From NCBI GenBank assembly GCA_012839295.1, contig DUNO01000033.1:1-64000 (forward strand): DNA of 64,000 bases, read 5' to 3'. The position numbers were made by a program, and so were the translations under genes. Below, piece by piece: positions 1 to 64,000 of the stretch. Under the pieces are notes generated by a model that searched no databases, was not told where the DNA came from, and saw nothing but the letters and a program-made list of their open reading frames with translations. The stretch is from Clostridiales bacterium. GTDB taxonomy: Bacteria > Bacillota > Clostridia > Lachnospirales > Lachnospiraceae. Each line of letters opens with the position of its first letter. Position 1 is the first letter of the stretch.

Positions 1-158
1 AGATAGAGATAGAGATAGAGATAGAGATAGAGATAGAGATAGAGATAGAGATAGAGTTAGAGATAGAGATAGAGTTAGAGATAGAGATAGAGTTAGAGAT
101 AGAGATAGAGATAGAGATAGAGTTAGAGATAGAGATAGAGATAGAGTTAGAGTTAGAG
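1..158. repeat. Hexanucleotide tandem repeat (AGATAG/AGTTAG)
   Basis: About 26 head-to-tail copies of a 6-bp unit AGATAG run from the first base of the window, so the array probably continues upstream. Six copies are the variant AGTTAG, with the TT at 57, 75, 93, 123, 147 and 153; all spacings are multiples of six. The array decays into A/G-rich sequence around 160-190, and the + strand has no C at all from 1 to 201. It lies directly upstream of an AraC-family regulator. Unit-number changes could alter promoter spacing, but no promoter is identifiable in it. Confidence 0.95.
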
Positions 159-237
159 TAGAAGTAGAATAGAAATAGAAAAAGAGAAAGTGGAGTTGAA
201 ACGGGAATTAATAATCAAGGGTGAAAGAGTGAATTAT

Positions 238-1248
238 ATGAAAAATACCGGATATTATGAAATAAAAACGAATAGGACCTTTGGAATGGAGCTTAGTGCG
301 GCAGCTTTTGCTGGAAATGTACAGTTTAACCGCCTGCACTGGCATGAGCAGCTGGAAATTCTATGCTGTATCTATGGAACCTTCAACGTGCGTGTGGATG
401 GCATTGTGTATCACCTGAAAGAAGGGGATCTGATTACAATTAACAGCGGAGCCAGCCATGAGATCTTTGATGGTTCGGCAAATGGACTGCAGATTATTGT
501 TTCGATAGATCCATCCTTGCTGCATAAAGAAGAAACGGAAATTTATGATTTTTCTACAGTGGGGGACTTTGCGCTTGCAGCTGGCAGTGAAGAGGTAGAA
601 GCTGTCCGCAGAAGTCTCGGGAAAATGGTATGGCTGCTGACTCCGGAGGCGGAGGAGATGCTTCAGATCCTGGAGGCATTCAAGGAAAAAAAGACACAGA
701 AAAGACATGTAGTATTGAAAACAGAGGAGGAATGGAATTGCTTTCACATGGAACTGTACCGGGTGCTGATGTATCTTGCCCATCATAAGAGGAAGACAGA
801 GGATGTGAAAAATGTGCCGTCGCCGAAGGCAGTATTTACAAAGTGCGTTGAAATACTGCACCGGGAATATGGACAGCCCCTCAATGCAAAAGTACTTGCA
901 GAGAGAGTGGGAGTCAGTGAACCGACGATTTACCGCATGTTCCAAAAACAGGTCGGTGTCAGCTTTATCAATTATTTAAACTCTATTCGCATCAATGCCG
1001 CCTGTGGCTATATGGAAAACACGGAGTTGAGCATCACGGAAATCGCTGACCGTTGTGGATTTTCCAGTCTGAGTAATTTCTATCGGGTTTTCCAGGCATA
1101 TAAGGGGCAGGCACCGCGGGAATACCGGAAAAAAGAAGGAACAATGCTTTCCTGGAATAAGATAATGCGGCAGGATATCATGGAGCTGAACCGGTTCCAG
1201 AGCTTTTGGGAGCTGCCATATGACAGGGCGGAGCTGTTGATTAAATAG
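238..1248 (+). CDS. AraC family transcriptional regulator with N-terminal cupin domain
   Basis: This 336-residue protein has an N-terminal cupin-like sensor domain (HWHEQLEILCCIYG, then a GDLITINSGASHEI strand pair) and two C-terminal helix-turn-helix segments. The HTHs are LAERVGVSEPTIYRMFQ and ITEIADRCGFSSLSNFYRVF, followed by the usual P-x-x-YR end. The family binds DNA and responds to a small ligand, usually a sugar, to activate catabolic genes. I chose the ATG at 238; an in-frame GTG at 190 would add 16 residues but sits in purine-rich repeat DNA without a clear ribosome-binding site. It probably regulates nearby sugar genes; the target is unknown. The gene immediately downstream is a broken ATPase on the opposite strand. 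Confidence 0.9.
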   Translation: MKNTGYYEIKTNRTFGMELSAAAFAGNVQFNRLHWHEQLEILCCIYGTFNVRVDGIVYHLKEGDLITINSGASHEIFDGSANGLQIIVSIDPSLLHKEETEIYDFSTVGDFALAAGSEEVEAVRRSLGKMVWLLTPEAEEMLQILEAFKEKKTQKRHVVLKTEEEWNCFHMELYRVLMYLAHHKRKTEDVKNVPSPKAVFTKCVEILHREYGQPLNAKVLAERVGVSEPTIYRMFQKQVGVSFINYLNSIRINAACGYMENTELSITEIADRCGFSSLSNFYRVFQAYKGQAPREYRKKEGTMLSWNKIMRQDIMELNRFQSFWELPYDRAELLIK

Positions 1249-1289
1249 GAATCCTATCTGTTGGATACTGAATTCCTGTCAGTGCCATT

Positions 1290-2306
1290 TTAAAGTTCTA
1301 ACTGTCCTAAGGCCATCCCTATAAGTTTATCCGCATAATCAGCCATAAACAAAGGGATATTCAATAGGTCATCATCAAGGCGTAAGTTATTAAGTGAAAA
1401 GCGGATACGAAGCTTTGTCTTATCTGCGTACTTTTCCTTGTACCTTTTCAGGCTTCTGCTTTCAACATTATCCTCTGACTTTACTTCCACTGGAAAAATG
1501 TCGTTTTCTCTTTGGATAAGAAAATCTACTTCGTATCTGGGATTGTCAATAGCCCAATAGCGCGGCATGGCTTCAAATTGATTTTGTAAGGCTTGCAGGA
1601 TGTAATTTTCGCTTAGGGCACCCTTAAACTCTACAAACAGTCGATTGCCTTCACCAAAGGCGGAGGGAGCTAAGAGAGCTAACCTTCGCAACAATCCTAC
1701 ATCTGCCATATATAGCTTGAAGGCAGATAAATCATCATATGCAGAAAAAGGCAGTCCCGGTGCGCTGCTGCGATATATCTTATAGGTTAGACTGGCATCA
1801 CAAAGCCACTGCAAGGCATCCTCATACTCCCTTGCTCTTGCTCCTTCTTTCACTACCTTATAAATAAACTTTTTGTTTTCCCTGGACAGCTGAGAGGGGA
1901 TTGACTTCCAGACCAGCGATATCTTAGGAAAGTCTCTAAGGTCAGGATGTCTGGCAAAATCACGCTCATATGCGCCCAGGATATTTGATAAAACCTGCTG
2001 CATAAGTTCTATATTCCTATCTTGTGTCCAAGAGCGGACTGATTCAGGCATGCCTCCTGTTACAAAATACATCTTTAGCTTTTCATATAATGGATTAAAG
2101 AAGGCGTTAGGGATTGGTTCAATCCTATCTATGCTTTTCATGTAATTGGCAAGGTTTCCGTCACCATTAGCCATTAAAAATTCAGAAAAGGTCATGGGCA
2201 TGATCTCTAAAAAGTCCACCTTGCCAACCGGAAAAGAGGCTGGCTTAGACAATGCTATACCCAAAAGAGAGCCTGCACAGGCAACATAGTCAAGAAAATC
2301 ACACTT
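1290..2306 (-). pseudogene. 5'-truncated AAA-type ATPase of the DUF4143 family
   Basis: The reading frame encodes the C-terminal three quarters of an AAA/DUF4143 ATPase: the sensor-like CAGSLLGIAL segment, FPVGKVDFLEIMPMTFSEFL, and a C-terminal nuclease-like DUF4143 part with YEVDFLIQ and FPVEVKS. Complete members are about 400-430 residues and begin with Walker A and B motifs. Both are missing here. Upstream of CAGSLLG the frame continues only as far as KCDFLDYVA and meets a TAA at 2307-2309. The only candidate start is an internal TTG near 2264 without a convincing ribosome-binding site. I read this as a decapitated remnant, not a functional gene. Such ATPases are frequently mobile or accessory, and no transposase remains nearby. 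Confidence 0.8.
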
Positions 2307-2495
2307 TTATAGTAAAAAGAAGATAAATAATTACGTTTTTATGTAATTCTGAGTGAAAAACAGTCTATTAATCCTAGGGTAATTCTAAATTTATCCCAAC
2401 ATTTTACCTTAAAATAGTGCAAGTAAACGGACAATATAGTTATATCCTGATTTCCTTTTCACCGATATAATCATACATGAAAGGAAGGTAGGAAA

Positions 2496-3419
2496 ATGAA
2501 AAAGAAAGACAAGAAGGCCAGAATATTACGAAGTATACCAATTTACCTCATGATGTTACCGGGCTTAATTTATCTCTTTTGCAATAATTATATGCCAATG
2601 TTCGGAATCGTCATTGCTTTTAAAAAGATTAATTGGCAAAAGGGAATCTGGGGCAGTGAATGGGCAGGACTGAAAAATTTTGAATTTCTATTTAAATCAA
2701 AGGATACCTTTACAATGATCCGCAATACGGTGCTTTATAATGCAGTGTGGATTATCCTGGGTACCATATTATCCATTGCAGTTGCAATTCTACTAAATGA
2801 AATCGCAAATAAGTTCTCCAAAAAAATATATCAAAGCATCATCCTGTTGCCTTATCTGATGTCAATGGTAGTTGTCAGCTATCTGGTCTATGCGGTATTG
2901 AGCAATGAGACGGGATTTTTAAATAACAGTATCCTGCCAAGGCTGGGGCTGCAGCCCATCAACTGGTATCAGGAAAAGGCATATTGGCCCGTAATCCTTA
3001 CCATTGTAAACCTGTGGAAGGGCATAGGCTTCTCCATGGTAATCTATTATTCCAGCATTGTTGGAATCAGCGTGGAATACTATGAGGCGGCAAGGCTGGA
3101 CGGAGCCGGTAAATGGCAGCAGGTGAAGCTGATAACGATACCTTTATTGGTGCCCACCATTATCACCCTGTTTATCTTAAGTGTCGGAAGAATTTTTGCC
3201 TCGGATTTTGGATTGTTCTATCAGGTGACTAAGAATTCCGGAGCCTTATATCCTACGACACAGACCATTGATACCTATGTCTATAACGCATTAATGAAGC
3301 TGGGAAATATGTCAATGTCATCTGCTGCCAGTGTTTACCAGGCAATTATAGGGTTTATTCTGGTTATGATAACAAATGCCATTGTAAGAAAGTACAGCAA
3401 AGAAAATGCATTCTTCTAG
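2496..3419 (+). CDS. CUT1 sugar ABC transporter permease, LplB type (cassette A)
   Basis: This 307-residue integral membrane protein has about six hydrophobic segments and the inner-membrane EAA loop (YYEAARLDGAGKWQQVKLI) that contacts the ATPase. The opening with LMMLPGLIYLFCNNYMP and the ending VRKYSKENAFF are typical of LplB/UgpA-like permeases for complex oligosaccharides. AAGGAAGG precedes the ATG. The second permease follows 18 bp later and the binding protein about 1 kb later. No ATP-binding subunit is encoded in this cassette, so a shared MsmX/MsmK-type ATPase elsewhere in the genome is likely, as in other CUT1 systems. Confidence 0.95.
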   Translation: MKKKDKKARILRSIPIYLMMLPGLIYLFCNNYMPMFGIVIAFKKINWQKGIWGSEWAGLKNFEFLFKSKDTFTMIRNTVLYNAVWIILGTILSIAVAILLNEIANKFSKKIYQSIILLPYLMSMVVVSYLVYAVLSNETGFLNNSILPRLGLQPINWYQEKAYWPVILTIVNLWKGIGFSMVIYYSSIVGISVEYYEAARLDGAGKWQQVKLITIPLLVPTIITLFILSVGRIFASDFGLFYQVTKNSGALYPTTQTIDTYVYNALMKLGNMSMSSAASVYQAIIGFILVMITNAIVRKYSKENAFF

Positions 3420-3437
3420 AGGGAGGGAAAAGAAATA

Positions 3438-4334
3438 ATGAATTTAAAATATTCAAGTGACCGCAAGATCAGAATGATAGCTCACGTAGTAATGATATTC
3501 CTGACGGTTTGTGCATTACTTCCATTTATCCTGCTTATGATGGCTTCCTTTACAGAAGAAAATACGGCAATTAGATACGGCTTTACCTTTTTTCCAAAGC
3601 AGCTCAGTATGGCAGCATACCAATACATAGCCGGGGAATGGCAGCAGATTGGGCATGCCTATTTAATTTCCATGCTGGTGACCGTAGCAGGTACACTGTT
3701 AGGAATGCTGATCTGCACTCTTTTATCCTACGGACTGACCAGGGATTTTATTGGGAAAAAATTTATCAATATCTATGTGGTTTTCACAATGCTGTTTAAT
3801 GGAGGAATCGTATCCACCTATTACATCTATTCCAATGTATTCCATATCAAAAATACAATTTGGGCCTTAATTATACCGGGATTGCTTTTAAATGTATTCA
3901 ATATCATGATCGAACGGAGCTACTTTGCAACCAATATCCCGGAGGCATTATTAGAAAGTGCCAGGATTGACGGGGCCACTGAATTAACCACATTTATCAA
4001 GATCGTTCTACCCCTATCAAAGCCGATTCTGGCAACCCTGGGGTTAATGACCGCAATCGCTTATTGGAACGACTGGACAAATGGTCTGTATTATGTAGAT
4101 GATACTAGGTATTATTCCCTCCAGCTGGTGCTAAATAAGATTAATGAAAATGCTGCCTTTCTGGCAAGCAATAGCACCCAGATGTCAGGTATGATGCACG
4201 GTACGGCCTCCATTCCGACTACCACCGTAAGAATGGCAATTGCAGTTATCGGAATACTTCCGATTATCCTTATGTACCCCTTCTTCCAGCAGTACTTTGT
4301 AAAAGGAATTACAATCGGGGCGGTCAAAGGATGA
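3438..4334 (+). CDS. CUT1 sugar ABC transporter permease, YtcP/LplC type (cassette A)
   Basis: The partner permease has 298 residues and six predicted membrane helices. It carries an EAA loop (LLESARIDGATELTTFIKIVLPL), the FTMLFNGGIV segment, and the family-typical tail YPFFQQYFVKGITIGAVKG, which recurs nearly unchanged in the other two cassettes. It pairs with the upstream permease to form the translocation pore. The ribosome-binding site is GGGAGG. After the stop there is a 95-bp gap with its own promoter in front of the binding-protein gene. Confidence 0.95.
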   Translation: MNLKYSSDRKIRMIAHVVMIFLTVCALLPFILLMMASFTEENTAIRYGFTFFPKQLSMAAYQYIAGEWQQIGHAYLISMLVTVAGTLLGMLICTLLSYGLTRDFIGKKFINIYVVFTMLFNGGIVSTYYIYSNVFHIKNTIWALIIPGLLLNVFNIMIERSYFATNIPEALLESARIDGATELTTFIKIVLPLSKPILATLGLMTAIAYWNDWTNGLYYVDDTRYYSLQLVLNKINENAAFLASNSTQMSGMMHGTASIPTTTVRMAIAVIGILPIILMYPFFQQYFVKGITIGAVKG

Positions 4335-4382
4335 ACCCGTCTAAAAATGGTAATTATAGTATCCTGCTAAATTAAAATGTAT

Positions 4383-4411
4383 TTGAGCCGGTACTATTGT
4401 TATAATATAAT
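4383..4411 (+). promoter_or_regulatory. Putative sigma-A promoter for the cassette A binding protein
   Basis: A -35 element TTGAGC (4383-4388) and a perfect -10 TATAAT (4406-4411) are separated by exactly 17 bp. They lie 19 bp before the start codon of the solute-binding protein, whose Shine-Dalgarno is GGGAGG. This would let the abundant binding protein be transcribed separately from the permeases. Confidence 0.65.
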
Positions 4412-4429
4412 TATATTGGGAGGATATCT

Positions 4430-5998
4430 ATGAAAAAGCTAAGAAAAATGTGTTCTATTTTAATCATGCTCAGTATGGTGATGACTATGTTCACGGCCTG
4501 TGGGAAACCCACAAAGCGAACCTCAGGAACAGACGCACCAACGGATAATTCCAGTGCGGGAACCAAAGTGACCGGGGAGGCAGACGAAGCACCCTATGAA
4601 ATTGTAATGCCCTTTGTTACAGTAGGTACAACACCTGCGGATTTAGGCAAGGTGGAGGCTGCCATCAGCGAATATACAATGCAGGAAATTAATTGTACTG
4701 TAAAGTTCAAGCCGGTAAGCATTACGGAATTAACAACCCAGTACAATCTTTGGACCTCCTCCGGTGAAAAGGTGGATTTGCTGTTCTTGTTTTTCTCTGA
4801 TTTAGGCTCCTATGTGAATGAGGGTAAGATTGTCAAGCTGGCTGAGCTGATGCAGTATGCACCGACGATTTCCAAGGAGAGTGAGGAAAGTCCCTTCCTG
4901 AGCGGCGGCTATTATAACAATGAATTATATGCCATTCCGGTTATTAATCCGGCGCAAGGAGAAGGAAAGGCTATGTATGCCCGCACTGACTTATTAGAAG
5001 AAGCCGGTTATGAGAAAAAGGATTTATATACTTATGAGGACTTGGATACAATCTTCGCAAAAATTCATGCGGCACATCCTGATATGACCGTAATGGCAAG
5101 AGCAGGAGCGATTACAACAACTTATGCGAGTGGTTTTATCAATTATGATAACCTGGGAAATGGCTCTGCAGCTGCAGGGGTATTAATGAATGTTGGTTCA
5201 GACAATACAAAGGTTGTTAACCTGTATGAGACAGATGAGTATAAAGAGTTGCTTCAGTGGCAGAGAAAGTGGTATCAGGCAGGTTATATTTCCAAGGATG
5301 CCCCAACGACCAGTGATAATGCAGGAGATTGGGTCAAAGCAGGGAGATGTGCAGGATTCTCTATCGGAGATGACACCATTGGCAATCAAGCTAATATAGA
5401 AGCAAGTTCCGGATATGATATAACTCAGCTCAATATCAAGTCAACCTATGTAACCACCAATACCTATAACCAATTACGCTGGTGTATTACAACCATGAGT
5501 GAGCGCCCTGACAAAGCTATGCAGTTCCTTGACTTATTATATAACGGGGAATATCTGGTTAACTTAATTCAGAATGGCATCGAAGGCACCCATTGGGTAA
5601 AGACGGATGATGCAAAAATCATTGACTTCCCGGAAGGTATCAACGGGGTCAATACCCCCTTCTCTAATCCCTTGGGTATCTATGGTGATAAGAGGAATAT
5701 GTCCATGTTTGTTCCTAATACACCGGATTTCTATCCGATCAGTGAGCAGTATACGGCAGATGCATTAACGAAGCAATCAGCGGCTCTGGGCTATGCCTTT
5801 GTATCCGATGATTATACGACGGAGCTTGCCGCAATCAGCAGCGTATTAAGCCAGTACCTGACTACCCTGGAATATGGTACGGTAGACATTGATTCTACCC
5901 TGCCGGAATTCATATCCGCATTAAAGAACGCTGGAATAGATGATGTAATTGCAGCGAATCAAAAGCAGCTGGATGAATGGCTTGCTGCAAATAAATAA
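4430..5998 (+). CDS. Extracellular solute-binding lipoprotein (cassette A)
   Basis: This 522-residue protein has a lipoprotein signal peptide ending in FTAC (lipid-modified Cys24). A Thr/Ser-rich linker is followed by a large family-1-like binding fold of the LplA/YtcQ type. In Gram-positives these are tethered outside the membrane, capture oligosaccharides and deliver them to the paired permeases. The C-terminal helix (IAANQKQLDEWLAANK) is shared in pattern with the other two binding proteins of the window (EKQKQ-D-W). It is preceded by its own promoter and followed by a strong terminator hairpin. The substrate is not readable from sequence, but a rhamnosidase gene in the same cassette suggests a rhamnose-containing glycan. 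Confidence 0.93.
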   Translation: MKKLRKMCSILIMLSMVMTMFTACGKPTKRTSGTDAPTDNSSAGTKVTGEADEAPYEIVMPFVTVGTTPADLGKVEAAISEYTMQEINCTVKFKPVSITELTTQYNLWTSSGEKVDLLFLFFSDLGSYVNEGKIVKLAELMQYAPTISKESEESPFLSGGYYNNELYAIPVINPAQGEGKAMYARTDLLEEAGYEKKDLYTYEDLDTIFAKIHAAHPDMTVMARAGAITTTYASGFINYDNLGNGSAAAGVLMNVGSDNTKVVNLYETDEYKELLQWQRKWYQAGYISKDAPTTSDNAGDWVKAGRCAGFSIGDDTIGNQANIEASSGYDITQLNIKSTYVTTNTYNQLRWCITTMSERPDKAMQFLDLLYNGEYLVNLIQNGIEGTHWVKTDDAKIIDFPEGINGVNTPFSNPLGIYGDKRNMSMFVPNTPDFYPISEQYTADALTKQSAALGYAFVSDDYTTELAAISSVLSQYLTTLEYGTVDIDSTLPEFISALKNAGIDDVIAANQKQLDEWLAANK

Positions 5999-6009
5999 TT
6001 CGTATTCTG

Positions 6010-6043
6010 CTGCTGCCATAACATTGTTTATGGCAGCAGTTTT
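6010..6043 (+). terminator. Intrinsic terminator after the binding protein
   Basis: Perfect 12-bp inverted repeat CTGCTGCCATAA (6010-6021) / TTATGGCAGCAG (6028-6039), six-base loop, followed by TTTT. It separates the transport genes from the regulatory pair of cassette A. Confidence 0.85.
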
Positions 6044-6129
6044 AGGTATGATAGAAGGTACATGATATTCTTAAAACTATAACTAAGTTCGGGTCAGTAA
6101 TTTTGTTACCGTGAAGGCCAATGAGCAGT

Positions 6130-6197
6130 CAAGCGGCATAAGAGATCAAATAACATAAGGGATCAGGCAGCATAAGAAATCAAGAGGCATAAGAGAA
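6130..6197 (+). repeat. Four tandem 17-bp imperfect repeats before the sensor kinase
   Basis: Four consecutive 17-bp units start at 6130, 6147, 6164 and 6181. Each has the form CAnnnnnCATAAGnnAT, for example CAAGCGGCATAAGAGAT. The array ends 20 bp before the kinase start codon and runs into its purine-rich ribosome-binding site (GGGGAGG). The phase is exact over all four copies. Its role is unknown: it could be a replication-slippage tract in the 5' UTR or a multi-site binding region. Confidence 0.9.
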
Positions 6198-6216
6198 GGG
6201 GAGGTAGGGATTCTAT

Positions 6217-7809
6217 ATGAAAAAAAGAAGTTCAATCCGTATCAAAATATTTATCATTATTATAGGAATCCTGATTCCCACTAACCTGACCACGGTTTAT
6301 ATATGCAATAACCTGCTAAGCAATATGAAACAGAATATCATTAAGAACCAGAAAAATGAAATGCATCTGTTTACGAACCAGATTGCTGCACGGTTGGAGA
6401 TAACAGAAAACTTTGTCAATGCCACACTAAATGACAGCAGATGGATTGGCCTGCGTTATCCTAAGGGAAGTAAGCAATATGAGCTTGCCAAGAATAACCT
6501 GTGGTATGAAATCAATAGCCAGAGCGCTATGCTGTCCATTTTTGATGGGATTTCTTGCCATGTAAATAGCACAAAGGAGAGCTTTACAGTAAGGGATACT
6601 AACCGGATCTCAGGAGAGGAAAATAAAGAGATTTTATCCTGGTTAAATAGCAGCAGTTCCCTGATGAGGGAATGGGAGCTTACCCGGATCGGAGGGGAAG
6701 CCTATCTTATCCTATGCAAAAGCAATTCAAACTTTAATCTGGGAATCCTTATCAAAATGCCTACCATCCTGCAGGAATGGTCCAACAGCAGTAACCGTGA
6801 AATTGTAATAGTGGATAGGGCTTCAGTGTTAGAAAAGAAGGGGTATCATACACTGACTACAGATTTTCTAAACCATAATATGCAGCTGGTCTGCTATCTT
6901 CCGCAAAAGAGCTTCAGCCAGGAAATACCAATCATCTATTACTTGCTTTTCATCTCCGTGCTATTTGGAGTTCTTGTCGTCCCCATTGTATTTTTGTTAA
7001 TTGAAAGAATTGTAGAAAGACCCTTGAAAAATATGGAGCGGACCATTGGGGACATAGAGCGGGGGAATATGGAAAGTAGAATTGAATATTTTGATAGCTC
7101 AAAGGAATTCTATACCATAGAAAATGCCTTCAATGACTTAATGGACAAGATCTATACCTTAAAGATACAGGCCTATGAGATGGAGATCGAGAACCAAAAG
7201 ACCCAGCTTTGCAATCTTCAACTGCAGATCAACCCTCATTTTCTCCTTAATTCCTTAAATACGGTATACGGCTTGTCGGAAGTACAAAATTATGAGACGA
7301 TTCAGAAATTCACACTGAATCTTGTAAAATATCTGCGCTATTCCCTGAGAAACACAGGGGAATTTGTACCCCTGGGACAGGAACTGGAATTCATCATGAA
7401 TTATATTGAAATCCAAAAGATCCGTTATCCAAACCAGTTTTACATTGTTTATGATATCGAGGATGAATTAATGGAAGAGAAGATCCCTCCCCTAATGATT
7501 GAAAACTTCGTGGAAAACAGCGTAAAATACGCGCCCAAAAAGAAGATAACTGAAATCATTATTGTCGCGAAGAGAAAAGATGGCTACCTTCATATCTCCA
7601 TCTGCGATGATGGAGCCGGTATAAGGGAGGACATCCTTGAGAAGATAAATTTAGGCCTCCCAATTGAGGATGAAGAAGGAGAGCACATTGGGATCTCAAA
7701 TTGCAAGAGAAGGCTTCAGCTCTTCTACGGCGAGGCGGCAGCCTTTACCGTTAATTCGGTGGAAGGAGAAGGAACCCAGGTATTCATGGAACTGCCCTGC
7801 AAAGCGTGA
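6217..7809 (+). CDS. YesM-type sensor histidine kinase (cassette A)
   Basis: This 530-residue membrane kinase has a transmembrane helix at about 10-30, an extracytoplasmic sensor region to about 235, and a second helix at 239-262. A HAMP segment follows, then the His_kinase block QINPHFLLNSLNTV with phospho-acceptor His341. The HATPase_c domain has an N box (FVENSVKYAP) and a G box (CDDGAGI). The family senses extracellular carbohydrate, sometimes through the binding protein, and phosphorylates a YesN-type regulator. The 5' leader carries four 17-bp repeats. Its partner regulator downstream is frameshifted, so this kinase may be orphaned. Confidence 0.93.
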   Translation: MKKRSSIRIKIFIIIIGILIPTNLTTVYICNNLLSNMKQNIIKNQKNEMHLFTNQIAARLEITENFVNATLNDSRWIGLRYPKGSKQYELAKNNLWYEINSQSAMLSIFDGISCHVNSTKESFTVRDTNRISGEENKEILSWLNSSSSLMREWELTRIGGEAYLILCKSNSNFNLGILIKMPTILQEWSNSSNREIVIVDRASVLEKKGYHTLTTDFLNHNMQLVCYLPQKSFSQEIPIIYYLLFISVLFGVLVVPIVFLLIERIVERPLKNMERTIGDIERGNMESRIEYFDSSKEFYTIENAFNDLMDKIYTLKIQAYEMEIENQKTQLCNLQLQINPHFLLNSLNTVYGLSEVQNYETIQKFTLNLVKYLRYSLRNTGEFVPLGQELEFIMNYIEIQKIRYPNQFYIVYDIEDELMEEKIPPLMIENFVENSVKYAPKKKITEIIIVAKRKDGYLHISICDDGAGIREDILEKINLGLPIEDEEGEHIGISNCKRRLQLFYGEAAAFTVNSVEGEGTQVFMELPCKA

Positions 7810-7830
7810 AAAGATTTTCTAAGGTGTCAA

Positions 7831-7902
7831 AAGACACAGTTTAAGGAAATCTAAAAGACACGGTTTAAGGAAATCTAAAAGACATGGCTTAAGAAAATCT
7901 AA
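7831..7902 (+). repeat. Three tandem 24-bp repeats between kinase and regulator
   Basis: Three contiguous 24-bp units lie at 7831-7854, 7855-7878 and 7879-7902, on the pattern AAGACACGGTTTAAGGAAAT followed by CTAA. Units 1 and 2 differ at one base and unit 3 at three or four. The array occupies the unusually long 190-bp gap between the kinase and the regulator. Immediately upstream, 7817-7835 is a 19-bp sequence that is also found exactly at 56977-56995. Confidence 0.9.
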
Positions 7903-7999
7903 AGATACGAACCAAAAAGATATAAAATTCCAAGGGAAGAAGGATCAAGCTGTTAATCAGGTATCCGAAGTAAAAACATGTGCAGGAATGGAGGCAAGC

Positions 8000-8790
8000 A
8001 TGAACCTATTGATTGTAGACGATGAAATCATTACAGTGGAGGGGATTCTAAAAGGTGTATTATGGGAGGAATTAGGCTTTGACCATGTCTATAGCTGTAC
8101 CTCTGCAGAGGATGCGAAGGCCATCTTTGGGAAGGATACCATCGATATTCTGTTAAGTGATATTGAAATGCCGGAGGAAAGCGGCATCCGGCTGCTGGAA
8201 TGGGTTAGGGAGAAGGGCTATGATACGGAATGCATTTTCCTGACCTGCCATGATGAGTTCAAATATGCCCAGAAAGCCTTAAAGCTGGAAGGCTTTGACT
8301 ATCTGCTAAAGCCGATCCCTTTTATGAATTGCAGGAAATATTGAAAAAAGCTATCCGCACGGTAGAAAAGAAAAGGCTCAACACCCGGTTCCAGGAATAC
8401 GGGATGGCTCAGCTGAACCAATTGAAAAAGACGAGCGGTCAGAAGGAACGCAACAGCAGGATGATAGTCCAGGAGGTGAAAAGCTATATCAACAACCATC
8501 TTCAGGAGGAGCTTTCTGTAGATTTTCTAGCGAAGAGGGTATATGTATCCACCGCTTATTTATGCCATGTATTTAAAAAGGAAGAAAATAAAACCTTAGT
8601 GGAATACATTACGCAGGCAAGGTTGTTTTATGCCGCAGAGCTGTTAAAAGATTCGAACAATTCTGTAAGCTGTGTCGCGGCCAGTGTCGGTTATAATAAT
8701 TATTGTTATTTTACGAAGGTGTTTAAAAAGATTTATGGGATGAGTCCCAGCCAGTATCAACAGAAGTGTAGCTTGCGGATAGGAAAGTGA
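8000..8790 (+). pseudogene. Short YesN-type response regulator, broken by a 1-nt frameshift (cassette A)
   Basis: Frame 1 (8000-8344) encodes a complete receiver domain, MNLLIVDDE with phospho-acceptor Asp54 in SDIEMPEESG and the Lys of YLLKPIP. It then meets a stop. A second frame (to 8790) continues exactly where the homologues do (YELQEILKKAIRTVEKK) and ends in two AraC helix-turn-helix motifs (VDFLAKRVYVSTAYLCHVF and VAASVGYNNYCYFTKVFKK). One missing T in the T run at 8320-8323 explains the break and would restore P-F-Y-E-L-Q. The repaired protein would be only about 263 residues. The two paralogues in this window have about 520 and carry a middle domain absent here. The start at 8000 is set by GGAGG at 7990. 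It is either a real inactivation or a sequencing error. Confidence 0.82.
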
Positions 8791-8847
8791 TTTAGTAAGG
8801 CGGAGTAGTGTTCGTGAAACTATGGACAAAGATCAAGGAGAAAGAAA

Positions 8848-11256
8848 ATGAATTATATCTATAATCAAGCTGTTCCGGTTTGGGGCAATAATTTATCGAA
8901 TGAATGGAATCAATTTTTAGGTTTTTGTACTGAGCTGGAAGTAGAAGCTGAAACACAGCTCCAGATAGCAGTAGCGGCCAGATCCTTCTACCGCATGTAC
9001 GTTAATGGAGAAATGGTTGCCCATGGTCCGGCGCAGGCGGGTCATGGTTATGCCAGAGTGGATCAGATCAGCATCACAGTAACCGGAAAAGCTGTGTTAG
9101 CCTTTGAAGTGACCGCATACAATAAGCCGGACAAATACAGCAATGCCATTACATTAGAACCGGGTATGCTCTGCTGTGAAATCATGGCAGGGGAGAAGGT
9201 TCTTGCTGCCACAGGCTGGGAACAGGGTAATTCCTTTGTCTATCAGGAGCTGACTTACCGGAATCCCATGGTAGAATTGTTATCCCATAGCAGGGAGATC
9301 ATGGAGGTCTATACACTTGCTAATCAGGATTATGATTGGCGCCTTGGTGTGGGCGAAATGGAGAAGCCGGTTGCAGTTGAGGAGAACCTGCCTGTTTTCT
9401 TAACAAGGAGAGCACCCTATGCGGACTATACAAGAAGGGAATTCACAAAGCTGCTTAAAGTAGCTGATTCCCTGCCCGCAAATGAAGAACCAAAACTCAA
9501 AATGGAGCCCGTATTATTCATGCAGGCAAAATGGTGCAGCATGCTTCCGGAACGAATTGTTCCAAAGGTTATGCTGGAAAGGGAAGCCTTGTTTTCCGGC
9601 AAGGTAGAAAAAGAAAATGGGTGGATGGTAAAGCCGGGAAACCATGCCGCATGCCTTACCTGGGATTTAGGGGAATCTGTCGTCGGGTTTCCGGAGCTTT
9701 TGGTGGAGGTAATGGAAGAAGCAGTGATAGATTTATTACATAGTGATATTCTGGACAAGGAGGGAAGGCCTGCCGAGAATCCCTGCATGGTGCGCTATCA
9801 ATTAAAGCAGGGTACTTATCATTTGATTTGTTATGAGCCATATCTGGTGCGGTATATGAAGGTAATCCTCCGGACCGGGGGCATAGTAAATATTAAAAGG
9901 ATAGGTGTGATCGACTATATGTATTCCGACAAAGAAAAAGGGATCTTCCTTTGCAGTGACAATGAGCTGAATCTTATTTATGAGGGAGCCAGGAGAACCT
10001 TAAGAAATAATATGCTGGACATTTTCATGGACTGCCCGGAGAGGGAACGGGCTGGTTGGCTTTGTGATTCCTTATGGAGCGCGAGGGCTGCTTGGATGCT
10101 TTTTGGGGATTTGGCAGTAGAAAAGGACTTTTTAGAGAATTTTCTATTGACGGATGCAGACAGGTACCGGTCCTCCTTTTTCCCGGAGGTTTATCCCGGC
10201 AGTAAAGGGAAGGAAAAGGATACGGGTATCATGAGCTGGTCTTTCTGGCTGGCCATGGAGCTATGCGAGTATTATGTACGTTCCGGTGACAGGGAGTTTG
10301 TTGACCGGTTCAGGGAGAGGATGGAAAGATTCGTAGAAGGGATCCTTAGCTTTACAGGGGAAAGCGGATTACTTGAAAATATACCGGATCTATTTGTAGA
10401 CTGGTCTGATTCCAATTATGCAAGCAACCTATATCCGATTTCGGTTCCAGTGAACCTCCTTGCTGCCTATGCACTGGAGAGCTTGGGAGAGCTTTATGGT
10501 GAGGCTTCCTGGAAGGCTGAGGGCGGCAAGATAAGAAGCAGGCTGGTAGAGCCACCCTTTATGATGTTAGGTGAGCCTCTTGCCGGAGCATTTACCGATG
10601 CGGTTTCCTATCAGGATGGACATCTGGTTTCAGGACAGGGCATGACGGAGGCTGGAATCGCATTAGAGCTTTGGTCAGGCCTTGGAAAAATGCCGGGCAA
10701 GGAAGCATTGGTAAGAGCCTTCGTAGAGAAGATGGGAACCTGTCCGAAAAAAGCACCGAATATCCAGGTAGCAAGAGCGAATCTATTCATCGGACTTGCC
10801 ATCCGTCTTGATGTGCTTTCCAGATTGGAGGAAATTGATACCCTGGTAAAGGAATTAAAGGATATTTACCTGCCACAGATGCTTCATGGGCCGGGAACCT
10901 TATTTGAGGGCGTATCAAAGGATGGAATATGCGGAAGCCTGTGCCACGGATTTAACGGCCATGCAGGGGTACTGTTAATGAGGGATGTATTAGGAATTGG
11001 GGAACCGGGTCTTCTTACGAAAAGCATACGCATTGCCCCCCATCCCCTTGGGCTGCACTGGGCAATGGGTAAAGTAAGCTGCCAAGATGGGGAAATTTCG
11101 GTGGACTGGAAATCGGATTATGTGCAAAAGAAATTCGGGATGAACATCAAGGTGCCGGAAGGCTGGAAAGCGGATATTGTATATCCGAAGGAGTTGGAAG
11201 GCTGGGATATCACGGTAAACCGTCATCCGATAAAAAATCAGACAATCAAAATATGA
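8848..11256 (+). CDS. GH78-like alpha-L-rhamnosidase (cassette A)
   Basis: This 802-residue protein has no signal peptide. The N-terminal beta domain carries the RSFYRMYVNGEMVAHGPA motif of bacterial rhamnosidases. The central (alpha/alpha)6 domain, from about residue 365, contains DCPERERAGWLCD at 395-407. Glu400 aligns with the general-acid Glu of the classical DERLGW signature. A C-terminal beta domain has the IAPHPLGLHWAMGKVS pattern. The family hydrolyses terminal alpha-L-rhamnose from oligosaccharides or glycosides. Cytoplasmic location fits cleavage after import by the linked transporter. The last 15 or so residues (PKELEGWDITVN) are shared with the GH78-like protein encoded at 28175-30556. 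The exact substrate and family assignment need a profile search. Confidence 0.85.
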   Translation: MNYIYNQAVPVWGNNLSNEWNQFLGFCTELEVEAETQLQIAVAARSFYRMYVNGEMVAHGPAQAGHGYARVDQISITVTGKAVLAFEVTAYNKPDKYSNAITLEPGMLCCEIMAGEKVLAATGWEQGNSFVYQELTYRNPMVELLSHSREIMEVYTLANQDYDWRLGVGEMEKPVAVEENLPVFLTRRAPYADYTRREFTKLLKVADSLPANEEPKLKMEPVLFMQAKWCSMLPERIVPKVMLEREALFSGKVEKENGWMVKPGNHAACLTWDLGESVVGFPELLVEVMEEAVIDLLHSDILDKEGRPAENPCMVRYQLKQGTYHLICYEPYLVRYMKVILRTGGIVNIKRIGVIDYMYSDKEKGIFLCSDNELNLIYEGARRTLRNNMLDIFMDCPERERAGWLCDSLWSARAAWMLFGDLAVEKDFLENFLLTDADRYRSSFFPEVYPGSKGKEKDTGIMSWSFWLAMELCEYYVRSGDREFVDRFRERMERFVEGILSFTGESGLLENIPDLFVDWSDSNYASNLYPISVPVNLLAAYALESLGELYGEASWKAEGGKIRSRLVEPPFMMLGEPLAGAFTDAVSYQDGHLVSGQGMTEAGIALELWSGLGKMPGKEALVRAFVEKMGTCPKKAPNIQVARANLFIGLAIRLDVLSRLEEIDTLVKELKDIYLPQMLHGPGTLFEGVSKDGICGSLCHGFNGHAGVLLMRDVLGIGEPGLLTKSIRIAPHPLGLHWAMGKVSCQDGEISVDWKSDYVQKKFGMNIKVPEGWKADIVYPKELEGWDITVNRHPIKNQTIKI

Positions 11257-11353
11257 TAGTATTTATGGTATAAAATGCGTCTTGAAGCATTTGATAATTT
11301 AAGTATCTTACTGCTGTGGGCAAAATCAATTCTTCTTATGATTATATATGTCA

Positions 11354-11403
11354 TACTTAACAAGTACTACTGATTATATACGCCTTACTTAACAGGTACT
11401 ACT
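11354..11403. repeat. Direct repeat of 18 bp, two copies
   Basis: TACTTAACAAGTACTACT (11354-11371) and TACTTAACAGGTACTACT (11386-11403) differ at one base and start 32 bp apart, about three helical turns. They sit in the 500-bp gap between the rhamnosidase and the next binding protein. Each copy contains an imperfect palindrome (AGTACT). They could be regulator-binding sites for cassette B. The rest of 11257-11757 shows only the hairpin listed next and no coding sequence I can support. Confidence 0.7.
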
Positions 11404-11425
11404 CTGAACCATATCATACAGATGT

Positions 11426-11446
11426 GGCACAGAGCGGTGCCTTTTT
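11426..11446 (+). terminator. Short intrinsic terminator, candidate
   Basis: GGCAC / GTGCC stem with a six-base loop, followed by TTTTT. The stem is short (5 bp) and lies 170 bp after the rhamnosidase stop, so this is a moderate call. Confidence 0.5.
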
Positions 11447-11757
11447 GCATTACTTATATTCTGCCCTTGAACTGACAGAGGGTCGGGAATGGAACAATTC
11501 CAGGTATGGATTTTGATAATGGTAATAGGAAAGGCATCTTGAAGGTCGTTATTTTGCAAGCGAAGGTCTGCATATGGGTAGAAAAGGGCTTCATACGTAG
11601 TTTAAAATAGAGATACACTAAGGAAAGGCATGAACTACTGTTTCTACGGCTTTCCGGAGGGTAATGGTTGAAAAATGAGGATATTCAACCGGCAGCAGGC
11701 AAAGGAATAGGCCTGTTGATTATTTGTGAGGTGCCTTTTGGCGGAATGGAGGTAATT

Positions 11758-13332
11758 ATGAAAAAGAAATTGGTAGCTGTCATTTTAGCTACGATGGTTT
11801 TGTGCACGGCATGCAGCAGCGGAAAGACCAGTGATGTTTCTAGTGGGAAGGATTCCGGCAGCAATGACGCCCAGCCCACGGCAGGTGCAACTGCTGACGC
11901 AGATTCTCAGAAGGAAGCAGCAGAGGAACCAAGTACTTATGATTTTTCTGACAGGGAACCTGTTACCTTGAAGCTGTATATGTTTGGCGATGCGGATACG
12001 GCACAGTGTGAGCTGGTTTCAGAAAAATTAAGTGAAATAACAAGAGAAAAGCTGAATTGTGATGTTCAATTGACACGAATCGGATTTGGCTCCTATGTAA
12101 CCCAATTGAATCTTGCCTTATCTTCAGGCGAGCAAATCGATGTGTTTTCACCCTTCAATTTAAGTACATCAACCTTAGCAAACTCGGGGCAAATTAAACC
12201 ATTAACAAAGCTGCTTCAAACTTACGGCAAGGAAACCTACGAAGCGATCTCTGCAGATGACTGGGCTTGCCATACCGTTGGAGATGATATCTATGCGGTG
12301 CCTCCGAATAAGGATAAAGCTATGGATCTGGGCTTTATGATGAGAAAAGATATCGTTGATGAATTGGGGATCGATTTAAGCCAGGTAAAAGATTTTAACG
12401 GCTTGCACGATGTACTTGTTAAGGTCAAGGAAGCCCATCCGGATATGTATCCTGCTGTTCCTGACTTTGGTAATATGCTGGGCTATTTAGAGGTTGACCA
12501 GTTAAGTGATTACTTTGGCGTGTTATTAGATCCTTACACCAGTGATTCTTTAAAGGTGGAGAACCTGTTTGAAAGCGAATATTATAAAGAGCTTTGTACG
12601 ATGATGTATGGCTGGGCGAAGGAAGGCTTATTAATGCCCGATGCATCAACCAACACGGAAAGCGGTAACAATCTGATTAAATCCGGGAAGGCCTTTGGGC
12701 GGTTCTCCCATATGAAGGTTGGTTTTGAATCAGAAAATACTAACGCAATCGGAATGGAGATCGTTACCTGGAAATATGCCCCGGCTATTTCTGTAACCTC
12801 CAAGCTGTCTCCGGCCTGGTGCATTGGTGAGAACACCGTTGACGCGGAACGCTCTATGGCTTTGCTCAACTTAATGTATAATGATCCGGAGGTGTCCAAC
12901 CTGTTAATCAACGGTGTGGAAGGTGTCCATTATCAGATTCTTGATGCGCAGAAGGGTATCATTGGATATCCGGAAGGAAAAGATGCAACAACGGTGGGTT
13001 ATGCGAGACTTCCTTGGGGATGGCCGAATGAGCAGATTTCTTACCTGTGGCAAGGTGACAGTGAAACCCTGTGGAGTGATTTGAATCAGTTCAACCTGAC
13101 CGCAATCCAGTCTCCGGCAAAAGGCTTTACCTTTGATAATGCCATGGTATTAAATGAAGTTACAGCATGCCAGAATATCTATACAAAATACAACCCTGCT
13201 TTATTGGGAGGACAGTTGGATCCGGAAATTACCATTCCTAAATTTGTGGAGGAGTTAAAGAAAGCAGGCATTGGTACAATTATAGCAGAAAAGCAAAAGC
13301 AGATCGATGCATGGGCTGCAAATAAAAAATAA
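11758..13332 (+). CDS. Extracellular solute-binding lipoprotein (cassette B)
   Basis: The start at 11758 (after GGAGGTAATT) gives a 524-residue protein. It begins with a basic/hydrophobic signal peptide and a lipobox ending at Cys19 (LCTACSSG), then a Ser/Asp/Ala-rich linker. The upstream in-frame extension to 11668 has no signal-peptide logic and is rejected. The mature part is a family-1-like carbohydrate-binding fold related to those of cassettes A and C (EIVTWKYAPA, QGDSETLWSDLNQFN). It ends in the shared EKQKQIDAWAANKK helix. It should supply substrate to the permeases at 13.5-15.4 kb. The linked beta-glucuronidase makes a glucuronide-containing oligosaccharide a reasonable guess. Confidence 0.93.
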   Translation: MKKKLVAVILATMVLCTACSSGKTSDVSSGKDSGSNDAQPTAGATADADSQKEAAEEPSTYDFSDREPVTLKLYMFGDADTAQCELVSEKLSEITREKLNCDVQLTRIGFGSYVTQLNLALSSGEQIDVFSPFNLSTSTLANSGQIKPLTKLLQTYGKETYEAISADDWACHTVGDDIYAVPPNKDKAMDLGFMMRKDIVDELGIDLSQVKDFNGLHDVLVKVKEAHPDMYPAVPDFGNMLGYLEVDQLSDYFGVLLDPYTSDSLKVENLFESEYYKELCTMMYGWAKEGLLMPDASTNTESGNNLIKSGKAFGRFSHMKVGFESENTNAIGMEIVTWKYAPAISVTSKLSPAWCIGENTVDAERSMALLNLMYNDPEVSNLLINGVEGVHYQILDAQKGIIGYPEGKDATTVGYARLPWGWPNEQISYLWQGDSETLWSDLNQFNLTAIQSPAKGFTFDNAMVLNEVTACQNIYTKYNPALLGGQLDPEITIPKFVEELKKAGIGTIIAEKQKQIDAWAANKK

Positions 13333-13351
13333 GGTTCAGTAGTAAATCATG

Positions 13352-13466
13352 AGGGTGTCCCAAAGTAAAGCATTTCTTCAGCGCCTATAATGTATTGATA
13401 TTTGAGATGCATTTTACACGATCTATGATAGGAGTTTGAAAGGGAATGCTGATACGGGGACACCCT
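13352..13466. repeat. Perfect 10-bp inverted repeat flanking a 95-bp spacer
   Basis: AGGGTGTCCC (13352-13361) and GGGACACCCT (13457-13466) are exact reverse complements. They frame a 95-bp AT-rich segment in the gap between the binding-protein and permease genes. It may be a small non-autonomous repeat or a long-loop RNA stem. No transposase or target duplication is visible. Confidence 0.7.
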
Positions 13467-13516
13467 TATAAATTTTTATAAATTTTGGTTTCGGGATTTT
13501 GGATGGAGGATATGTG

Positions 13517-14470
13517 ATGAATACGGCAACAGTAACAGAAAGAAGGCGGCAGAAGGGGCGTTTTGCCAGAAGATATTTTCGCTATTTACCACTGTATCTC
13601 ATGATGGTTCCGGGGATGATTTACCTTTTGGTTAATAACTATATCCCCATGACAGGAATTATCATTGCATTTAAACAGGTAAATTTTCGGATAGGGATTT
13701 TAAAGAGCCCCTTTATAGGACTAAAGAACTTTGAGTTTCTGTTCAGGGGGGATGCCTGGCTGATTACCAGGAATACCATCGGTTATAATCTGGTTTTTAT
13801 TATCATAACACCAATCATAGCAATTAGTATTGCGATTTTATTAAATGAATTGACGAAGAAGGGACTGAAACAGTTTTACCAGACAGTCATATTGGTTCCT
13901 TACTTAATTTCAATTGTTGTAGTAAGTTATCTGGTTTATGCCTTATTATCTACGGAAAACGGTTTTCTGAACAATACCATACTGCCCCTGTTTGGAATAA
14001 AGGAGAAGATCGGATGGTATTCCTCACCCCAGTATTGGCCCTTTATCCTTGTATTGACCCAGGTGTGGAAAGGATTTGGCTACAGCACCATTATTTATTT
14101 TGCAACTGTAGTAGGAATTGACCAAAGTTATTATGAAGCTGCTTCCATCGATGGTGCTACCCGTTGGGAAAAAGTCAAGCATGTAACGCTTCCGTGCTTA
14201 AAGTCTACGGTCATAACCTTAACCTTGTTGAGTATCGGACGCATGTTTTATTCGGATTTTGGTTTGTTCTATCAGGTTCCGATGAATTCGGGACCGTTAC
14301 TGGATGTCACGAATACCATTGATACCTATGTATATCGTGGGCTGATGCAGAATAACAATATCGGCATGTCCTCGGCAGCCGGTGTATTTCAGTCCGTTGT
14401 AGGTTTTATACTGGTGCTCACTGCTAATGCGATTGTGAATAAAGTCAGTAGGGAGGATGCATTATTTTAG
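13517..14470 (+). CDS. CUT1 sugar ABC transporter permease, LplB type (cassette B)
   Basis: The start is ATG 13517 behind GGAGG, giving 317 residues with about six membrane helices. The EAA loop reads YYEAASIDGATRWEKVKHVTLP. The opening LYLMMVPGMIYLLVNNYIP and the end KVSREDALF match the LplB-like paralogues at 2496-3419 and 26208-27140. It is followed after 21 bp by the second permease. Like its paralogues it lacks a cognate ATPase gene nearby. Confidence 0.94.
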   Translation: MNTATVTERRRQKGRFARRYFRYLPLYLMMVPGMIYLLVNNYIPMTGIIIAFKQVNFRIGILKSPFIGLKNFEFLFRGDAWLITRNTIGYNLVFIIITPIIAISIAILLNELTKKGLKQFYQTVILVPYLISIVVVSYLVYALLSTENGFLNNTILPLFGIKEKIGWYSSPQYWPFILVLTQVWKGFGYSTIIYFATVVGIDQSYYEAASIDGATRWEKVKHVTLPCLKSTVITLTLLSIGRMFYSDFGLFYQVPMNSGPLLDVTNTIDTYVYRGLMQNNNIGMSSAAGVFQSVVGFILVLTANAIVNKVSREDALF

Positions 14471-14491
14471 CAGGGAGGAGAGAGAAAAAAT

Positions 14492-15379
14492 ATGGTTGAA
14501 AATAATAAAATATTTCAGATAATTACTAATGTAATAATGATTTTTCTTTGTAGCTTTTGTGTGTTTCCGTTTCTTATCCTATTTTCATCATCTATTACAT
14601 CGGAGATGACATTGGTAAGGGAAGGATATTCGGTCCTGCCAAGGGACATTGACTGGTCTGCCTATAAATTTCTATTGACCGGTTCAGACAGTATCATAAG
14701 AGGCTATATCATAACCATAGCTGTTTCCGTGATTGGGACATCAATGAATCTGATCTTAACGACATTGTTTGCCTATCCATTATCCAGAAGGGATCTGCCC
14801 CACAGAAATGTATTTGCATTTATTGTATTTTTTACAATGCTGTTTAATGGAGGAATTGTGCCCTCCTATATCATGTGGTCCAGATACCTGCATATTTCAA
14901 ATACCTACCTGGCTTTGATTTTGCCAAACCTATTAATGTCTGCCTTCTATATCATCATGATGAGAACCTATTTTCAGAGTAATATCCCGGATGCGGTCAT
15001 CGAGGCTGGGCGGATTGATGGTGCCAGTGAGATTGTTGTTCTATTGAAGGTGGTGTTACCTATGTCAAAGCCGATTATTGCAACCATAGCATTATTAGTG
15101 GGTTTACATTACTGGAATGATTGGACCAACGGTCTGTATTATATTAATCAGGATAAATACTACAGTATTCAGGTTCTATTAAACAGAATGCTGCAGGATG
15201 TACAATATTTGATGAGCTCGGCGGCCAGCGGGAATTCATCGGAGCTTGCCAAGGACATTCCTTCCGTATCGTTAAAAATGGCGGTCGCTGTCATGGGGGC
15301 AATTCCCGTGTTGTGTATCTATCCTTTTTTTCAAAAATATTTTGTACAGGGAATTGTTGTAGGGGCAGTCAAGGGATGA
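14492..15379 (+). CDS. CUT1 sugar ABC transporter permease, YtcP/LplC type (cassette B)
   Basis: A 295-residue six-helix permease with the EAA loop AVIEAGRIDGASEIVVLLKVVLP, the FTMLFNGGIVPSYIMW segment and the tail YPFFQKYFVQGIVVGAVKG. It forms the heterodimeric pore with the preceding gene. The beta-glucuronidase gene begins 108 bp downstream behind its own AGGAGG, consistent with one transcript. Confidence 0.94.
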   Translation: MVENNKIFQIITNVIMIFLCSFCVFPFLILFSSSITSEMTLVREGYSVLPRDIDWSAYKFLLTGSDSIIRGYIITIAVSVIGTSMNLILTTLFAYPLSRRDLPHRNVFAFIVFFTMLFNGGIVPSYIMWSRYLHISNTYLALILPNLLMSAFYIIMMRTYFQSNIPDAVIEAGRIDGASEIVVLLKVVLPMSKPIIATIALLVGLHYWNDWTNGLYYINQDKYYSIQVLLNRMLQDVQYLMSSAASGNSSELAKDIPSVSLKMAVAVMGAIPVLCIYPFFQKYFVQGIVVGAVKG

Positions 15380-15487
15380 GCGGAGGCAGCCGTAGAGGTT
15401 CCCTGTGATAGGTGTCCGGTAGCTAATAGATAGAATGAATGTGAGATAAATTAATATTAGGTAGAATTAAGATAGGAGGAAAATAAA

Positions 15488-17317
15488 ATGCTTTATCCTG
15501 TTGTTACAGAATCCAGAGCGCTGATCGATCTGAGCGGGATTTGGGCTTTCCGGTTAGATAACGGCGAGGGCTTTGAAGAAAAATGGTATGAGAGACCGCT
15601 GGTGGATGCGGTTACTATGGCGGTGCCGGCTTCCTATAATGACTTAAAGGACGACAAAGCTTACCGGGATCATTATGGCTGGGTTTTTTATCAGACCACC
15701 TTCCGTATTCCCGTTTTTATGAAGCAGGAGAGAATCCTGCTCCGCCTGGAAGCGGTGACCCATACGGCAAAGGTATATATAAACGGTATAGAGGTGTGCC
15801 AGCATAAAGGGGGATTCCTTCCCTTTGAAGCTGAGATAAACCGGCACATAAAAACGGGAGAAAATCTGTTAACCATAGCAGCCGATAACCGGATTGACCA
15901 TTCGACCCTACCTGTGGGTTCGGAAAATCTGGGCGGTGTAATGATGATAGGTGGAACGGGAAAGAATTGCGGGACGGTAAGGCCGCAGAACAGGCCTAAT
16001 TTTGATTTTTTCAATTACTGCGGAATAACCCGTCCAGTGAAAATATATACAACACCCCAGGCATACATTAAGGACATCTCATTAAAGGCAAGCGTGGAAG
16101 GAACCTTAGGAATCCTTCATTATGAGGTTGAAACCTGTGGGGAGGGAGAAGTCCGGGTTGAGGTGTGCGACAGGGAAGGAAGGAGCTTAACCTCAGCAAC
16201 CGGAGCATGCCAGGGCTTAATCCTGGAAAACGTAAAGCTTTGGCAGCCGTTAAATGCATATCTGTATAAGATAAAGGTTACCTTCGCAGAGGATATCTAT
16301 ATCCTTCCTTATGGTGTCCGGACCGTAAAGGTCGAAGGAGCAAAGTTTTTAATCAATGGACAGCCCTTTTATTTTAAGGGATATGGTAAGCATGAAGATA
16401 CGTTCCCTGCCGGACGGGGACTGAATATACCCATGAATGTCAAGGACGTAAGCCTGTTAAAATGGCAGGGGGCGAATAGCTTCCGTACCAGCCATTACCC
16501 ATACAGTGAAGATATGATGCGCTTGTGTGATGAAGAAGGCATCGTAGTGATTGATGAGACACCGGCGGTAGGAATTCATTTGAATTTCGGCGGCGGGGCA
16601 AATTTTAAAAATGGCAGGAAGGTCAATACCTTTGATCCGGTGGAGGATGGCGGAATCCGTACCTTAGAACACCATAAGGAGACCGTAAGGGAACTGATCC
16701 TGCGTGATAAAAATTATGCCTGTGTGGTCATGTGGAGTATTGCAAACGAAGCGGATTCGGCAGGGCCGGGAGCTTATGAATATTTTAAGCCCTTATTTGA
16801 TATTGCCAGGGCATCGGATCCACAGAAACGCCCCTGTACCATTGTCGGTATGCAGGTGGAGGATAATACAAAGGATTGCACCTTAAAGCTCAGTGATGTA
16901 TATTGCCTGAACCGTTATTACGGCTGGTATGTCATGGGCGGAGACTTAGAAACCGCTGAGAAGCTGATGCGGGAAGAGCTGGAGTTTTGGAATAGCCAGG
17001 GAAAACCCTTTATGTTTACGGAATATGGTGCGGATACGGTCAGTGGGTTCCATGATACAATGCCGGTCATGTTTACAGAAGAATATCAGGTGGAATATTA
17101 CAAAATGAATCATAAGGTGGTCGATGAGCTTCCGAATTTTATTGGGGAGCAGGTATGGAATTTTGCTGATTTTGCAACCTCCCAAGGCATTATGCGTGTT
17201 CAGGGAAATAAGAAGGGCATCTTCACAAGGGAACGAAGGCCGAAGATGGTTGCCCATTATTTGAGAGAGCGCTGGAGGAGTATACCGGATTTTAACTACA
17301 AAGGATCCAGGCAGTAA
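15488..17317 (+). CDS. uidA: GH2 beta-glucuronidase (cassette B)
   Basis: This 609-residue enzyme is about the size of E. coli GusA (603) and has no signal peptide, so it is cytoplasmic. It has an N-terminal jelly-roll (LSGIWAFRLDN, WVFYQTTFRIP), an Ig-like domain, and a TIM barrel from about residue 285. The acid/base is Glu421 in WSIANEAD and the nucleophile is Glu512 in FTEYGAD. The uronate-specific N-x-K motif is present as Asn574 and Lys576 in VQGNKKGIF. This motif separates true beta-glucuronidases from GH2 galactosidases. It releases D-glucuronic acid from imported glucuronides. No glucuronate-catabolic genes (uxaC, kdgK) lie in the window. Confidence 0.93.
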   Translation: MLYPVVTESRALIDLSGIWAFRLDNGEGFEEKWYERPLVDAVTMAVPASYNDLKDDKAYRDHYGWVFYQTTFRIPVFMKQERILLRLEAVTHTAKVYINGIEVCQHKGGFLPFEAEINRHIKTGENLLTIAADNRIDHSTLPVGSENLGGVMMIGGTGKNCGTVRPQNRPNFDFFNYCGITRPVKIYTTPQAYIKDISLKASVEGTLGILHYEVETCGEGEVRVEVCDREGRSLTSATGACQGLILENVKLWQPLNAYLYKIKVTFAEDIYILPYGVRTVKVEGAKFLINGQPFYFKGYGKHEDTFPAGRGLNIPMNVKDVSLLKWQGANSFRTSHYPYSEDMMRLCDEEGIVVIDETPAVGIHLNFGGGANFKNGRKVNTFDPVEDGGIRTLEHHKETVRELILRDKNYACVVMWSIANEADSAGPGAYEYFKPLFDIARASDPQKRPCTIVGMQVEDNTKDCTLKLSDVYCLNRYYGWYVMGGDLETAEKLMREELEFWNSQGKPFMFTEYGADTVSGFHDTMPVMFTEEYQVEYYKMNHKVVDELPNFIGEQVWNFADFATSQGIMRVQGNKKGIFTRERRPKMVAHYLRERWRSIPDFNYKGSRQ

Positions 17318-17425
17318 AAAAGATTTATGATTGTGGCAGACTTATGAAAAGTAATTAAATGGGACGAGTAGAATGACCATAAATCGTTTTATTTTGAATA
17401 AAAAAGATGGTATACTGGAGCTGAG

Positions 17426-17521
17426 ATGAAAAACATGCGTAAATGGATGAAAAGCATCATTCCCATGCTGGATTTAGGTAATGGCGCAAACTGGCATGGG
17501 GATGCAGGGACATCGGGTTGA
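17426..17521 (+). CDS. Possible 31-residue small ORF before the sensor kinase
   Basis: An ATG at 17426, preceded by GGAG six bases upstream, opens a 31-codon frame with a Met/Lys-rich start (MKNMRKWMKSIIPM) and a Gly/Asn-rich end (GANWHGDAGTSG). It stops at 17519-17521, 51 bp before the kinase gene. I recognise no family. It could be a leader peptide or a chance frame in the 255-bp gap 17318-17572, in which I see no other gene. Confidence 0.25.
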   Translation: MKNMRKWMKSIIPMLDLGNGANWHGDAGTSG

Positions 17522-17572
17522 AAAGGGCAGATTGCAGAACAATAGGGCGGTTCGTATTAAGAGGATGAACGT

Positions 17573-19306
17573 ATGAAGCAACAGATCGGGGTCTATTCCA
17601 TAAAGTGGCGGGTTCTTAAGATATTAATGGGCATGTTGATACCTGTATTAGCATTCCTGATTTTCCTGAATTGGTTTGTAATCCATGAACTGGACCATAA
17701 AATAGTAGAGGCCAACGGAAACACCTTATATATTCAATGTGAAGGAATGGAAAAAACATTGAAAAGCATAGATAATGCAATGGTAAGCATCATAGCAGAG
17801 CGTCCTTCCTTCTATAGCCTTACCTATGGAAAGTCTGTGGAATATGACGACTACGTAAATTCCTTTGAAATAGCGGAAGATATGAAAAAGATGATGTATC
17901 CCTACTATGATTTAACAGCCTGTGCATTGATTTCCTTACCCAAAGAAGTCTACATGATTAAGTATAACATTTATGAGAACCAAGGGGGTTCCGACCGTAA
18001 GCTGTTAGACGGATTAAAAGCCCTGGTATCAGAGGCCGGATTTAAAATGGAAAATAACTGGATACCATTAAGAATGGAAGGGGAGTCCTATTTAATACGG
18101 ATTATGGGGTACCGGGAAACCTATTTGATTGGTATGATAAATCTGGGACATGTAGTCCTGATGCAGAATAATATTGATAATAATGACGCAATTACGGTGT
18201 TTTATAATGACGAGGGTTATTATACAGACTATGAACAGATTGAAGCTATGGGGATAGAGCTAAAACAGAGTGATGAATACTACTTTGTCGGAAAGTATAA
18301 TAATCAATACCTGGTAGTTGAATCCGAGCTTAACCGGAGTACTTTACGTGTGGCATATCTGACACCGCGGGTCGCTCTCTTAAAGAGCTTGAGTGAAGGA
18401 CATCTTATACTGTTGTTCATATCTCTTGCACTGTTGTTGGCCATTCCTATGGGATATCATTTACTGAAGAAGATCTTCTTCCGGCCGTTGGACTGCCTGG
18501 TGGGAACCATGGAGCAAATCAGGGACGGTGATATGGAGGTCATTCCTGAATCGGAATACCGGGAAATCGAATTCCAAAAGGTTGGAGACACCCTATATAG
18601 CATGGTGCGGGAAATCAGGAATTTAAAGATTGACTCCTATGAAAAGCAGCTGGAGATCAACCATATACAGCTGCAATATTATCAGGAGCAGATTAAACCT
18701 CACTTTTATCTTAATTGCTTAAAAAACATATATGGTATGATAGTAGAGAGGAAATTAGAGGACATCCAAAGACTGATTATCCTGTTGTCAAACCATTTGA
18801 GGTATATGCTGCAGGAAGAGCGGAGGATGGTCACCCTAGAAAAGGAGCTTCAATATATCCGCAATTTTGTCGAATTGCAGCAAATCTGTATGAAATACCC
18901 ACCCCTTTGTATCGTAGAATGTGAACCGGAATTAGCCCAATTCGAGATACCCTCCATTTCCCTGTTATCCTTCGTGGAGAATTCCATCAAGTATGGAATG
19001 AATATGGAAAAAGGTCTGCAGATCTATGTAAGGATAGGAAGGATGATAATTGAGGGAGAGTCCTTTGTTTATTTAAGCGTATCCGATAATGGACGGGGCT
19101 TTGGGGAGGACATGCTAAAAAAACTGAATTTTGAGCTGGAATCCCTGCCGGCAGAGGGGCATATTGGAATCTATAACGTGATTCAGCGCTACAGGCTGCA
19201 ATTCGGAGAAGAAAATGTTATCTTTGCCCATTCAAATTACGAGGGCGCTTTTACGGAGATTTTTATAAAAGCGGCTAACAAAGGCCTGCGGGAGGGTATG
19301 TCATGA
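17573..19306 (+). CDS. YesM-type sensor histidine kinase (cassette B)
   Basis: This 577-residue kinase has a membrane helix at about 16-37, an extracytoplasmic sensor of about 230 residues, a second helix at about 277-297, a HAMP linker and the His_kinase motif QIKPHFYLNCLKNIYG (His377). HATPase_c boxes are SFVENSIKYG and VSDNGRGFG. The stop codon overlaps the start of the response regulator (ATGA at 19303-19306), showing translational coupling. It is expected to sense extracellular sugar for the cassette that carries the beta-glucuronidase. Confidence 0.94.
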   Translation: MKQQIGVYSIKWRVLKILMGMLIPVLAFLIFLNWFVIHELDHKIVEANGNTLYIQCEGMEKTLKSIDNAMVSIIAERPSFYSLTYGKSVEYDDYVNSFEIAEDMKKMMYPYYDLTACALISLPKEVYMIKYNIYENQGGSDRKLLDGLKALVSEAGFKMENNWIPLRMEGESYLIRIMGYRETYLIGMINLGHVVLMQNNIDNNDAITVFYNDEGYYTDYEQIEAMGIELKQSDEYYFVGKYNNQYLVVESELNRSTLRVAYLTPRVALLKSLSEGHLILLFISLALLLAIPMGYHLLKKIFFRPLDCLVGTMEQIRDGDMEVIPESEYREIEFQKVGDTLYSMVREIRNLKIDSYEKQLEINHIQLQYYQEQIKPHFYLNCLKNIYGMIVERKLEDIQRLIILLSNHLRYMLQEERRMVTLEKELQYIRNFVELQQICMKYPPLCIVECEPELAQFEIPSISLLSFVENSIKYGMNMEKGLQIYVRIGRMIIEGESFVYLSVSDNGRGFGEDMLKKLNFELESLPAEGHIGIYNVIQRYRLQFGEENVIFAHSNYEGAFTEIFIKAANKGLREGMS

Positions 19307-20874
19307 ATTTGTTGATTGTCGACGATCAGACCAGCGTTGTAAATGGCATTGCGCAAGGGATTTCATGGAATCTTATAGGGATTACCAAGGTATTTACAGC
19401 CTTCAATGCCTTTGAAGCAAAGGCGGTATTAAAGGAACAGAGAATTGATATCATGCTCTGTGATATAGAGATGCCGATAGAGAACGGGATCAAGCTGTTA
19501 CAGTGGGTAAGGCAGGAAAACATTGACCTGGAATGTATTTTCCTGACAGCCCATGCGGAATTTGAATATGCGAAGGAAGCAGTCAGGGCAGGGGGCTATG
19601 ACTATATCCTGCAGCCGGCACCCTACGAGGAGGTTCAAAAGGTCATAGCAAGTGCGGTCATTAAAGTGTTGGAGAAGAACAGCCATAATAAGGCGTATTC
19701 CCTATATAAGGCTATGCTGGAGCGCAAAGACGCCCTGAAGGGGACAATCCTGAGGGATATTGTAAAGGGCAGTATTACCCAGAAGCTTTATGAAAAATAC
19801 GGTGACATTGTTACGCTGCCCAAGTGGTCACAAAGCTGTTATTCCTTTCTGGTCCAGTTTAATGCAGAGGATAAGCTGCAGCAGTTTGGGGATGAATTGC
19901 TGCAATTTATTATAACCAATATCAGCAGGGAATTATTTGCATCCTATGAACAGGATGTCATATTGTACCCGGCATCGGAAACTTCTTATTTTATACTGGT
20001 CTACGGGGTTAAGGGTTATTGCATGGATTATGAGGGCTTTATCCGGCAGCTAACCCTGATTGATAAGAATCTCTCTGCCTTCTATGATTTGCATACGGCG
20101 TATTATGCATCAAAGGCCGTTAGTACTTCTGACATAAAGGAAAGCTATCAAAGCCTTATTGCTATGAAGGAAAAGAACGTGATTTCCAAGGAAGGGATTT
20201 TTCAAGAGGGACACAGTGAGTTTGGGGAAGAGAAAAAAGAATACCATTTAACCTCCCTAAAGAGGTGGAAGCAATATTTATCGTCAAATCTGGTTGATAC
20301 AGTGAGGGAGGAGATAAAAGAATATCTGAATAATCTGGCAAAGCATGGCCAGTTAAGCCAGGATGTCCTGTATCATTTTCATATCGATTTGATTCGGATG
20401 GTATGTGACAGTTTGGAGGAATATAAGGTACAGCCCCATGAAGTGATAAAGCAGATCAGGAACCTGAATGTATATCAGGACTCTGTCCATTCTTTAAATG
20501 GCATGTTACGGTTTGTTAATGAAATTATGAATTTATTTATGGATAACATTGATAAGGAAGCGGACTTGAACATAACCGACCGGGTAAAGGAATATATCCA
20601 CGATAATATCGGAAAGGATCTAAAAAGAACGGATGTTGCTTTGGCTGTACATTTGAATCCGGATTACTTAACGAGGATATTTAAAAGGGATACGGGGATA
20701 ACTTTGGGAGAATATATTATATGTGAAAAAATGAATGTGGCAAGGAATCTGATTAAAACAACGGCCTTACCTATTAAATTTGTTGCCTCCAGGGTAGGCT
20801 ACGATAATTTCTCCCATTTTTCCCATTCTTATAAAAAAGTACACGGGATTTCTCCTTCAGAAGAAAGAAAATAA
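19303..20874 (+). CDS. YesN-type response regulator, receiver plus AraC HTH (cassette B)
   Basis: This 523-residue protein has an N-terminal receiver (LLIVDDQ, phospho-acceptor Asp54 in CDIEMPIENG), a long middle domain at about 130-415, and a C-terminal AraC DNA-binding domain. Its two HTHs are DVALAVHLNPDYLTRIFKR and KFVASRVGYDNFSHFSHSYKK. The usual switch Lys is replaced in YILQPAPYEE (Gln where YesN proteins generally have Lys), which may alter phosphorylation dynamics. It overlaps the kinase by 4 bp and is followed by a strong terminator. Confidence 0.93.
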   Translation: MNLLIVDDQTSVVNGIAQGISWNLIGITKVFTAFNAFEAKAVLKEQRIDIMLCDIEMPIENGIKLLQWVRQENIDLECIFLTAHAEFEYAKEAVRAGGYDYILQPAPYEEVQKVIASAVIKVLEKNSHNKAYSLYKAMLERKDALKGTILRDIVKGSITQKLYEKYGDIVTLPKWSQSCYSFLVQFNAEDKLQQFGDELLQFIITNISRELFASYEQDVILYPASETSYFILVYGVKGYCMDYEGFIRQLTLIDKNLSAFYDLHTAYYASKAVSTSDIKESYQSLIAMKEKNVISKEGIFQEGHSEFGEEKKEYHLTSLKRWKQYLSSNLVDTVREEIKEYLNNLAKHGQLSQDVLYHFHIDLIRMVCDSLEEYKVQPHEVIKQIRNLNVYQDSVHSLNGMLRFVNEIMNLFMDNIDKEADLNITDRVKEYIHDNIGKDLKRTDVALAVHLNPDYLTRIFKRDTGITLGEYIICEKMNVARNLIKTTALPIKFVASRVGYDNFSHFSHSYKKVHGISPSEERK

Positions 20875-20885
20875 TGGCTCATATT

Positions 20886-20920
20886 AACCCAGGGAAGCAA
20901 AGCCCTGGGTTATTTATACT
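20886..20920 (+). terminator. Intrinsic terminator ending cassette B
   Basis: Perfect 9-bp stem AACCCAGGG (20886-20894) / CCCTGGGTT (20903-20911) with an eight-base loop and a downstream T-rich tract, immediately after the regulator stop. Confidence 0.85.
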
Positions 20921-21007
20921 CTTTTTATATAATTTCCTGTATGTGATAGACCTCCATATAGGTGTTGTTACATTTTAATGTCTGATACAAGGGCAGCAGC
21001 ATATCAG

Positions 21008-21036
21008 TTGCGCTCTGAGTTTTTTTATATTATAGT
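21008..21036 (+). promoter_or_regulatory. Putative promoter for cassette C regulatory genes
   Basis: TTGCGC (21008-21013), a 17-bp spacer and TATAGT (21031-21036) lie 57 bp before the kinase start. The -10 matches well; the -35 keeps only TTG, so an activator may be needed. Confidence 0.45.
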
Positions 21037-21092
21037 ATATTTGCCGTAGTAAATCAGAAGAAACGAATAAAAAATGAGAGGTAAGATGATAT

Positions 21093-22787
21093 ATGAGGCC
21101 ATGGAATAAAAACATGAATTTAAGAAGGCGGGTAGTTGGTATATTAGTGATAACGATTATACCGGCTATCCTGTGTATGTTTTTTGTTTCTTTTATCACT
21201 TACCAAACAATTAGGAATCAAATATATTCAACAAGCTTTGATACCCTGTCCCTATATTGCAATCAAATTGATAATGAACTAAAGTCTACCGTAGACAACG
21301 TACGTAATATAGATTTTAATGAGGACTATATTGATATGTTCCAAAGTAGCGACAGGTCTGAGAATTACTATGCGGCAAATAATTATAAGAAAACTATAAC
21401 GCCGATCATCAGTATGCTTGACTATGTGGAAGGAATTGTTGCCTTTTGTAATAAAAGCGGAGCGACGGTTTATAATTTCAATGTAAATTTAGATAGTAAA
21501 TATTCTAACAGGCAAAATGTCATTCTATATTTAAAGGACCATACGGATGAGCTGTCAAAAGAAAAAAATCAATGGAGATGGTTCCGCATTGGAGAAAAAT
21601 ATTATCTTATCTATAGCTATGTCATCAGGGAGACTTATTTTTGCGCATGGACATCTGTGGATAGTTTTGTTAAGGTTACGGAGAATTGGAAGATAGCGGA
21701 GAACGGGACAATTTATATCACGACGGAGGATAACCAGATTATGGCTGAGTCCGGGGAAGGTACAGGGGAAATCGATCTATCTGGCGATATCAAAAGCTAT
21801 TATCTTTCCGGTAATCGGTTTTTGGTTTTAGGAATCACATCGGGGGTGGGTAATTTTAAGATTATGGAAGCATTGAATGTCCGCCATCTTACCTGGACCT
21901 TTGAAAGGATTTTTTATGTAACCATCGGTATACTGGTTGTTTTTCTTATGATGATACCGGTTATATTAAAAAATCTCAACCATAATATTTTTCTTCCCAT
22001 GGGCAGAATGCAGAAAGCCATTGCGGCAATCGACAGGGGAGAGCTGAATTACCGGATGGAACCCTTTCATGCTAATACAGAATTTCAGAATCTCATCGAA
22101 GCCTTTAATTCCATGGTACGCCAGATAGAGAACCTTAAAATTGAAACCTACGAGGATAAAATTGAACAGAGCAGGATTATGATGCAGTACCTCCAGCTAC
22201 AGATAGAGCCTCATTTTTATTTGAATGCCCTTAATACCATCAGTGCCATGGCGCAGGTCGGAGATACGGACCTGATTTTAAAATTATCAAAGAACTTATC
22301 GGATTATATGAGGTTTATTACCAAGACCAAAAACGGAATAGTAACAATTAAGGAAGAGTTAGAGCATATTCAAAATTATATGGAAATTATTGAAATACGC
22401 CTTGGCAATGAATTTACCTACATGGTTGAAATGGAGGAAGAGTTGGAGCTGTTTAAGATACCTCCCCTTGCAATCCAAAATCTTGTGGAAAACGTGATGA
22501 AATATGCATTTAATATTTATGAAAATACGGAAATAACCATAAAAATTCATAGGACAATTCGGGAGGGACAAAAGGGAGTTTCCATTTCTGTAGAGGATAA
22601 TGGCAATGGGTATCCAGAAGACATCATCCAAAGCTTTAATTTGGAGGCGGAGGAGGAAGGTAATCGGATTGGGCTTCAAAATATACGGAAGCGTCTATAC
22701 TACTTATATGGTGACAAAGCCACCTTCCGGATCAGTAACCGGGAAGAAGGCGGAGCGAGAGCAGAGATATGGATTCAGATAGATTGA
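21093..22787 (+). CDS. YesM-type sensor histidine kinase (cassette C)
   Basis: This 564-residue kinase has a membrane helix at about 12-38, an extracytoplasmic region to about 270, a helix at about 272-292 and a HAMP segment (NIFLPMGRMQKAIAAIDRGE). The His_kinase motif is QIEPHFYLNALNTISA (His374) and the ATPase boxes are NLVENVMKYAF and VEDNGNGYP. It heads cassette C, with its regulator 40 bp downstream. The position of the kinase before the transporter genes differs from cassettes A and B. Confidence 0.94.
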   Translation: MRPWNKNMNLRRRVVGILVITIIPAILCMFFVSFITYQTIRNQIYSTSFDTLSLYCNQIDNELKSTVDNVRNIDFNEDYIDMFQSSDRSENYYAANNYKKTITPIISMLDYVEGIVAFCNKSGATVYNFNVNLDSKYSNRQNVILYLKDHTDELSKEKNQWRWFRIGEKYYLIYSYVIRETYFCAWTSVDSFVKVTENWKIAENGTIYITTEDNQIMAESGEGTGEIDLSGDIKSYYLSGNRFLVLGITSGVGNFKIMEALNVRHLTWTFERIFYVTIGILVVFLMMIPVILKNLNHNIFLPMGRMQKAIAAIDRGELNYRMEPFHANTEFQNLIEAFNSMVRQIENLKIETYEDKIEQSRIMMQYLQLQIEPHFYLNALNTISAMAQVGDTDLILKLSKNLSDYMRFITKTKNGIVTIKEELEHIQNYMEIIEIRLGNEFTYMVEMEEELELFKIPPLAIQNLVENVMKYAFNIYENTEITIKIHRTIREGQKGVSISVEDNGNGYPEDIIQSFNLEAEEEGNRIGLQNIRKRLYYLYGDKATFRISNREEGGARAEIWIQID

Positions 22788-22827
22788 CGGAGAAAGGGGT
22801 TTGTATAGTGAAGGGGAGATTTAAAAG

Positions 22828-24390
22828 ATGAACATACTAATTGTTGATGATGATGCATATATTATCCGAAATATAAAAAATCAGATTAACTGGGCCGGCA
22901 TAGGGATTGATAATGTATATACTGCTTTAAATGCCAGTAAGGCCAAGGAATTCTTGAAGGAGAAAAGCATCGACATAATGGTGACGGACATTGAGATGCC
23001 GCAGGAAAATGGTCTGGACCTTATGCGGTGGGTATTGGAGCAGGGATATCATCCGGAATCTATATGCCTTACCTGCCATGCTGAATTTGATTATGCCAGG
23101 GATGCAATTAAGCTTGGTTATAGCGAATATTGTGTAAAGCCTGTTGAATTTAAGGAATTAGAACAAATCCTTGATAATACAGTAAAAAAATGCATTGAGA
23201 AAAATAAAAAGATCAAGATGGAAGCGGAAGGGGCTTTCTGGGAGAAGAATAAAAGAATTGTGGCCTCAGATTTTTGGAATAATATGCTTATGGGAAATTA
23301 TAAAGGGCATGTGGAAGAGATACTGAAGATTGCATCCCAGAAGAAGATTGAATATAAGTTTGATGCGGAATATCAGTGCGTGATACTGACGGTCTGCTCC
23401 ATTCAGAATGATGAATCCGGATGGAAGCAGGATAAGGATTTGATGAAATATGCACTCTATAATATTCTGGGCGAGAAATTTCCTTATGAGGACAAGCAAG
23501 GTATGCTTGGATGGAATGAGGAATATCTTTGGATCATTATAGATGCAAGCGCTGACCTCGATATTATTGAAGAAATTCAGGATTATTTAAATGTGTGCCG
23601 TGAATTATTAGGCATTAACCTGGCAGCCTATGTCAGCAAGGAGGTATTCGGTGAGAACCTCAGGGAAGAGTATGAAAAGCTGGTTCAATTGGATCTGGAT
23701 AATGTGAGAAGGGTCAGCGATATTTATCTTTCCGACCAGGATGCCCTCTATGTCGTTCAGGAAAACAGGAATGACATCTTTCTTAAAGAGGGTAAAAAAT
23801 TATTGGATCGCAATGAATATGAGGTTTTCTTTGAAAAGGTAGCAAAGTATATCAAAACTAAAGAGGCTTGGAACAGGGAATTGTTGGAAGGCTTCCTATT
23901 TAACACAATACAATTGATATTTGCCAGGCTTTTAGACCTGCATATCCAGGCGGATCAATTGCTTGACCGGGAAATTATGCAGGGGTTGACGAAATCGCAC
24001 CGGTCCGTTGATGAAATCTTGTTTTATCTGGAAAAACTAAAGTCAAAAATGTGTATTTTATCCGAGCGGCAGGAGCAGGAATCGAAAGTTATAAATGAGG
24101 TAAAAGAATATATCCGCATAAATATTGAGACAAAGCTCTCCAGAAAAGATATTGCTGACAAGGTATTTCTATCACCTGATTATCTTACGAAGCTTTTCCA
24201 TAAAAAGACGGGCATGACCCTGATTGAATATATTATAGAAGAGAAAATAAATATGGCAAAAACAATGATTGGCAATGAAAACATACCGATTGGTGAGGTT
24301 GCCCAAAGGCTGGGATATGATAATTTCTCCTATTTCTCAGAGATTTTCCGAAAGAAAACGGGAAAGTCTCCCAGTGAATATAAAAAATAA
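22828..24390 (+). CDS. YesN-type response regulator (cassette C)
   Basis: This 520-residue protein has the receiver ILIVDDD with phospho-acceptor Asp54 (TDIEMPQENG) and conserved switch Lys in YCVKPVEF. The middle domain spans about 130-410. The AraC-type C-terminus has HTHs KDIADKVFLSPDYLTKLFHKK and IGEVAQRLGYDNFSYFSEIFRKK and ends in P-S-E-Y-K-K. It presumably activates the binding protein and permeases that follow the terminator at 24426. Confidence 0.94.
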   Translation: MNILIVDDDAYIIRNIKNQINWAGIGIDNVYTALNASKAKEFLKEKSIDIMVTDIEMPQENGLDLMRWVLEQGYHPESICLTCHAEFDYARDAIKLGYSEYCVKPVEFKELEQILDNTVKKCIEKNKKIKMEAEGAFWEKNKRIVASDFWNNMLMGNYKGHVEEILKIASQKKIEYKFDAEYQCVILTVCSIQNDESGWKQDKDLMKYALYNILGEKFPYEDKQGMLGWNEEYLWIIIDASADLDIIEEIQDYLNVCRELLGINLAAYVSKEVFGENLREEYEKLVQLDLDNVRRVSDIYLSDQDALYVVQENRNDIFLKEGKKLLDRNEYEVFFEKVAKYIKTKEAWNRELLEGFLFNTIQLIFARLLDLHIQADQLLDREIMQGLTKSHRSVDEILFYLEKLKSKMCILSERQEQESKVINEVKEYIRINIETKLSRKDIADKVFLSPDYLTKLFHKKTGMTLIEYIIEEKINMAKTMIGNENIPIGEVAQRLGYDNFSYFSEIFRKKTGKSPSEYKK

Positions 24391-24425
24391 CGGAAAATTT
24401 ATAATAATAACTGAATAACCGCAAT

Positions 24426-24472
24426 AAAAAAAGAAAATACCTTCTGACCTTAAAAAAGTATTTTCTTTTTTT
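24426..24472 (+). terminator. Intrinsic terminator between regulator and transporter genes
   Basis: A 15-bp stem, 24426-24440 (seven A, then GAAAATAC) against 24458-24472 (GTATTTTC, then seven T). The A-rich and T-rich arms make it potentially bidirectional. The remaining sequence to 24575 shows no clear consensus promoter. Confidence 0.85.
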
Positions 24473-24575
24473 ATAAAAAGGCCAGATTACCATTAACACA
24501 GAACAGAATGCCGGGAGCCGGACGAGAATTTATTATTTATAATATAAATACAAACCGAGAAAGAGAGGATAGTAT

Positions 24576-26120
24576 ATGAAAAAAATATTGGCGTTACTAT
24601 TAACACTTGCTTTATGTCTTTCACTTGTTGCCTGTGGGAACAGTAAGGATGGAGCTGCTGGCAAGGATGGTGAAGCATCAAAAGCTACGGAGGGAGCTAA
24701 GAATACGGAAGAAATACAGAATATTGTATTTGCAATGCCTGTAACTAAGGTGGTAGATGGCATCAAGCAGGTAGAAGATGAGATCAACAAAATTACAGAA
24801 AGTAAGATTAATGTTCATGTTACCTTAGAACCGATCAGCTTTGCGGACTACGGCACTCAGGTTGGCCTGATGATGTCAGGTGGGGATCAGATCGATTTAA
24901 TCACCATGGTGGGAAACTTTAGCCAGCTTCTTGCCAAGAACCAGCTAATGCCGATGGATCCCTATTTGGATACCTTGGGCGCTGGTGCAAAAGAGGTCTT
25001 AGGGGAAAAGTTCCTGAAAGCTACTACGGTAAATAATTCAGTATATGCTTTCCCGACATTAAACGGCAAGGCTGCTGCATTGAGCATCGCGATAGAAAAA
25101 GATCTTTTGGATGCCAATAACATATCGCTAGAGAACTTAAAGCTGGCAACAACCTTTGATGAATATGTGGCAAATCTTGAGGAGCTTACGAAGATATTTG
25201 AGAAGCTGAAGGCAGCAGCACCTGATAAGGTGTGCCTTGTGCCTATAACAGCAGGCTCCTTACAGTTTACATTAACCATGCCTGGCTTTGATAATCTTGG
25301 TGATAATTATGGTGTTCTTTCACAGGATGGGACGAAAGTAACGAACTATTTTGAATCAGCAGAATACAAGACCTTACTGGGATATGTTCATGATTGGTAT
25401 AAAAAGGGGTATATATTACAGGATGCAGCTACAACAACAGAAGCAGCAAACACATATTTAAGCAGCGGACGTACTGTTGGATATTTTATAACCGGTGAAG
25501 AAGGGCAGGCAGAGCAGATACAAACGGCAACAGGTGTCGAGGTTGAGGTGGTAAAAATTTTACAGCCTACCTTAACCACATCTGTAATTAACGGGCTGGG
25601 CTTTGGTATTTCCTCAACCTCAAAATACCCGGAGGCGACCATGAAATTCTTAAATGAAATGTATACGAACCCTGATATTGTCAACTTGTTAGACTGGGGT
25701 GTGGAAGGAATTCATTACGTCAAAAATTCTGACGGAACAGTAGGGTTTCCTGAAGGCGTGGATGCCAATAATACTACTTACGGCTTAAATCAAGATTGGC
25801 TCTTTGGAAACCAGTTCTTAAGCTTTATCTGGGGCGAAGGCAGGGACACAACAATTTATTCACGGCTGCAGGAAAATAATGACACAGCAAATTATTCGCC
25901 GGTGCTTGGCTTTAGCTATGACAGTACCGCTGTAAAAAATGAATTATCAGCAATCGTAAATGTGTACAACCAATATGGTCCCGGCTTAGACACAGGGACA
26001 TTAGACCCGGAAACAGAGCTGCCGAAGTATATTGAGGCCCTAAAGTCAGCAGGCATCGACGCAGTTATTGCAGAAAAGCAAAAACAGCTGGATGCGTGGA
26101 AAGAGGCAAATAATAAGTAA
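24576..26120 (+). CDS. Extracellular solute-binding lipoprotein (cassette C)
   Basis: This 514-residue protein has a signal peptide with lipobox SLVAC (Cys20), a short Lys/Glu/Ala-rich linker, and a CUT1-type binding fold (VHVTLEPISFADYGTQVGLMM, YSPVLGFSYDS). Its C-terminal helix is EKQKQLDAWKEANNK. Its closest relatives in the window are the other two binding lipoproteins. A hairpin separates it from the permease pair, which often gives higher expression of the binding protein. Confidence 0.94.
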   Translation: MKKILALLLTLALCLSLVACGNSKDGAAGKDGEASKATEGAKNTEEIQNIVFAMPVTKVVDGIKQVEDEINKITESKINVHVTLEPISFADYGTQVGLMMSGGDQIDLITMVGNFSQLLAKNQLMPMDPYLDTLGAGAKEVLGEKFLKATTVNNSVYAFPTLNGKAAALSIAIEKDLLDANNISLENLKLATTFDEYVANLEELTKIFEKLKAAAPDKVCLVPITAGSLQFTLTMPGFDNLGDNYGVLSQDGTKVTNYFESAEYKTLLGYVHDWYKKGYILQDAATTTEAANTYLSSGRTVGYFITGEEGQAEQIQTATGVEVEVVKILQPTLTTSVINGLGFGISSTSKYPEATMKFLNEMYTNPDIVNLLDWGVEGIHYVKNSDGTVGFPEGVDANNTTYGLNQDWLFGNQFLSFIWGEGRDTTIYSRLQENNDTANYSPVLGFSYDSTAVKNELSAIVNVYNQYGPGLDTGTLDPETELPKYIEALKSAGIDAVIAEKQKQLDAWKEANNK

Positions 26121-26135
26121 TTAAAACCCATGTTT

Positions 26136-26174
26136 CAGATACTGCAAAACCGCAGTGACGTTTTGCGGTATCTG
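26136..26174 (+). other. mRNA hairpin between binding protein and permease genes
   Basis: A 15-bp stem, CAGATACTGCAAAAC (26136-26150) / GTTTTGCGGTATCTG (26160-26174), has one G-T pair and a nine-base loop. No clear T-run follows. A partial terminator or transcript-stabilising stem is more likely than a full stop. Confidence 0.75.
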
Positions 26175-26207
26175 TTTCATGTAATTGAGACTGATATGAG
26201 GTGAACT

Positions 26208-27140
26208 ATGTCCAAAACAACGACGAAAAGGGAGAAAATCCTGTGGAAACGCCAGATCCCCTTGTTCCTGATGACCATACCCGGATGTATCTATTTGATG
26301 ATAAATAACTATATACCCATATTTGGGATATTCATCGCTTTTAAAAATATTGATTATGGAAAAGGTATTTTTAAAAGTGACTGGGTAGGATTATCGAATT
26401 TTACTTACCTTTTTAAAACAAAAGATGCGTTTATCATGACCAGAAATACAGTTTTGTATAACTTGGCATTTATTATTATCGGTACCGTCATGGGTATTGC
26501 GGTAGGAATCATGCTGAGTGAGCTTAGAGGAAAATTTAAATCAAAATTCTATCAGACGATGATATTATTACCCTACTTATTATCCTGGGTAATTGTTGCA
26601 TATATCGGCTATGCGTTTATGAGTAATGATACGGGGCTGCTGAATAATACCATCCTTCCTAAGCTGGGGCTAAAGCCTGTTTCCTGGTATGCGGAGCCTA
26701 AAGCATGGCCCTTTATCCTAACCTTTGTGAATATCTGGAAAGGGATTGGATATTCATCCATACTTTATCTATCTACCATCATAGGAATAGACAAATCATT
26801 ATATGAGGCGGCGCAGGTTGATGGTGCATCCAAATGGAAGCAGATAAGAAATATCACACTGCCATTATTAAAGCCCATGGTAATCATGCTCGTCATTATG
26901 AATATTGGCAGAATATTTAATTCGGATTTTGGATTGTTTTATCAGCTTCCGATGAACTCCGGGGCATTATATCCCACAACCCAGACAATCGACACCTATG
27001 TATATAGGGGATTGATGCAGCTAAATGATGTAAGCATGTCAGCAGCAGCCGGTTTATACCAATCAGTAGTTGGGTTCATGCTGGTTATCATCGCTAATTC
27101 CATTGTTCGGAAGGTCAGCAGCGAGAATGCTTTATTTTAG
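26208..27140 (+). CDS. CUT1 sugar ABC transporter permease, LplB type (cassette C)
   Basis: A 310-residue permease with six helices, opening FLMTIPGCIYLMINNYIPIFG, EAA loop YEAAQVDGASKWKQIRNITLP and end VRKVSSENALF. The second permease starts 9 bp after the stop. No ATPase gene is adjacent. Confidence 0.94.
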   Translation: MSKTTTKREKILWKRQIPLFLMTIPGCIYLMINNYIPIFGIFIAFKNIDYGKGIFKSDWVGLSNFTYLFKTKDAFIMTRNTVLYNLAFIIIGTVMGIAVGIMLSELRGKFKSKFYQTMILLPYLLSWVIVAYIGYAFMSNDTGLLNNTILPKLGLKPVSWYAEPKAWPFILTFVNIWKGIGYSSILYLSTIIGIDKSLYEAAQVDGASKWKQIRNITLPLLKPMVIMLVIMNIGRIFNSDFGLFYQLPMNSGALYPTTQTIDTYVYRGLMQLNDVSMSAAAGLYQSVVGFMLVIIANSIVRKVSSENALF

Positions 27141-27149
27141 GAGGAAACG

Positions 27150-28043
27150 ATGGCAAATAGTAAGAATGAAAGAATATTTCAATTAATAATAAATGTTTTC
27201 CTGATGATTATGGTGATTCTGGTAATTATCCCGATTTGGCTTTTAATCGCGGGCTCTATTACAGATGATGCTTCGCTGGTTTCTAACGGATATAGCCTGA
27301 TACCAAAGGTCTTTAGCCTTTCAGCCTATGAATACCTGTTGTTTAAATCCAAGGATATCTTCCATGCTCTGGGCATTTCCTTCCTGATTACTGCAATTGG
27401 AACAGCGGTCAGCCTCATGATAACTCCTTTGCTGGCTTATCCCTTGTCCAGAAAGGATTTTGTAGCCCGAAATTTCATATCGTTTTTTGTTTTTTTTACC
27501 ATGCTGTTTAACGGGGGCATTGTTCCCAGCTATATTATGTGGACACAGCTCTTCCACATCAAAAATACGCTGTGGGCGTTGATCATACCGAATCTTTTGA
27601 TGAATGGCTTCTCAGTAATTATGATGAAGAATTATTTTGCGCAGAATATACCGTTAGAGTTAATTGAGGCGAGCAAGATCGATGGGGCAGGGGAGCTCTA
27701 CATATTCCGTAAGGTTGTGCTTCCCTTATCACTCCCGATCATGGCTACTATCGGCTTGCTGGTCGGTATCGGTTTCTGGAATGACTGGACCAATGGCCTT
27801 TATTACGTAAATGATTCCCGTTACTTCAGCCTCCAAAATCTTTTGAACCGTATCCTGACCAATGTACAGTTTTTAGCATCAAGCACTGAGATATCACAGG
27901 GCGGCGGAGCCAATATGAAATTACCGGCCGTCAGTATTAGAATGGCGATAGCGGTGGTGGGCGTGGTGCCGATCATGGCGCTGTATCCGTTTTTCCAAAA
28001 ATACTTTGTAAAGGGAATTACCATAGGAGCGGTTAAAGGGTGA
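27150..28043 (+). CDS. CUT1 sugar ABC transporter permease, YtcP/LplC type (cassette C)
   Basis: A 297-residue permease with EAA loop LIEASKIDGAGELYIFRKVVLP, FTMLFNGGIVPSYIMW and the tail YPFFQKYFVKGITIGAVKG, identical in most positions to the cassette A partner. AGGAGG lies within the 9-bp gap after the first permease. A terminator follows the stop within 25 bp. Confidence 0.94.
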   Translation: MANSKNERIFQLIINVFLMIMVILVIIPIWLLIAGSITDDASLVSNGYSLIPKVFSLSAYEYLLFKSKDIFHALGISFLITAIGTAVSLMITPLLAYPLSRKDFVARNFISFFVFFTMLFNGGIVPSYIMWTQLFHIKNTLWALIIPNLLMNGFSVIMMKNYFAQNIPLELIEASKIDGAGELYIFRKVVLPLSLPIMATIGLLVGIGFWNDWTNGLYYVNDSRYFSLQNLLNRILTNVQFLASSTEISQGGGANMKLPAVSIRMAIAVVGVVPIMALYPFFQKYFVKGITIGAVKG

Positions 28044-28066
28044 CCGTGCCTGGAAAGAAGTATGTG

Positions 28067-28091
28067 AAAAAGCACACTGATGTGCTTTTTT
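28067..28091 (+). terminator. Intrinsic terminator after the cassette C permeases
   Basis: AAAAAGCACA / TGTGCTTTTT stem with the tetraloop CTGA, the second arm doubling as the T-run. Confidence 0.85.
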
Positions 28092-28174
28092 CATTATAGA
28101 TGTATTTGATATATTTAGAAGTTGATACTGTATGATGATTTTTATAATTATGAAGGGCAGAGGAGGCACAGAGT

Positions 28175-30556
28175 ATGTTTCATATTTCAGGGAATGGTTG
28201 GATTTGGACAAAAGACTGGAGCGAGAGCGATAATGCAGAACCTGCAATTGTGTATTTCAGAAAAACTATTAAATTTGCTGAGCTTCCCAAAGAAATGCTG
28301 GTTAAGGTTTCAGCAGATTCCAGATACAAATTATATGTAAATGGCAGCTTAATTGAAGTCGGCCCGCTTAAGGGGGATCGTCAGGTCTGGTACTACGATG
28401 AACTGGACCTGGTTCCTTATTTAAAACAGGGAACGAATGTCTTTGCTGCTATTGTCTTAAGATATCCTACAATACATGGTAAGGGAAGCCATAGTATATT
28501 CCGGACGGAAACTCCCGGCTTTTACTTAAAGGGTTATGTGAATAACCAGTATGATATTGCTTGCCGGCAGGAATTCATGGCGGATGGAACCTGGAGGACA
28601 AAAAGGGCGAAGAACATAAAAATAATTTCAGAAAACCCGTTTTTTGCACCGTTACAGATTTTGGAGAAGGCTTCAGGTGATGACGGAGCTTTTCGGTTTA
28701 TGGATGAGGAATTCGAAGATGATACATGGGGAGAGGCAATGGAATATAATGATTTCACAATTCCGAAAGCCGTGAGCCCCGGTAATTTGACGGCAAGAAG
28801 TATTCCTTATTTATACCGGACAAAGAGAAATTTTAATGAGGTATATTGCATAAGGAAATCCATTTTTCCAAAGAACAGCTGGGAGAGCATGCTGTGTGGA
28901 GAATCGGCTGTAACAATTCCTGCTCACTCAAATGAAGTGATTGAAATCAGCGCAGGGGAAGAAACAACTGGTTTTTTAACACTGATACTTGCCAAGGGAA
29001 AAGCCGCGGACATTAAAATACTGACATCAGAATGCTATGCATATGATTCCCCGGATCAGGGGAATATCATGCGGTTACCGAAGAAGGGAGACCGTACTGA
29101 TTGTAAGGATGGAACCTTGTTTGGTTTTGTTGATGAATATGAGGTGTTAGGGGCTGGAACGGAGCAAAGACCGGAAATTTATGAGCCATTCTGGTTCCGC
29201 ACCTTTCGGTTTATACAGCTGGAGATATCGACAAGGGAAGAGCCCCTTACAATCCAAGGATTTCATTATACGGAGACTGGATATCCGATAGAAATGAAAA
29301 CTCAGGTTAAGACTTCTGACAGGTCTTTAGAGGGGGTATGGGATATTAGTGCCAGGACACTGAAAAGGTGCATGCATGAAACCTACGAAGACTGTCCCTT
29401 CTATGAGCAGCTGCAGTATGCAATGGATTCAAGGAACCAGATACTCTATACCTATGCAGTATCTGCTGATGACAGGTTAGCCAGAAAATGCATGGATGAT
29501 TTCAGGCGTTCCCAAAGATATGACGGCATGATAAACTGCTCCTATCCCTGCTATGGACCCAATATCATTCCTGGTTTTTCAATCTATTATATCGGTATGG
29601 TTTATGACCATATGATGTATTTTGGGGACAGGGAACTGGTTCGCGCACATATGCCGGCTATCTGGGGAATATTGAATTATTTTGATAATAGCATCAATGA
29701 GATGGGGCTTGTAGGTAAGACGGGCGGGCTTAATATAAAAGACAGGTATTGGTCTTTCATAGATTGGACAAAGGAATGGAATGAGACATCGGGCGTGCCA
29801 AGAGCTACCCTTCAGGGGCCGATAACAATGGAGAGCCTTTTGTATATCCTGGGACTAACCTATGCATCTGGGCTTGCAGCATTTATAGGAGAGACGGGGC
29901 TGTCAGAGGGATTTAGGGAGAGGGCATGCAGGATAAGGGAGGCGGTAAATAAATATTGCCGGGGAAGTAGCGGTATGTACCAGGATGGCCCTGGGGTGGA
30001 GGAATACAGCCAGCATTGCCAGGTATTTGCCGTTCTTACGGATACAGTAGCGATAGGGGAAGGTAAGAAGTATTTGTTGGAAACCTTGGAACACACGGAA
30101 GCATATGCACAATGCTCTGTTGCTATGATGTTTTATCTGTACCGGGCCATTGAAAAATGCGGTGTTTATGAAAAAACAGATGAATTGTGGAACACCTGGA
30201 GGGTCATGGTGAGTAAAAATCTAACCACCTGTGAGGAAGACCCGGTTAATAGCCGGAGTGACTGCCATGCCTGGGGAGCGTTGGCTTTATATGAGCTGCC
30301 CTCTGCCGTGCTTGGGGTAAAACCTTCTAAACCAGGATATGAAGCGGTACTGATTGCACCGGCTGTCGGGTATTTCCAATGGGCGGAAGGGGATGTCATA
30401 ACACCAAAAGGGATGATCCATGTAAAATGGAACGTAGCCGGTGGAGAGAGGCTTTTGAAAGTGGCGGTACCGGATTCGGTTAAGATGGAGCTGGTATTTC
30501 CCAAGGAACTGGAAGGCTGGGATATCACGGTGAATGGTGAGCCGGCGAAAAAATAA
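28175..30556 (+). CDS. GH78-like alpha-L-rhamnosidase family protein (cassette C)
   Basis: This 793-residue cytoplasmic protein starts with an N-terminal sugar-hydrolase beta domain (SADSRYKLYVNGSLIEVGPLKG). The (alpha/alpha)6 domain has the signature YEDCPFYEQLQYAMD around Asp406 and Glu411. The WSFIDWTKEWN and HAWGALALYELPSAVLG segments are typical of GH78/six-hairpin enzymes. The classical DERLGW is replaced by YEQLQY, a variant of the subfamily, so the specificity may differ from the cassette A enzyme. The C-terminal PKELEGWDITVN is shared with that enzyme. No signal peptide is present, so it acts on imported oligosaccharides. GGAGG precedes the start, which lies 84 bp after the terminator. 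Confidence 0.83.
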   Translation: MFHISGNGWIWTKDWSESDNAEPAIVYFRKTIKFAELPKEMLVKVSADSRYKLYVNGSLIEVGPLKGDRQVWYYDELDLVPYLKQGTNVFAAIVLRYPTIHGKGSHSIFRTETPGFYLKGYVNNQYDIACRQEFMADGTWRTKRAKNIKIISENPFFAPLQILEKASGDDGAFRFMDEEFEDDTWGEAMEYNDFTIPKAVSPGNLTARSIPYLYRTKRNFNEVYCIRKSIFPKNSWESMLCGESAVTIPAHSNEVIEISAGEETTGFLTLILAKGKAADIKILTSECYAYDSPDQGNIMRLPKKGDRTDCKDGTLFGFVDEYEVLGAGTEQRPEIYEPFWFRTFRFIQLEISTREEPLTIQGFHYTETGYPIEMKTQVKTSDRSLEGVWDISARTLKRCMHETYEDCPFYEQLQYAMDSRNQILYTYAVSADDRLARKCMDDFRRSQRYDGMINCSYPCYGPNIIPGFSIYYIGMVYDHMMYFGDRELVRAHMPAIWGILNYFDNSINEMGLVGKTGGLNIKDRYWSFIDWTKEWNETSGVPRATLQGPITMESLLYILGLTYASGLAAFIGETGLSEGFRERACRIREAVNKYCRGSSGMYQDGPGVEEYSQHCQVFAVLTDTVAIGEGKKYLLETLEHTEAYAQCSVAMMFYLYRAIEKCGVYEKTDELWNTWRVMVSKNLTTCEEDPVNSRSDCHAWGALALYELPSAVLGVKPSKPGYEAVLIAPAVGYFQWAEGDVITPKGMIHVKWNVAGGERLLKVAVPDSVKMELVFPKELEGWDITVNGEPAKK

Positions 30557-30580
30557 GATAAGTAAAATATAGAATAATGG

Positions 30581-30627
30581 AAAGAGGCTATTGCGGAACT
30601 GAAATTAGTTTTGCAATAGCCTCTTTT
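30581..30627 (+). terminator. Intrinsic terminator ending cassette C
   Basis: A perfect 14-bp stem, AAAGAGGCTATTGC (30581-30594) / GCAATAGCCTCTTT (30613-30626), with the final T-run. The rest of the gap to 30818 contains no gene I can support. Confidence 0.9.
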
Positions 30628-30818
30628 AGGAATAATGCAGGGATCCCCCCTGCCCGGAGCAAAAAAATACAATTAATTCGCAAGATAATTCAATTCCGAA
30701 GACAATCAGCAAATATTTCATATGGAATGGCAAATACGTTGAATTTCAGAAAGCTGCTCCCGATGCTAGAATTAACTTAGCCGCTAAGGCAAAACATTTA
30801 TTTTAAGGAGGATATCTT

Positions 30819-31967
30819 ATGAGAAAGCTATGGTTAGTTCCGGTTCTGCTGCTTTGTGCAAGCTTAACTGCCTGCAGCTCCGGGAATGGGACAAGTACGA
30901 CAGGAACTTCAAATTCAGCGACAGAAGCTGATACCCAGGGGGCGGAGACAGAGAAGGATGCAGCCACAGATGGCGCGGCGCAGGGGGGAATTCCGGTTGC
31001 AGGAGCCTGCTGGTATAATTTCGCAGACACCTTTATTTCAAATGCCAGACAGACCCTGCTGAATGTGGCAAAGGCTGACGGAAGGATTGAAGTGATTGAC
31101 GCGGACAGCCAGAATGATGTTGGAACCCAGACCAGCAACATGAATAACATGTTCACCAAGGGCGTCGATTATCTTGTCTTGAACAATATCAACACAGGTG
31201 CCATTTCGGAAATCTGTGACCAGATTAAGGAAGAAGGCTGCTATGGTATTTTTGCCAATACGGATACGCCCTCAGACGAGGACTTTGCTAAGAATGACAA
31301 GCTGTACAGTGTGGCGTCCCGTGCCCCTGAATCAGGAACCATCATGGGGGAAGCGGTAGTGAAGTATTGGAAGGAACATCCGGAAGCAGACCGGAATGGG
31401 AATGGCAAGCTGGATTATGTAATGCTCCTTGGCATCCAGGGACACTATGATACGGAGGTCCGCTCCGAATATTCCGTAAAGGCAATCCAGGATGCAGGCA
31501 TTGAAGTGAACCAGATCGGCGGGGAACTCATCTGTGAATATAACCGTGCCAAGGCCCAGGAAGCCGTTGCCGCTTTGCTTGCAAATTACAGCGAGGATAT
31601 TGACTGTGTCCTGGCTTGTAATGATGATATGGCGCTCGGTGCCATCGAGGCATTAAAAGCAGGTGGATTCTTTAAGGATGCAGGCACCTATCTTCCGGTT
31701 TGCGGCGTTGATGCTACTGCGGTTGGCTGTGATGCCGTAAGGGAGGGCACTTTATTGACTACGGCGTTAAATAATCCTGTAACACTTGCAAAAGCAATCT
31801 ATAAGGTTATGGCCCTTACGAAGGAAGGGACGGAGGTAACCACGGAGAGCCTTGGTATTGCAGGCACAGAGGTAGAAGGGCACCGCGTCTGGATCAGCTA
31901 TAAGGCTATCAATGCGGATAATGTCGACGAGGCAAATTATGACATAACAAATACATCCCTGGAATAA
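30819..31967 (+). CDS. mglB: Galactose/glucose-type sugar-binding lipoprotein MglB
   Basis: This 382-residue protein has a lipoprotein signal (lipobox LTAC, Cys19), an acidic/Thr-rich linker to about residue 57, and a ribose/galactose-binding-protein fold. The loop DRNGNGKLD at 191-199 matches the EF-hand-like calcium site characteristic of E. coli MglB and followed there by the same YVML strand. That loop, together with the MglA- and MglC-like neighbours, supports galactose/methyl-galactoside specificity over ribose. GGAGG lies before the start. A hairpin at 31990 separates it from the ATPase gene. Confidence 0.88.
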   Translation: MRKLWLVPVLLLCASLTACSSGNGTSTTGTSNSATEADTQGAETEKDAATDGAAQGGIPVAGACWYNFADTFISNARQTLLNVAKADGRIEVIDADSQNDVGTQTSNMNNMFTKGVDYLVLNNINTGAISEICDQIKEEGCYGIFANTDTPSDEDFAKNDKLYSVASRAPESGTIMGEAVVKYWKEHPEADRNGNGKLDYVMLLGIQGHYDTEVRSEYSVKAIQDAGIEVNQIGGELICEYNRAKAQEAVAALLANYSEDIDCVLACNDDMALGAIEALKAGGFFKDAGTYLPVCGVDATAVGCDAVREGTLLTTALNNPVTLAKAIYKVMALTKEGTEVTTESLGIAGTEVEGHRVWISYKAINADNVDEANYDITNTSLE

Positions 31968-31989
31968 TAGCACTTCCATGCTTGTCTGT

Positions 31990-32025
31990 GGGAAGCGGGC
32001 AAAAATAAATGGAGGCCTGCTTCCC
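31990..32025 (+). other. Intercistronic hairpin between mglB and mglA
   Basis: An 11-bp stem, GGGAAGCGGGC (31990-32000) / GCCTGCTTCCC (32015-32025), with one G-T pair and no T-run. This suits differential expression of the binding protein over the rest of the operon. Confidence 0.7.
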
Positions 32026-32163
32026 GCAAAAGTATGGAACTTAGGAAAAACAGCCGGCTCTCCCATTCACAAAATTTGTGTCCGCGCAATTCAAGGTACA
32101 AGCTTAAGAATGAGGAGAGCCTTATAAAACAAAGCTTAAAATTATTTGGGAATGGAGGAGAAT

Positions 32164-33696
32164 ATGGAAAATTCTCAGATTGTCCTGAAAATGGAGAATA
32201 TATCAAAAAGCTTTCCCGGTGTCAAGGCACTTGACGAAGTATCCATCAGCATCAAACCGGGCAGGGTCCATGCGCTGATGGGGGAAAATGGGGCAGGAAA
32301 ATCTACGTTAATGAAATGTGCCTTTGGGCTTTACCATCCGGACCAGGGCACCATATCCATGTATGGGGAGACAGTGCATTTTACCTGTGCCAGGGATGCC
32401 ATGGATCATGGAATCTCCATGATCCATCAGGAGCTGCACCCGGTCAAAACCAGGAATGTCATGGAAAATATCTGGATTGGCAGAATTCCGCATAGAAAGG
32501 CCATGGGCATGAAGTGGGTCAACGAGAGGAAGATGTATGAAGACACCAGGGCATTGTTCCAGGAGCTGGGAATCGATATTAACCCGCGTACAATGGTGGG
32601 AGAGCTGTCCGTATCCCATTGCCAGCTATTGGAGATCGCAAGGGCCGTTTCTTATAATGCAAAGGTCATTATCATGGATGAGCCCACCTCCTCACTGACG
32701 GAAACAGAAGCGGAGCTGCTATTTCATATTATACGTAAATTAACCGCCCAGGGGGTTGCCATCATCTACATATCACATAAGATCGAAGAAATCCTGAAAA
32801 TATCCGATGAGGTTATCATCATGCGTGACGGCCGCTTAATCGGAAGCTGGCCGGCATCGGAGCTTACGATGGAAACTATCGTAAACCGGATGGTGGGACG
32901 GGAGATGACCCAACGCTTTCCAGAGAAAAAGCACCAGCCGGGAAAAGAGCATCTGGTGGTACAAAATTTCACATCCGCAAACCCATCCTCTTTTCAAAAT
33001 ATTACCTTTACCTTAAGAAAAGGGGAGATTCTCGGTATCGGGGGTCTGGTAGGTGCCCAGCGGACGGAGCTGATGGAATCCATCTTTGGCCTGAGGCCCA
33101 TTGCTGCCGGAACCATCAACATCAATGGAAAAGAAGTAAGGATTAAAAGTTCAAAGGATGCAATCAGGCATGGGCTGGCCTTGCTTACAGAGGAACGGCG
33201 GGCCACGGGGATTATCCCTATGCTTTCCGTCATGGAAAACATGGTGCTTTCAAAGCAGTCGGCAGATACAAGGCACTATACAAGCGGAAGGTTGTTCTTA
33301 AGGGATAAAATCCGCAGGGCGGATGCCCAAAGATACGTAAAATCCTTTTCCATCAAAACTCCAGGAATTAAGACCTTAATCAGAAACTTGTCGGGAGGGA
33401 ACCAGCAAAAGGTCCTGCTTGGAAGGTGGATGCTGCTGGAGCCGGATATCTTAATCCTGGATGAACCGACCAGAGGCATTGATGTAGGAGCAAAATATGA
33501 AATCTATTGCCTTATGGAGGAGATGGCGCAGGCAGGAAAGAGCGTAATCATGATCAGCTCCGAGATGCCTGAGCTTATGGGGATGTCGGACCGGGTTATG
33601 GTAATGTGTGAAGGCCATCTGTCCGGGATCCTGGAAGGAGAGGATATCACGGACAGAAAGATTATGTATCTGGCCAGTACCTACGAAATAGCCTAA
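32164..33696 (+). CDS. mglA: Galactose ABC transporter, duplicated ATP-binding protein MglA
   Basis: This 510-residue protein has two ATPase halves. The first has Walker A GENGAGKST at 40-48 and Walker B VIIMDEPTSSLTE. The second half has the degenerate LVGAQRTELME in place of Walker A, the signature LSGGNQQKV and ILDEPTRGIDVGAKYEIY. This asymmetry is normal for CUT2 ATPases. Segments such as MVGREMTQRFPEKKHQPG and TEERRATGI resemble E. coli MglA closely. The start at 32164 follows GGAGG; an in-frame TTG 18 bp upstream is less likely. It energises uptake with the permease 14 bp downstream. Confidence 0.93.
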   Translation: MENSQIVLKMENISKSFPGVKALDEVSISIKPGRVHALMGENGAGKSTLMKCAFGLYHPDQGTISMYGETVHFTCARDAMDHGISMIHQELHPVKTRNVMENIWIGRIPHRKAMGMKWVNERKMYEDTRALFQELGIDINPRTMVGELSVSHCQLLEIARAVSYNAKVIIMDEPTSSLTETEAELLFHIIRKLTAQGVAIIYISHKIEEILKISDEVIIMRDGRLIGSWPASELTMETIVNRMVGREMTQRFPEKKHQPGKEHLVVQNFTSANPSSFQNITFTLRKGEILGIGGLVGAQRTELMESIFGLRPIAAGTININGKEVRIKSSKDAIRHGLALLTEERRATGIIPMLSVMENMVLSKQSADTRHYTSGRLFLRDKIRRADAQRYVKSFSIKTPGIKTLIRNLSGGNQQKVLLGRWMLLEPDILILDEPTRGIDVGAKYEIYCLMEEMAQAGKSVIMISSEMPELMGMSDRVMVMCEGHLSGILEGEDITDRKIMYLASTYEIA

Positions 33697-33710
33697 AGGA
33701 GAGCTTTGAT

Positions 33711-34727
33711 ATGAATATAAAAAGTTTAGATATAAAAAATTTCAATATAAAAAAATTCCTTATGAATTATGCCCTGTATATCATCATGCTGCTGATGATT
33801 ATCATAATCGCATGCATCTCCCCCAAATTTCTCTCCCTGAGGGTGCTGCGTGATATATTGACACAGAGCTCCACCCGTATTCTGGTAGCGTTAGGCTGTA
33901 TGTTCATTATTGTCTCCGGTTCCGCGGATTTATCGGGAGGCCGTGTGGTTGGGCTGACTGCCGTGGTTGCAGGCTCCTTGGCACAGCAGGCCACCTATTA
34001 CAATAAATTCTGGCCAAACCTGCCGGAGCTTCCGGTCATTGTCCCGATCCTGGCTGCAATGCTGGTGGGCTTGGGGATAGGTGCAATCAACGGATACACG
34101 GTGGCAAAGCTGAAGGTTCCTGCGTTTCTTGCCACCCTTGGCACCCAAATGATCGCCTTTGGCGTGAACTGCCTGTATTTCAATAAGGCGCCGAATAACT
34201 CCCAGCCCCTGGGCGGATTTTTAAAAAGCTTCAGCGAGGTTGGCACCGGCTCCATGTTTGGAATTCCTTATTTAATTATTATTGCAGTCGGGGCTGCGGT
34301 CATTGTATGGATTTTCCAGACCAAGACCTGCCTGGGCAAGGAAATCTTTGCCGTGGGAGGAAATGCGGAGGCTGCAAGGGTATCCGGTATTAATGTATTT
34401 AAAACCCTTATGATTACCTTTATGATTGCCGGAAGCCTGTATGGCCTGGCGGGCTGCCTGGAGGCCACCAGGACCGGCAGCGCTTCCAGCAGCTACGGTT
34501 TAGCCTATGAGCTGGACGCCATTGCTTCCTGTATTGTAGGCGGCTGCTCCGCCAGCGGCGGTGTCGGAAGTGTTCCGGGCGTGGTGATGGGTGTCCTTAT
34601 TTTTAACGTCATTAATTACGGTCTGACCTTTATCGGCCTCAGCTCTTATTGGCAGTATGTCGTGAAAGGCCTGATCATTATTGTAGCAATTGCAGTGGAT
34701 GTAAGAAAATATTCCAGTAACCATTAA
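33711..34727 (+). CDS. mglC: Galactose ABC transporter permease MglC
   Basis: A 338-residue CUT2 permease with about ten hydrophobic segments. Diagnostic stretches are ILTQSSTRILVALG, SGSADLSGGRVVGLTAVV, AVGGNAEAARVSGINV, and the ELDAIASCIVGGCSASGGVG to NYGLTFIGLSSYWQYVVKG region. All correspond in order to E. coli MglC. AAAGGAG lies before the start. It completes mglBAC. Imported galactose would need galactokinase, which is not in this window. Confidence 0.93.
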   Translation: MNIKSLDIKNFNIKKFLMNYALYIIMLLMIIIIACISPKFLSLRVLRDILTQSSTRILVALGCMFIIVSGSADLSGGRVVGLTAVVAGSLAQQATYYNKFWPNLPELPVIVPILAAMLVGLGIGAINGYTVAKLKVPAFLATLGTQMIAFGVNCLYFNKAPNNSQPLGGFLKSFSEVGTGSMFGIPYLIIIAVGAAVIVWIFQTKTCLGKEIFAVGGNAEAARVSGINVFKTLMITFMIAGSLYGLAGCLEATRTGSASSSYGLAYELDAIASCIVGGCSASGGVGSVPGVVMGVLIFNVINYGLTFIGLSSYWQYVVKGLIIIVAIAVDVRKYSSNH

Positions 34728-34784
34728 AAATTAGTAGGAAACCAGCCTGCTTTCATTTAAAATAGTGGATGGGAGGGCTTTCAT

Positions 34785-35759
34785 ATGAAAAAAGTGATTC
34801 AGTGGACCGTGATCTTATCCCTTGTTTTGGTGGCTGGTTTTTTTGGTGTTGTGCTAAAAGCAACGCTATTTGATAGGGAGGACGGTGTCCGGGACAAGCT
34901 AAGGATTACGGCAATTATGCCCCATACGGACCAGGGCTATTGGTCATCCGTAACGGAGGGGATTCTGGCAGCAGAAAAGGATTATTCTGACCAGGTTAAT
35001 GTGAGGGTGGAGCTTCCACAACTCAATTATAATGTGAAACAGATGACGGAATTAGTTAACCGGGCTGTTGCAGCCAAAGTAAATGCCATTATTGTGCAGG
35101 GGATAGAGAACGAAGCCTATCTTGCCGCTTTGCAAAAAGCTGCCGAAGCAGGCATCCAGGTGATTTTCGTAGATACGGATATTGAGGATTTTGTCCCCCA
35201 CCTGTATGTAGGAACCAATAACCTGGAGACAGGAATTATGCTTGGGGAAAAGCTGGCAGCGGTTACACAGGGAAAAGCAAAGGTAGCGATCCTGTCCGGG
35301 GAGGAAAATTATCCGAATCTGGAGCAGAGGGTTACGGGCTTAAAGAAGATCTCAGCACAATACCCGGACATTAAGTTCCTCCGTTTGGATTATGATAATT
35401 ATGATGCGCTTACGGTGATGAATAAGTATAATCTGATCCAGGAGGAGAATCCTGAGATTGATACCTTGATCTGTGTTGAGGGAACCGGAGGGCAGACCCT
35501 GGGCTCCTTCTATGCTGAAAATCCCGGGGAATTTTCCCATATCCTGGCTTTTGATTATTCGGAAGGAACCATCCAGGGAATCAGGACCGGGATGCTTGAC
35601 GGAATCGTGATCCAGGATACCCACGAAATGGGTTACCGTGCTGTGGAAGAAGCGCTGAACTTATTTTTAAACGGAGGCTATAGTGCCAACTGCATCTATA
35701 CGGATGTAAAATGGGTTACTTCCTCGGATCTGGATGAGGAGGGGCACTATGTACCATAA
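34785..35759 (+). CDS. Membrane-anchored periplasmic-binding-protein-type sugar sensor
   Basis: This 324-residue protein has one N-terminal membrane helix (about 7-27) with no lipobox Cys, so it is anchored, not lipidated. A sugar-binding-protein fold follows (ITAIMPHTDQGYWSSVTEGI, AIIVQGIENEAYLAALQKA, FVDTDIEDFVPHLYVGTNN, AFDYSEGTIQGIRTGML). Its stop overlaps the kinase gene, and it comes after a complete transporter, so it is more likely a sensor than a transport component. This matches the XylFII-LytS-YesN logic described in Clostridium beijerinckii, where a membrane-bound binding protein activates the kinase. The ligand is probably galactose or a related sugar, by context only. Confidence 0.85.
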   Translation: MKKVIQWTVILSLVLVAGFFGVVLKATLFDREDGVRDKLRITAIMPHTDQGYWSSVTEGILAAEKDYSDQVNVRVELPQLNYNVKQMTELVNRAVAAKVNAIIVQGIENEAYLAALQKAAEAGIQVIFVDTDIEDFVPHLYVGTNNLETGIMLGEKLAAVTQGKAKVAILSGEENYPNLEQRVTGLKKISAQYPDIKFLRLDYDNYDALTVMNKYNLIQEENPEIDTLICVEGTGGQTLGSFYAENPGEFSHILAFDYSEGTIQGIRTGMLDGIVIQDTHEMGYRAVEEALNLFLNGGYSANCIYTDVKWVTSSDLDEEGHYVP

Positions 35760-37257
35760 AAAACTGATCGCTAATATTAACCGTTCCATCAGCAGGAAAT
35801 ACAGCATGGGATATTTTTTGCTGATTGGAATTGCGGCTATCTTAATTGCAGTATCCTTTATCGGCAGCTTCTTCATTACATCACAGAACCAGAAGATGAT
35901 GAGGGAGCTTTTGGTCTTGAACCAGCTTTTTATCGAGGTCGAGACCGTGAATACCTATGTCAATGATGCCTATCTGTACTTAAGGAACTCAAGCCGCCAG
36001 AATTATACGGAGTACCAGGATAGCGTTATCTCTGCCCTCCATGAGGTGCGTAAAAGCTTAAACAAGGAATATTCCCGGGAGATTGTTGACATCACCTGCA
36101 CCGTTGAGACTTACCTGGAGCAAAGTGATGCGCTGATCAAGAAGCTTGAGACTTATGTGACTGCCGATAAAACACAAAGGGACCAAAGCAGCCTGGAAGA
36201 AATGTATAACCAGACCCAGAATACCCTCCATTATATTAATGTGAGCTTTAAGGATGTGTATTCCGATAAGCTCATTACCGTACAAAGGGTGCAGGAGGCA
36301 TTGAAGCTTTGGCAAAGCATTATCTATATCATCCAGGTGACCCTGCTGACCGCAGGAAGCCTGATCTGCATTATTTATTATAAAAAGGTACTGGACGGGA
36401 TAACAAAATCAATACATAAGCTGACGGAATTCGTGGGTAAAATAAGAAATAACCTATACCAGAAGGAGCATGTAGAAATTAGTACGGGGGATGAATTCGG
36501 GGAATTTGCGGAAGCCCTCAATGATATGATCGACATCATCCAGGATCAGGTGCATGAAATTGAAGAAAACTCCCATATCAAGGAGAAGCTCCATGAAGCA
36601 GAAATAGAGAACCTTAGGATCTATACTGAGCTGCATAAGAGCCAGTTAATATTATTGCAATCAAGAATCAATCCCCATTTCCTGTTTAATACCCTAAACA
36701 TGATTTCCTCCACTGCCAGGCTGGAGAATGCCGAACAGTCAGCTAACCTGATGGAAATAACGGCAAATTACCTGAGGTATAACCTGGATAAGCTCTCAAA
36801 GGCAGTTTCGCTGCGGGATGAAATTGAGAATGTAAAGGATTATGTATATCTTCAAAAATGCAGGTTTGAAGAACGGTTTGATTTCCATTTTGAAGTGGAT
36901 CCCAATTGCGGGGGCTTAATCCTGCCCTGCATGATCCTGCAGCCCCTGGTGGAAAACTCATTGCGCCACGGGGTCAATATGATGCTGAAGGAGGGAACCA
37001 TCTGGATCAGGGCGTATCGGGAGGCTGACCGGATCTGCCTTGAGGTTGAGGATAATGGGGTTGGAATGGAGCAGCAAAAGATTGGGGAGCTATACCGGTA
37101 TTTAGAGGATATTACAATCGAGGATGAGCATATAGGGCTGAAAAACATTTATATGAGACTGAAAATATTCTTTGAAGATGATGTGGTATTTAAAATTGAC
37201 AGCAAAGAAGGGAAGACATTGATACACATTTCTTTACCAAACCAGGAAAGGGAATAA
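35749..37257 (+). CDS. LytS/YesM-type sensor histidine kinase (three-component system)
   Basis: The start at 35749 follows GAGGAGGGG and overlaps the sensor gene by 11 bp; an ATG at 35734 is in frame but lacks that spacing. The 502-residue kinase has membrane helices at about 21-45 and 190-210, with an extracytoplasmic helical region of about 145 residues. A HAMP segment, the His_kinase motif SRINPHFLFNTLNMIS (about His310), an N box (LVENSLRHGV) and a G box (VEDNGVGME) follow. The short all-helical sensor region, without a sugar fold, is consistent with signalling through the adjacent binding-protein sensor. Confidence 0.93.
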   Translation: MYHKKLIANINRSISRKYSMGYFLLIGIAAILIAVSFIGSFFITSQNQKMMRELLVLNQLFIEVETVNTYVNDAYLYLRNSSRQNYTEYQDSVISALHEVRKSLNKEYSREIVDITCTVETYLEQSDALIKKLETYVTADKTQRDQSSLEEMYNQTQNTLHYINVSFKDVYSDKLITVQRVQEALKLWQSIIYIIQVTLLTAGSLICIIYYKKVLDGITKSIHKLTEFVGKIRNNLYQKEHVEISTGDEFGEFAEALNDMIDIIQDQVHEIEENSHIKEKLHEAEIENLRIYTELHKSQLILLQSRINPHFLFNTLNMISSTARLENAEQSANLMEITANYLRYNLDKLSKAVSLRDEIENVKDYVYLQKCRFEERFDFHFEVDPNCGGLILPCMILQPLVENSLRHGVNMMLKEGTIWIRAYREADRICLEVEDNGVGMEQQKIGELYRYLEDITIEDEHIGLKNIYMRLKIFFEDDVVFKIDSKEGKTLIHISLPNQERE

Positions 37258-37262
37258 GAATT

Positions 37263-38579
37263 ATGTATACGATGATTATTGCCGATGATGAGGCAATTGC
37301 AAGAAAAAGTCTTGAGCTCTTTGTAAAGAAGGAATTTCCGGAAATACATATTATCAATTCGGTCTCGGATGGCATTGCATTAGTGCAGGAGGTAGAAAGA
37401 CAGCTCCCGGATATTGCCATTGTAGACATTAATATGCCGGGACTGAGCGGAATTGACGCTATAGAGCTGTTATACAACAGGGGTGTAAAAACACGGTTTG
37501 TGATCAACACGGCTTACAGCGAATTTGATTATGTGAAGAAGGCGCTGGAGCTGAAGGTGGACGGCTATTTGCTAAAGCCGGAAAAATATGAAGAGAGCAA
37601 AAAGACAATCCGGAAGCTATGTGAGAGCATATCCTATGCGAAGGCGGAGCAGCAGATACAGAGCAAAATGCAGTCCCTGTTCCATGTCATATCCCCGGTG
37701 CTGGAAAGTGAAATTATGCTTACGGTCTTTGCGGGGGAACCAGCAATGGAGGATTTTACGGCTTACTGTGAAATGTATGGGATCAGCTTTTACGGAGGCT
37801 GTATGGTTTCGCTAATCGAGGAAAATGCAGAGGTGCTTACAAATAACCATATCAATAAGCGGAGCCTTCGCCAGGCAATCCATGATATCTTAACCATAAG
37901 CTGCAATCATTTGGTCATGGTCACGGAAAGCAGCATTAATGTGTTGGTGCTGTTACCAAAGCAAATGGAGGCCGCGGAGCAGAAGGAATGGATCTGGGAT
38001 GTGGCACAGGTCCTGCTTAGCAGGCTGAAAGCCCATTGCGGTATTTCCTTTATGGCGGGGATTGGGGAGATCTATGGAGATTTCAGGAAAATGTCCCGCT
38101 CCTATAAAGAGAGCCTTGCGGCCTTAAGGCAAAAAAATAAACTTGACGTGATTCTGTACGATATGCAGGTGCATCATTTGCCGGAGGAAGAGCCGGGAGC
38201 TTCCTGCTATACCCTGGACAGGACGTTGGAGGAAGACTTCAAAACTGCCGCCAGCATGAAAAAAAGCGTTTATGTAGAGGATGCGGTCAGCTATATCCAG
38301 GAGCACTATACGGAGGACATTTCCCTGGATACGGTTGCTGAGAAAATCCGTATCAGCCCCTTCTACCTCAGCAGGCTGATGAGGCAGGAAACCGGGGTCA
38401 CCTTCGTGGAATACCTGACGAGGGTAAGGATCAAGGAAGCAATAAAATTAGCCATAAATACGAATTTATCAATCAAAGAAATTGCAGAGAGGATAGGTTA
38501 CCTGAATGTTACCTATTTTTGCAAGGTGTTTAAAAAGAGGACAGGGAAGACAATTGGTGAATACCGGCGGGGAAATTAA
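37263..38579 (+). CDS. YesN-type response regulator (three-component system)
   Basis: This 438-residue protein starts 5 bp after the kinase. The receiver (MIIADDE) has phospho-acceptor Asp55 in VDINMPGLSG and Lys in YLLKPEKYE. A middle domain spans about 130-330, and the AraC DNA-binding domain has HTHs DTVAEKIRISPFYLSRLMRQ and IKEIAERIGYLNVTYFCKVFKKR. Its receiver (DINMPG) differs from the DIEMP type of the three cassette regulators, so it belongs to another YesN branch. It probably activates mglBAC. Confidence 0.93.
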   Translation: MYTMIIADDEAIARKSLELFVKKEFPEIHIINSVSDGIALVQEVERQLPDIAIVDINMPGLSGIDAIELLYNRGVKTRFVINTAYSEFDYVKKALELKVDGYLLKPEKYEESKKTIRKLCESISYAKAEQQIQSKMQSLFHVISPVLESEIMLTVFAGEPAMEDFTAYCEMYGISFYGGCMVSLIEENAEVLTNNHINKRSLRQAIHDILTISCNHLVMVTESSINVLVLLPKQMEAAEQKEWIWDVAQVLLSRLKAHCGISFMAGIGEIYGDFRKMSRSYKESLAALRQKNKLDVILYDMQVHHLPEEEPGASCYTLDRTLEEDFKTAASMKKSVYVEDAVSYIQEHYTEDISLDTVAEKIRISPFYLSRLMRQETGVTFVEYLTRVRIKEAIKLAINTNLSIKEIAERIGYLNVTYFCKVFKKRTGKTIGEYRRGN

Positions 38580-38670
38580 GTGGGACAAAAGGCTGGCCTT
38601 TGCCCCGCAGAGCATAAATCCATGTCTTATATAGACCATATAATTGTTGGAAATGGAGGAAGGACAATAA

Positions 38671-39726
38671 ATGAATTATCTAGAATGTGTAGGGCAGTTA
38701 GGACAGAGTATGAGAGTGATCCAGGAAAAGGGTCTCAGCATCAGGATAAAGCCGATTCCGGATGATGACAGGCCGGGGATACCAGATCCAAGGGTATTCA
38801 GTGGGAGCAGGAACCAAAAGCCCTTTCCAAGGCCAAAGGATGCGGAGCATGTGACCATGGAAGAAATCAACAGCTTCCGGGCCGCAATGGGGTGTGGGAA
38901 CCTGGATTTATCCCATAATGTCAGGAAGGAAAGCAGGACAGTGGTTACGGATGCAGGAGAGGTTCCGGTGCTCATCTATTCCCCGGATATTTCCGGGGAT
39001 AAGGCAATCGTAATCTATATCCATGGCGGGGGTTTTTTCGGCGGAACAACCCGTGTGGTAGAAAATGCCTGTAAGCTTGTTGCTGACCGGGCGGAAGCAG
39101 TGGTTATATCCGTAGATTATGGGCTGGCGCCGGAGCATCCCTTCCCGGAAGGCCTGATGCAGTGCTGGCAGGTGGTATGCTGGGCATACAGGCATGGAAA
39201 AGAGCTGGGAGGAAATCCGGAGAAGCTGGTAGTAATGGGAGATTCCGCAGGAGGCAACCTGTCCGTTGCCTGCTCCATGCTTGATGAGGAACAGATCATC
39301 AAGCTCCAGGTGCTTCTTTATCCTGCTGTTATCCTGGATCCTGATTATGGCGGCTGGGAGGAAAGCGCTTATGAGATAAGGGAGGAAGAGGAATTATTGC
39401 ATAGCTTAATCCATGAGGTGAACCAGATGAAGGAGATTGTTTACTCAACCTACGTCACGGACAGGGATAAGCTGAAAAATCCTTTAGTATCCCCTTTATT
39501 AGCCAGGGACTTATCGAAGCTGCCGACTACCTTAATTGTAACGGCGGAATATGATTCCTTAAGGCTGGAGGAGGAAGAATTTGCAAGAAGGCTTTTGGAG
39601 GATGGTGTTGATGTGATTTTCTACCGGTATAACGGCATGGGGCACGCTTTCTTTGAGCATACCGGCGAGTTCCCGCAGGCTGAGGACTGTACGAATGAGA
39701 TTGCGGAAGCGATAAAAGCATTGTAG
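38671..39726 (+). CDS. Alpha/beta-hydrolase, HSL-type esterase/lipase
   Basis: This 351-residue protein has the oxyanion motif HGGGFFGG (from His118) and the nucleophile elbow GDSAGG (Ser192). A late catalytic Asp is in TAEYDSLRLE and the His is in GMGHAFFEH. This is the bacterial hormone-sensitive-lipase family, typically short-chain acyl esterases. There is no signal peptide, so it acts in the cytoplasm. It follows the mgl regulatory genes after 91 bp, and removal of acetyl groups from imported sugars is plausible. A GGAGGAAGG site precedes the start. Confidence 0.88.
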   Translation: MNYLECVGQLGQSMRVIQEKGLSIRIKPIPDDDRPGIPDPRVFSGSRNQKPFPRPKDAEHVTMEEINSFRAAMGCGNLDLSHNVRKESRTVVTDAGEVPVLIYSPDISGDKAIVIYIHGGGFFGGTTRVVENACKLVADRAEAVVISVDYGLAPEHPFPEGLMQCWQVVCWAYRHGKELGGNPEKLVVMGDSAGGNLSVACSMLDEEQIIKLQVLLYPAVILDPDYGGWEESAYEIREEEELLHSLIHEVNQMKEIVYSTYVTDRDKLKNPLVSPLLARDLSKLPTTLIVTAEYDSLRLEEEEFARRLLEDGVDVIFYRYNGMGHAFFEHTGEFPQAEDCTNEIAEAIKAL

Positions 39727-39866
39727 TGACCGGAAAAGGAAATGCGAAAAACATGCAGAAAACATGATGCGTTGTAGCTGTTGTCAGGCATAAAATTTTA
39801 TGATAAGATGTCGTTATGGAACAATCGTGTTACAAGGGTAGTGTTGGCCTTCATTCTTTAGGAAAA

Positions 39867-39909
39867 CCCCCACCCTTGTACACTTGCCGGTATCGGGTGG
39901 GGGCTTTTT
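39867..39909 (+). terminator. Intrinsic terminator after the esterase
   Basis: A perfect 9-bp G/C-rich stem, CCCCCACCC (39867-39875) / GGGTGGGGG (39895-39903), followed by CTTTTT. In the remaining 39910-40121 I see AT-rich sequence with no confident promoter or gene. Confidence 0.88.
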
Positions 39910-40121
39910 CTATCCTTTAATCGGTCAACTCAACCTTTTGGACGGTTGTTCCTTTTATGATTTAAATATAACATAGTATCATAATATATTTAATAGTTTC
40001 GTTCAATATGGTGGCAGTTTTATGAATTGGCTGAATTGCTCCAGATCAAGCTCGGATAAAGAGAAACTATAAGATGAAATTCCAATGAAATATCTCACTC
40101 ATTTTATAAAGGTGCGGTAGA

Positions 40122-41087
40122 ATGAATCCTCAAATTTTAGAAAAATTAAAAGTAATAACGATGGAAGAACAAGACATATTGGATGGAAAAAAGCAGCAGA
40201 TCGATAAATCCATCTATATGGACTCCTCATCCAATATCATCGATAATAAAAAGCTTCTCGATCATGGAAAGCTTATCCAGGTGCGCCCCCATACCCGCTT
40301 TGCCTATTTTCCAAAGCACAAGCATAATTATGTGGAAATGATCTACATGTGCCAGGGACAGACAAATCATATGATTAACGGGGAAGATGTGGAACTGAAT
40401 GAAGGAGAGCTTCTCTTTTTAAACCAAAATGCAACCCAGGAGATACTTCCGGCGGGCATTGACGATATTGCGGTAAATTTTATCATTCTCCCTGAATTTT
40501 TCGACCGCACCCTGGTAATGATAGGGGAGGAGGAGAATCTTCTCCGTGAATTTATCATAGGGTGTCTAAAACGTGAGGATGATAAGGTCAGCTACCTGCA
40601 CTTTAAGGTGGCCGACATACTTCCGATCCAGAATCTGGTGGAGAATTTAATCTGGACCATAATGAATAACCAGCAGAATGTGAGGAGCATTAACCAGGTT
40701 ACCATGGGACTTATGTTCCTGCAGCTGATGAACCATACGGATAAGGTATCGGTGGGTAAAAACCAGTATGAGCAGGAATTGGCGATCCGCCTGCTCCGTT
40801 ATATCGAAGAACATTACCGGGACGGGAAATTATCCGATCTGGCAGAGGCGATGCACTGCGATTTATATTGGCTGAGCAGGATGGTTAAGAGGCTGACGGG
40901 CAAGACCTTTACAGAACTGCTGCAGACCAAAAGGTTGAACCAGGCTGCATATTTGCTTTCTACGACCAAACTAACCGTAGCTGAAATCGGTATGGCAGTA
41001 GGTTATGATAACCTTAGCTACTTCCACCGCATATTCTTTGAAAAATATAACGTATCGCCGAAGAAATACAGGGATTGTAAGCCATAA
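40122..41087 (+). CDS. AraC family regulator, probable rhamnose-operon regulator
   Basis: This 321-residue protein has a cupin sensor domain (AYFPKHKHNYVEMIYMCQG, GELLFLNQNATQEI) and a C-terminal pair of HTHs (LSDLAEAMHCDLYWLSRMVKR and VAEIGMAVGYDNLSYFHRIF), ending P-K-K-Y-R. It lies directly upstream of rhaB in the same orientation, separated by two hairpins. A role as an L-rhamnose-responsive activator like RhaR/RhaS is inferred from position, not from diagnostic residues. Confidence 0.88.
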   Translation: MNPQILEKLKVITMEEQDILDGKKQQIDKSIYMDSSSNIIDNKKLLDHGKLIQVRPHTRFAYFPKHKHNYVEMIYMCQGQTNHMINGEDVELNEGELLFLNQNATQEILPAGIDDIAVNFIILPEFFDRTLVMIGEEENLLREFIIGCLKREDDKVSYLHFKVADILPIQNLVENLIWTIMNNQQNVRSINQVTMGLMFLQLMNHTDKVSVGKNQYEQELAIRLLRYIEEHYRDGKLSDLAEAMHCDLYWLSRMVKRLTGKTFTELLQTKRLNQAAYLLSTTKLTVAEIGMAVGYDNLSYFHRIFFEKYNVSPKKYRDCKP

Positions 41088-41107
41088 TATGTCCATTTTG
41101 GGTCATA

Positions 41108-41149
41108 TCTGATCCCTTTTTATTGGGCAAAGTTACCAAAGGGATCAGA
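41108..41149. repeat. Perfect 12-bp inverted repeat
   Basis: TCTGATCCCTTT (41108-41119) and AAAGGGATCAGA (41138-41149) flank an 18-base loop just after the AraC gene. It may be a terminator stem or a two-site operator. No clean T-run follows on either strand. Confidence 0.75.
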
Positions 41150-41183
41150 AGCGGTTTATTCAATGTTATGTAAAATGCAAATC

Positions 41184-41218
41184 AGGACACTTTTTTATAC
41201 AAAAGGTGTTCTTTTTTT
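41184..41218 (+). terminator. Intrinsic terminator between the AraC gene and rhaB
   Basis: AGGACACTTTT pairs with AAAAGGTGTTCT (G-T pairs allowed) around a short loop and is followed by seven T. It isolates rhaB from read-through. Confidence 0.75.
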
Positions 41219-41221
41219 TAT

Positions 41222-41240
41222 GGAGCTTCTCCTGTATAAT
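41222..41240 (+). promoter_or_regulatory. Candidate rhaB promoter -10 with adjacent palindrome
   Basis: A perfect TATAAT (41235-41240) lies 27 bp before the rhaB start and directly after the palindrome GGAGCTTCTCC (41222-41232). There is no recognisable -35, as expected for an AraC-activated promoter. Confidence 0.45.
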
Positions 41241-41267
41241 AAAGGAATGAGGAAAGGAGCAGTTACT

Positions 41268-42662
41268 ATGAGTAATTATTATTTAGCGATTGACATCGGT
41301 GCTTCGAGCGGTCGCCACATTTTGGGTTATCTAAAAGACGGCAAGCTTCAGATGGAAGAGATCCATCGCTTTGAGAATGGGATTGCCAAAAAGGACGGCG
41401 AGTATTGCTGGGATTTTGACAGATTATTCGCTGAAATTAAGCTTGGTATGAAGAAGTGTAAAGAAATGGGCAAAATACCTGTCAGTGTAGGTGTTGATAC
41501 CTGGGGAGTAGATTATGTTCTTCTTGACAAGGATGATAAGGTGATTGGCAATACGGTGGCCTACCGTGACAGCCGTACCCAGGGAATGGATGATAAGGTT
41601 TATGAAATCATTTCTGAGGACAAGCTTTACGCAAGGACCGGCATCCAAAAGCAGATCTTTAATACCATTTACCAGCTCATGGCCGTTAAGGTAAAGCATC
41701 CGGATTATCTGGAAAAGGCGGAAAGCTTCCTGATGACTCCGGACTATTTTCATTTCCTGCTCAGCGGTGTAAAGAGCAATGAATACACCAATGCAACAAC
41801 GGGACAGTTGATTAATCCGGTTACTAAGAATTGGGATTATGAGTTGATTGATATGCTGGGCTATCCGCGTAAAATCTTTCAGGATACCTCCCTGCCAGGT
41901 ACGGTTCTTGGCGGACTGGCAAAGGAAGTGAGGGAAGAGGTTGGCTTTGACTGTAAGGTGGTGCTTCCTGCAACCCATGATACTGGCTCAGCAGTTATGG
42001 CAGTACCCACCAGCGATGAATTCCCTCTCTACATCAGCTCCGGTACCTGGTCTTTAATGGGTATTGAGCGTATGGACGCAGACTGTTCACCCAGGAGCAA
42101 GGAGTGTAATTTGACCAACGAAGGCGGCTATGAATACCGTTTCCGTTATTTAAAGAACATCATGGGCCTTTGGATGATCCAGTCAGTGAAAAAGGAGATC
42201 GGGGCAGGCTTATCCTATGCCGGGATATGTGAGCAGGCATCAAAGGTTACCATCCCGTCCCTGGTTGATGCCAACGACGGCCGTTTCCTGGCTCCGGAGA
42301 ACATGACAAAGGAAGTGCAGAAGGCATGTGCCGAGACAAATCAGCCGGTACCGGAAGGGATTGCGGAGGTTGCGGCAGTGATCTACAACAGCCTGGCAAA
42401 ATGCTATAAGGACACCATTGATGAGATAGAGGAATTGACAGGTAAGAAGTTTGATAAGATCCATGTGGTCGGCGGCGGCTCCAATGCAGATTATCTGAAT
42501 ATGCTTACTGCCCGCTATACAGGCAGGACCGTATATGCGGGACCTGGTGAGGCAACCGCAATCGGCAATATCCTTGCCCAGATGATCAGCAATAAGGATC
42601 TGGCAGATCTTAAAACTGCGCGGGAATGCGTAAGCAAATCCTTTGAGATAACAAAGTATTAA
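41268..42662 (+). CDS. rhaB: Rhamnulokinase
   Basis: This 464-residue FGGY-family kinase phosphorylates L-rhamnulose to rhamnulose-1-phosphate. It has the N-terminal ATPase fold motif LAIDIGASSGRHILGYL, the substrate-region VGVDTWGVDYVLLD, and the C-terminal adenosine motif VVGGGSNADYLNMLTA. The start at 41268 follows AAAGGAG; an upstream in-frame extension to 41163 runs through the terminator and is rejected. It is the first gene of a rhaB-rhaA-chemoreceptor operon. The aldolase rhaD is not in the window. Confidence 0.95.
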   Translation: MSNYYLAIDIGASSGRHILGYLKDGKLQMEEIHRFENGIAKKDGEYCWDFDRLFAEIKLGMKKCKEMGKIPVSVGVDTWGVDYVLLDKDDKVIGNTVAYRDSRTQGMDDKVYEIISEDKLYARTGIQKQIFNTIYQLMAVKVKHPDYLEKAESFLMTPDYFHFLLSGVKSNEYTNATTGQLINPVTKNWDYELIDMLGYPRKIFQDTSLPGTVLGGLAKEVREEVGFDCKVVLPATHDTGSAVMAVPTSDEFPLYISSGTWSLMGIERMDADCSPRSKECNLTNEGGYEYRFRYLKNIMGLWMIQSVKKEIGAGLSYAGICEQASKVTIPSLVDANDGRFLAPENMTKEVQKACAETNQPVPEGIAEVAAVIYNSLAKCYKDTIDEIEELTGKKFDKIHVVGGGSNADYLNMLTARYTGRTVYAGPGEATAIGNILAQMISNKDLADLKTARECVSKSFEITKY

Positions 42663-42752
42663 AAGCAAAGAACTATATTCAATCAACATTTAGATATGTT
42701 TATTGGATTTAACAATAATTAAGAGATGATATGAATTATAGGAGGAAATAAC

Positions 42753-44000
42753 ATGACAACTTTACAAAGATATGAATCCGCAAAAGAAATTTACGCAAAA
42801 ATTGGTGTTGACACAGACGCCGCAATCAAAAGGCTCCAGAACATCCCCATTTCCATGCACTGCTGGCAGGGTGATGATGTAGGCGGCTTTGAAGGCGCAG
42901 GGGAATTATCCGGCGGTATCCAGGCAACCGGCAACTATCCGGGAAAAGCATCTACTCCGGAGGAACTGATGGCTGATATTGATAAAGCCTTAAGCCTGAT
43001 CCCAGGTGTCCATAGGGTTAGCCTCCATGCAAGCTACGCAATCTTTGAGGATGGCGAAAAAGTAGACCGCAACAAGCTGGAGCCAAAGCATTTTAAGAAA
43101 TGGGTTGAATTTGCGAAGGAAAGAGGGCTGGGACTTGACTTTAACCCTACCTACTTCTCACATCCTTTTGCAGCGGACGCAACTCTTTCCAGCGAGAATG
43201 ATGACATCCGTAAATTCTGGATCGAGCATGGAAAGTGCTGCCTTAGAATTTCAGAATATTTTGCAGAGGAGCTGGGAACACCCTGCTGCATGAACATCTG
43301 GATTCCGGATGGCTTTAAGGATATTCCTGCCGACAGAACCGCTCCCCGTGCAAGACTTAAGGATTCCCTGGATCAGATCCTTGCAATCCCTTATGATAAG
43401 AGCAAGGTATATGTGGCAGTAGAATCCAAGGTATTTGGAATCGGCCTGGAAAGCTATACCGTAGGCTCCCATGAATTTTACATGAACTATGCAGCAAAGA
43501 ATAATATTCTTTGCTTACTGGATAACGGACATTATCATCCGACAGAGGTGGTATCCGATAAGATTTCCTCCATGCTGTTATTCTCCGAAAAGCTTGCACT
43601 CCACGTAACCAGACCGGTTCGTTGGGATAGTGACCATGTTGTATTATTTGATGATGAGACTAAGGAGATTGCAAAGGAAATCGTTAGAAATGGTGTTGAC
43701 AGGGTGCTTATTTCCCTGGATTACTTTGATGCCAGCATCAACAGGATTTCAGCTTGGGTTGTAGGTATGAGAAATATGCAGAAGGCACTTTTAAATGCGT
43801 TATTACTTCCCAATGCACACCTTGCAAAGCTTCAGAATGACAGGCGTTTATCTGAATTAATGATGTTCCAGGAGGAATTAAAGCTGTATCCTGTAGGTGA
43901 TGTATGGAACTATTTCTGTGAGATCAACAATGTTCCGGAGAAAGCAGAGTGGTTCGCAGAGGTTCAGAAATACGAGCAGGAAGTTCTTACAAAGAGATAA
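42753..44000 (+). CDS. rhaA: L-rhamnose isomerase
   Basis: A 415-residue protein of the usual length (about 419) for RhaA, which converts L-rhamnose to L-rhamnulose with divalent metals. Family landmarks are [14 protein letters not shown] near the N-terminus, [30 protein letters not shown], the metal-site segment [10 protein letters not shown], and [17 protein letters not shown] lies before the start. It follows rhaB by 90 bp and precedes the chemoreceptor fusion by 42 bp. Confidence 0.97.
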
Positions 44001-44042
44001 AAATGCAAAGATGCATTTAAGATACAAAGGGGGGCAATATCA

Positions 44043-45983
44043 ATGTTTCAGGGTAAATTATTAAAACGGTCTGAACTTGCGGATGTAGCCGAGATATTTA
44101 TCAGCAAGAATTTTGCAGATGCTTCACCTGACCTAAAACTACATGACGGACATGCAAAGAGATTACTGGAAACAGCACTTGAATACCATGAGGCCTTAGC
44201 CCATGTGGTTGCCGGTGTAGAAGAACTGGCAAAGCAAGGAAGTATCCTGTCCCTGACCTATGAGGACAGGGCGAAATCGAACCAGAGCATTAGCCAGGCA
44301 AACGAGGATATTGCGGTGGTGGCAAGCCATCAGGCAGAGACGGCGACCCAGTGCGCAGTGTTTTCCGGGCAGTTTCAGAATGAATTTGATGATTTATTGA
44401 CAGAAACACAGGAAATGGATGCAAAATCCGAAAAGACGAAGAAAATCAGCGAAGCGGGGCAGGAATCCCTGCAGGCCTTTTTAGGGGAGATACAGAAGTC
44501 GAATGAAGTATTTATGAACCTCTCCGATAAGCTGGTACAATTTGATGCTTCGTTAAAAAAGATTAACCAGGTTGTAGCTACCATTTCCGGGATTGCCTCC
44601 CAGATCAACCTTCTCTCCCTCAACGCCTCCATCGAGGCGGCGAGGGCAGGAGAGGCAGGCAAGGGCTTTGCGGTTGTAGCCAGCGAAGTAAAGAAGCTTG
44701 CAGAGGACAGTGACCTGGCAAGCAAGAATATTGAGAAAGACATCCAGGCAATCACGTCTGAGATGCACATAATGATGAACCTGGTCGGACAGGAGAAGGA
44801 AGGCGTGGTAAACCAGTCCAATGCCATTGGCAGCGTAAGCTCCGGCATGGAGGAGATTAACCATGCGATTTCTGACCTGATGACTGGCCAAAGAAAAATT
44901 AATAATAAAGTAAAGAACATGTATTCCACCAACCAAGAGCTGCTTGACAAGATTAATGAAATAGCCGCCCTGACCCAGGAATATGCTGCCACAAGCCAGG
45001 TGGTATCCAGTGCCTCCATGGAAGCGAACAGTAAGGATGAGATGATACTGGAGATGCTGCAGCGCTTTAATATGAACACAACGGAGTTGATGAGGTACCT
45101 GGAAGGCTTCAAGATCAGACGGGAAGCATCAAGGAAAAAGCGGATCGGCGTGGTCTGCCTGGAACAGGCGCCCTTCTACCGTGAGGTAGAGGATGCGGCC
45201 TATGCCACAGGCGATAGGCTTGGAATTGAGGTGGTATGTACCGCACCGAAGAGATTTAATGTGGAGGAACAGGAGAGGATATTCCGGAATTTTGTAAAGG
45301 AAGGCATGGATGGGATCATCATTGCGCCGGGCGATGCTAACCGCCTGAAGTCTGCAATTGATGAGGCGGTAGCCGCAGGAATTAAGGTAGCCTGCATTGA
45401 CATGGATGCCCCTAATACAAAGCGTGATATCTTTGTTACCTCCGACAGCTACCGTGGAGGTGCCCTGGCCGGTGAGGTTGCCGCCAAGGGTCTTGGCGGG
45501 AAGGGAAGGGTGCTGGTCTTTTTGGCAGCGGCAGCGGTACCGACGGTACAGGAGAGATACCGTGGCTTTGCTGAGGAGCTGAGTAAATATCCTGGGATTA
45601 AAATCCTGAAAAAGGAAGAGCAGAAGGACACGGATATCACTGTAACAAGGACGATGCTGGAAGCCTTGATAAAGCAGCATCCCGATTTTGACCTCCTCTA
45701 TCTGGTTACGGCGGACAGCGGTGAGGTGGCGGTTGAGCTTTACAAAAAGCTTGGCCTTAAAAAGCAGCTGGTAGTATTAAGTAAAAGTGATGTCATCACG
45801 GCTGCAGTCAAGGAAGGCATTGTTACCTCCCAGATTGTACAGCGCAATGAGCTGTGGGGGGAGATGGCCGTCAAACGCCTGAACGACATGTTCGCAGGTA
45901 AGGCCTGCAACAGCTTTGAAGATACCAGCATGTATGATATCAACCAATATAACTATAAGATTTTTGACAAGAGCCGGAAGTAA
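44043..45983 (+). CDS. Soluble chemoreceptor-signalling domain fused to a sugar-binding-protein domain
   Basis: This 646-residue protein has no signal peptide and no membrane helix. Residues about 80-350 form a methyl-accepting-chemotaxis coiled coil. The kinase-interacting hairpin tip spans about 182-215 ([16 protein letters not shown], then [16 protein letters not shown]). Residues about 366-646 form a complete periplasmic-binding-protein-type sugar domain ([58 protein letters not shown]). The binding domain is at the C-terminus and must be cytosolic, the reverse of a classical chemoreceptor. Its place as the third gene after rhaBA suggests sensing of intracellular rhamnose or a metabolite of it. 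The output (CheA/CheW) and the ligand are inferred. Confidence 0.9.
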
Positions 45984-46085
45984 TGCTTCGGGATAAAACA
46001 GCGGGCTGGGTTGTTCCGTATGGTCTTTTAAGTAATGATTTCATTGCCTACCACTCTTTGCTAAGAATATATGTAGGAAAAAGCA

Positions 46086-46132
46086 GGGCTCTTTCACTCC
46101 TGGCCGTTAGGCAGGGGGGGGTGAAGGAGCCC
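46086..46132 (+). terminator. Strong hairpin after the chemoreceptor fusion gene
   Basis: A 12-bp stem, GGGCTCTTTCAC (46086-46097) / GTGAAGGAGCCC (46121-46132), with one G-T pair encloses a further CCTG/CAGG stem. No T-run follows directly, so termination is probable, not certain. It ends the rha operon. Confidence 0.6.
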
Positions 46133-46175
46133 AACTTGCGTAAAAAATTGACTTACTACGTTATTTAAGTAAAAG

Positions 46176-46286
46176 CTAAATAGTTTCTTTGCAGAAAAAA
46201 GAATCATAGAGATAGGGATTGATGAGCTTTCCGTGTCTCCCACAATGGTATTGCCAATTAGAAAGAGAATATGTGAGCTGGATTAA
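46176..46286 (+). pseudogene. Relic of the C-terminal end of PTS enzyme I (PEP-utilising family)
   Basis: A frame open only from 46173 and closed by TAA at 46284-46286 encodes IIEIGIDELSVSPTMVLPIR followed by KRICELD. The GIDELSVSP-x-x-VLPIRKRI block is the conserved C-terminus of phosphoenolpyruvate-protein phosphotransferase (PtsI), where it closes the PEP-binding barrel. A stop lies directly upstream (46170-46172), and the remaining roughly 540 residues of the enzyme are absent. It is therefore a gene tail left by a deletion or rearrangement. The rest of 45984-46304 holds only the hairpin above. Confidence 0.75.
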
Positions 46287-46304
46287 AATGTCGGAATAAG
46301 ATTC

Positions 46305-46931
46305 TTAGAGCTCTTTATCTGAAAATACAAAAGTCACTACCTGCACTAAATCCATCCCATCGAAGCTTGACGGTTCAAAATAGTCCTGTAAAGAGAAGCC
46401 CGGCATGCTGGTGCCGCTATTGTATACCATAAGGGCAACCGGTATTTCTTTATTTAGTTCTATTTCTTGAAACTTTTTCAAGAATCCTTTTGAAGATGCT
46501 GCAATTTCTTTATTCAACATAATTGGCTCTATTTTATAGGAAGCTCTTCCTCCAGACACTGCATTTATATTGAAATCAATTGCGTAATCTTCTTTTAGCT
46601 GCATGGTAAAGGTTCCGCTTAACTGCTCAGCAGGCTCCCTATCCGTGCCGGTCGAAATAGTACCGCCGCCAATGCTGCCCCAATCCCCACCATCTTCAAG
46701 CCGATAAACATTGACATTCAGGCTGATTGCTTCTTTTGGTGCGTTAAAACTAATAATTTGCGAATTGCCTTCCATGCCGAAGGACTGCAATATATATTTT
46801 TCGCTTTCCGACAATTCATATGGAGCAATGCCTTCTTTTGTTAAGAATTTAGGCGAATCTGTATTGGATGAACAAGCAGTCAAAGCCATCGCTATGGTGA
46901 ATATTAAAATTGTTGAAATGAGTCTTCTCAT
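46305..46931 (-). CDS. Hypothetical lipoprotein
   Basis: This 208-residue protein starts at ATG 46931 behind GGAGG; the in-frame ATG at 46943 overlaps that site. It has a signal peptide with lipobox MALTAC (Cys20) followed by a predicted extracellular beta-rich domain (ISLNVNVYRLEDGGDWGSIGGG, GTFTMQLKEDYAIDFNI). I do not recognise a family. It lies 41 bp downstream of the CofE-like gene on the same strand and may be co-transcribed with it. Confidence 0.75.
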   Translation of the reverse strand: MRRLISTILIFTIAMALTACSSNTDSPKFLTKEGIAPYELSESEKYILQSFGMEGNSQIISFNAPKEAISLNVNVYRLEDGGDWGSIGGGTISTGTDREPAEQLSGTFTMQLKEDYAIDFNINAVSGGRASYKIEPIMLNKEIAASSKGFLKKFQEIELNKEIPVALMVYNSGTSMPGFSLQDYFEPSSFDGMDLVQVVTFVFSDKEL

Positions 46932-46972
46932 AGTTGCCTCCACAAACAGTCCGGCCGATACCAGATCATATT

Positions 46973-48163
46973 TTATTTGGTATAGTTATCGAAATAACCT
47001 TGCACAAGTACAATCGGGGTACCCTTATCCCCGCTGCCGGAGGTAAGGTCGCAGAGGGAGCCGATCAAATCGGTTAACCGTCTGGGAGTCGTACCCTGGG
47101 ATACCATGCTGCCGACCAGATTGCTATCCTTATGCTTGATATAATCTGAAATAGCTGTTTTTAATTCTTCACCGCTTAAATCTGCAAAATCATTATCTGC
47201 AAGATACTTTAGCTTAACCTCGTTGGGCTGTCCTTCCAGTCCCTCTGTATAGGCGGGAGATACAACCGGGTCAGCCAGCTCCCATATCTTTCCGATAGGA
47301 TCCTTAAAGGCACCGTCGCCGTAGACCATGACCTCAACATGCTTTCCGGTGGCTTCCTTGATGCCGGACTGGATCTTCTTGACCACCTCTTCGCAATCCC
47401 TTGGAAATAGCTTGACGGTTTCCTCCGTAGCCTTGTTGCTTCCTAATAAGCCGTAATCCGCATTATATCCGCCGCCGTCCACCGGGCTGGTTAGGATATC
47501 ATCGAGGCCGAGGACAAGCTCTGCACCGTTGGCCTTTAATATGCGCTTCGTCCTGGCACGGGTATGGATATCGCAGCTGAGGACGTGCTTCGTATAATTT
47601 AAGATGGTACGGCAGTCATTCGCAAGAATAACCTCTACCTCACAGCCTTCCCCTTGGATCAGCTCCTTATAATAATCAATATAGTCGACTCCGGTAAAGG
47701 GATGCTTTGTGTAGCCGAAAAGCGCCCGGTACTGTGCTTCAGATAAGACGTCAACCCAGGGGTTAATGCCCTTCTCATCTAAGGCATCAAGATCAACGAT
47801 ATGGTTACCGACCTCGTCGGAGGGGTAGCTTAACATCAGCTGGATCTTCTTTGCGCCCCTGGCGATGCCCTTTAAGCAAATGCCGAAGCGGTTGCGGCTT
47901 AAGATAGGAAAGATAACACCAATCGTGTTGTCCCCGAATTTATTCCTTACATCAGTGGCAATCTGGTCAACGGTTGCATAATTACCCTGGGCACGGGCGA
48001 CGATCGCCTCCGTAATGGCGATAATGTCCTGGTCATAGACTTCAAAATTGCCACTCTTGGCAGCAGAAAGCACGCTTGTAATCGTAATTTCGGCTATGTC
48101 GTCTCCCTGTCTGATGATGGGGGCGCGAAGGCCTCTTGAAACAGTACCTATTAATCTTTCCAT
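46973..48163 (-). CDS. CofE-like gamma-glutamyl ligase (F420-0:L-glutamate ligase family)
   Basis: This 396-residue protein begins with RGLRAPIIRQGDDIAEI and contains YDQDIIAITEAIVARAQGNYAT and VYGDGAFKDPIGKIWELADP, features of the CofE/FbiB-type COG1478 family. The founding members add glutamate to coenzyme F420. Clostridia generally lack F420, and no F420 biosynthesis genes are present here, so the substrate in this organism is unknown. The protein is much longer than archaeal CofE (about 250 residues). GGAG precedes the start. It is the first gene of a minus-strand pair with the lipoprotein. Confidence 0.75.
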   Translation of the reverse strand: MERLIGTVSRGLRAPIIRQGDDIAEITITSVLSAAKSGNFEVYDQDIIAITEAIVARAQGNYATVDQIATDVRNKFGDNTIGVIFPILSRNRFGICLKGIARGAKKIQLMLSYPSDEVGNHIVDLDALDEKGINPWVDVLSEAQYRALFGYTKHPFTGVDYIDYYKELIQGEGCEVEVILANDCRTILNYTKHVLSCDIHTRARTKRILKANGAELVLGLDDILTSPVDGGGYNADYGLLGSNKATEETVKLFPRDCEEVVKKIQSGIKEATGKHVEVMVYGDGAFKDPIGKIWELADPVVSPAYTEGLEGQPNEVKLKYLADNDFADLSGEELKTAISDYIKHKDSNLVGSMVSQGTTPRRLTDLIGSLCDLTSGSGDKGTPIVLVQGYFDNYTK

Positions 48164-48375
48164 ATTCTTGATTCTCCTTTAAACCTTTTGTAAATGTCAT
48201 TTATAAATTATAAATCCAGAGCAAAAGATCCCCCAGATATTGTATTGCAAAGGCCATATAACGCCCTGGTATGCGTACTTAACTATCCTACCACACATAA
48301 CAGCCGTAGTACAATAAAAAACTAAAATTTATTTATAATTGACAAAGGTATTCCCAAAAGTGGAGATAAAAGAGC

Positions 48376-48427
48376 ACCGGCAAGCGCCCTCTTTTTTTAA
48401 TAGGAAGTGAAAGGTTCGCTTGCCGGT
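48376..48427 (-). terminator. Terminator-like inverted repeat after dapA
   Basis: On the minus strand, 11-bp arms (plus-strand ACCGGCAAGCG at 48376-48386 and CGCTTGCCGGT at 48417-48427) are perfect complements with a 30-base loop and are followed by GCTCTTTTA. The rest of 48164-48467 is AT-rich, holds the upstream region of the CofE-like gene, and shows no further gene. Confidence 0.7.
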
Positions 48428-48467
48428 TTGGTGTTACTTATAATAGTTGGCCATCGTGTTAGCAAGA

Positions 48468-49424
48468 TTATGCCACAGTATCATCCGTGCTTTGCAGCCG
48501 TATATGTGTTGTAACATCGTCCTGCTTAAAATGCACGATCGTCGGTTTAGAATCCTGCTTTGATAGGATGGCGTGATTTAATTTATCCTTTAAGGAATCT
48601 GAAATATCCGTTAATGGAAGCCTGACCTCCGAGGAAGCAATGAGACCCAGCTCCTTTAAGCAATATTTTACCGGTGACGGATTCGGCTCCTTGAATAAGA
48701 GGGGGATAAAATCATAGAGCTTCTTCCAGGTCTGGAAAGCAGCTTCCGCATTGTTTTCCTTTGCTTTTTTATATACCTCCAAAAATAATTCTGTTTTTAA
48801 GTGGGCGGATGCAAGGATTCCGCCCTGACCGCCCATAACCAGGGTATTATAGAATAAGAGGTCCTCCCCTGTCATGATGGAGAAATCCTTTGGCGGATTC
48901 ATCAATAAGGCCATGCTTTGCTTGAAATCACCGCTGGCATCCTTGATTCCTATGATGTTAGGAATGGCCGCAAGCCTGTGTAGTGTATCATTCTCAATAT
49001 TTACACCGGTCCGGTAGGGGATGTTATAGAGCACGATATTCAGGGCAGTTTCCTGGGCAATGCTCTTAAAATGCTCGTAAATGCCTTCCTGCCCCGGCTT
49101 ATTGTAATAGGGGCAGACAGATAGGATGCCCTGGATGTCGTAGTATTCGGCTATCTTTACCCGCTTGATTACCTTTGCGGTATAGTTGCCCCCGACTCCT
49201 ACATATACAGGAACCCGGCCGTCCACATAGGCCATGGTCTGCTCAATCATTTCTTCAAATTCCCGTTCGTTAAGCACCGGACATTCACCGGTAGTGCCAA
49301 GGGGGATAATACCGTGGACACCCTTTCCGATATAGTGGTCGATTAGTTTTCTATAAGATACAAAATCTATTTTATCATCCTTAAATGGAGTAATTATTGG
49401 TAACCAAACACCGTTCATCTTCAT
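48468..49424 (-). CDS. dapA: 4-hydroxy-tetrahydrodipicolinate synthase
   Basis: This 318-residue class I aldolase condenses pyruvate with aspartate semialdehyde for lysine and diaminopimelate. All landmark residues fall at the E. coli positions: Thr44-Thr45 (PLGTTGE), Tyr107, Tyr133 and Arg138 (YNIPYRTG) and Schiff-base Lys161 (GIKDASGD). Arg138 favours true DapA over sialate or KDG aldolases. The EPNPSPVKY motif is also present. A tail of about 25 extra residues (HFKQDDVTTHIRLQSTDD) extends past the usual end of about 292. It stands alone, with no other lysine genes adjacent. GGGAGG lies before the start. Confidence 0.93.
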   Translation of the reverse strand: MKMNGVWLPIITPFKDDKIDFVSYRKLIDHYIGKGVHGIIPLGTTGECPVLNEREFEEMIEQTMAYVDGRVPVYVGVGGNYTAKVIKRVKIAEYYDIQGILSVCPYYNKPGQEGIYEHFKSIAQETALNIVLYNIPYRTGVNIENDTLHRLAAIPNIIGIKDASGDFKQSMALLMNPPKDFSIMTGEDLLFYNTLVMGGQGGILASAHLKTELFLEVYKKAKENNAEAAFQTWKKLYDFIPLLFKEPNPSPVKYCLKELGLIASSEVRLPLTDISDSLKDKLNHAILSKQDSKPTIVHFKQDDVTTHIRLQSTDDTVA

Positions 49425-49588
49425 AATAAATCCTCCCTTATTTTTTTGTAGGGTACCCAGAGGAGTACCTTTGGTTCTGTTCTGAAATGGATATTACACC
49501 CATATACAAAATATTATACAGTATTTGCTATATTTGGTTCTGATATTATTTTACATAACATTATTTGAATAAAATAGCACTATAATGC

Positions 49589-49617
49589 TTCAATTATTGC
49601 AAATAATGCTGTATAAT
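49589..49617 (+). promoter_or_regulatory. Promoter with palindromic operator for the downstream AraC gene
   Basis: TTCAAT (49589-49594), a 17-bp spacer and a perfect TATAAT (49612-49617). The spacer contains the perfect inverted repeat ATTATT-GCA-AATAAT (49593-49607), well placed to be a repressor or autoregulatory site. Confidence 0.6.
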
Positions 49618-49673
49618 AAAAAAGTGGTAAAAATGGGAGGATAAAACCTTTTAGAGAAAGACTGGAGGTGGCT

Positions 49674-50516
49674 ATGAAGGATTTTGAAAAGCTGGGTTAC
49701 CTGGAGGATGATTTTAAGATATTTCATATTATGGATAACCAGAGGAAGGACTTTGCCTTCCACTATCACGATTTTAATAAGATACTTATTTTAATCAAAG
49801 GAAATGTGAGCTACAATGTCGAAGGAAAGAACTATGAATTAAAGCCCTACGATATTGTGCTGGTGAATGCGGGGGAGATCCACCGTCCCTCGGTTTTGGA
49901 CAATTTGGGCTATGAGAGGATCATAATTTATGTATCCACCCAATTCCTTGGACATTACCAGGATCCGGATTATGACCTGAACTATTGCTTTGAGCGGGCG
50001 AAAAAGGAGCATTCCAATGTACTTCGTATCCCTTCCATAGATAAAAGCAAGCTGTACCAGGTTTGCCTGGAGCTGGAGCATTCTTTTACGGACCAGGCCT
50101 ATGCGAAGGAGCTTTACCAGAAGATCCTGTTCCTCGAATTTATGATACAGCTGAACCGCACCGCAATCTCGAACCATATCAACTATCTGGACTCCGCTAA
50201 TGACAATGGGAAGCTGATCCGGATTATTGAGTTTATTAACGGACATTTATCAGAGGATCTGTCCATTGATCTTTTGGCGGAGCATTTTTATTTAAACAGG
50301 TATTACCTGATGCATTATTTTAAGAATGAGACAGGCTATACCATAGGAAATTACATCACGGAAAAACGGTTGTTACTGGCAAAAAGCCTGGTGCAGAAGG
50401 GGCTTTCCACTACGGAGGCCTGTTTCCAAAGCGGGTTTAAGAACTACTCAACCTTTTCAAGGGCCTTTAAGAAGGCCTTCCATACGGTTCCTAAAAATGC
50501 AGGAATCCTTGACTAG
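49674..50516 (+). CDS. AraC family transcriptional regulator
   Basis: This 280-residue protein has an N-terminal cupin domain (FAFHYHDFNKILILIKG, YDIVLVNAGEIHRP) and two C-terminal HTHs (IDLLAEHFYLNRYYLMHYFKN and TTEACFQSGFKNYSTFSRAFKK). The start at ATG 49674 is preceded by GGAGG; an in-frame GTG sits inside that site. It is divergent from dapA and upstream of the Ig/FnIII surface-protein gene. Its ligand and regulon are unknown; the FHYHDFNKI cupin type is common in arabinose- or metabolite-sensing regulators. Confidence 0.9.
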   Translation: MKDFEKLGYLEDDFKIFHIMDNQRKDFAFHYHDFNKILILIKGNVSYNVEGKNYELKPYDIVLVNAGEIHRPSVLDNLGYERIIIYVSTQFLGHYQDPDYDLNYCFERAKKEHSNVLRIPSIDKSKLYQVCLELEHSFTDQAYAKELYQKILFLEFMIQLNRTAISNHINYLDSANDNGKLIRIIEFINGHLSEDLSIDLLAEHFYLNRYYLMHYFKNETGYTIGNYITEKRLLLAKSLVQKGLSTTEACFQSGFKNYSTFSRAFKKAFHTVPKNAGILD

Positions 50517-50667
50517 CCCATGGTCAATGGATAGGGGGCTGGTATATGAGACCTTAGTACCAGAATGTGGATTTAACATAAAAAAGCCACATATTAGCCA
50601 TAAAAGCGACATATAATCCAAGTACGATATATCTGGAAATTGGAAAATTTGTTTAATAATTCTCGGG

Positions 50668-50696
50668 TTGACAAATCCTGCCTGTCGGGCTACCAT
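50668..50696 (+). promoter_or_regulatory. Putative promoter of the surface-protein gene
   Basis: A perfect -35 TTGACA (50668-50673), a 17-bp spacer and TACCAT (50691-50696), 71 bp before the start codon. Confidence 0.55.
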
Positions 50697-50766
50697 AACC
50701 TAGGTAGGATTTAAAAGTCTGCCGAATTGTTGGACAACAAATGAAAGTACATGGAGTTGAAGCTGG

Positions 50767-53019
50767 ATGAAGAAAAAAGTATTGATGTTATTTTTGGCAA
50801 CCTTATTAATTGTCGGTGACTCTAATTTGTATGTGAATGACGTGGCCGCATCTGTAGTATCTGGACAGAATACGGCGCAGAACACCTCAGGAGCGACACC
50901 GACGGTAACACCAACACCCGGAGCTGTGGCTGCATCTGGAGCTACGGTAACACCAGCACCTGGAGCAGAAGTAACGCCGGCTCCTGGAACTGGGGTGACA
51001 CCAACACCAGAAGCTACAGTGACACCAACACCAGCAGTGCCCCAGGCAGTTTTAGTCAGTATCAGACAGAATCCTTCCAAGGTAATTTATGAAGTGGGAG
51101 AAGCGTTGGATTTGTCCGATATGCTCGTAGCGGCCGACTATGTGGATGGCACAAGCGCCTATATTACGGATTATCAGGTAACAGGATATAATCCGAATGC
51201 CATCGGACCTCAGACAGTTTTTCTGTCTTATCAGAATCTGACGGCAACCTTCAGTGTAACTGTAATGCCAAAGAAAGTCACAAATGTGTCGGTTTCCTAT
51301 CACGACACCTCCACATTTACCCTTACCTGGGATTCGGATCCGAGTGCGGTCAGGTATGAGGTATACATATTAGACGAGCTTAACAATGTCTATAATTTAT
51401 ATTCTTCCGTAAATACGAATAGTATTACCCTTGATTATCCGCCGGCAACGGTGAAATGTTTCCAGATCTGTGCGGTTGGAACAGCCCAGGGGGTAGAATA
51501 TAAGGGCGGGATGTCGGATAGCTTTTATGCTGCGACAAATCCGGAGGAGGTTAATGACCTGTTGGTAACTGATACTACGGCCAAATATATAACCTTGGAT
51601 TGGAGCGAAGTTCCAGGGGCAACCGGATATTTGGTCTATCGTTCCCCAGCTGCCAAGGATGATTACCAGCTGGTTGGAACAGCTGATACCACTACCTTTA
51701 CAGATCAGGGTGTAGCCTCGGGTACCAGCTACCAATATAAGGTATGTGCCTATGTTTTGAATGAAACCTTCCAGGGAGAGTTTTCCCTGATTGTAGATAC
51801 CAGCACCAATCCGGCAAAGATGGTCCTGCGTTATAAGGTTGGTGAGGAAAAGATCCGGTTGAGCTGGGCAAAGGTACAGGGAGCCACCGCTTATGACCTC
51901 TATATGTGGGGTGAGGACGAGGAGCCCATCCTTCTCCAGACAGTTAAGGGGGGAGGTACCGTCAGTTATATTGTAGAAGGCCTGGAGACGGACGGCTATT
52001 ATGAATTTCATGCCGTATCAAGGCGTTATTATCAGGGCAACACTTATTTTGGAGAAGACTCGGATATAATTTCTGTATATATGGAAGCCCTTGCGGATAC
52101 AAGCACGGAAGGCAAGCTGTTTATCACGGAGGAGCAGCTGTTAAAGTCCTGGTCCTACCAAAAGCTGTCCTATTTCAGCACCTATGTGGACTTTAAGAAA
52201 AGCTTTGTTATCCCGGGGCTGGCCACGACCAATGTCGGCGGCTTTTCCAGCACTGCAATGTGCCCCCAGGCAATTACCTTTGTCGGCAATTACCTGCTAA
52301 TGACCGCCTATGACATGGCTTCCGAGGAAAATTCAGTTATTTATGTCATGAATAAAAAGACAAAGGAGCTTGTAACCACACTGATACTGCCAAATAAGAC
52401 ACATGCGGGCGGCATTACTTTTGACGGCTCCTATGTATGGGTTACCAGTGGATCAACTCTGTCCTCAATCGCCTATTCGGATATTAAAAAGGCAATTTCA
52501 AATGGCGGGGCATATAATTTTGTAAACTATATGTCCGTTTGCTCCTTAGGCATAACGACCTCCTATGCAACCTATTATGACGGTAAGGTTTGGGTAGGTT
52601 CCTATAACGAGCTGAAGGATACCATCATGAACAGCTATATCGTTGAGGATATCGACGGTGCTCCCGCATTAACGCTGGTTGATACAATGGCAATGCCGAC
52701 CAGGGTACAGGGAGTTGCTTTTACAAGCCAGGGAACCTTAGTCCTGTCCCGCTCCTGCCAGCTTTATAAGGGGCTGAGGGGATATATGCGCCAGATTGAC
52801 GTATACAAGCCTGATTTATCCAAAAAGGTGAAGGGCGTCATCCAGCTGGGAAAGGTGGTAAATACGGTTAGTATGCCATCCATGAATGAGGGAGTTGCAA
52901 TTGATGGTAATTATCTGTATGTTAATTTTGAGTCAGGTGCTTTTGACAAATCCACCTACAAGATGGACCGGATCTGTGCCTTCAAGCTTACGGATATTGT
53001 AAAGAAGAAAACGAAGTAG
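50767..53019 (+). CDS. Secreted protein with Thr/Pro linker, Ig-like and FnIII domains and a propeller-like C-terminus
   Basis: This 750-residue protein has an N-terminal signal peptide (about 1-28). A Thr/Pro/Gly/Ala-rich linker spans about 43-93. A bacterial Ig-like domain (VSIRQNPSKVIYEVGEALDL to ATFSVTVMP) follows, then three fibronectin type III repeats (FTLTWDSDPSAVRYEVYIL, ITLDWSEVPGATGYLVYRS, IRLSWAKVQGATAYDLYM). The C-terminus is about 280 residues of blade-like motifs (GGITFDGSYVWVTSG, YDGKVWVGSY, GVAIDGNYLYVNF). No LPxTG or SLH anchor is visible, so it is probably secreted. Its function is unknown; binding to polymer or cell wall is plausible. Confidence 0.85.
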   Translation: MKKKVLMLFLATLLIVGDSNLYVNDVAASVVSGQNTAQNTSGATPTVTPTPGAVAASGATVTPAPGAEVTPAPGTGVTPTPEATVTPTPAVPQAVLVSIRQNPSKVIYEVGEALDLSDMLVAADYVDGTSAYITDYQVTGYNPNAIGPQTVFLSYQNLTATFSVTVMPKKVTNVSVSYHDTSTFTLTWDSDPSAVRYEVYILDELNNVYNLYSSVNTNSITLDYPPATVKCFQICAVGTAQGVEYKGGMSDSFYAATNPEEVNDLLVTDTTAKYITLDWSEVPGATGYLVYRSPAAKDDYQLVGTADTTTFTDQGVASGTSYQYKVCAYVLNETFQGEFSLIVDTSTNPAKMVLRYKVGEEKIRLSWAKVQGATAYDLYMWGEDEEPILLQTVKGGGTVSYIVEGLETDGYYEFHAVSRRYYQGNTYFGEDSDIISVYMEALADTSTEGKLFITEEQLLKSWSYQKLSYFSTYVDFKKSFVIPGLATTNVGGFSSTAMCPQAITFVGNYLLMTAYDMASEENSVIYVMNKKTKELVTTLILPNKTHAGGITFDGSYVWVTSGSTLSSIAYSDIKKAISNGGAYNFVNYMSVCSLGITTSYATYYDGKVWVGSYNELKDTIMNSYIVEDIDGAPALTLVDTMAMPTRVQGVAFTSQGTLVLSRSCQLYKGLRGYMRQIDVYKPDLSKKVKGVIQLGKVVNTVSMPSMNEGVAIDGNYLYVNFESGAFDKSTYKMDRICAFKLTDIVKKKTK
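50892..51035 (+). repeat. Degenerate repeat encoding a TPTP/GA-rich linker
   Basis: Tandem degenerate units of about 12-24 bp, built from ACACCnnnACCn and GGAGCT/ACT, encode alternating TPTPGA and TPAPGA blocks. Length variation by slippage would stay in frame. Confidence 0.7.
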
Positions 53020-53043
53020 GCTGATGAAGTAAATACTGTAATC

Positions 53044-53097
53044 AATGAGACTGTGAGTCCTGCTTGGAAATCCCTGCACGATTTGCAGTCTCATTTT
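53044..53097 (+). terminator. Terminator-like stem after the surface-protein gene
   Basis: A perfect 10-bp stem, AATGAGACTG (53044-53053) / CAGTCTCATT (53086-53095), with a 32-base loop and a short T-run. The rest of the 310-bp gap to 53329 is AT-rich, with no gene or clear promoter. Confidence 0.65.
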
Positions 53098-53329
53098 CCG
53101 TTATTTGTGCAAGCTTTAGGAAGCTGCAATGAAAAAATTCAAAGAAAATAAATTCAAATTCATATATGATAAAGTTTATATTTCGTTTATAATTATATGG
53201 TAAGATGGTATTATAGGAGGCAGATATGGCTTCCTATAATCGGGATGCAAGGAAACCACCTTCCGGTAATTATCTTATTGATCATCCGCATTAGACAGCT
53301 TCAAAATAAAAGGAAAGAGGTTTGTATCT

Positions 53330-53722
53330 ATGAGAGAAAAATTTTATCGCTTCATGCAGGGCAGGTATGGCAATGATGCATTAAACCAGTTGCTTTTTAT
53401 TCTAATACTGGTCTGCCTTGGCTTATCCTTCATTTTCGGAAATGTGTTTTACGGCCTGGGGCTGATCGGCTTGTTCTGCCTGTATTTCCGCATGTTTTCT
53501 AAGAATATCCATAAGCGTTCCTTGGAAAACCAGGCTTACTTAAGAATTTACAATAAAATAAGGTTCGGGCTTCAAAAAAGACTTCCTTTTTTAAAGCAGG
53601 ACAGGACACACCATATTTATAAATGCCCAAGCTGCCAGCAGAAAATCAGGATCCCAAGGGGCAAAGGAAGGATTGCGATCCGTTGCCCGAAATGCGGCAA
53701 TGAATTTGTTAAAAAGAGCTAG
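53330..53722 (+). CDS. Small membrane protein with C-terminal zinc ribbon
   Basis: This 130-residue protein has two adjacent hydrophobic segments (about 18-36 and 38-53) and a basic middle (HKRSLENQAYLRIYNKIRFG). The C-terminal zinc ribbon has Cys99-x2-Cys102 (KCPSCQQ) and Cys119-x2-Cys122 (RCPKCGNEF). The ribbon resembles those of cytoplasmic zinc-finger membrane proteins of Firmicutes. Function unknown. GAAAGAGG lies before the start. Confidence 0.8.
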   Translation: MREKFYRFMQGRYGNDALNQLLFILILVCLGLSFIFGNVFYGLGLIGLFCLYFRMFSKNIHKRSLENQAYLRIYNKIRFGLQKRLPFLKQDRTHHIYKCPSCQQKIRIPRGKGRIAIRCPKCGNEFVKKS

Positions 53723-53798
53723 GGCGAGGAGCTCCGGTATTGAATAAAATTCCTGGATATTTTATAATAGTTAGATATAAACAAGATACTGGCGAATA

Positions 53799-53904
53799 CA
53801 CATGATATCGACAGATATTATATCATGGCCGTTTGCGGACATTGGTGCCGGAGCGAAAGCGGAGTGCGCATCCTTGGCACGAAGTGCCATATCATGTGCT
53901 TTTT
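53799..53904 (+). ncRNA. Candidate structured leader/attenuator RNA upstream of degV
   Basis: CACATGATAT (53799-53808) is fully complementary to ATATCATGTG (53889-53898), which is followed by CTTTTT, as in a terminator with a large internal loop. Its core CATGATAT can instead pair with ATATCATG at 53820-53827. Inside, GGCAC (53876-53880) can pair with GTGCC at 53845-53849 or at 53884-53888 (triloop GAA). Two nested, mutually exclusive pairings are what an attenuator or riboswitch needs. No known riboswitch consensus was recognised. Confidence 0.5.
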
Positions 53905-53964
53905 ACATGAATTAATAAGTTATCACTGGGGTAGGGATGACCTTAGATGGCGAAGGAGGACTTT

Positions 53965-54816
53965 ATGGGGAAAGTTAGGATAGTTGCAGACAGCACTTGT
54001 GATTTATCAGAGGATCTGATTAAGAAATATGATATTACAATAATTCCTTTAAATATTGTGCTGGATATGAAAAGTTACCTGGATAGGGTGGAAATAACTG
54101 CTGATGAGATCTATGCCTGGGCTGACCGGATGAATACAACTCCGAAGACGGCCGCGCCTGAGATGGGCTACATTCTTAACACCCTCAGGCCCTTTGCCGA
54201 GGCTGGGGAGGACATCATATTCTTTGGCATCTCTGAGGAAATGTCGGTAACCTGCAACAGTGTGAGGCTGGCGGCAGAGGAACTGTCCTATCCCAATATC
54301 TGGGTGGTGAATTCCCAAAACCTCTCCACAGGAATAGGCCTGCAGGTCTTACGTGCGGCAGAATTGGCGGCAGGGGGACGGAATGCGGATTCCATTGTCC
54401 ATGAAATAGAAGAAATCCGCGGAAAGGTCCGTGCCTCCTTTGTAATTGATACCCTGACCTATCTGCAGCGCGGCGGAAGGTGCAATGCAGTTACCGCATT
54501 ATTAGGAAATGCACTGAAATTAAAGCCCATGATCTGTGTCAAGCAGGGAAAAATGGGTGTGGATAAAAAATATAGGGGAAAGCAGCAGGCCGTTGTCCGC
54601 AGCTATGCCAAGGATCTGGAGCCCCAGCTCTTGCAGGCTGATCCGAGGCGGGTGTTCATCACCCATTCGGGGATTGACCAGACGATTTTGGATGAAACCC
54701 GTGAATATCTGCAGAGCCTGGGATATTTTAAGGAGATACTGGTTACCAGGGCAGGAGGAGTAATCTCCAGCCACTGCGGACCAAATACCTTAGGAATTTT
54801 ATTTTATGAGGGCTAG
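53965..54816 (+). CDS. DegV family fatty-acid-binding protein
   Basis: This 283-residue protein is of typical DegV length. It has the N-terminal DSTCDLSEDLIKKYDI motif, a lipid-head-group Thr/Ser region (TPKTAAPEMG), the conserved TLTYLQRGGRCNAV block and the C-terminal HCGPNTLGILFY. DegV proteins bind long-chain fatty acids; FakB members hand them to the FakA kinase. The start is the ATG at 53965 behind AAGGAGG, not the upstream one at 53947. It follows a possible attenuator RNA. Confidence 0.92.
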   Translation: MGKVRIVADSTCDLSEDLIKKYDITIIPLNIVLDMKSYLDRVEITADEIYAWADRMNTTPKTAAPEMGYILNTLRPFAEAGEDIIFFGISEEMSVTCNSVRLAAEELSYPNIWVVNSQNLSTGIGLQVLRAAELAAGGRNADSIVHEIEEIRGKVRASFVIDTLTYLQRGGRCNAVTALLGNALKLKPMICVKQGKMGVDKKYRGKQQAVVRSYAKDLEPQLLQADPRRVFITHSGIDQTILDETREYLQSLGYFKEILVTRAGGVISSHCGPNTLGILFYEG

Positions 54817-54896
54817 GCTTCACAGGAGCCAGTAAGAAGGGGGGCAGGCAGTCCATAGTTGTGTCCAAAAATAATGATCTGGAAGGCGGTTGAAGG

Positions 54897-56630
54897 ATGC
54901 TGGAAAAGAAGTTATCGGTAGCAAGGGGCAATACAAGGGCGGATCTGGTGTTAAAGAATGCAAATGTAATTAATGTATTTACGGAAACCATTGAGAGGTT
55001 GGATGTTGCGATTTGTGGGGATACCATTGTTGGACTGGGGGATTATACCGGGGACAGGGAGATCGATTGTACCGGGAAGTATGTTGCTCCAGGCTTTATC
55101 GATGGCCATATCCATCTGGAAAGCTCCATGCTAAAGCCGGTTGAATTTGCAAAGGCGGTATTAGCCCATGGAACCACTGCAGTAATTACGGATCCCCATG
55201 AGATAACCAATGTATGTGGAATCAGCGGGCTGGAATATATGCTAAGGGCATCGGAGGATTTACCGCTGGATGTTTATTTTATGCTGCCCTCCTGTGTCCC
55301 TGCAACAGCCTTTGATGAAAACGGGGCTGTCCTGAAGGCGGCGGAGCTGGAAGGCTTTTATGAACAGGAGCGGGTGCTGGGTCTGGCAGAGGTGATGGAT
55401 TATACCGGGACAATTCAGGGTGACGGGGATTTGCTGCGTAAAATCAACTACGCAAAGCAGCAGAATAGGGTAGTTGACGGCCATGCACCGGGAGTCCTGG
55501 GAAAGCAGGCCTGTGCCTATATTGCGGCGGGAATCCAGTCGGATCATGAGTGCAGCGACCTTGAAGAAGCGAAGGAGAAGTATTCCCGGGGACAATGGAT
55601 AATGATCCGGGAGGGCTCAGCGGCAAAAAACCTGAACGCATTGATGGGGCTGTTCCAGGCACCCTTCCACCAGCGTTCCATGCTGGTCACTGATGATAAG
55701 CATCCCTACGATCTGTTGGAAGCAGGCCATCTGGACGGGATTCTCAGGCAGGCAATTGAAAATGGTGTGGATCCCTGCATTGCAATTAAGATGGTGACCC
55801 TGAATCCGGCGACCTATTTCCAGCTGCGTAATACCGGTGCGGTGGCTCCGGGGTACAAAGCGGATATCCTTATTCTATCCGGGCTTACTGACCTTAGGGT
55901 AGAGAGGGTAATAAAGAACGGAACCATTGCTGCGGAGGCTGGACAGGTGTGCCCTATGGCGGAGCCTGAGCCGGACCAGGATATTCTGGACAGGGTATAT
56001 CATTCCTTCCACTGCAAGGAACTCACCCCGGCGGATTTCATGGTAAAGCTGGATAAGGAACCGGTACAGCCGGATTCCCTCCGGGTAATCCAGCTGCTGG
56101 AGGGGGAGATCCTCACCAAAGAGCTTATCCTTCCCTTGGAGGAGGATGAACCAGGTGCTTTGGTTGAGGAAGATTTGTTAAAATTAGCGGTAATTGAGCG
56201 GCACCATAATACGGGGCATATCGGAATTGGCTTTATTCATGGATATGGATTAAAGCAAGGAGCGATTGCCTCTTCGGTGGCCCATGATTCCCATAACATA
56301 ATAGCTGTCGGTACCAATGATGGTGACCTTGCGGCAGCAGCCAACTGCATCAGGCAGATGCAGGGAGGCTGGGTCATTGTCCGGGACGGTGAGATCCTTG
56401 CGAAGCTCCCCTTGCCTATCGCCGGCTTGATGAGTGAGCTGGATGCACAGACATTGGCGTCAGAAGTAAGGGGACTCCAGGCCGTGGCGAGGAAGCTTGG
56501 AGTTAAGGAAGGGATAGACCCCTTTTTAACCCTGGCATTTGTCAGCCTGCCGGTCATACCGGAGCTGCGGCTCATAACCACCGGCTTGTTTAATGTAGGT
56601 GCACAAAGGTTGGTGCCCTTAATTTTATGA
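54897..56630 (+). CDS. ade: Adenine deaminase
   Basis: A 577-residue amidohydrolase that converts adenine to hypoxanthine and ammonia. It has the metal-binding APGFIDGHIHLESSM, TDPHEITNVCG, DGHAPGVLG, SDHECSDLEEAKEKYSRG, and late domain motifs HDSHNIIAVGTNDGD and LPLPIAGLMS. These are the diagnostic series of Ade (COG1001). GGAAGG lies before the start, 80 bp after degV. I see no purine riboswitch core in that gap. Confidence 0.96.
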   Translation: MLEKKLSVARGNTRADLVLKNANVINVFTETIERLDVAICGDTIVGLGDYTGDREIDCTGKYVAPGFIDGHIHLESSMLKPVEFAKAVLAHGTTAVITDPHEITNVCGISGLEYMLRASEDLPLDVYFMLPSCVPATAFDENGAVLKAAELEGFYEQERVLGLAEVMDYTGTIQGDGDLLRKINYAKQQNRVVDGHAPGVLGKQACAYIAAGIQSDHECSDLEEAKEKYSRGQWIMIREGSAAKNLNALMGLFQAPFHQRSMLVTDDKHPYDLLEAGHLDGILRQAIENGVDPCIAIKMVTLNPATYFQLRNTGAVAPGYKADILILSGLTDLRVERVIKNGTIAAEAGQVCPMAEPEPDQDILDRVYHSFHCKELTPADFMVKLDKEPVQPDSLRVIQLLEGEILTKELILPLEEDEPGALVEEDLLKLAVIERHHNTGHIGIGFIHGYGLKQGAIASSVAHDSHNIIAVGTNDGDLAAAANCIRQMQGGWVIVRDGEILAKLPLPIAGLMSELDAQTLASEVRGLQAVARKLGVKEGIDPFLTLAFVSLPVIPELRLITTGLFNVGAQRLVPLIL

Positions 56631-56666
56631 ATATGAGTTTCCCATTGTTTCTTTTTCACAGGTCAT

Positions 56667-56694
56667 GCGGCGGCTTTGATTTCAAAGCCGCCGC
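56667..56694 (+). terminator. G/C-rich terminator stem after ade
   Basis: A perfect 13-bp stem, GCGGCGGCTTTGA / TCAAAGCCGCCGC, with a two-base loop and only a short downstream T-rich stretch. Confidence 0.75.
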
Positions 56695-56965
56695 GCGTAA
56701 ATTTTGGGATAATGCAGGCCCAGTAGTTTTCTCCATGTCAAGATCACTGTTATAGCCTAAGGCAATTGTTAAATACAAGGTATGGGACAACAGTTCGTAT
56801 GGGCAAACGGGATATTATTGGTTAGTAATAATATAAAAGCAATAATTTGTTGTTGACATTATGATACCAAGGATGTATATTTGTTTCATAGAAATGAATA
56901 AATATACAACCAATAGGATGCACAAAGAATAAAATATACAAAATAATATAACAGATGAGGTAAGT

Positions 56966-57066
56966 GTGAAGAGAAATTCTAAGGTGTCAAAAGACGCCAC
57001 CTAAGAATCTCTAAAGCTTCACACCGGAAGAACGCAAGGGCAGCGTTTTTCCCAATTGTGATTGGG
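56966..57066 (+). promoter_or_regulatory. Possible transcription attenuator leader upstream of argC
   Basis: Three successive stems lie in the 467-bp gap before argC. A long imperfect hairpin spans 56966-57022 (ends GTGAAG / CTTCAC, apex GTCAAAAGAC). Then comes AACGC-loop-GCGTT followed by a T-run (57031-57050), terminator-like, and then CCCAAT-TGTG-ATTGGG (57051-57066). I do not see a T-box core. The apex of the first stem includes a 19-bp sequence found also at 7817-7835. The rest of 56695-56965 is AT-rich, without a gene. Confidence 0.45.
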
Positions 57067-57097
57067 TCATCAAAAAGTGAAAGGCATGGGTATAGCT

Positions 57098-58051
57098 ATG
57101 AAAAAGAAAATATTTGTGGACGGACTGACCGGGACTACCGGTTTAAAGATACATGAAAGGCTGGCGCTCTACAGTGAGCTGGAGCTGATAACCATTGACT
57201 ATGAGAAAAGGCGTGACCCTGCCGAGAGGGCAAGATGCCTGAATGAGGCGGATGTTGTGTTTCTATGCCTGCCGGATGATGCCGCAAAGGAAGCGGTAGG
57301 CCTGGTGGCAAACCCGGATACCTGCATCATAGATGCCAGTACGGCTCACCGTATTGCGAAAGAGTGGACCTATGGCCTGCCGGAATTATCCCCGGCTCAC
57401 CGGGAAGCAATTAAGGCCAGTAAAAGGATCAGCAATCCGGGCTGCCATGCAACCGCCTTTATCCTTTCGGCCTACCCCTTAGTGGCCCATCAGGTGCTGG
57501 GGGCGGACTATCCGGTAACCTGCCAGAGCTTAACTGGCTACAGCGGCGGTGGCAAGGCCTTGATTGAAAAATATGAGTCTAATGACGGGAAGAATGATTA
57601 TGCCAAGGCTCCAAGACCTTACGGGCTGACGCTGAACCATAAGCATCTGCCGGAAATGATGAAGCACAGCGGTCTGGCAGAAGCCCCGGTGTTCATCCCT
57701 ATCCTGGGCAACAATTATAAGGGTATGGCGGTCATGCTGTCCCTCCATACCAGGCTCCTGAACAAAAAGATGACGGCCAAGGATATCCATGAAGTGCTGG
57801 AGGGACATTACGCCGGCCAGGAATTCGTTAAGGTCATGCCCTATGCAGATGATTCCCTTCTGTTTGACGGAGCCATTGATATAACAGCCTGCAATGATAC
57901 GAATAATGCAGAAATCTTTGTATTTGGGAATGAAAATAAGGGAAGTGCCGTTGTGATGACGCGGATTGACAATCTGGGAAAAGGAGCCTCCGGCGCGGCG
58001 CTCCAGAATATGAATATCGTATTAGGCTTTGAGGAAGGGCTGCATCTATAA
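57098..58051 (+). CDS. argC: N-acetyl-gamma-glutamyl-phosphate reductase, type 2
   Basis: A 317-residue protein with the type 2 nucleotide-binding start FVDGLTGTTGLKIHERL, active-site Cys116 in ISNPGCHATAF, and SLTGYSGGGKALIEKYES. The late segment NEIFVFGNE-like (NAEIFVFGNENKGSAV) and the length agree with the short ArgC subfamily. It reduces acetylglutamyl phosphate with NADPH in arginine synthesis. No other arg gene is adjacent. The start at ATG 57098 (MKKKIF) is preferred; ATG 57086 and TTG 57062 are in frame but poorly spaced from AAAGG. Convergent with the HD gene. Confidence 0.93.
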   Translation: MKKKIFVDGLTGTTGLKIHERLALYSELELITIDYEKRRDPAERARCLNEADVVFLCLPDDAAKEAVGLVANPDTCIIDASTAHRIAKEWTYGLPELSPAHREAIKASKRISNPGCHATAFILSAYPLVAHQVLGADYPVTCQSLTGYSGGGKALIEKYESNDGKNDYAKAPRPYGLTLNHKHLPEMMKHSGLAEAPVFIPILGNNYKGMAVMLSLHTRLLNKKMTAKDIHEVLEGHYAGQEFVKVMPYADDSLLFDGAIDITACNDTNNAEIFVFGNENKGSAVVMTRIDNLGKGASGAALQNMNIVLGFEEGLHL

Positions 58052-58079
58052 CAGAATAGTGGCCTGTGCGTGCTGTTTT

Positions 58080-58601
58080 TCAATCGGCCGCTGGCAGCTT
58101 CTTAAGCAGAAGGCGTTCCAGGCTTTTGTAACCCTTGGGGATAATGGGCAGATAAAAGGTTTCTGCCATTGATACATATTTATCTACTGCGCAGACAAGT
58201 GCTGCCTCTTTGCAAAGAGGCAGCTTTGATATGTTTAGGGGCCACATATGCTTTTCTATGATTTCTTCCTCAATTTTATTTAGCTTAAAATATTTCCTGG
58301 CATTTTTCAGGGCAAAGCCGGCGTGGAAATAACCATGGAGCCGGTGGCTCTTATCAGGCACATGCCAGTCATACAGATAGAAATCATGCAGCATGGCACC
58401 GCGTACCACACTCCGCAGATCATACTGGAAGGACAGCCTCAGGGCATAATGGTAACTGAGATAGGCAACAATGAGGCAGTGGGTGAAGGTAGAGGTGTTT
58501 CCATGCTGGATGTATCTGGTCATTTGGTGTACCTGGTCTATTTCCAATAATTCTTGTAAAATCTTAATAAATTCCTTTTTTTCAGAATGGGATAATGGCA
58601 T
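58080..58601 (-). CDS. HD domain phosphohydrolase
   Basis: A 173-residue protein started at ATG 58601 behind AAAAGGAG. Metal-site residues fit an HD domain: HGNTSTFTHCLIVAYLS (His), MLHDFYLYDW (His-Asp) and a late AALVCAVDKYVS (Asp). The family hydrolyses phosphoesters or nucleotides. The substrate is unknown. Its N-terminal part is short, so it is a stand-alone HD protein. The OhrR-like gene lies upstream on the same strand and may be co-transcribed. Confidence 0.85.
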   Translation of the reverse strand: MPLSHSEKKEFIKILQELLEIDQVHQMTRYIQHGNTSTFTHCLIVAYLSYHYALRLSFQYDLRSVVRGAMLHDFYLYDWHVPDKSHRLHGYFHAGFALKNARKYFKLNKIEEEIIEKHMWPLNISKLPLCKEAALVCAVDKYVSMAETFYLPIIPKGYKSLERLLLKKLPAAD

Positions 58602-58647
58602 ATTACTCCTTTTCAGTCCTGGCAAAATCAAGCTTGGCGGGTATAAA

Positions 58648-59193
58648 TTAATCGGCAGGGCAATTACCTGAATCCAGCAGCTTCATCATCTGGTGCAGGC
58701 CCTGCAATAAGCCGCTGGAATACTCAGGCTCTAAGTCCAGTGTGCAGATCAGGTTCTCAGGGATGTGGATGGCTTCCTTTTTGAGCTCCCTGCCCTTTTG
58801 CGTCAATTCAATATATACATTCCGTTCGTCGTTTACACTCCGGGTCCTCTTAATATAACCTAAGGCCTCCAGCTTTTTTAGCATCGGTGTCAGGGTGCCG
58901 GAATCCAGGTAGAGGCGTTTGCCCAGCTCCTTTACATTTACGTCATCCTCCTCCCAGAGGGCAAGAAGAATAATATAGCCGGTGTAAGTAAGGCCGTAGG
59001 GATCCAGCAGCGGCTTGTATTTTTTTATGATTTCCTTCGAACAGACATATAAGGAAAAGCATAGCTGGTTATCTAATTTTAGCAGTTCATAGCCGGGGGC
59101 GGTGGCTATGGATTTCTTTTTGTCCATACCGGGCAGATTAGCTGGCTGGCCTGCCACCGGGTCGTTATTTAATCTTTTTTTTATTTTATCCAT
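58648..59193 (-). CDS. MarR family redox regulator, OhrR-like
   Basis: A 181-residue winged-helix protein. The segment LDNQLCFSLYVCSKE carries the peroxide-sensing Cys (Cys45) conserved in OhrR. The DNA-binding part is VKELGKRLYLDSGTLTPMLKK and the wing RTRSVNDERNVYIELTQKG. OhrR proteins repress antioxidant genes until the Cys is oxidised. The start at 59193 follows GAGG. It leaves about 30 residues more at the N-terminus than is usual. It is divergent from the nitroreductase gene, with operator-like sites between them. Confidence 0.9.
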   Translation of the reverse strand: MDKIKKRLNNDPVAGQPANLPGMDKKKSIATAPGYELLKLDNQLCFSLYVCSKEIIKKYKPLLDPYGLTYTGYIILLALWEEDDVNVKELGKRLYLDSGTLTPMLKKLEALGYIKRTRSVNDERNVYIELTQKGRELKKEAIHIPENLICTLDLEPEYSSGLLQGLHQMMKLLDSGNCPAD

Positions 59194-59251
59194 AGGATAC
59201 CTCGCTTTATTCAGAGGGATAAAAAAACCCCTTTCATACATCTTGTTTGGT

Positions 59252-59336
59252 TACAATTAGATTTTATACAATTATTTTGAAAAAGTCAATAAAACATATT
59301 GACAAATCCAAAAAAATGGAGTTAAATTAAATTGTA
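59252..59336. promoter_or_regulatory. Divergent promoters with OhrR-type operator half-sites
   Basis: Nitroreductase side: TTGACA (59299-59304), 17-bp spacer, TTAAAT (59322-59327). The -10 overlaps TTAAATTAAATTGTA (59322-59336), 13 of 15 matches to the OhrR box TACAATTAAATTGTA as I remember it. Regulator side (minus strand): TTGACT (59289-59284), 17-bp spacer, TAAAAT (59266-59261), flanked by TACAATT half-sites at 59252-59258 and 59267-59273. This fits autoregulation plus control of the nitroreductase. Confidence 0.65.
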
Positions 59337-59437
59337 AACAATATAAAAGAAGAGGGTGCTATTAATACATAGCTTATCCTTTAACCATATATAATAACAA
59401 AAGTAAGAGTAAGCATTAGTTTTGATGAAAGGATGGT

Positions 59438-60043
59438 ATGTTTATGAACAGTAATTTTAATCAGGCAGTGGAAAATAGGAGATCAATTTACGCGATAGGA
59501 AAAGAATCACCAGTCAGCGACCAGGAGATCAAGAATATTGTGGAGCACGCAGTTAAGCATGTCCCATCCGCTTTTAATTCGCAGAGCGCAAGAGTAGTAA
59601 TTTTGTTTGGGGAACAGCATGATAAGCTGTGGGATATTGCAAAGGAAACTTTGAGAAAGATAGTACCACCGGAGGGCTTTGCTTCCACGGAGGAGAAGCT
59701 TGCTTCCTTTAAGAATGGCTATGGTACCCTGTTGTTTTTTGAGGATCAGGCAGTAGTAGAAGGACTTCAGGAGAACTTCGCCCTGTATAAGGACAATTTC
59801 CCTGTATGGTCGCTCCAGTCCTCCGGCATGCTGCAGTTTACAATCTGGACTGCCCTTGGGGAAGCAGGGCTGGGCGCCTCCCTGCAGCACTATAATCCTT
59901 TGATTGATGAGCAGGTAAAGGCAGAATGGGGTCTTCCGGAGAAATGGAAGCTGTGGTCACAGATGCCCTTTGGAAAGGTCTTAGCTCCGGCAGGGGAAAA
60001 GGAATTCTTACCACTTGAGGACAGAATAAAAATATTTGGATAA
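59438..60043 (+). CDS. Nitroreductase family protein
   Basis: A 201-residue FMN-type oxidoreductase of the short nitroreductase group. The N-terminal NFNQAVENRRSIYAIG (FMN-binding Arg) and HVPSAFNSQSARVVILFG segments are family features. ALGEAGLGASLQHYNP and the MPFGKVLAPAGEKEF end complete the fold. It reduces quinones, nitro compounds or related electrophiles with NAD(P)H. ATG 59438 and ATG 59444 are both possible starts behind AAAGGA. The divergent OhrR-like regulator suggests oxidant-inducible expression. Confidence 0.92.
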   Translation: MFMNSNFNQAVENRRSIYAIGKESPVSDQEIKNIVEHAVKHVPSAFNSQSARVVILFGEQHDKLWDIAKETLRKIVPPEGFASTEEKLASFKNGYGTLLFFEDQAVVEGLQENFALYKDNFPVWSLQSSGMLQFTIWTALGEAGLGASLQHYNPLIDEQVKAEWGLPEKWKLWSQMPFGKVLAPAGEKEFLPLEDRIKIFG

Positions 60044-60089
60044 ACCAAAGCGTTAATGTGAGGAAGACTTTCCATAACTTATATTCAGA

Positions 60090-60173
60090 AGAGCTATAGG
60101 GCATCTATTGCAGGCAGCTGCCAGGATATTATATCCTTCCGCTGTATGCATATATGGGTTATAGCTCTTTTTT
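60090..60173 (+). terminator. Terminator-like structure after the nitroreductase gene
   Basis: AGAGCTATA (60090-60098) / TATAGCTCT (60160-60168) close a 61-base loop that holds two smaller stems (GGCAGCTGCC and AGGATATTATATCCT). T-rich sequence follows. Confidence 0.65.
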
Positions 60174-60320
60174 GTCCGTATAAAAGCGGGGGAGACATTA
60201 TAAGAAACCTATAAGGAATCCCATCAAAGACCTAAAAAGCTACTTTTAGAAATAGCTTTATTTTGTCCCACATCCTTGATATAATGTTAGCATGTCGATT
60301 TTACAATATAAGGGGGAAAT

Positions 60321-60956
60321 ATGTTGTCGTTAGAAAATAAAAATAATCACTATATCTATGTAGCCTTTTTGGTGACAAATACGAACATTGGACGGTTAAT
60401 CCGCCTATTTACCCGAAACCAGTACAGCCATGTGACGATTGCTTTCGAGCATGATTTGAATAAAATGTATTCCTTTGCACGCTATAATATCAACTCGCCA
60501 ATTTCAGGAGGGTTTGTGATAGAGGAGCCCTACCGGTATTTAATTAATAATAGTGACATATACGTTAAGATCTGCAAGCTTCCGGTAAGTGCCACGGAAT
60601 ACAAGAGAATAGAGCAGGAGGTGGAGTATTTCCACCGTCATAAGGAAGAGATGATATACAATACCGTAAATGCAGTTTTGTCATTAATCAAAAAGCGGCT
60701 CCAGATGAAAAATACCTTTACCTGCGTGGAGTTTGTCACCTATCTGCTCCGGTATCCCAATATACTTGCAATCCGTGAGCTGGAAGAAAGGCTGGGCAAA
60801 TATGTAGTCTATTATGGCAGTTACCGGGATATAACGAAATGGGAGCAGGAATCCGTTGATGAGGAGGATTACTTTAGGAGAAGGCACATTGGGGAGGTAT
60901 TAGTGGATACTGTATTGCATTTGAAGAAGGTAATGATAAGATTAATAGAAGCATAG
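60321..60956 (+). CDS. Permuted papain-like (YiiX/C92-type) protein
   Basis: This 211-residue protein has no signal peptide. The early RNQYSHVTIAFE carries the candidate catalytic His, and TFTCVEFVTYLL in the middle carries the candidate Cys. This is the order seen in circularly permuted NlpC/P60 (YiiX/YaeF) enzymes. The substrate is unknown; lipid-amide or peptidoglycan-related bonds are cut by relatives. The gene stands alone in gaps of about 270 and 230 bp. A GGGGG-type site precedes the start. Confidence 0.7.
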   Translation: MLSLENKNNHYIYVAFLVTNTNIGRLIRLFTRNQYSHVTIAFEHDLNKMYSFARYNINSPISGGFVIEEPYRYLINNSDIYVKICKLPVSATEYKRIEQEVEYFHRHKEEMIYNTVNAVLSLIKKRLQMKNTFTCVEFVTYLLRYPNILAIRELEERLGKYVVYYGSYRDITKWEQESVDEEDYFRRRHIGEVLVDTVLHLKKVMIRLIEA

Positions 60957-61187
60957 GATATTTACGTAATTGATAATTATAAAGGAACGGAGGAAATGTG
61001 GAATTTGCATACATATATGATGCAAATCTAGGCAAAATATTTATTGAGAAGAAAGCCGGGTATATTACCGGGCTTTCAATTTGTGGAATGGCAGAGGAAA
61101 TAAAAAGGAAATTAAACAGACGGACAATCAGGGCTTATAGGCAGGCTGTCAAATAAAAATATGAATGAAGAAAGGAATCGCAGCGTA

Positions 61188-62972
61188 ATGAACAAGGAAT
61201 GGTCACTGGATATCTTATATCGGAGCTTTGAGGATGGAGAATATAAAAAAGATAAAGAAAAACTGGAAAAGCTGATCGGGGAAATGGCGCAGTTTAGCAG
61301 CCGGTTATCCGAAGGAATGGGACTAAAATCTCCGGAATTAAAGTCCAGGGAAGAAGCAGCGCTTGTGCAGGCGGTAGAATATCTGGAGCAGCTGCAGCTG
61401 CTTGGCTCTAAGCTGGCAGGCTACGTATATTCCAGACAGGCGGTGAATACCTCGGACAGCGCGGCGGTAAATGAAATCAACCATTTTGAAAAAATGATGA
61501 GCCGGTCCACCAAGCCCACCGCGGTAATCAAGAAGTTTATTGCAGGAATCCAGGATATCGGGCAGTATTATGATAAATATCCAAAGCTAAAGGGCTATGC
61601 CTACCTTTTCTCAGAAATGAAAAAGGAGGCCGATTATTTACTCAGTGATGATGTGGAGGAAGTAATTGCAAAGCTTAATATCTCAGCCGCCTCTGCCTGG
61701 AGCAGTATGCAGAGCTATCTGACCTCTACCCTGGAGGTAGAATACCGGGACAGCATAATCACCCTTTCAGAAGTACGCAACAAAGCCCATGATGGGGACG
61801 CAAAGATCCGCCAGGAGGCCTATATTGCAGAAGTAAAAGCCCTGGAGAAGATTAAGGACGCGGTGAGCTACTCACTGAATAACATTAAAACACAGGTAAC
61901 TACCATATGTGAGCTGCGGGGATATGAATCCCCCCTGGAGATGACCCTGATCGATTCCAAGATGAAGAGGGAAACCCTGGATGCGTTGTTGGAGGCAATC
62001 AGGGAAGCGCTGCCTGCCTTCCATCGCTACCTTAAAGCGAAAGCAAGGCTGCTGGGACATGAGCATGGCCTTCCCTGGTTTGATTTATTTGCACCTCTGG
62101 GCGAAAGCAGCAGGAGGTTTACGGTGGAGGAGGCAAAGGATTATTTGATCGGACATTTCCGTGGATTTACACAGGATCTGGCTGATATGGTGGAGGAAGC
62201 CTTCGACCATGCCTGGATTGACTTCTACCCCAGAAAGGGTAAGGTTGGCGGAGCCTTTTGTGAGAATATGCCCTTTGTAAAGCAAAGCCTGATCTTAACG
62301 AATTTTGAGGGCTCCTTAAGCGATGTGGTGACCCTTGCCCATGAGCTGGGGCATGCATACCACGGACTGAACATCCAGGAGCACCAGCCCCTCAATGTGG
62401 ATTACAGCATGCCTGTTGCGGAGACGGCGTCTACCTTTAATGAAGCCTTGATTATGGAAGCAATCATTGGGGAAGCCAGGGGCAAGGAAAGGATGGCCCT
62501 GATTGAAAGCCAGCTGCAGGACCTGACACAGATCATCTGCGATATCTATTCCAGATATTTGTTTGAAACCCAGGTTTTTGAGAAGGGCAAAACAGGCTTC
62601 TTATTTGCCGATGAATTAAAGGAAATGATGCTCCAGGCGCAAAAGGAAGCTTACGGGGATGGACTGGACCAGGATTATCTGCACCCCTATATGTGGGTTG
62701 TCAAGGGACACTATTACTCTGAAAGCCATAATTTTTATAATTTCCCATATGCCTTTGGCGGTTTGTTCGCCAGGGGGCTTTATGAAAAATACAAGGAAGA
62801 GGGGGCAGAATTTGTTCCTAAATATAAGGCGCTGCTGAATGCAACTACGGTTATGAGTGTAGAGGATGCGGCACGCCAGGCGGAGATCGACATTGAGGAT
62901 CCGCAGTTCTGGAGAAATAGCTTGAAGTCGGTTGAGAAAATGATTGATGAATTCATCGGCTTGGCAAAATAA
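61188..62972 (+). CDS. pepF: M3 family oligoendopeptidase F
   Basis: A 594-residue zinc peptidase with the active-site motif HELGH in LAHELGHAYHG (His385 to His389) and third-ligand region ETASTFNEALIMEA. The C-terminal YPYAFGGLF-like segment (FYNFPYAFGGLFARGLYEKY) is typical of the M3B oligoendopeptidase F. It cleaves short peptides in the cytoplasm. ATG 61188 is favoured by an upstream AAAGGA; the ATG at 61161 is also in frame. It is followed by a gap of 315 bp. Confidence 0.92.
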   Translation: MNKEWSLDILYRSFEDGEYKKDKEKLEKLIGEMAQFSSRLSEGMGLKSPELKSREEAALVQAVEYLEQLQLLGSKLAGYVYSRQAVNTSDSAAVNEINHFEKMMSRSTKPTAVIKKFIAGIQDIGQYYDKYPKLKGYAYLFSEMKKEADYLLSDDVEEVIAKLNISAASAWSSMQSYLTSTLEVEYRDSIITLSEVRNKAHDGDAKIRQEAYIAEVKALEKIKDAVSYSLNNIKTQVTTICELRGYESPLEMTLIDSKMKRETLDALLEAIREALPAFHRYLKAKARLLGHEHGLPWFDLFAPLGESSRRFTVEEAKDYLIGHFRGFTQDLADMVEEAFDHAWIDFYPRKGKVGGAFCENMPFVKQSLILTNFEGSLSDVVTLAHELGHAYHGLNIQEHQPLNVDYSMPVAETASTFNEALIMEAIIGEARGKERMALIESQLQDLTQIICDIYSRYLFETQVFEKGKTGFLFADELKEMMLQAQKEAYGDGLDQDYLHPYMWVVKGHYYSESHNFYNFPYAFGGLFARGLYEKYKEEGAEFVPKYKALLNATTVMSVEDAARQAEIDIEDPQFWRNSLKSVEKMIDEFIGLAK

Positions 62973-63287
62973 GGCAGAAGGTGCGAAAAGAAGGGCTGTT
63001 GCAAAATAAAAGGAACATACTGTATGTTGTAGGTGTTAGAATGCTGTTCTACGATATATAGCGTGGAAAAATTCTTTTGCAGCAGGCCTTTTCTGTTTTA
63101 AATTGTAATGACGAGCCATCCGCGATAATTGTCGGAAAGGTCTAAAAAAACCAGTAGCATTTTTTAATTGGTGTGCTATAATGTTAGCTATCGGATAGGC
63201 AGCACCTATTCTACTTACCCGTGGACGGAACATGATTCCGTTCTATCAATAAGCTATCATATAATGCAAAGGAGTATTATAAGCACC
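62973..63287. other. Intergenic region upstream of trkA
   Basis: AT-rich, non-coding as far as I can see. A TATAAT at 63177-63182 could be the -10 of trkA, but no acceptable -35 stands 17 bp upstream. AAAGGAG lies 13 bp before the trkA start. Confidence 0.4.
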
Positions 63288-64000
63288 ATGAAAATTATTA
63301 TTATAGGCTGCGGCAAGGTAGGATCTGCCTTGGCAGAGCAGCTTGACCGCGAGGGGCATGACATTGTTGCCGTTGATAACAAGCCCGCTGCAATCCATCA
63401 CGTTACAGACACCCTTGATGTTATGGGGGTTATTGGTAACGGTGCCAGCTATAAGGTACTATTAGAGGCTGGTATTGAAGAGACTGATATTTTAATTTCT
63501 GTAACAAATTCAGACGAATTAAACATACTGTGCTGCCTGATAGCCAAAAAAGCCGGCAAGTGCCATACCATCGCACGGGTCAGAAGCCCCCAGTATAATG
63601 ACGAGATTGATTTCATCAGGGAAGAGCTTGGAATTTCCATGACAATTAATCCGGAACTGGAATCTGCCTTGGAGCTGTCCCGTTTAATCCGCTTGCCTTC
63701 AGCAATTAAAATAGAAACATTTGCAAAGGGAAAGGTGGAATTGCTGAAATGCCAGATACCTGAGAATTCCATTCTGGACAATATGCAGATCAAGAATATT
63801 TCTGCGAAAACACACTGTAAGGTGCTGGTATGTGCGGTGGAGCGCAAAGAGGAGGTACATATCCCTTCCGGTGATTTTATACTCCGTTCCCAGGATAAGA
63901 TTTCAGTCATCATTCCGCAAAAGAACGGTCCTGAGTTTTTCTACAGGATCGGGCTTCCCACATCCCATATCAAGGATATTATGATTTTGGGCGGTGGCGT
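63288..64000 (+). CDS. trkA: Trk potassium-uptake NAD-binding protein TrkA, partial at window end
   Basis: The first 237 codons show the Rossmann RCK domain MKIIIIGCGKVGSALAEQL, with the acidic VVAVDNKP that binds NAD, then TVTNSDELN-type (SVTNSDELNILCCLIAK). The TrkA-C domain is about 140-215 and a linker leads to a second Rossmann start (DIMILGGG) cut off at the window edge. The two-RCK form is expected to be about 450-460 residues. It gates TrkH/KtrB potassium channels, whose gene probably follows downstream. Confidence 0.93.
   Translation, partial: MKIIIIGCGKVGSALAEQLDREGHDIVAVDNKPAAIHHVTDTLDVMGVIGNGASYKVLLEAGIEETDILISVTNSDELNILCCLIAKKAGKCHTIARVRSPQYNDEIDFIREELGISMTINPELESALELSRLIRLPSAIKIETFAKGKVELLKCQIPENSILDNMQIKNISAKTHCKVLVCAVERKEEVHIPSGDFILRSQDKISVIIPQKNGPEFFYRIGLPTSHIKDIMILGGG

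Follow-up and report, generated by a model that had tools for sequence, protein, structure and literature searches.

What does a soluble chemoreceptor sense when its gene stands directly behind two genes of rhamnose catabolism, and what could its signal be used for? Bacteria find food either by sensing it outside the cell or by following their metabolism inside it, and the latter is usually explained through PAS-based or redox-based energy taxis. The locus studied here lies in the first 64,000 nucleotides of contig DUNO01000033.1 from a Clostridiales bacterium (assembly GCA_012839295.1); this stretch is referred to below as the window. With a probability of roughly two in three, the receptor encoded there reads the cytosolic level of a compound of the rhamnose pathway and biases CheA/CheY and swimming. 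Within this reading, the ligand, the direction of the signal, the control of CheA and the motility output are points that we infer, and they are worded conditionally below.

The receptor gene closes a row of rhamnose genes

The receptor is encoded by a single intact open reading frame of 646 amino acids, whose ATG is preceded by a Shine-Dalgarno-like AAAGGGGGG. It follows rhaB and rhaA as the third and final gene of the rhaBA row (Table 1). The initial annotation had placed it right behind these two genes at a distance of 42 bp; the equivalog scores identify both neighbors as named, and the gap between the rhaA stop and the receptor ATG is indeed 42 bp. The rhaB frame opens at 41163, and its probable start, MSNYYLA at 41268, was chosen by comparison with a 464-amino-acid frame of locus L034. 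The top NCBIfam match of the AraC-type regulator ahead of rhaB is RhaS, at 79 bits and far under the cut-off of 288. In L034, an open reading frame with a similar start, as judged by eye, occupies the corresponding spot ahead of rhaB, rhaA and the receptor.

In a terminator scan, the gaps separating rhaB, rhaA and the receptor contained no terminator-like site, and one such site was listed inside the receptor gene (44454-44472). The total of such sites is at chance level (6 versus a mean of 6.3 in shuffles), so that co-transcription of the three genes, which we infer, rests on their order and spacing. Between araC and rhaB, in the rhaB leader, a 12-pair hairpin followed by a T run (41184-41212) resembles a terminator. 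Elsewhere in the window, two genes of the alpha-L-rhamnosidase type (Bac_rhamnosid6H plus C-terminal domain; 8848-11256 and 28175-30556) sit amid sugar-transporter and two-component genes, 32.8 and 13.5 kb upstream of the receptor, respectively.

Table 1. Positions of the rhamnose genes, the receptor and the parts of the receptor in the window
Feature	Position	Strand	Basis
AraC-family regulator, probable rha regulator	40122..41087	+	HTH_18 3e-19, AraC_binding 3.4e-07 (Pfam)
rhaB, L-rhamnulokinase	41268..42662	+	TIGR02627 558 bits, over cut-off
rhaA, L-rhamnose isomerase	42753..44000	+	NF002203 667 bits (over cut-off), PF06134 655 bits
Soluble MCP - Peripla_BP_4 fusion receptor, 646 aa	44043..45983	+	ORF, Pfam, hydropathy, AlphaFold2
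MCP helical hairpin, residues 37-354, tip glutamate 204	44151..45104	+	MCPsignal, AlphaFold2 helices 37-201/203-354, Tsr tip identity
Putative methylation site, residues 308-317, 104 residues past the tip glutamate	44964..44993	+	consensus match
C-terminal type-I periplasmic-binding-protein fold, residues 367-633, predicted cytosolic ligand-binding domain	45141..45941	+	Pfam, AlphaFold2, Foldseek

Architecture of the receptor

A chemotaxis hairpin placed ahead of a periplasmic-binding-protein fold had been proposed from the reading frame, and the domain search and structure prediction return exactly this order. In Pfam, residues 150-310 match MCPsignal (PF00015; 1.2e-29; 103.8 bits versus a cut-off of 34.6), and residues 375-620 match Peripla_BP_4 (2.3e-45; 155.6 bits versus a cut-off of 35.1), with the LacI-type Peripla_BP_1 reaching 40.6 bits. 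These three are the only matches at E<=0.001, and no CZB domain is among them. In the full-length AlphaFold2 model (five-row alignment; mean pLDDT 80.6, pTM 0.44), residues 1-34 have low confidence and are followed by a helix over residues 37-201, a turn at 202, a second helix over 203-354 and a two-lobed fold over 367-633; at a pTM of 0.44, the relative arrangement of the two halves is not fixed by the model. Modeled alone, the binding domain reaches a pLDDT of 91.9 and a pTM of 0.85 (six-row alignment). When it was compared with known structures in Foldseek, sugar-binding proteins ranked first, and the best query-normalized TM score among the 50 matches listed was 0.92, for the thermophilic glucose/xylose-binding protein 3c6q.

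No membrane helix, signal peptide or lipobox was found in the receptor. The N-terminus has no hydrophobic stretch, and the highest 19-residue Kyte-Doolittle mean, 1.38, lies at residue 484, within the binding domain; the absence of a membrane helix and of a signal peptide, claimed from the outset, is borne out by these values. An exported or membrane protein is ruled out for the window receptor by the same hydropathy maximum. The window protein is a cytoplasmic (class IV type) chemoreceptor with an unusual type of sensor.

A family of fused receptors in Clostridia

The same join of MCP hairpin and Peripla_BP_4 domain occurs in about 30 genomes, mostly of Clostridia. The family was surveyed by six-frame searches with the window receptor in overlapping genome sets. 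Fusions were found in 4 of 61 relatives (E<=1e-60), in 5 of 34 genomes of the genus (E<=1e-50) and in 1 of 13 genomes of the family to which genome G1003 belongs (E<=1e-60). Lower bounds were obtained where only the best three candidates per genome were scored, namely at least 7 of 397 genomes of the window's family (E<=1e-50) and, at E<=1e-45, at least 14 of 391 of the class (the match in G715 stops at residue 490), at least 7 of 392 of the order and at least 2 of 398 of the phylum. All these counts, except that for the family of G1003, include the window's own genome. A further contig scan covered the best 80 of 158 relatives: L034, L035 (86% identity), L036 (54%), L037 and L038 are fused receptors or pieces of them, one match (L039) is a binding protein that stands free, and the remaining 74 (L040-L113) match at 23-36% identity. 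Pfam analysis of five further members showed both domains wherever the sequence piece covers them. The window genome itself holds a second fusion, L002, which is 27% identical to the first.

The topology of 34 members was compared, with starts picked mechanically and with one member truncated (L146) and another cut by the contig start (L125). Half of them (17) have no predicted membrane helix, and the other 17 have at least one. Exactly two predicted helices near the N-terminus, with 1-22 residues between them, occur in 14 of the 34. A loop of this length leaves no room for an outside sensor and places the binding half on the cytosolic side. The cytoplasmic ligand pocket assumed in the initial annotation is thus backed both by the soluble window receptor and by the two-helix members, and inward sensing looks like a trait of the whole fusion family. 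The soluble members L002, L012, L029 and L030 start with a short segment ending in WDF, which aligns with the stretch just past the membrane helices of anchored members.

Glycosidase genes of the GH115, alpha-xylosidase, GH42 and GH3 types were seen beside or near other fused receptors (L115, 3263-6187; L117, 4437-6779; L118, 3766-5748; L132, 10145-12469); as single sightings, these might hint that other branches of the family serve sugar loci too.

Inheritance and conservation of the two halves

In a tree built from 42 binding domains, 35 of them fused and 7 free (three of the free ones on long branches), the fused domains group together with moderate support (87/98). The window receptor, its relatives in G012 (L149) and G829 (L036), and the receptor of G1003 (L159) form a clade with support of 100/99, referred to here as clade 1. 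The tree of the 35 signaling halves recovers the same four as one clade (100/98), which indicates that the two halves were inherited together; within it, the signaling half of the window receptor sits on a long branch. Domain shuffling onto unrelated hairpins within clade 1 is excluded by the signaling-half clade. Likewise, an assembly error or chance joining of two genes is excluded, since this join recurs across about 30 genomes and both halves give agreeing trees.

The two halves are conserved to different degrees. Between the window receptor and that of G1003, the binding halves are 55.9% identical and the signaling halves 37.5%; for G829, pairwise alignment gives 53.8% and 36.4%. These differences exceed those in two other large clades, in which the signaling half leads the binding half in identity by 3.8 and 7.0 points on average, and in which the difference (binding minus signaling) across 175 within-clade pairs (120 plus 55) ranges from -15.7 to +6.2 points. 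The truncated L146 was kept out of the comparison, as were L131, L147 and L165, which lie outside both clades, in the within-clade pairs. In the close pair of the window receptor and G012, the order is reversed (signaling half 90.7%, binding half 86.3%). Such constraint, across lineages, on the half that carries the pocket is consistent with a single common ligand, and the long branch of the window's signaling half may add to the difference between the halves.

Signaling hairpin and chemotaxis genes

The hairpin tip aligns with that of Tsr without gaps, with 30 of 49 positions identical (the Tsr letters match 1qu7). In the numbering that we take for Tsr, the equivalents of N381, E385, R388, E391 and V398 are retained, F373 is replaced by Ser and I377 by Leu. 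The putative methylation site was located with what we take to be the methylation consensus. In the alignment of the family, the tip motif was detected in 25 of 35 rows, 18 of which have a consensus match at the same offset of 104 residues; 6 of the other 10 rows, in which no tip motif was detected, also carry a consensus match. The genome contains six matches to the CheW domain, two of them within frames of 708 and 700 amino acids, which are taken as CheA from domain and size, together with two CheR matches over the cut-off and four flagellins. The chemotaxis genes that the initial annotation required are therefore present.

Two frames of CheA size imply that one of them could serve another output. 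Together with the terminal position of the receptor in the rhaBA row and the long branch of its signaling half, this would suit a receptor that feeds a CheA-type kinase with a non-swimming output, or one that regulates rhamnose use at the level of the operon. However, the identity of the tip to Tsr, the retained methylation consensus and the presence of flagellins argue for swimming, and an output of this other kind seems to us quite unlikely.

The binding pocket

The receptor is far from the RhaS equivalog TIGR02637 (36 bits versus a cut-off of 342). To compare its pocket with that of a known sugar-binding protein, we used 14 positions that we take to be the ligand contacts of Escherichia coli RbsB, the letters of which were checked against the RbsB sequence. 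Five of the 14 are kept in the window protein (F15 as F378, D89 as D453, S103 as S467, R141 as R505 and Q235 as Q600), and these five are invariant in all four members of clade 1. The other nine are altered. In all four members, F16 is replaced by Tyr, F164 by Thr and D215 by Ser, the position of D215 being Asp in 30 of the 31 other fused members; N190 is Thr in three of the four and Asn in one; the position of R90 is Met, Met, Val and Ile across the clade, with Met in the window protein; and N13, N64, I132 and F214 are also replaced in the window protein. In this alignment, the RhaS proteins of G829 and G1003 have Gly at D215 and Thr at N190, but Trp at R141 and Q235.

With 9 of 14 positions altered, the window protein has a distinctive pocket, which could accommodate something besides a free sugar. 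Judged by its residues, clade 1 appears to have a pocket that is compatible with a deoxysugar, which falls short of proof. The same altered contacts could also be read as a sign that the domain has lost small-molecule binding and provides a platform for docking or dimerization. Loss of binding would, however, be expected to relax the pocket, whereas F378, D453, R505 and Q600 are identical in all four members, and between lineages the hairpin has diverged more than the binding domain. A domain that has given up its ligand is accordingly very improbable.

Rhamnose genes around clade 1

Clade 1 receptors stand among rhamnose genes in three differing arrangements in four genomes. The first, shared by the window and G012, consists of an ORF of the araC type, rhaB, rhaA and the receptor; the G012 receptor, from the same genus, is 87% identical to that of the window and likewise directly follows rhaA (G012 and the Herbinix MAG of L034 seem to be one assembly). 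A further receptor, L035 (86% identical), was left uncounted, since its contig starts inside the gene and the upstream side is unreadable.

The second arrangement is that of G829 (BP5.bin78), whose receptor gene is split over two contigs, with 39% identity to the window receptor in the N-terminal piece and 53% in the C-terminal piece. Upstream lie an alpha-L-rhamnosidase-type gene that is cut by the contig end (426 bits versus a cut-off of 1720), a GH3-type gene, a beta-phosphoglucomutase, a lactaldehyde reductase (662 bits, over the cut-off), a two-component pair, a RhaS-type binding protein (308 bits, slightly under the cut-off of 342), the L-rhamnose mutarotase RhaM (165 bits, over the cut-off) and an MFS transporter. 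The third arrangement is found in G1003, from another family of the phylum, whose receptor is 45% identical to that of the window. It is preceded by RhaS (437 bits, over the cut-off), ABC genes and a second RhaS-like protein (226 bits, under the cut-off), and followed by a DeoR-type regulator, RhaI (637 bits, over the cut-off) and a gene similar to class-II aldolases (82 bits, under the cut-off). As far as the loci of G829 and G1003 can be read, they show no homologue of rhaA or rhaB. Since the gene order and the isomerase differ (RhaA in the first arrangement, RhaI in the third), the linkage does not reflect inheritance of a single locus.

As a control, all ORFs called around the 31 other fusion loci, some of which are cut by contig ends, were compared with one representative per rhamnose protein. 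At E<=1e-15, none of the 31 matched rhaA, rhaB, RhaI, RhaM, RhaS or the rhamnosidases used; one of the control loci (L121) has an iron alcohol dehydrogenase that is 27% identical. The association with a rhamnose locus, which had been taken as meaningful from a single case, thus recurs in three arrangements and was not seen around the 31 other loci. Clade 1 is thinly sampled, with three lineages and four genomes of readable context, and its distribution is scattered: members were found in 2 of the 34 genomes from the genus and in 1 of the 13 from the G1003 family.

A different ligand is brought to mind by the downstream side of G829, where mgsA (methylglyoxal synthase; L036, 1018-1419) directly follows the receptor and precedes a Firmicute FBPase (PF06874, 1049.6 bits). 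In another genus, mgsA lies divergently beside two receptors of the membrane-anchored clade (L124, 10004-10483; L126, 10489-10968), with dhaL on the other side of the receptor in L126. These neighbors, and the loss of an acidic group from the pocket by the replacement of D215 with Ser, would suit a cytosolic sensor of a general central metabolite (dihydroxyacetone phosphate, methylglyoxal or fructose bisphosphate), of which rhamnose would be one source. However, mgsA was seen beside only 2 of the 31 loci outside clade 1, both from that one genus, a third genome of which (L146) has no mgsA in its readable flank, and in only one of the three lineages of clade 1, whereas RhaM, RhaI and rhaA recur in clade 1 and none of them was seen around the 31 others. 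A general sensor is therefore unlikely, albeit worth keeping in mind. A neighbor of L116 resembling glycerol-3-phosphate oxidase is under its cut-off (325.9 versus 460 bits).

Proposed mechanism and relation to known systems

Returning to a receptor for a compound of the rhamnose pathway, free L-rhamnose or L-rhamnulose would be the most likely ligand, carrying somewhat over half of the weight within this reading, and rhamnulose-1-phosphate, lactaldehyde or a triose product is less likely. As the third gene behind rhaB and rhaA, the receptor is probably made during rhamnose use, so that rhamnose would be tracked by uptake and metabolism and not by surface contact. Judging from the fold, ligand binding would close the two-lobed domain, and the closure may be relayed to the C-terminal hairpin arm by the short linker that spans approximately residues 355-366. 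Consequently, the tip bound to CheA and CheW would be altered, and the phosphorylation of CheY and swimming would be biased, with methylation by CheR at residues 308-317 adapting the receptor. We tentatively extend this to a more specific proposal, on which the balance of our judgment is close to even and tips slightly against: that the family consists of inward-facing chemoreceptors of Clostridia with a captured sugar-binding domain, and that clade 1 is a dedicated intracellular receptor for L-rhamnose or L-rhamnulose acting in taxis by direct binding.

If this holds, it would represent substrate-specific, metabolism-dependent taxis by direct binding, as opposed to the sensing of redox state or proton motive force. 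An intracellular sugar-type pocket encoded behind the very catabolic genes it would report on would be a genetically simple case of metabolism-dependent taxis to one sugar, and a fold that usually works outside the cell would here face inward, serving as the sensor in a family of chemoreceptors present in many Clostridia.

Cytoplasmic chemoreceptors are well known as a class, and 14% of bacterial MCPs have no membrane region according to PMC8466855. TlpD of Helicobacter pylori and other CZB receptors, as described in a preprint (PMC12871147), are likewise soluble MCPs whose sensor follows the hairpin at its C-terminal end, and changes in their sensor are stated there to coincide with changes in the kinase tip. 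The sensor of TlpD is a zinc-binding CZB domain, whereas that of the window receptor has a sugar-binding-protein fold; TlpD is also described as having no canonical methylation sites, whereas the window receptor has one consensus site. In the methanol and formaldehyde taxis of Methylobacterium, receptors likewise follow the metabolism of the substrate; the passages considered from PMC10613068 mention no sensor of the binding-protein type and state that the ligand of MtpA is under study. Among the titles and abstract openings listed in the literature searches, none describes an MCP with a C-terminal Peripla_BP_4 domain or a chemoreceptor in a rhamnose operon. What is unusual about the present receptor is its type of sensor and not the cytoplasmic location of a chemoreceptor.

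Several other systems share parts of this design. Trg of E. coli is stimulated by the separate periplasmic proteins RbsB and MglB, which dock outside on the membrane receptor; as in that case, a type-I sugar-binding protein acts on an MCP, but in the window receptor the binding domain is cytosolic and belongs to the same chain, at the opposite end of the MCP. Repressors of the LacI/GalR type use the same fold for cytosolic sugar sensing, C-terminal to a DNA-binding output, whereas the output here is an MCP hairpin. Compared with the Peripla_BP_4 solute-binding proteins of CUT2 ABC transporters, the fold is the same, but the receptor has neither a signal peptide nor a lipobox. A sensor of the Peripla_BP_4 type is likewise part of a signaling protein in the hybrid two-component sensor BT1754 (2x7x) and in XylFII-LytS (5xsj), both of which, judging by their PDB titles, presumably do their sensing outside the cell, with a histidine kinase as the output. 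The window contains a trio of a Peripla_BP_4 protein (34785-35759), a sensor of the His_kinase type (35734-37257; the two genes overlap by 26 bp) and an AraC-type response regulator (37263-38579), which comes after a CUT2 (mgl-like) ABC transporter and looks like external sugar sensing. Another protein of the same genome (L007, 1360-3294, on contig C6 of G000; 645 residues) consists of two Peripla_BP_4 stretches in tandem.
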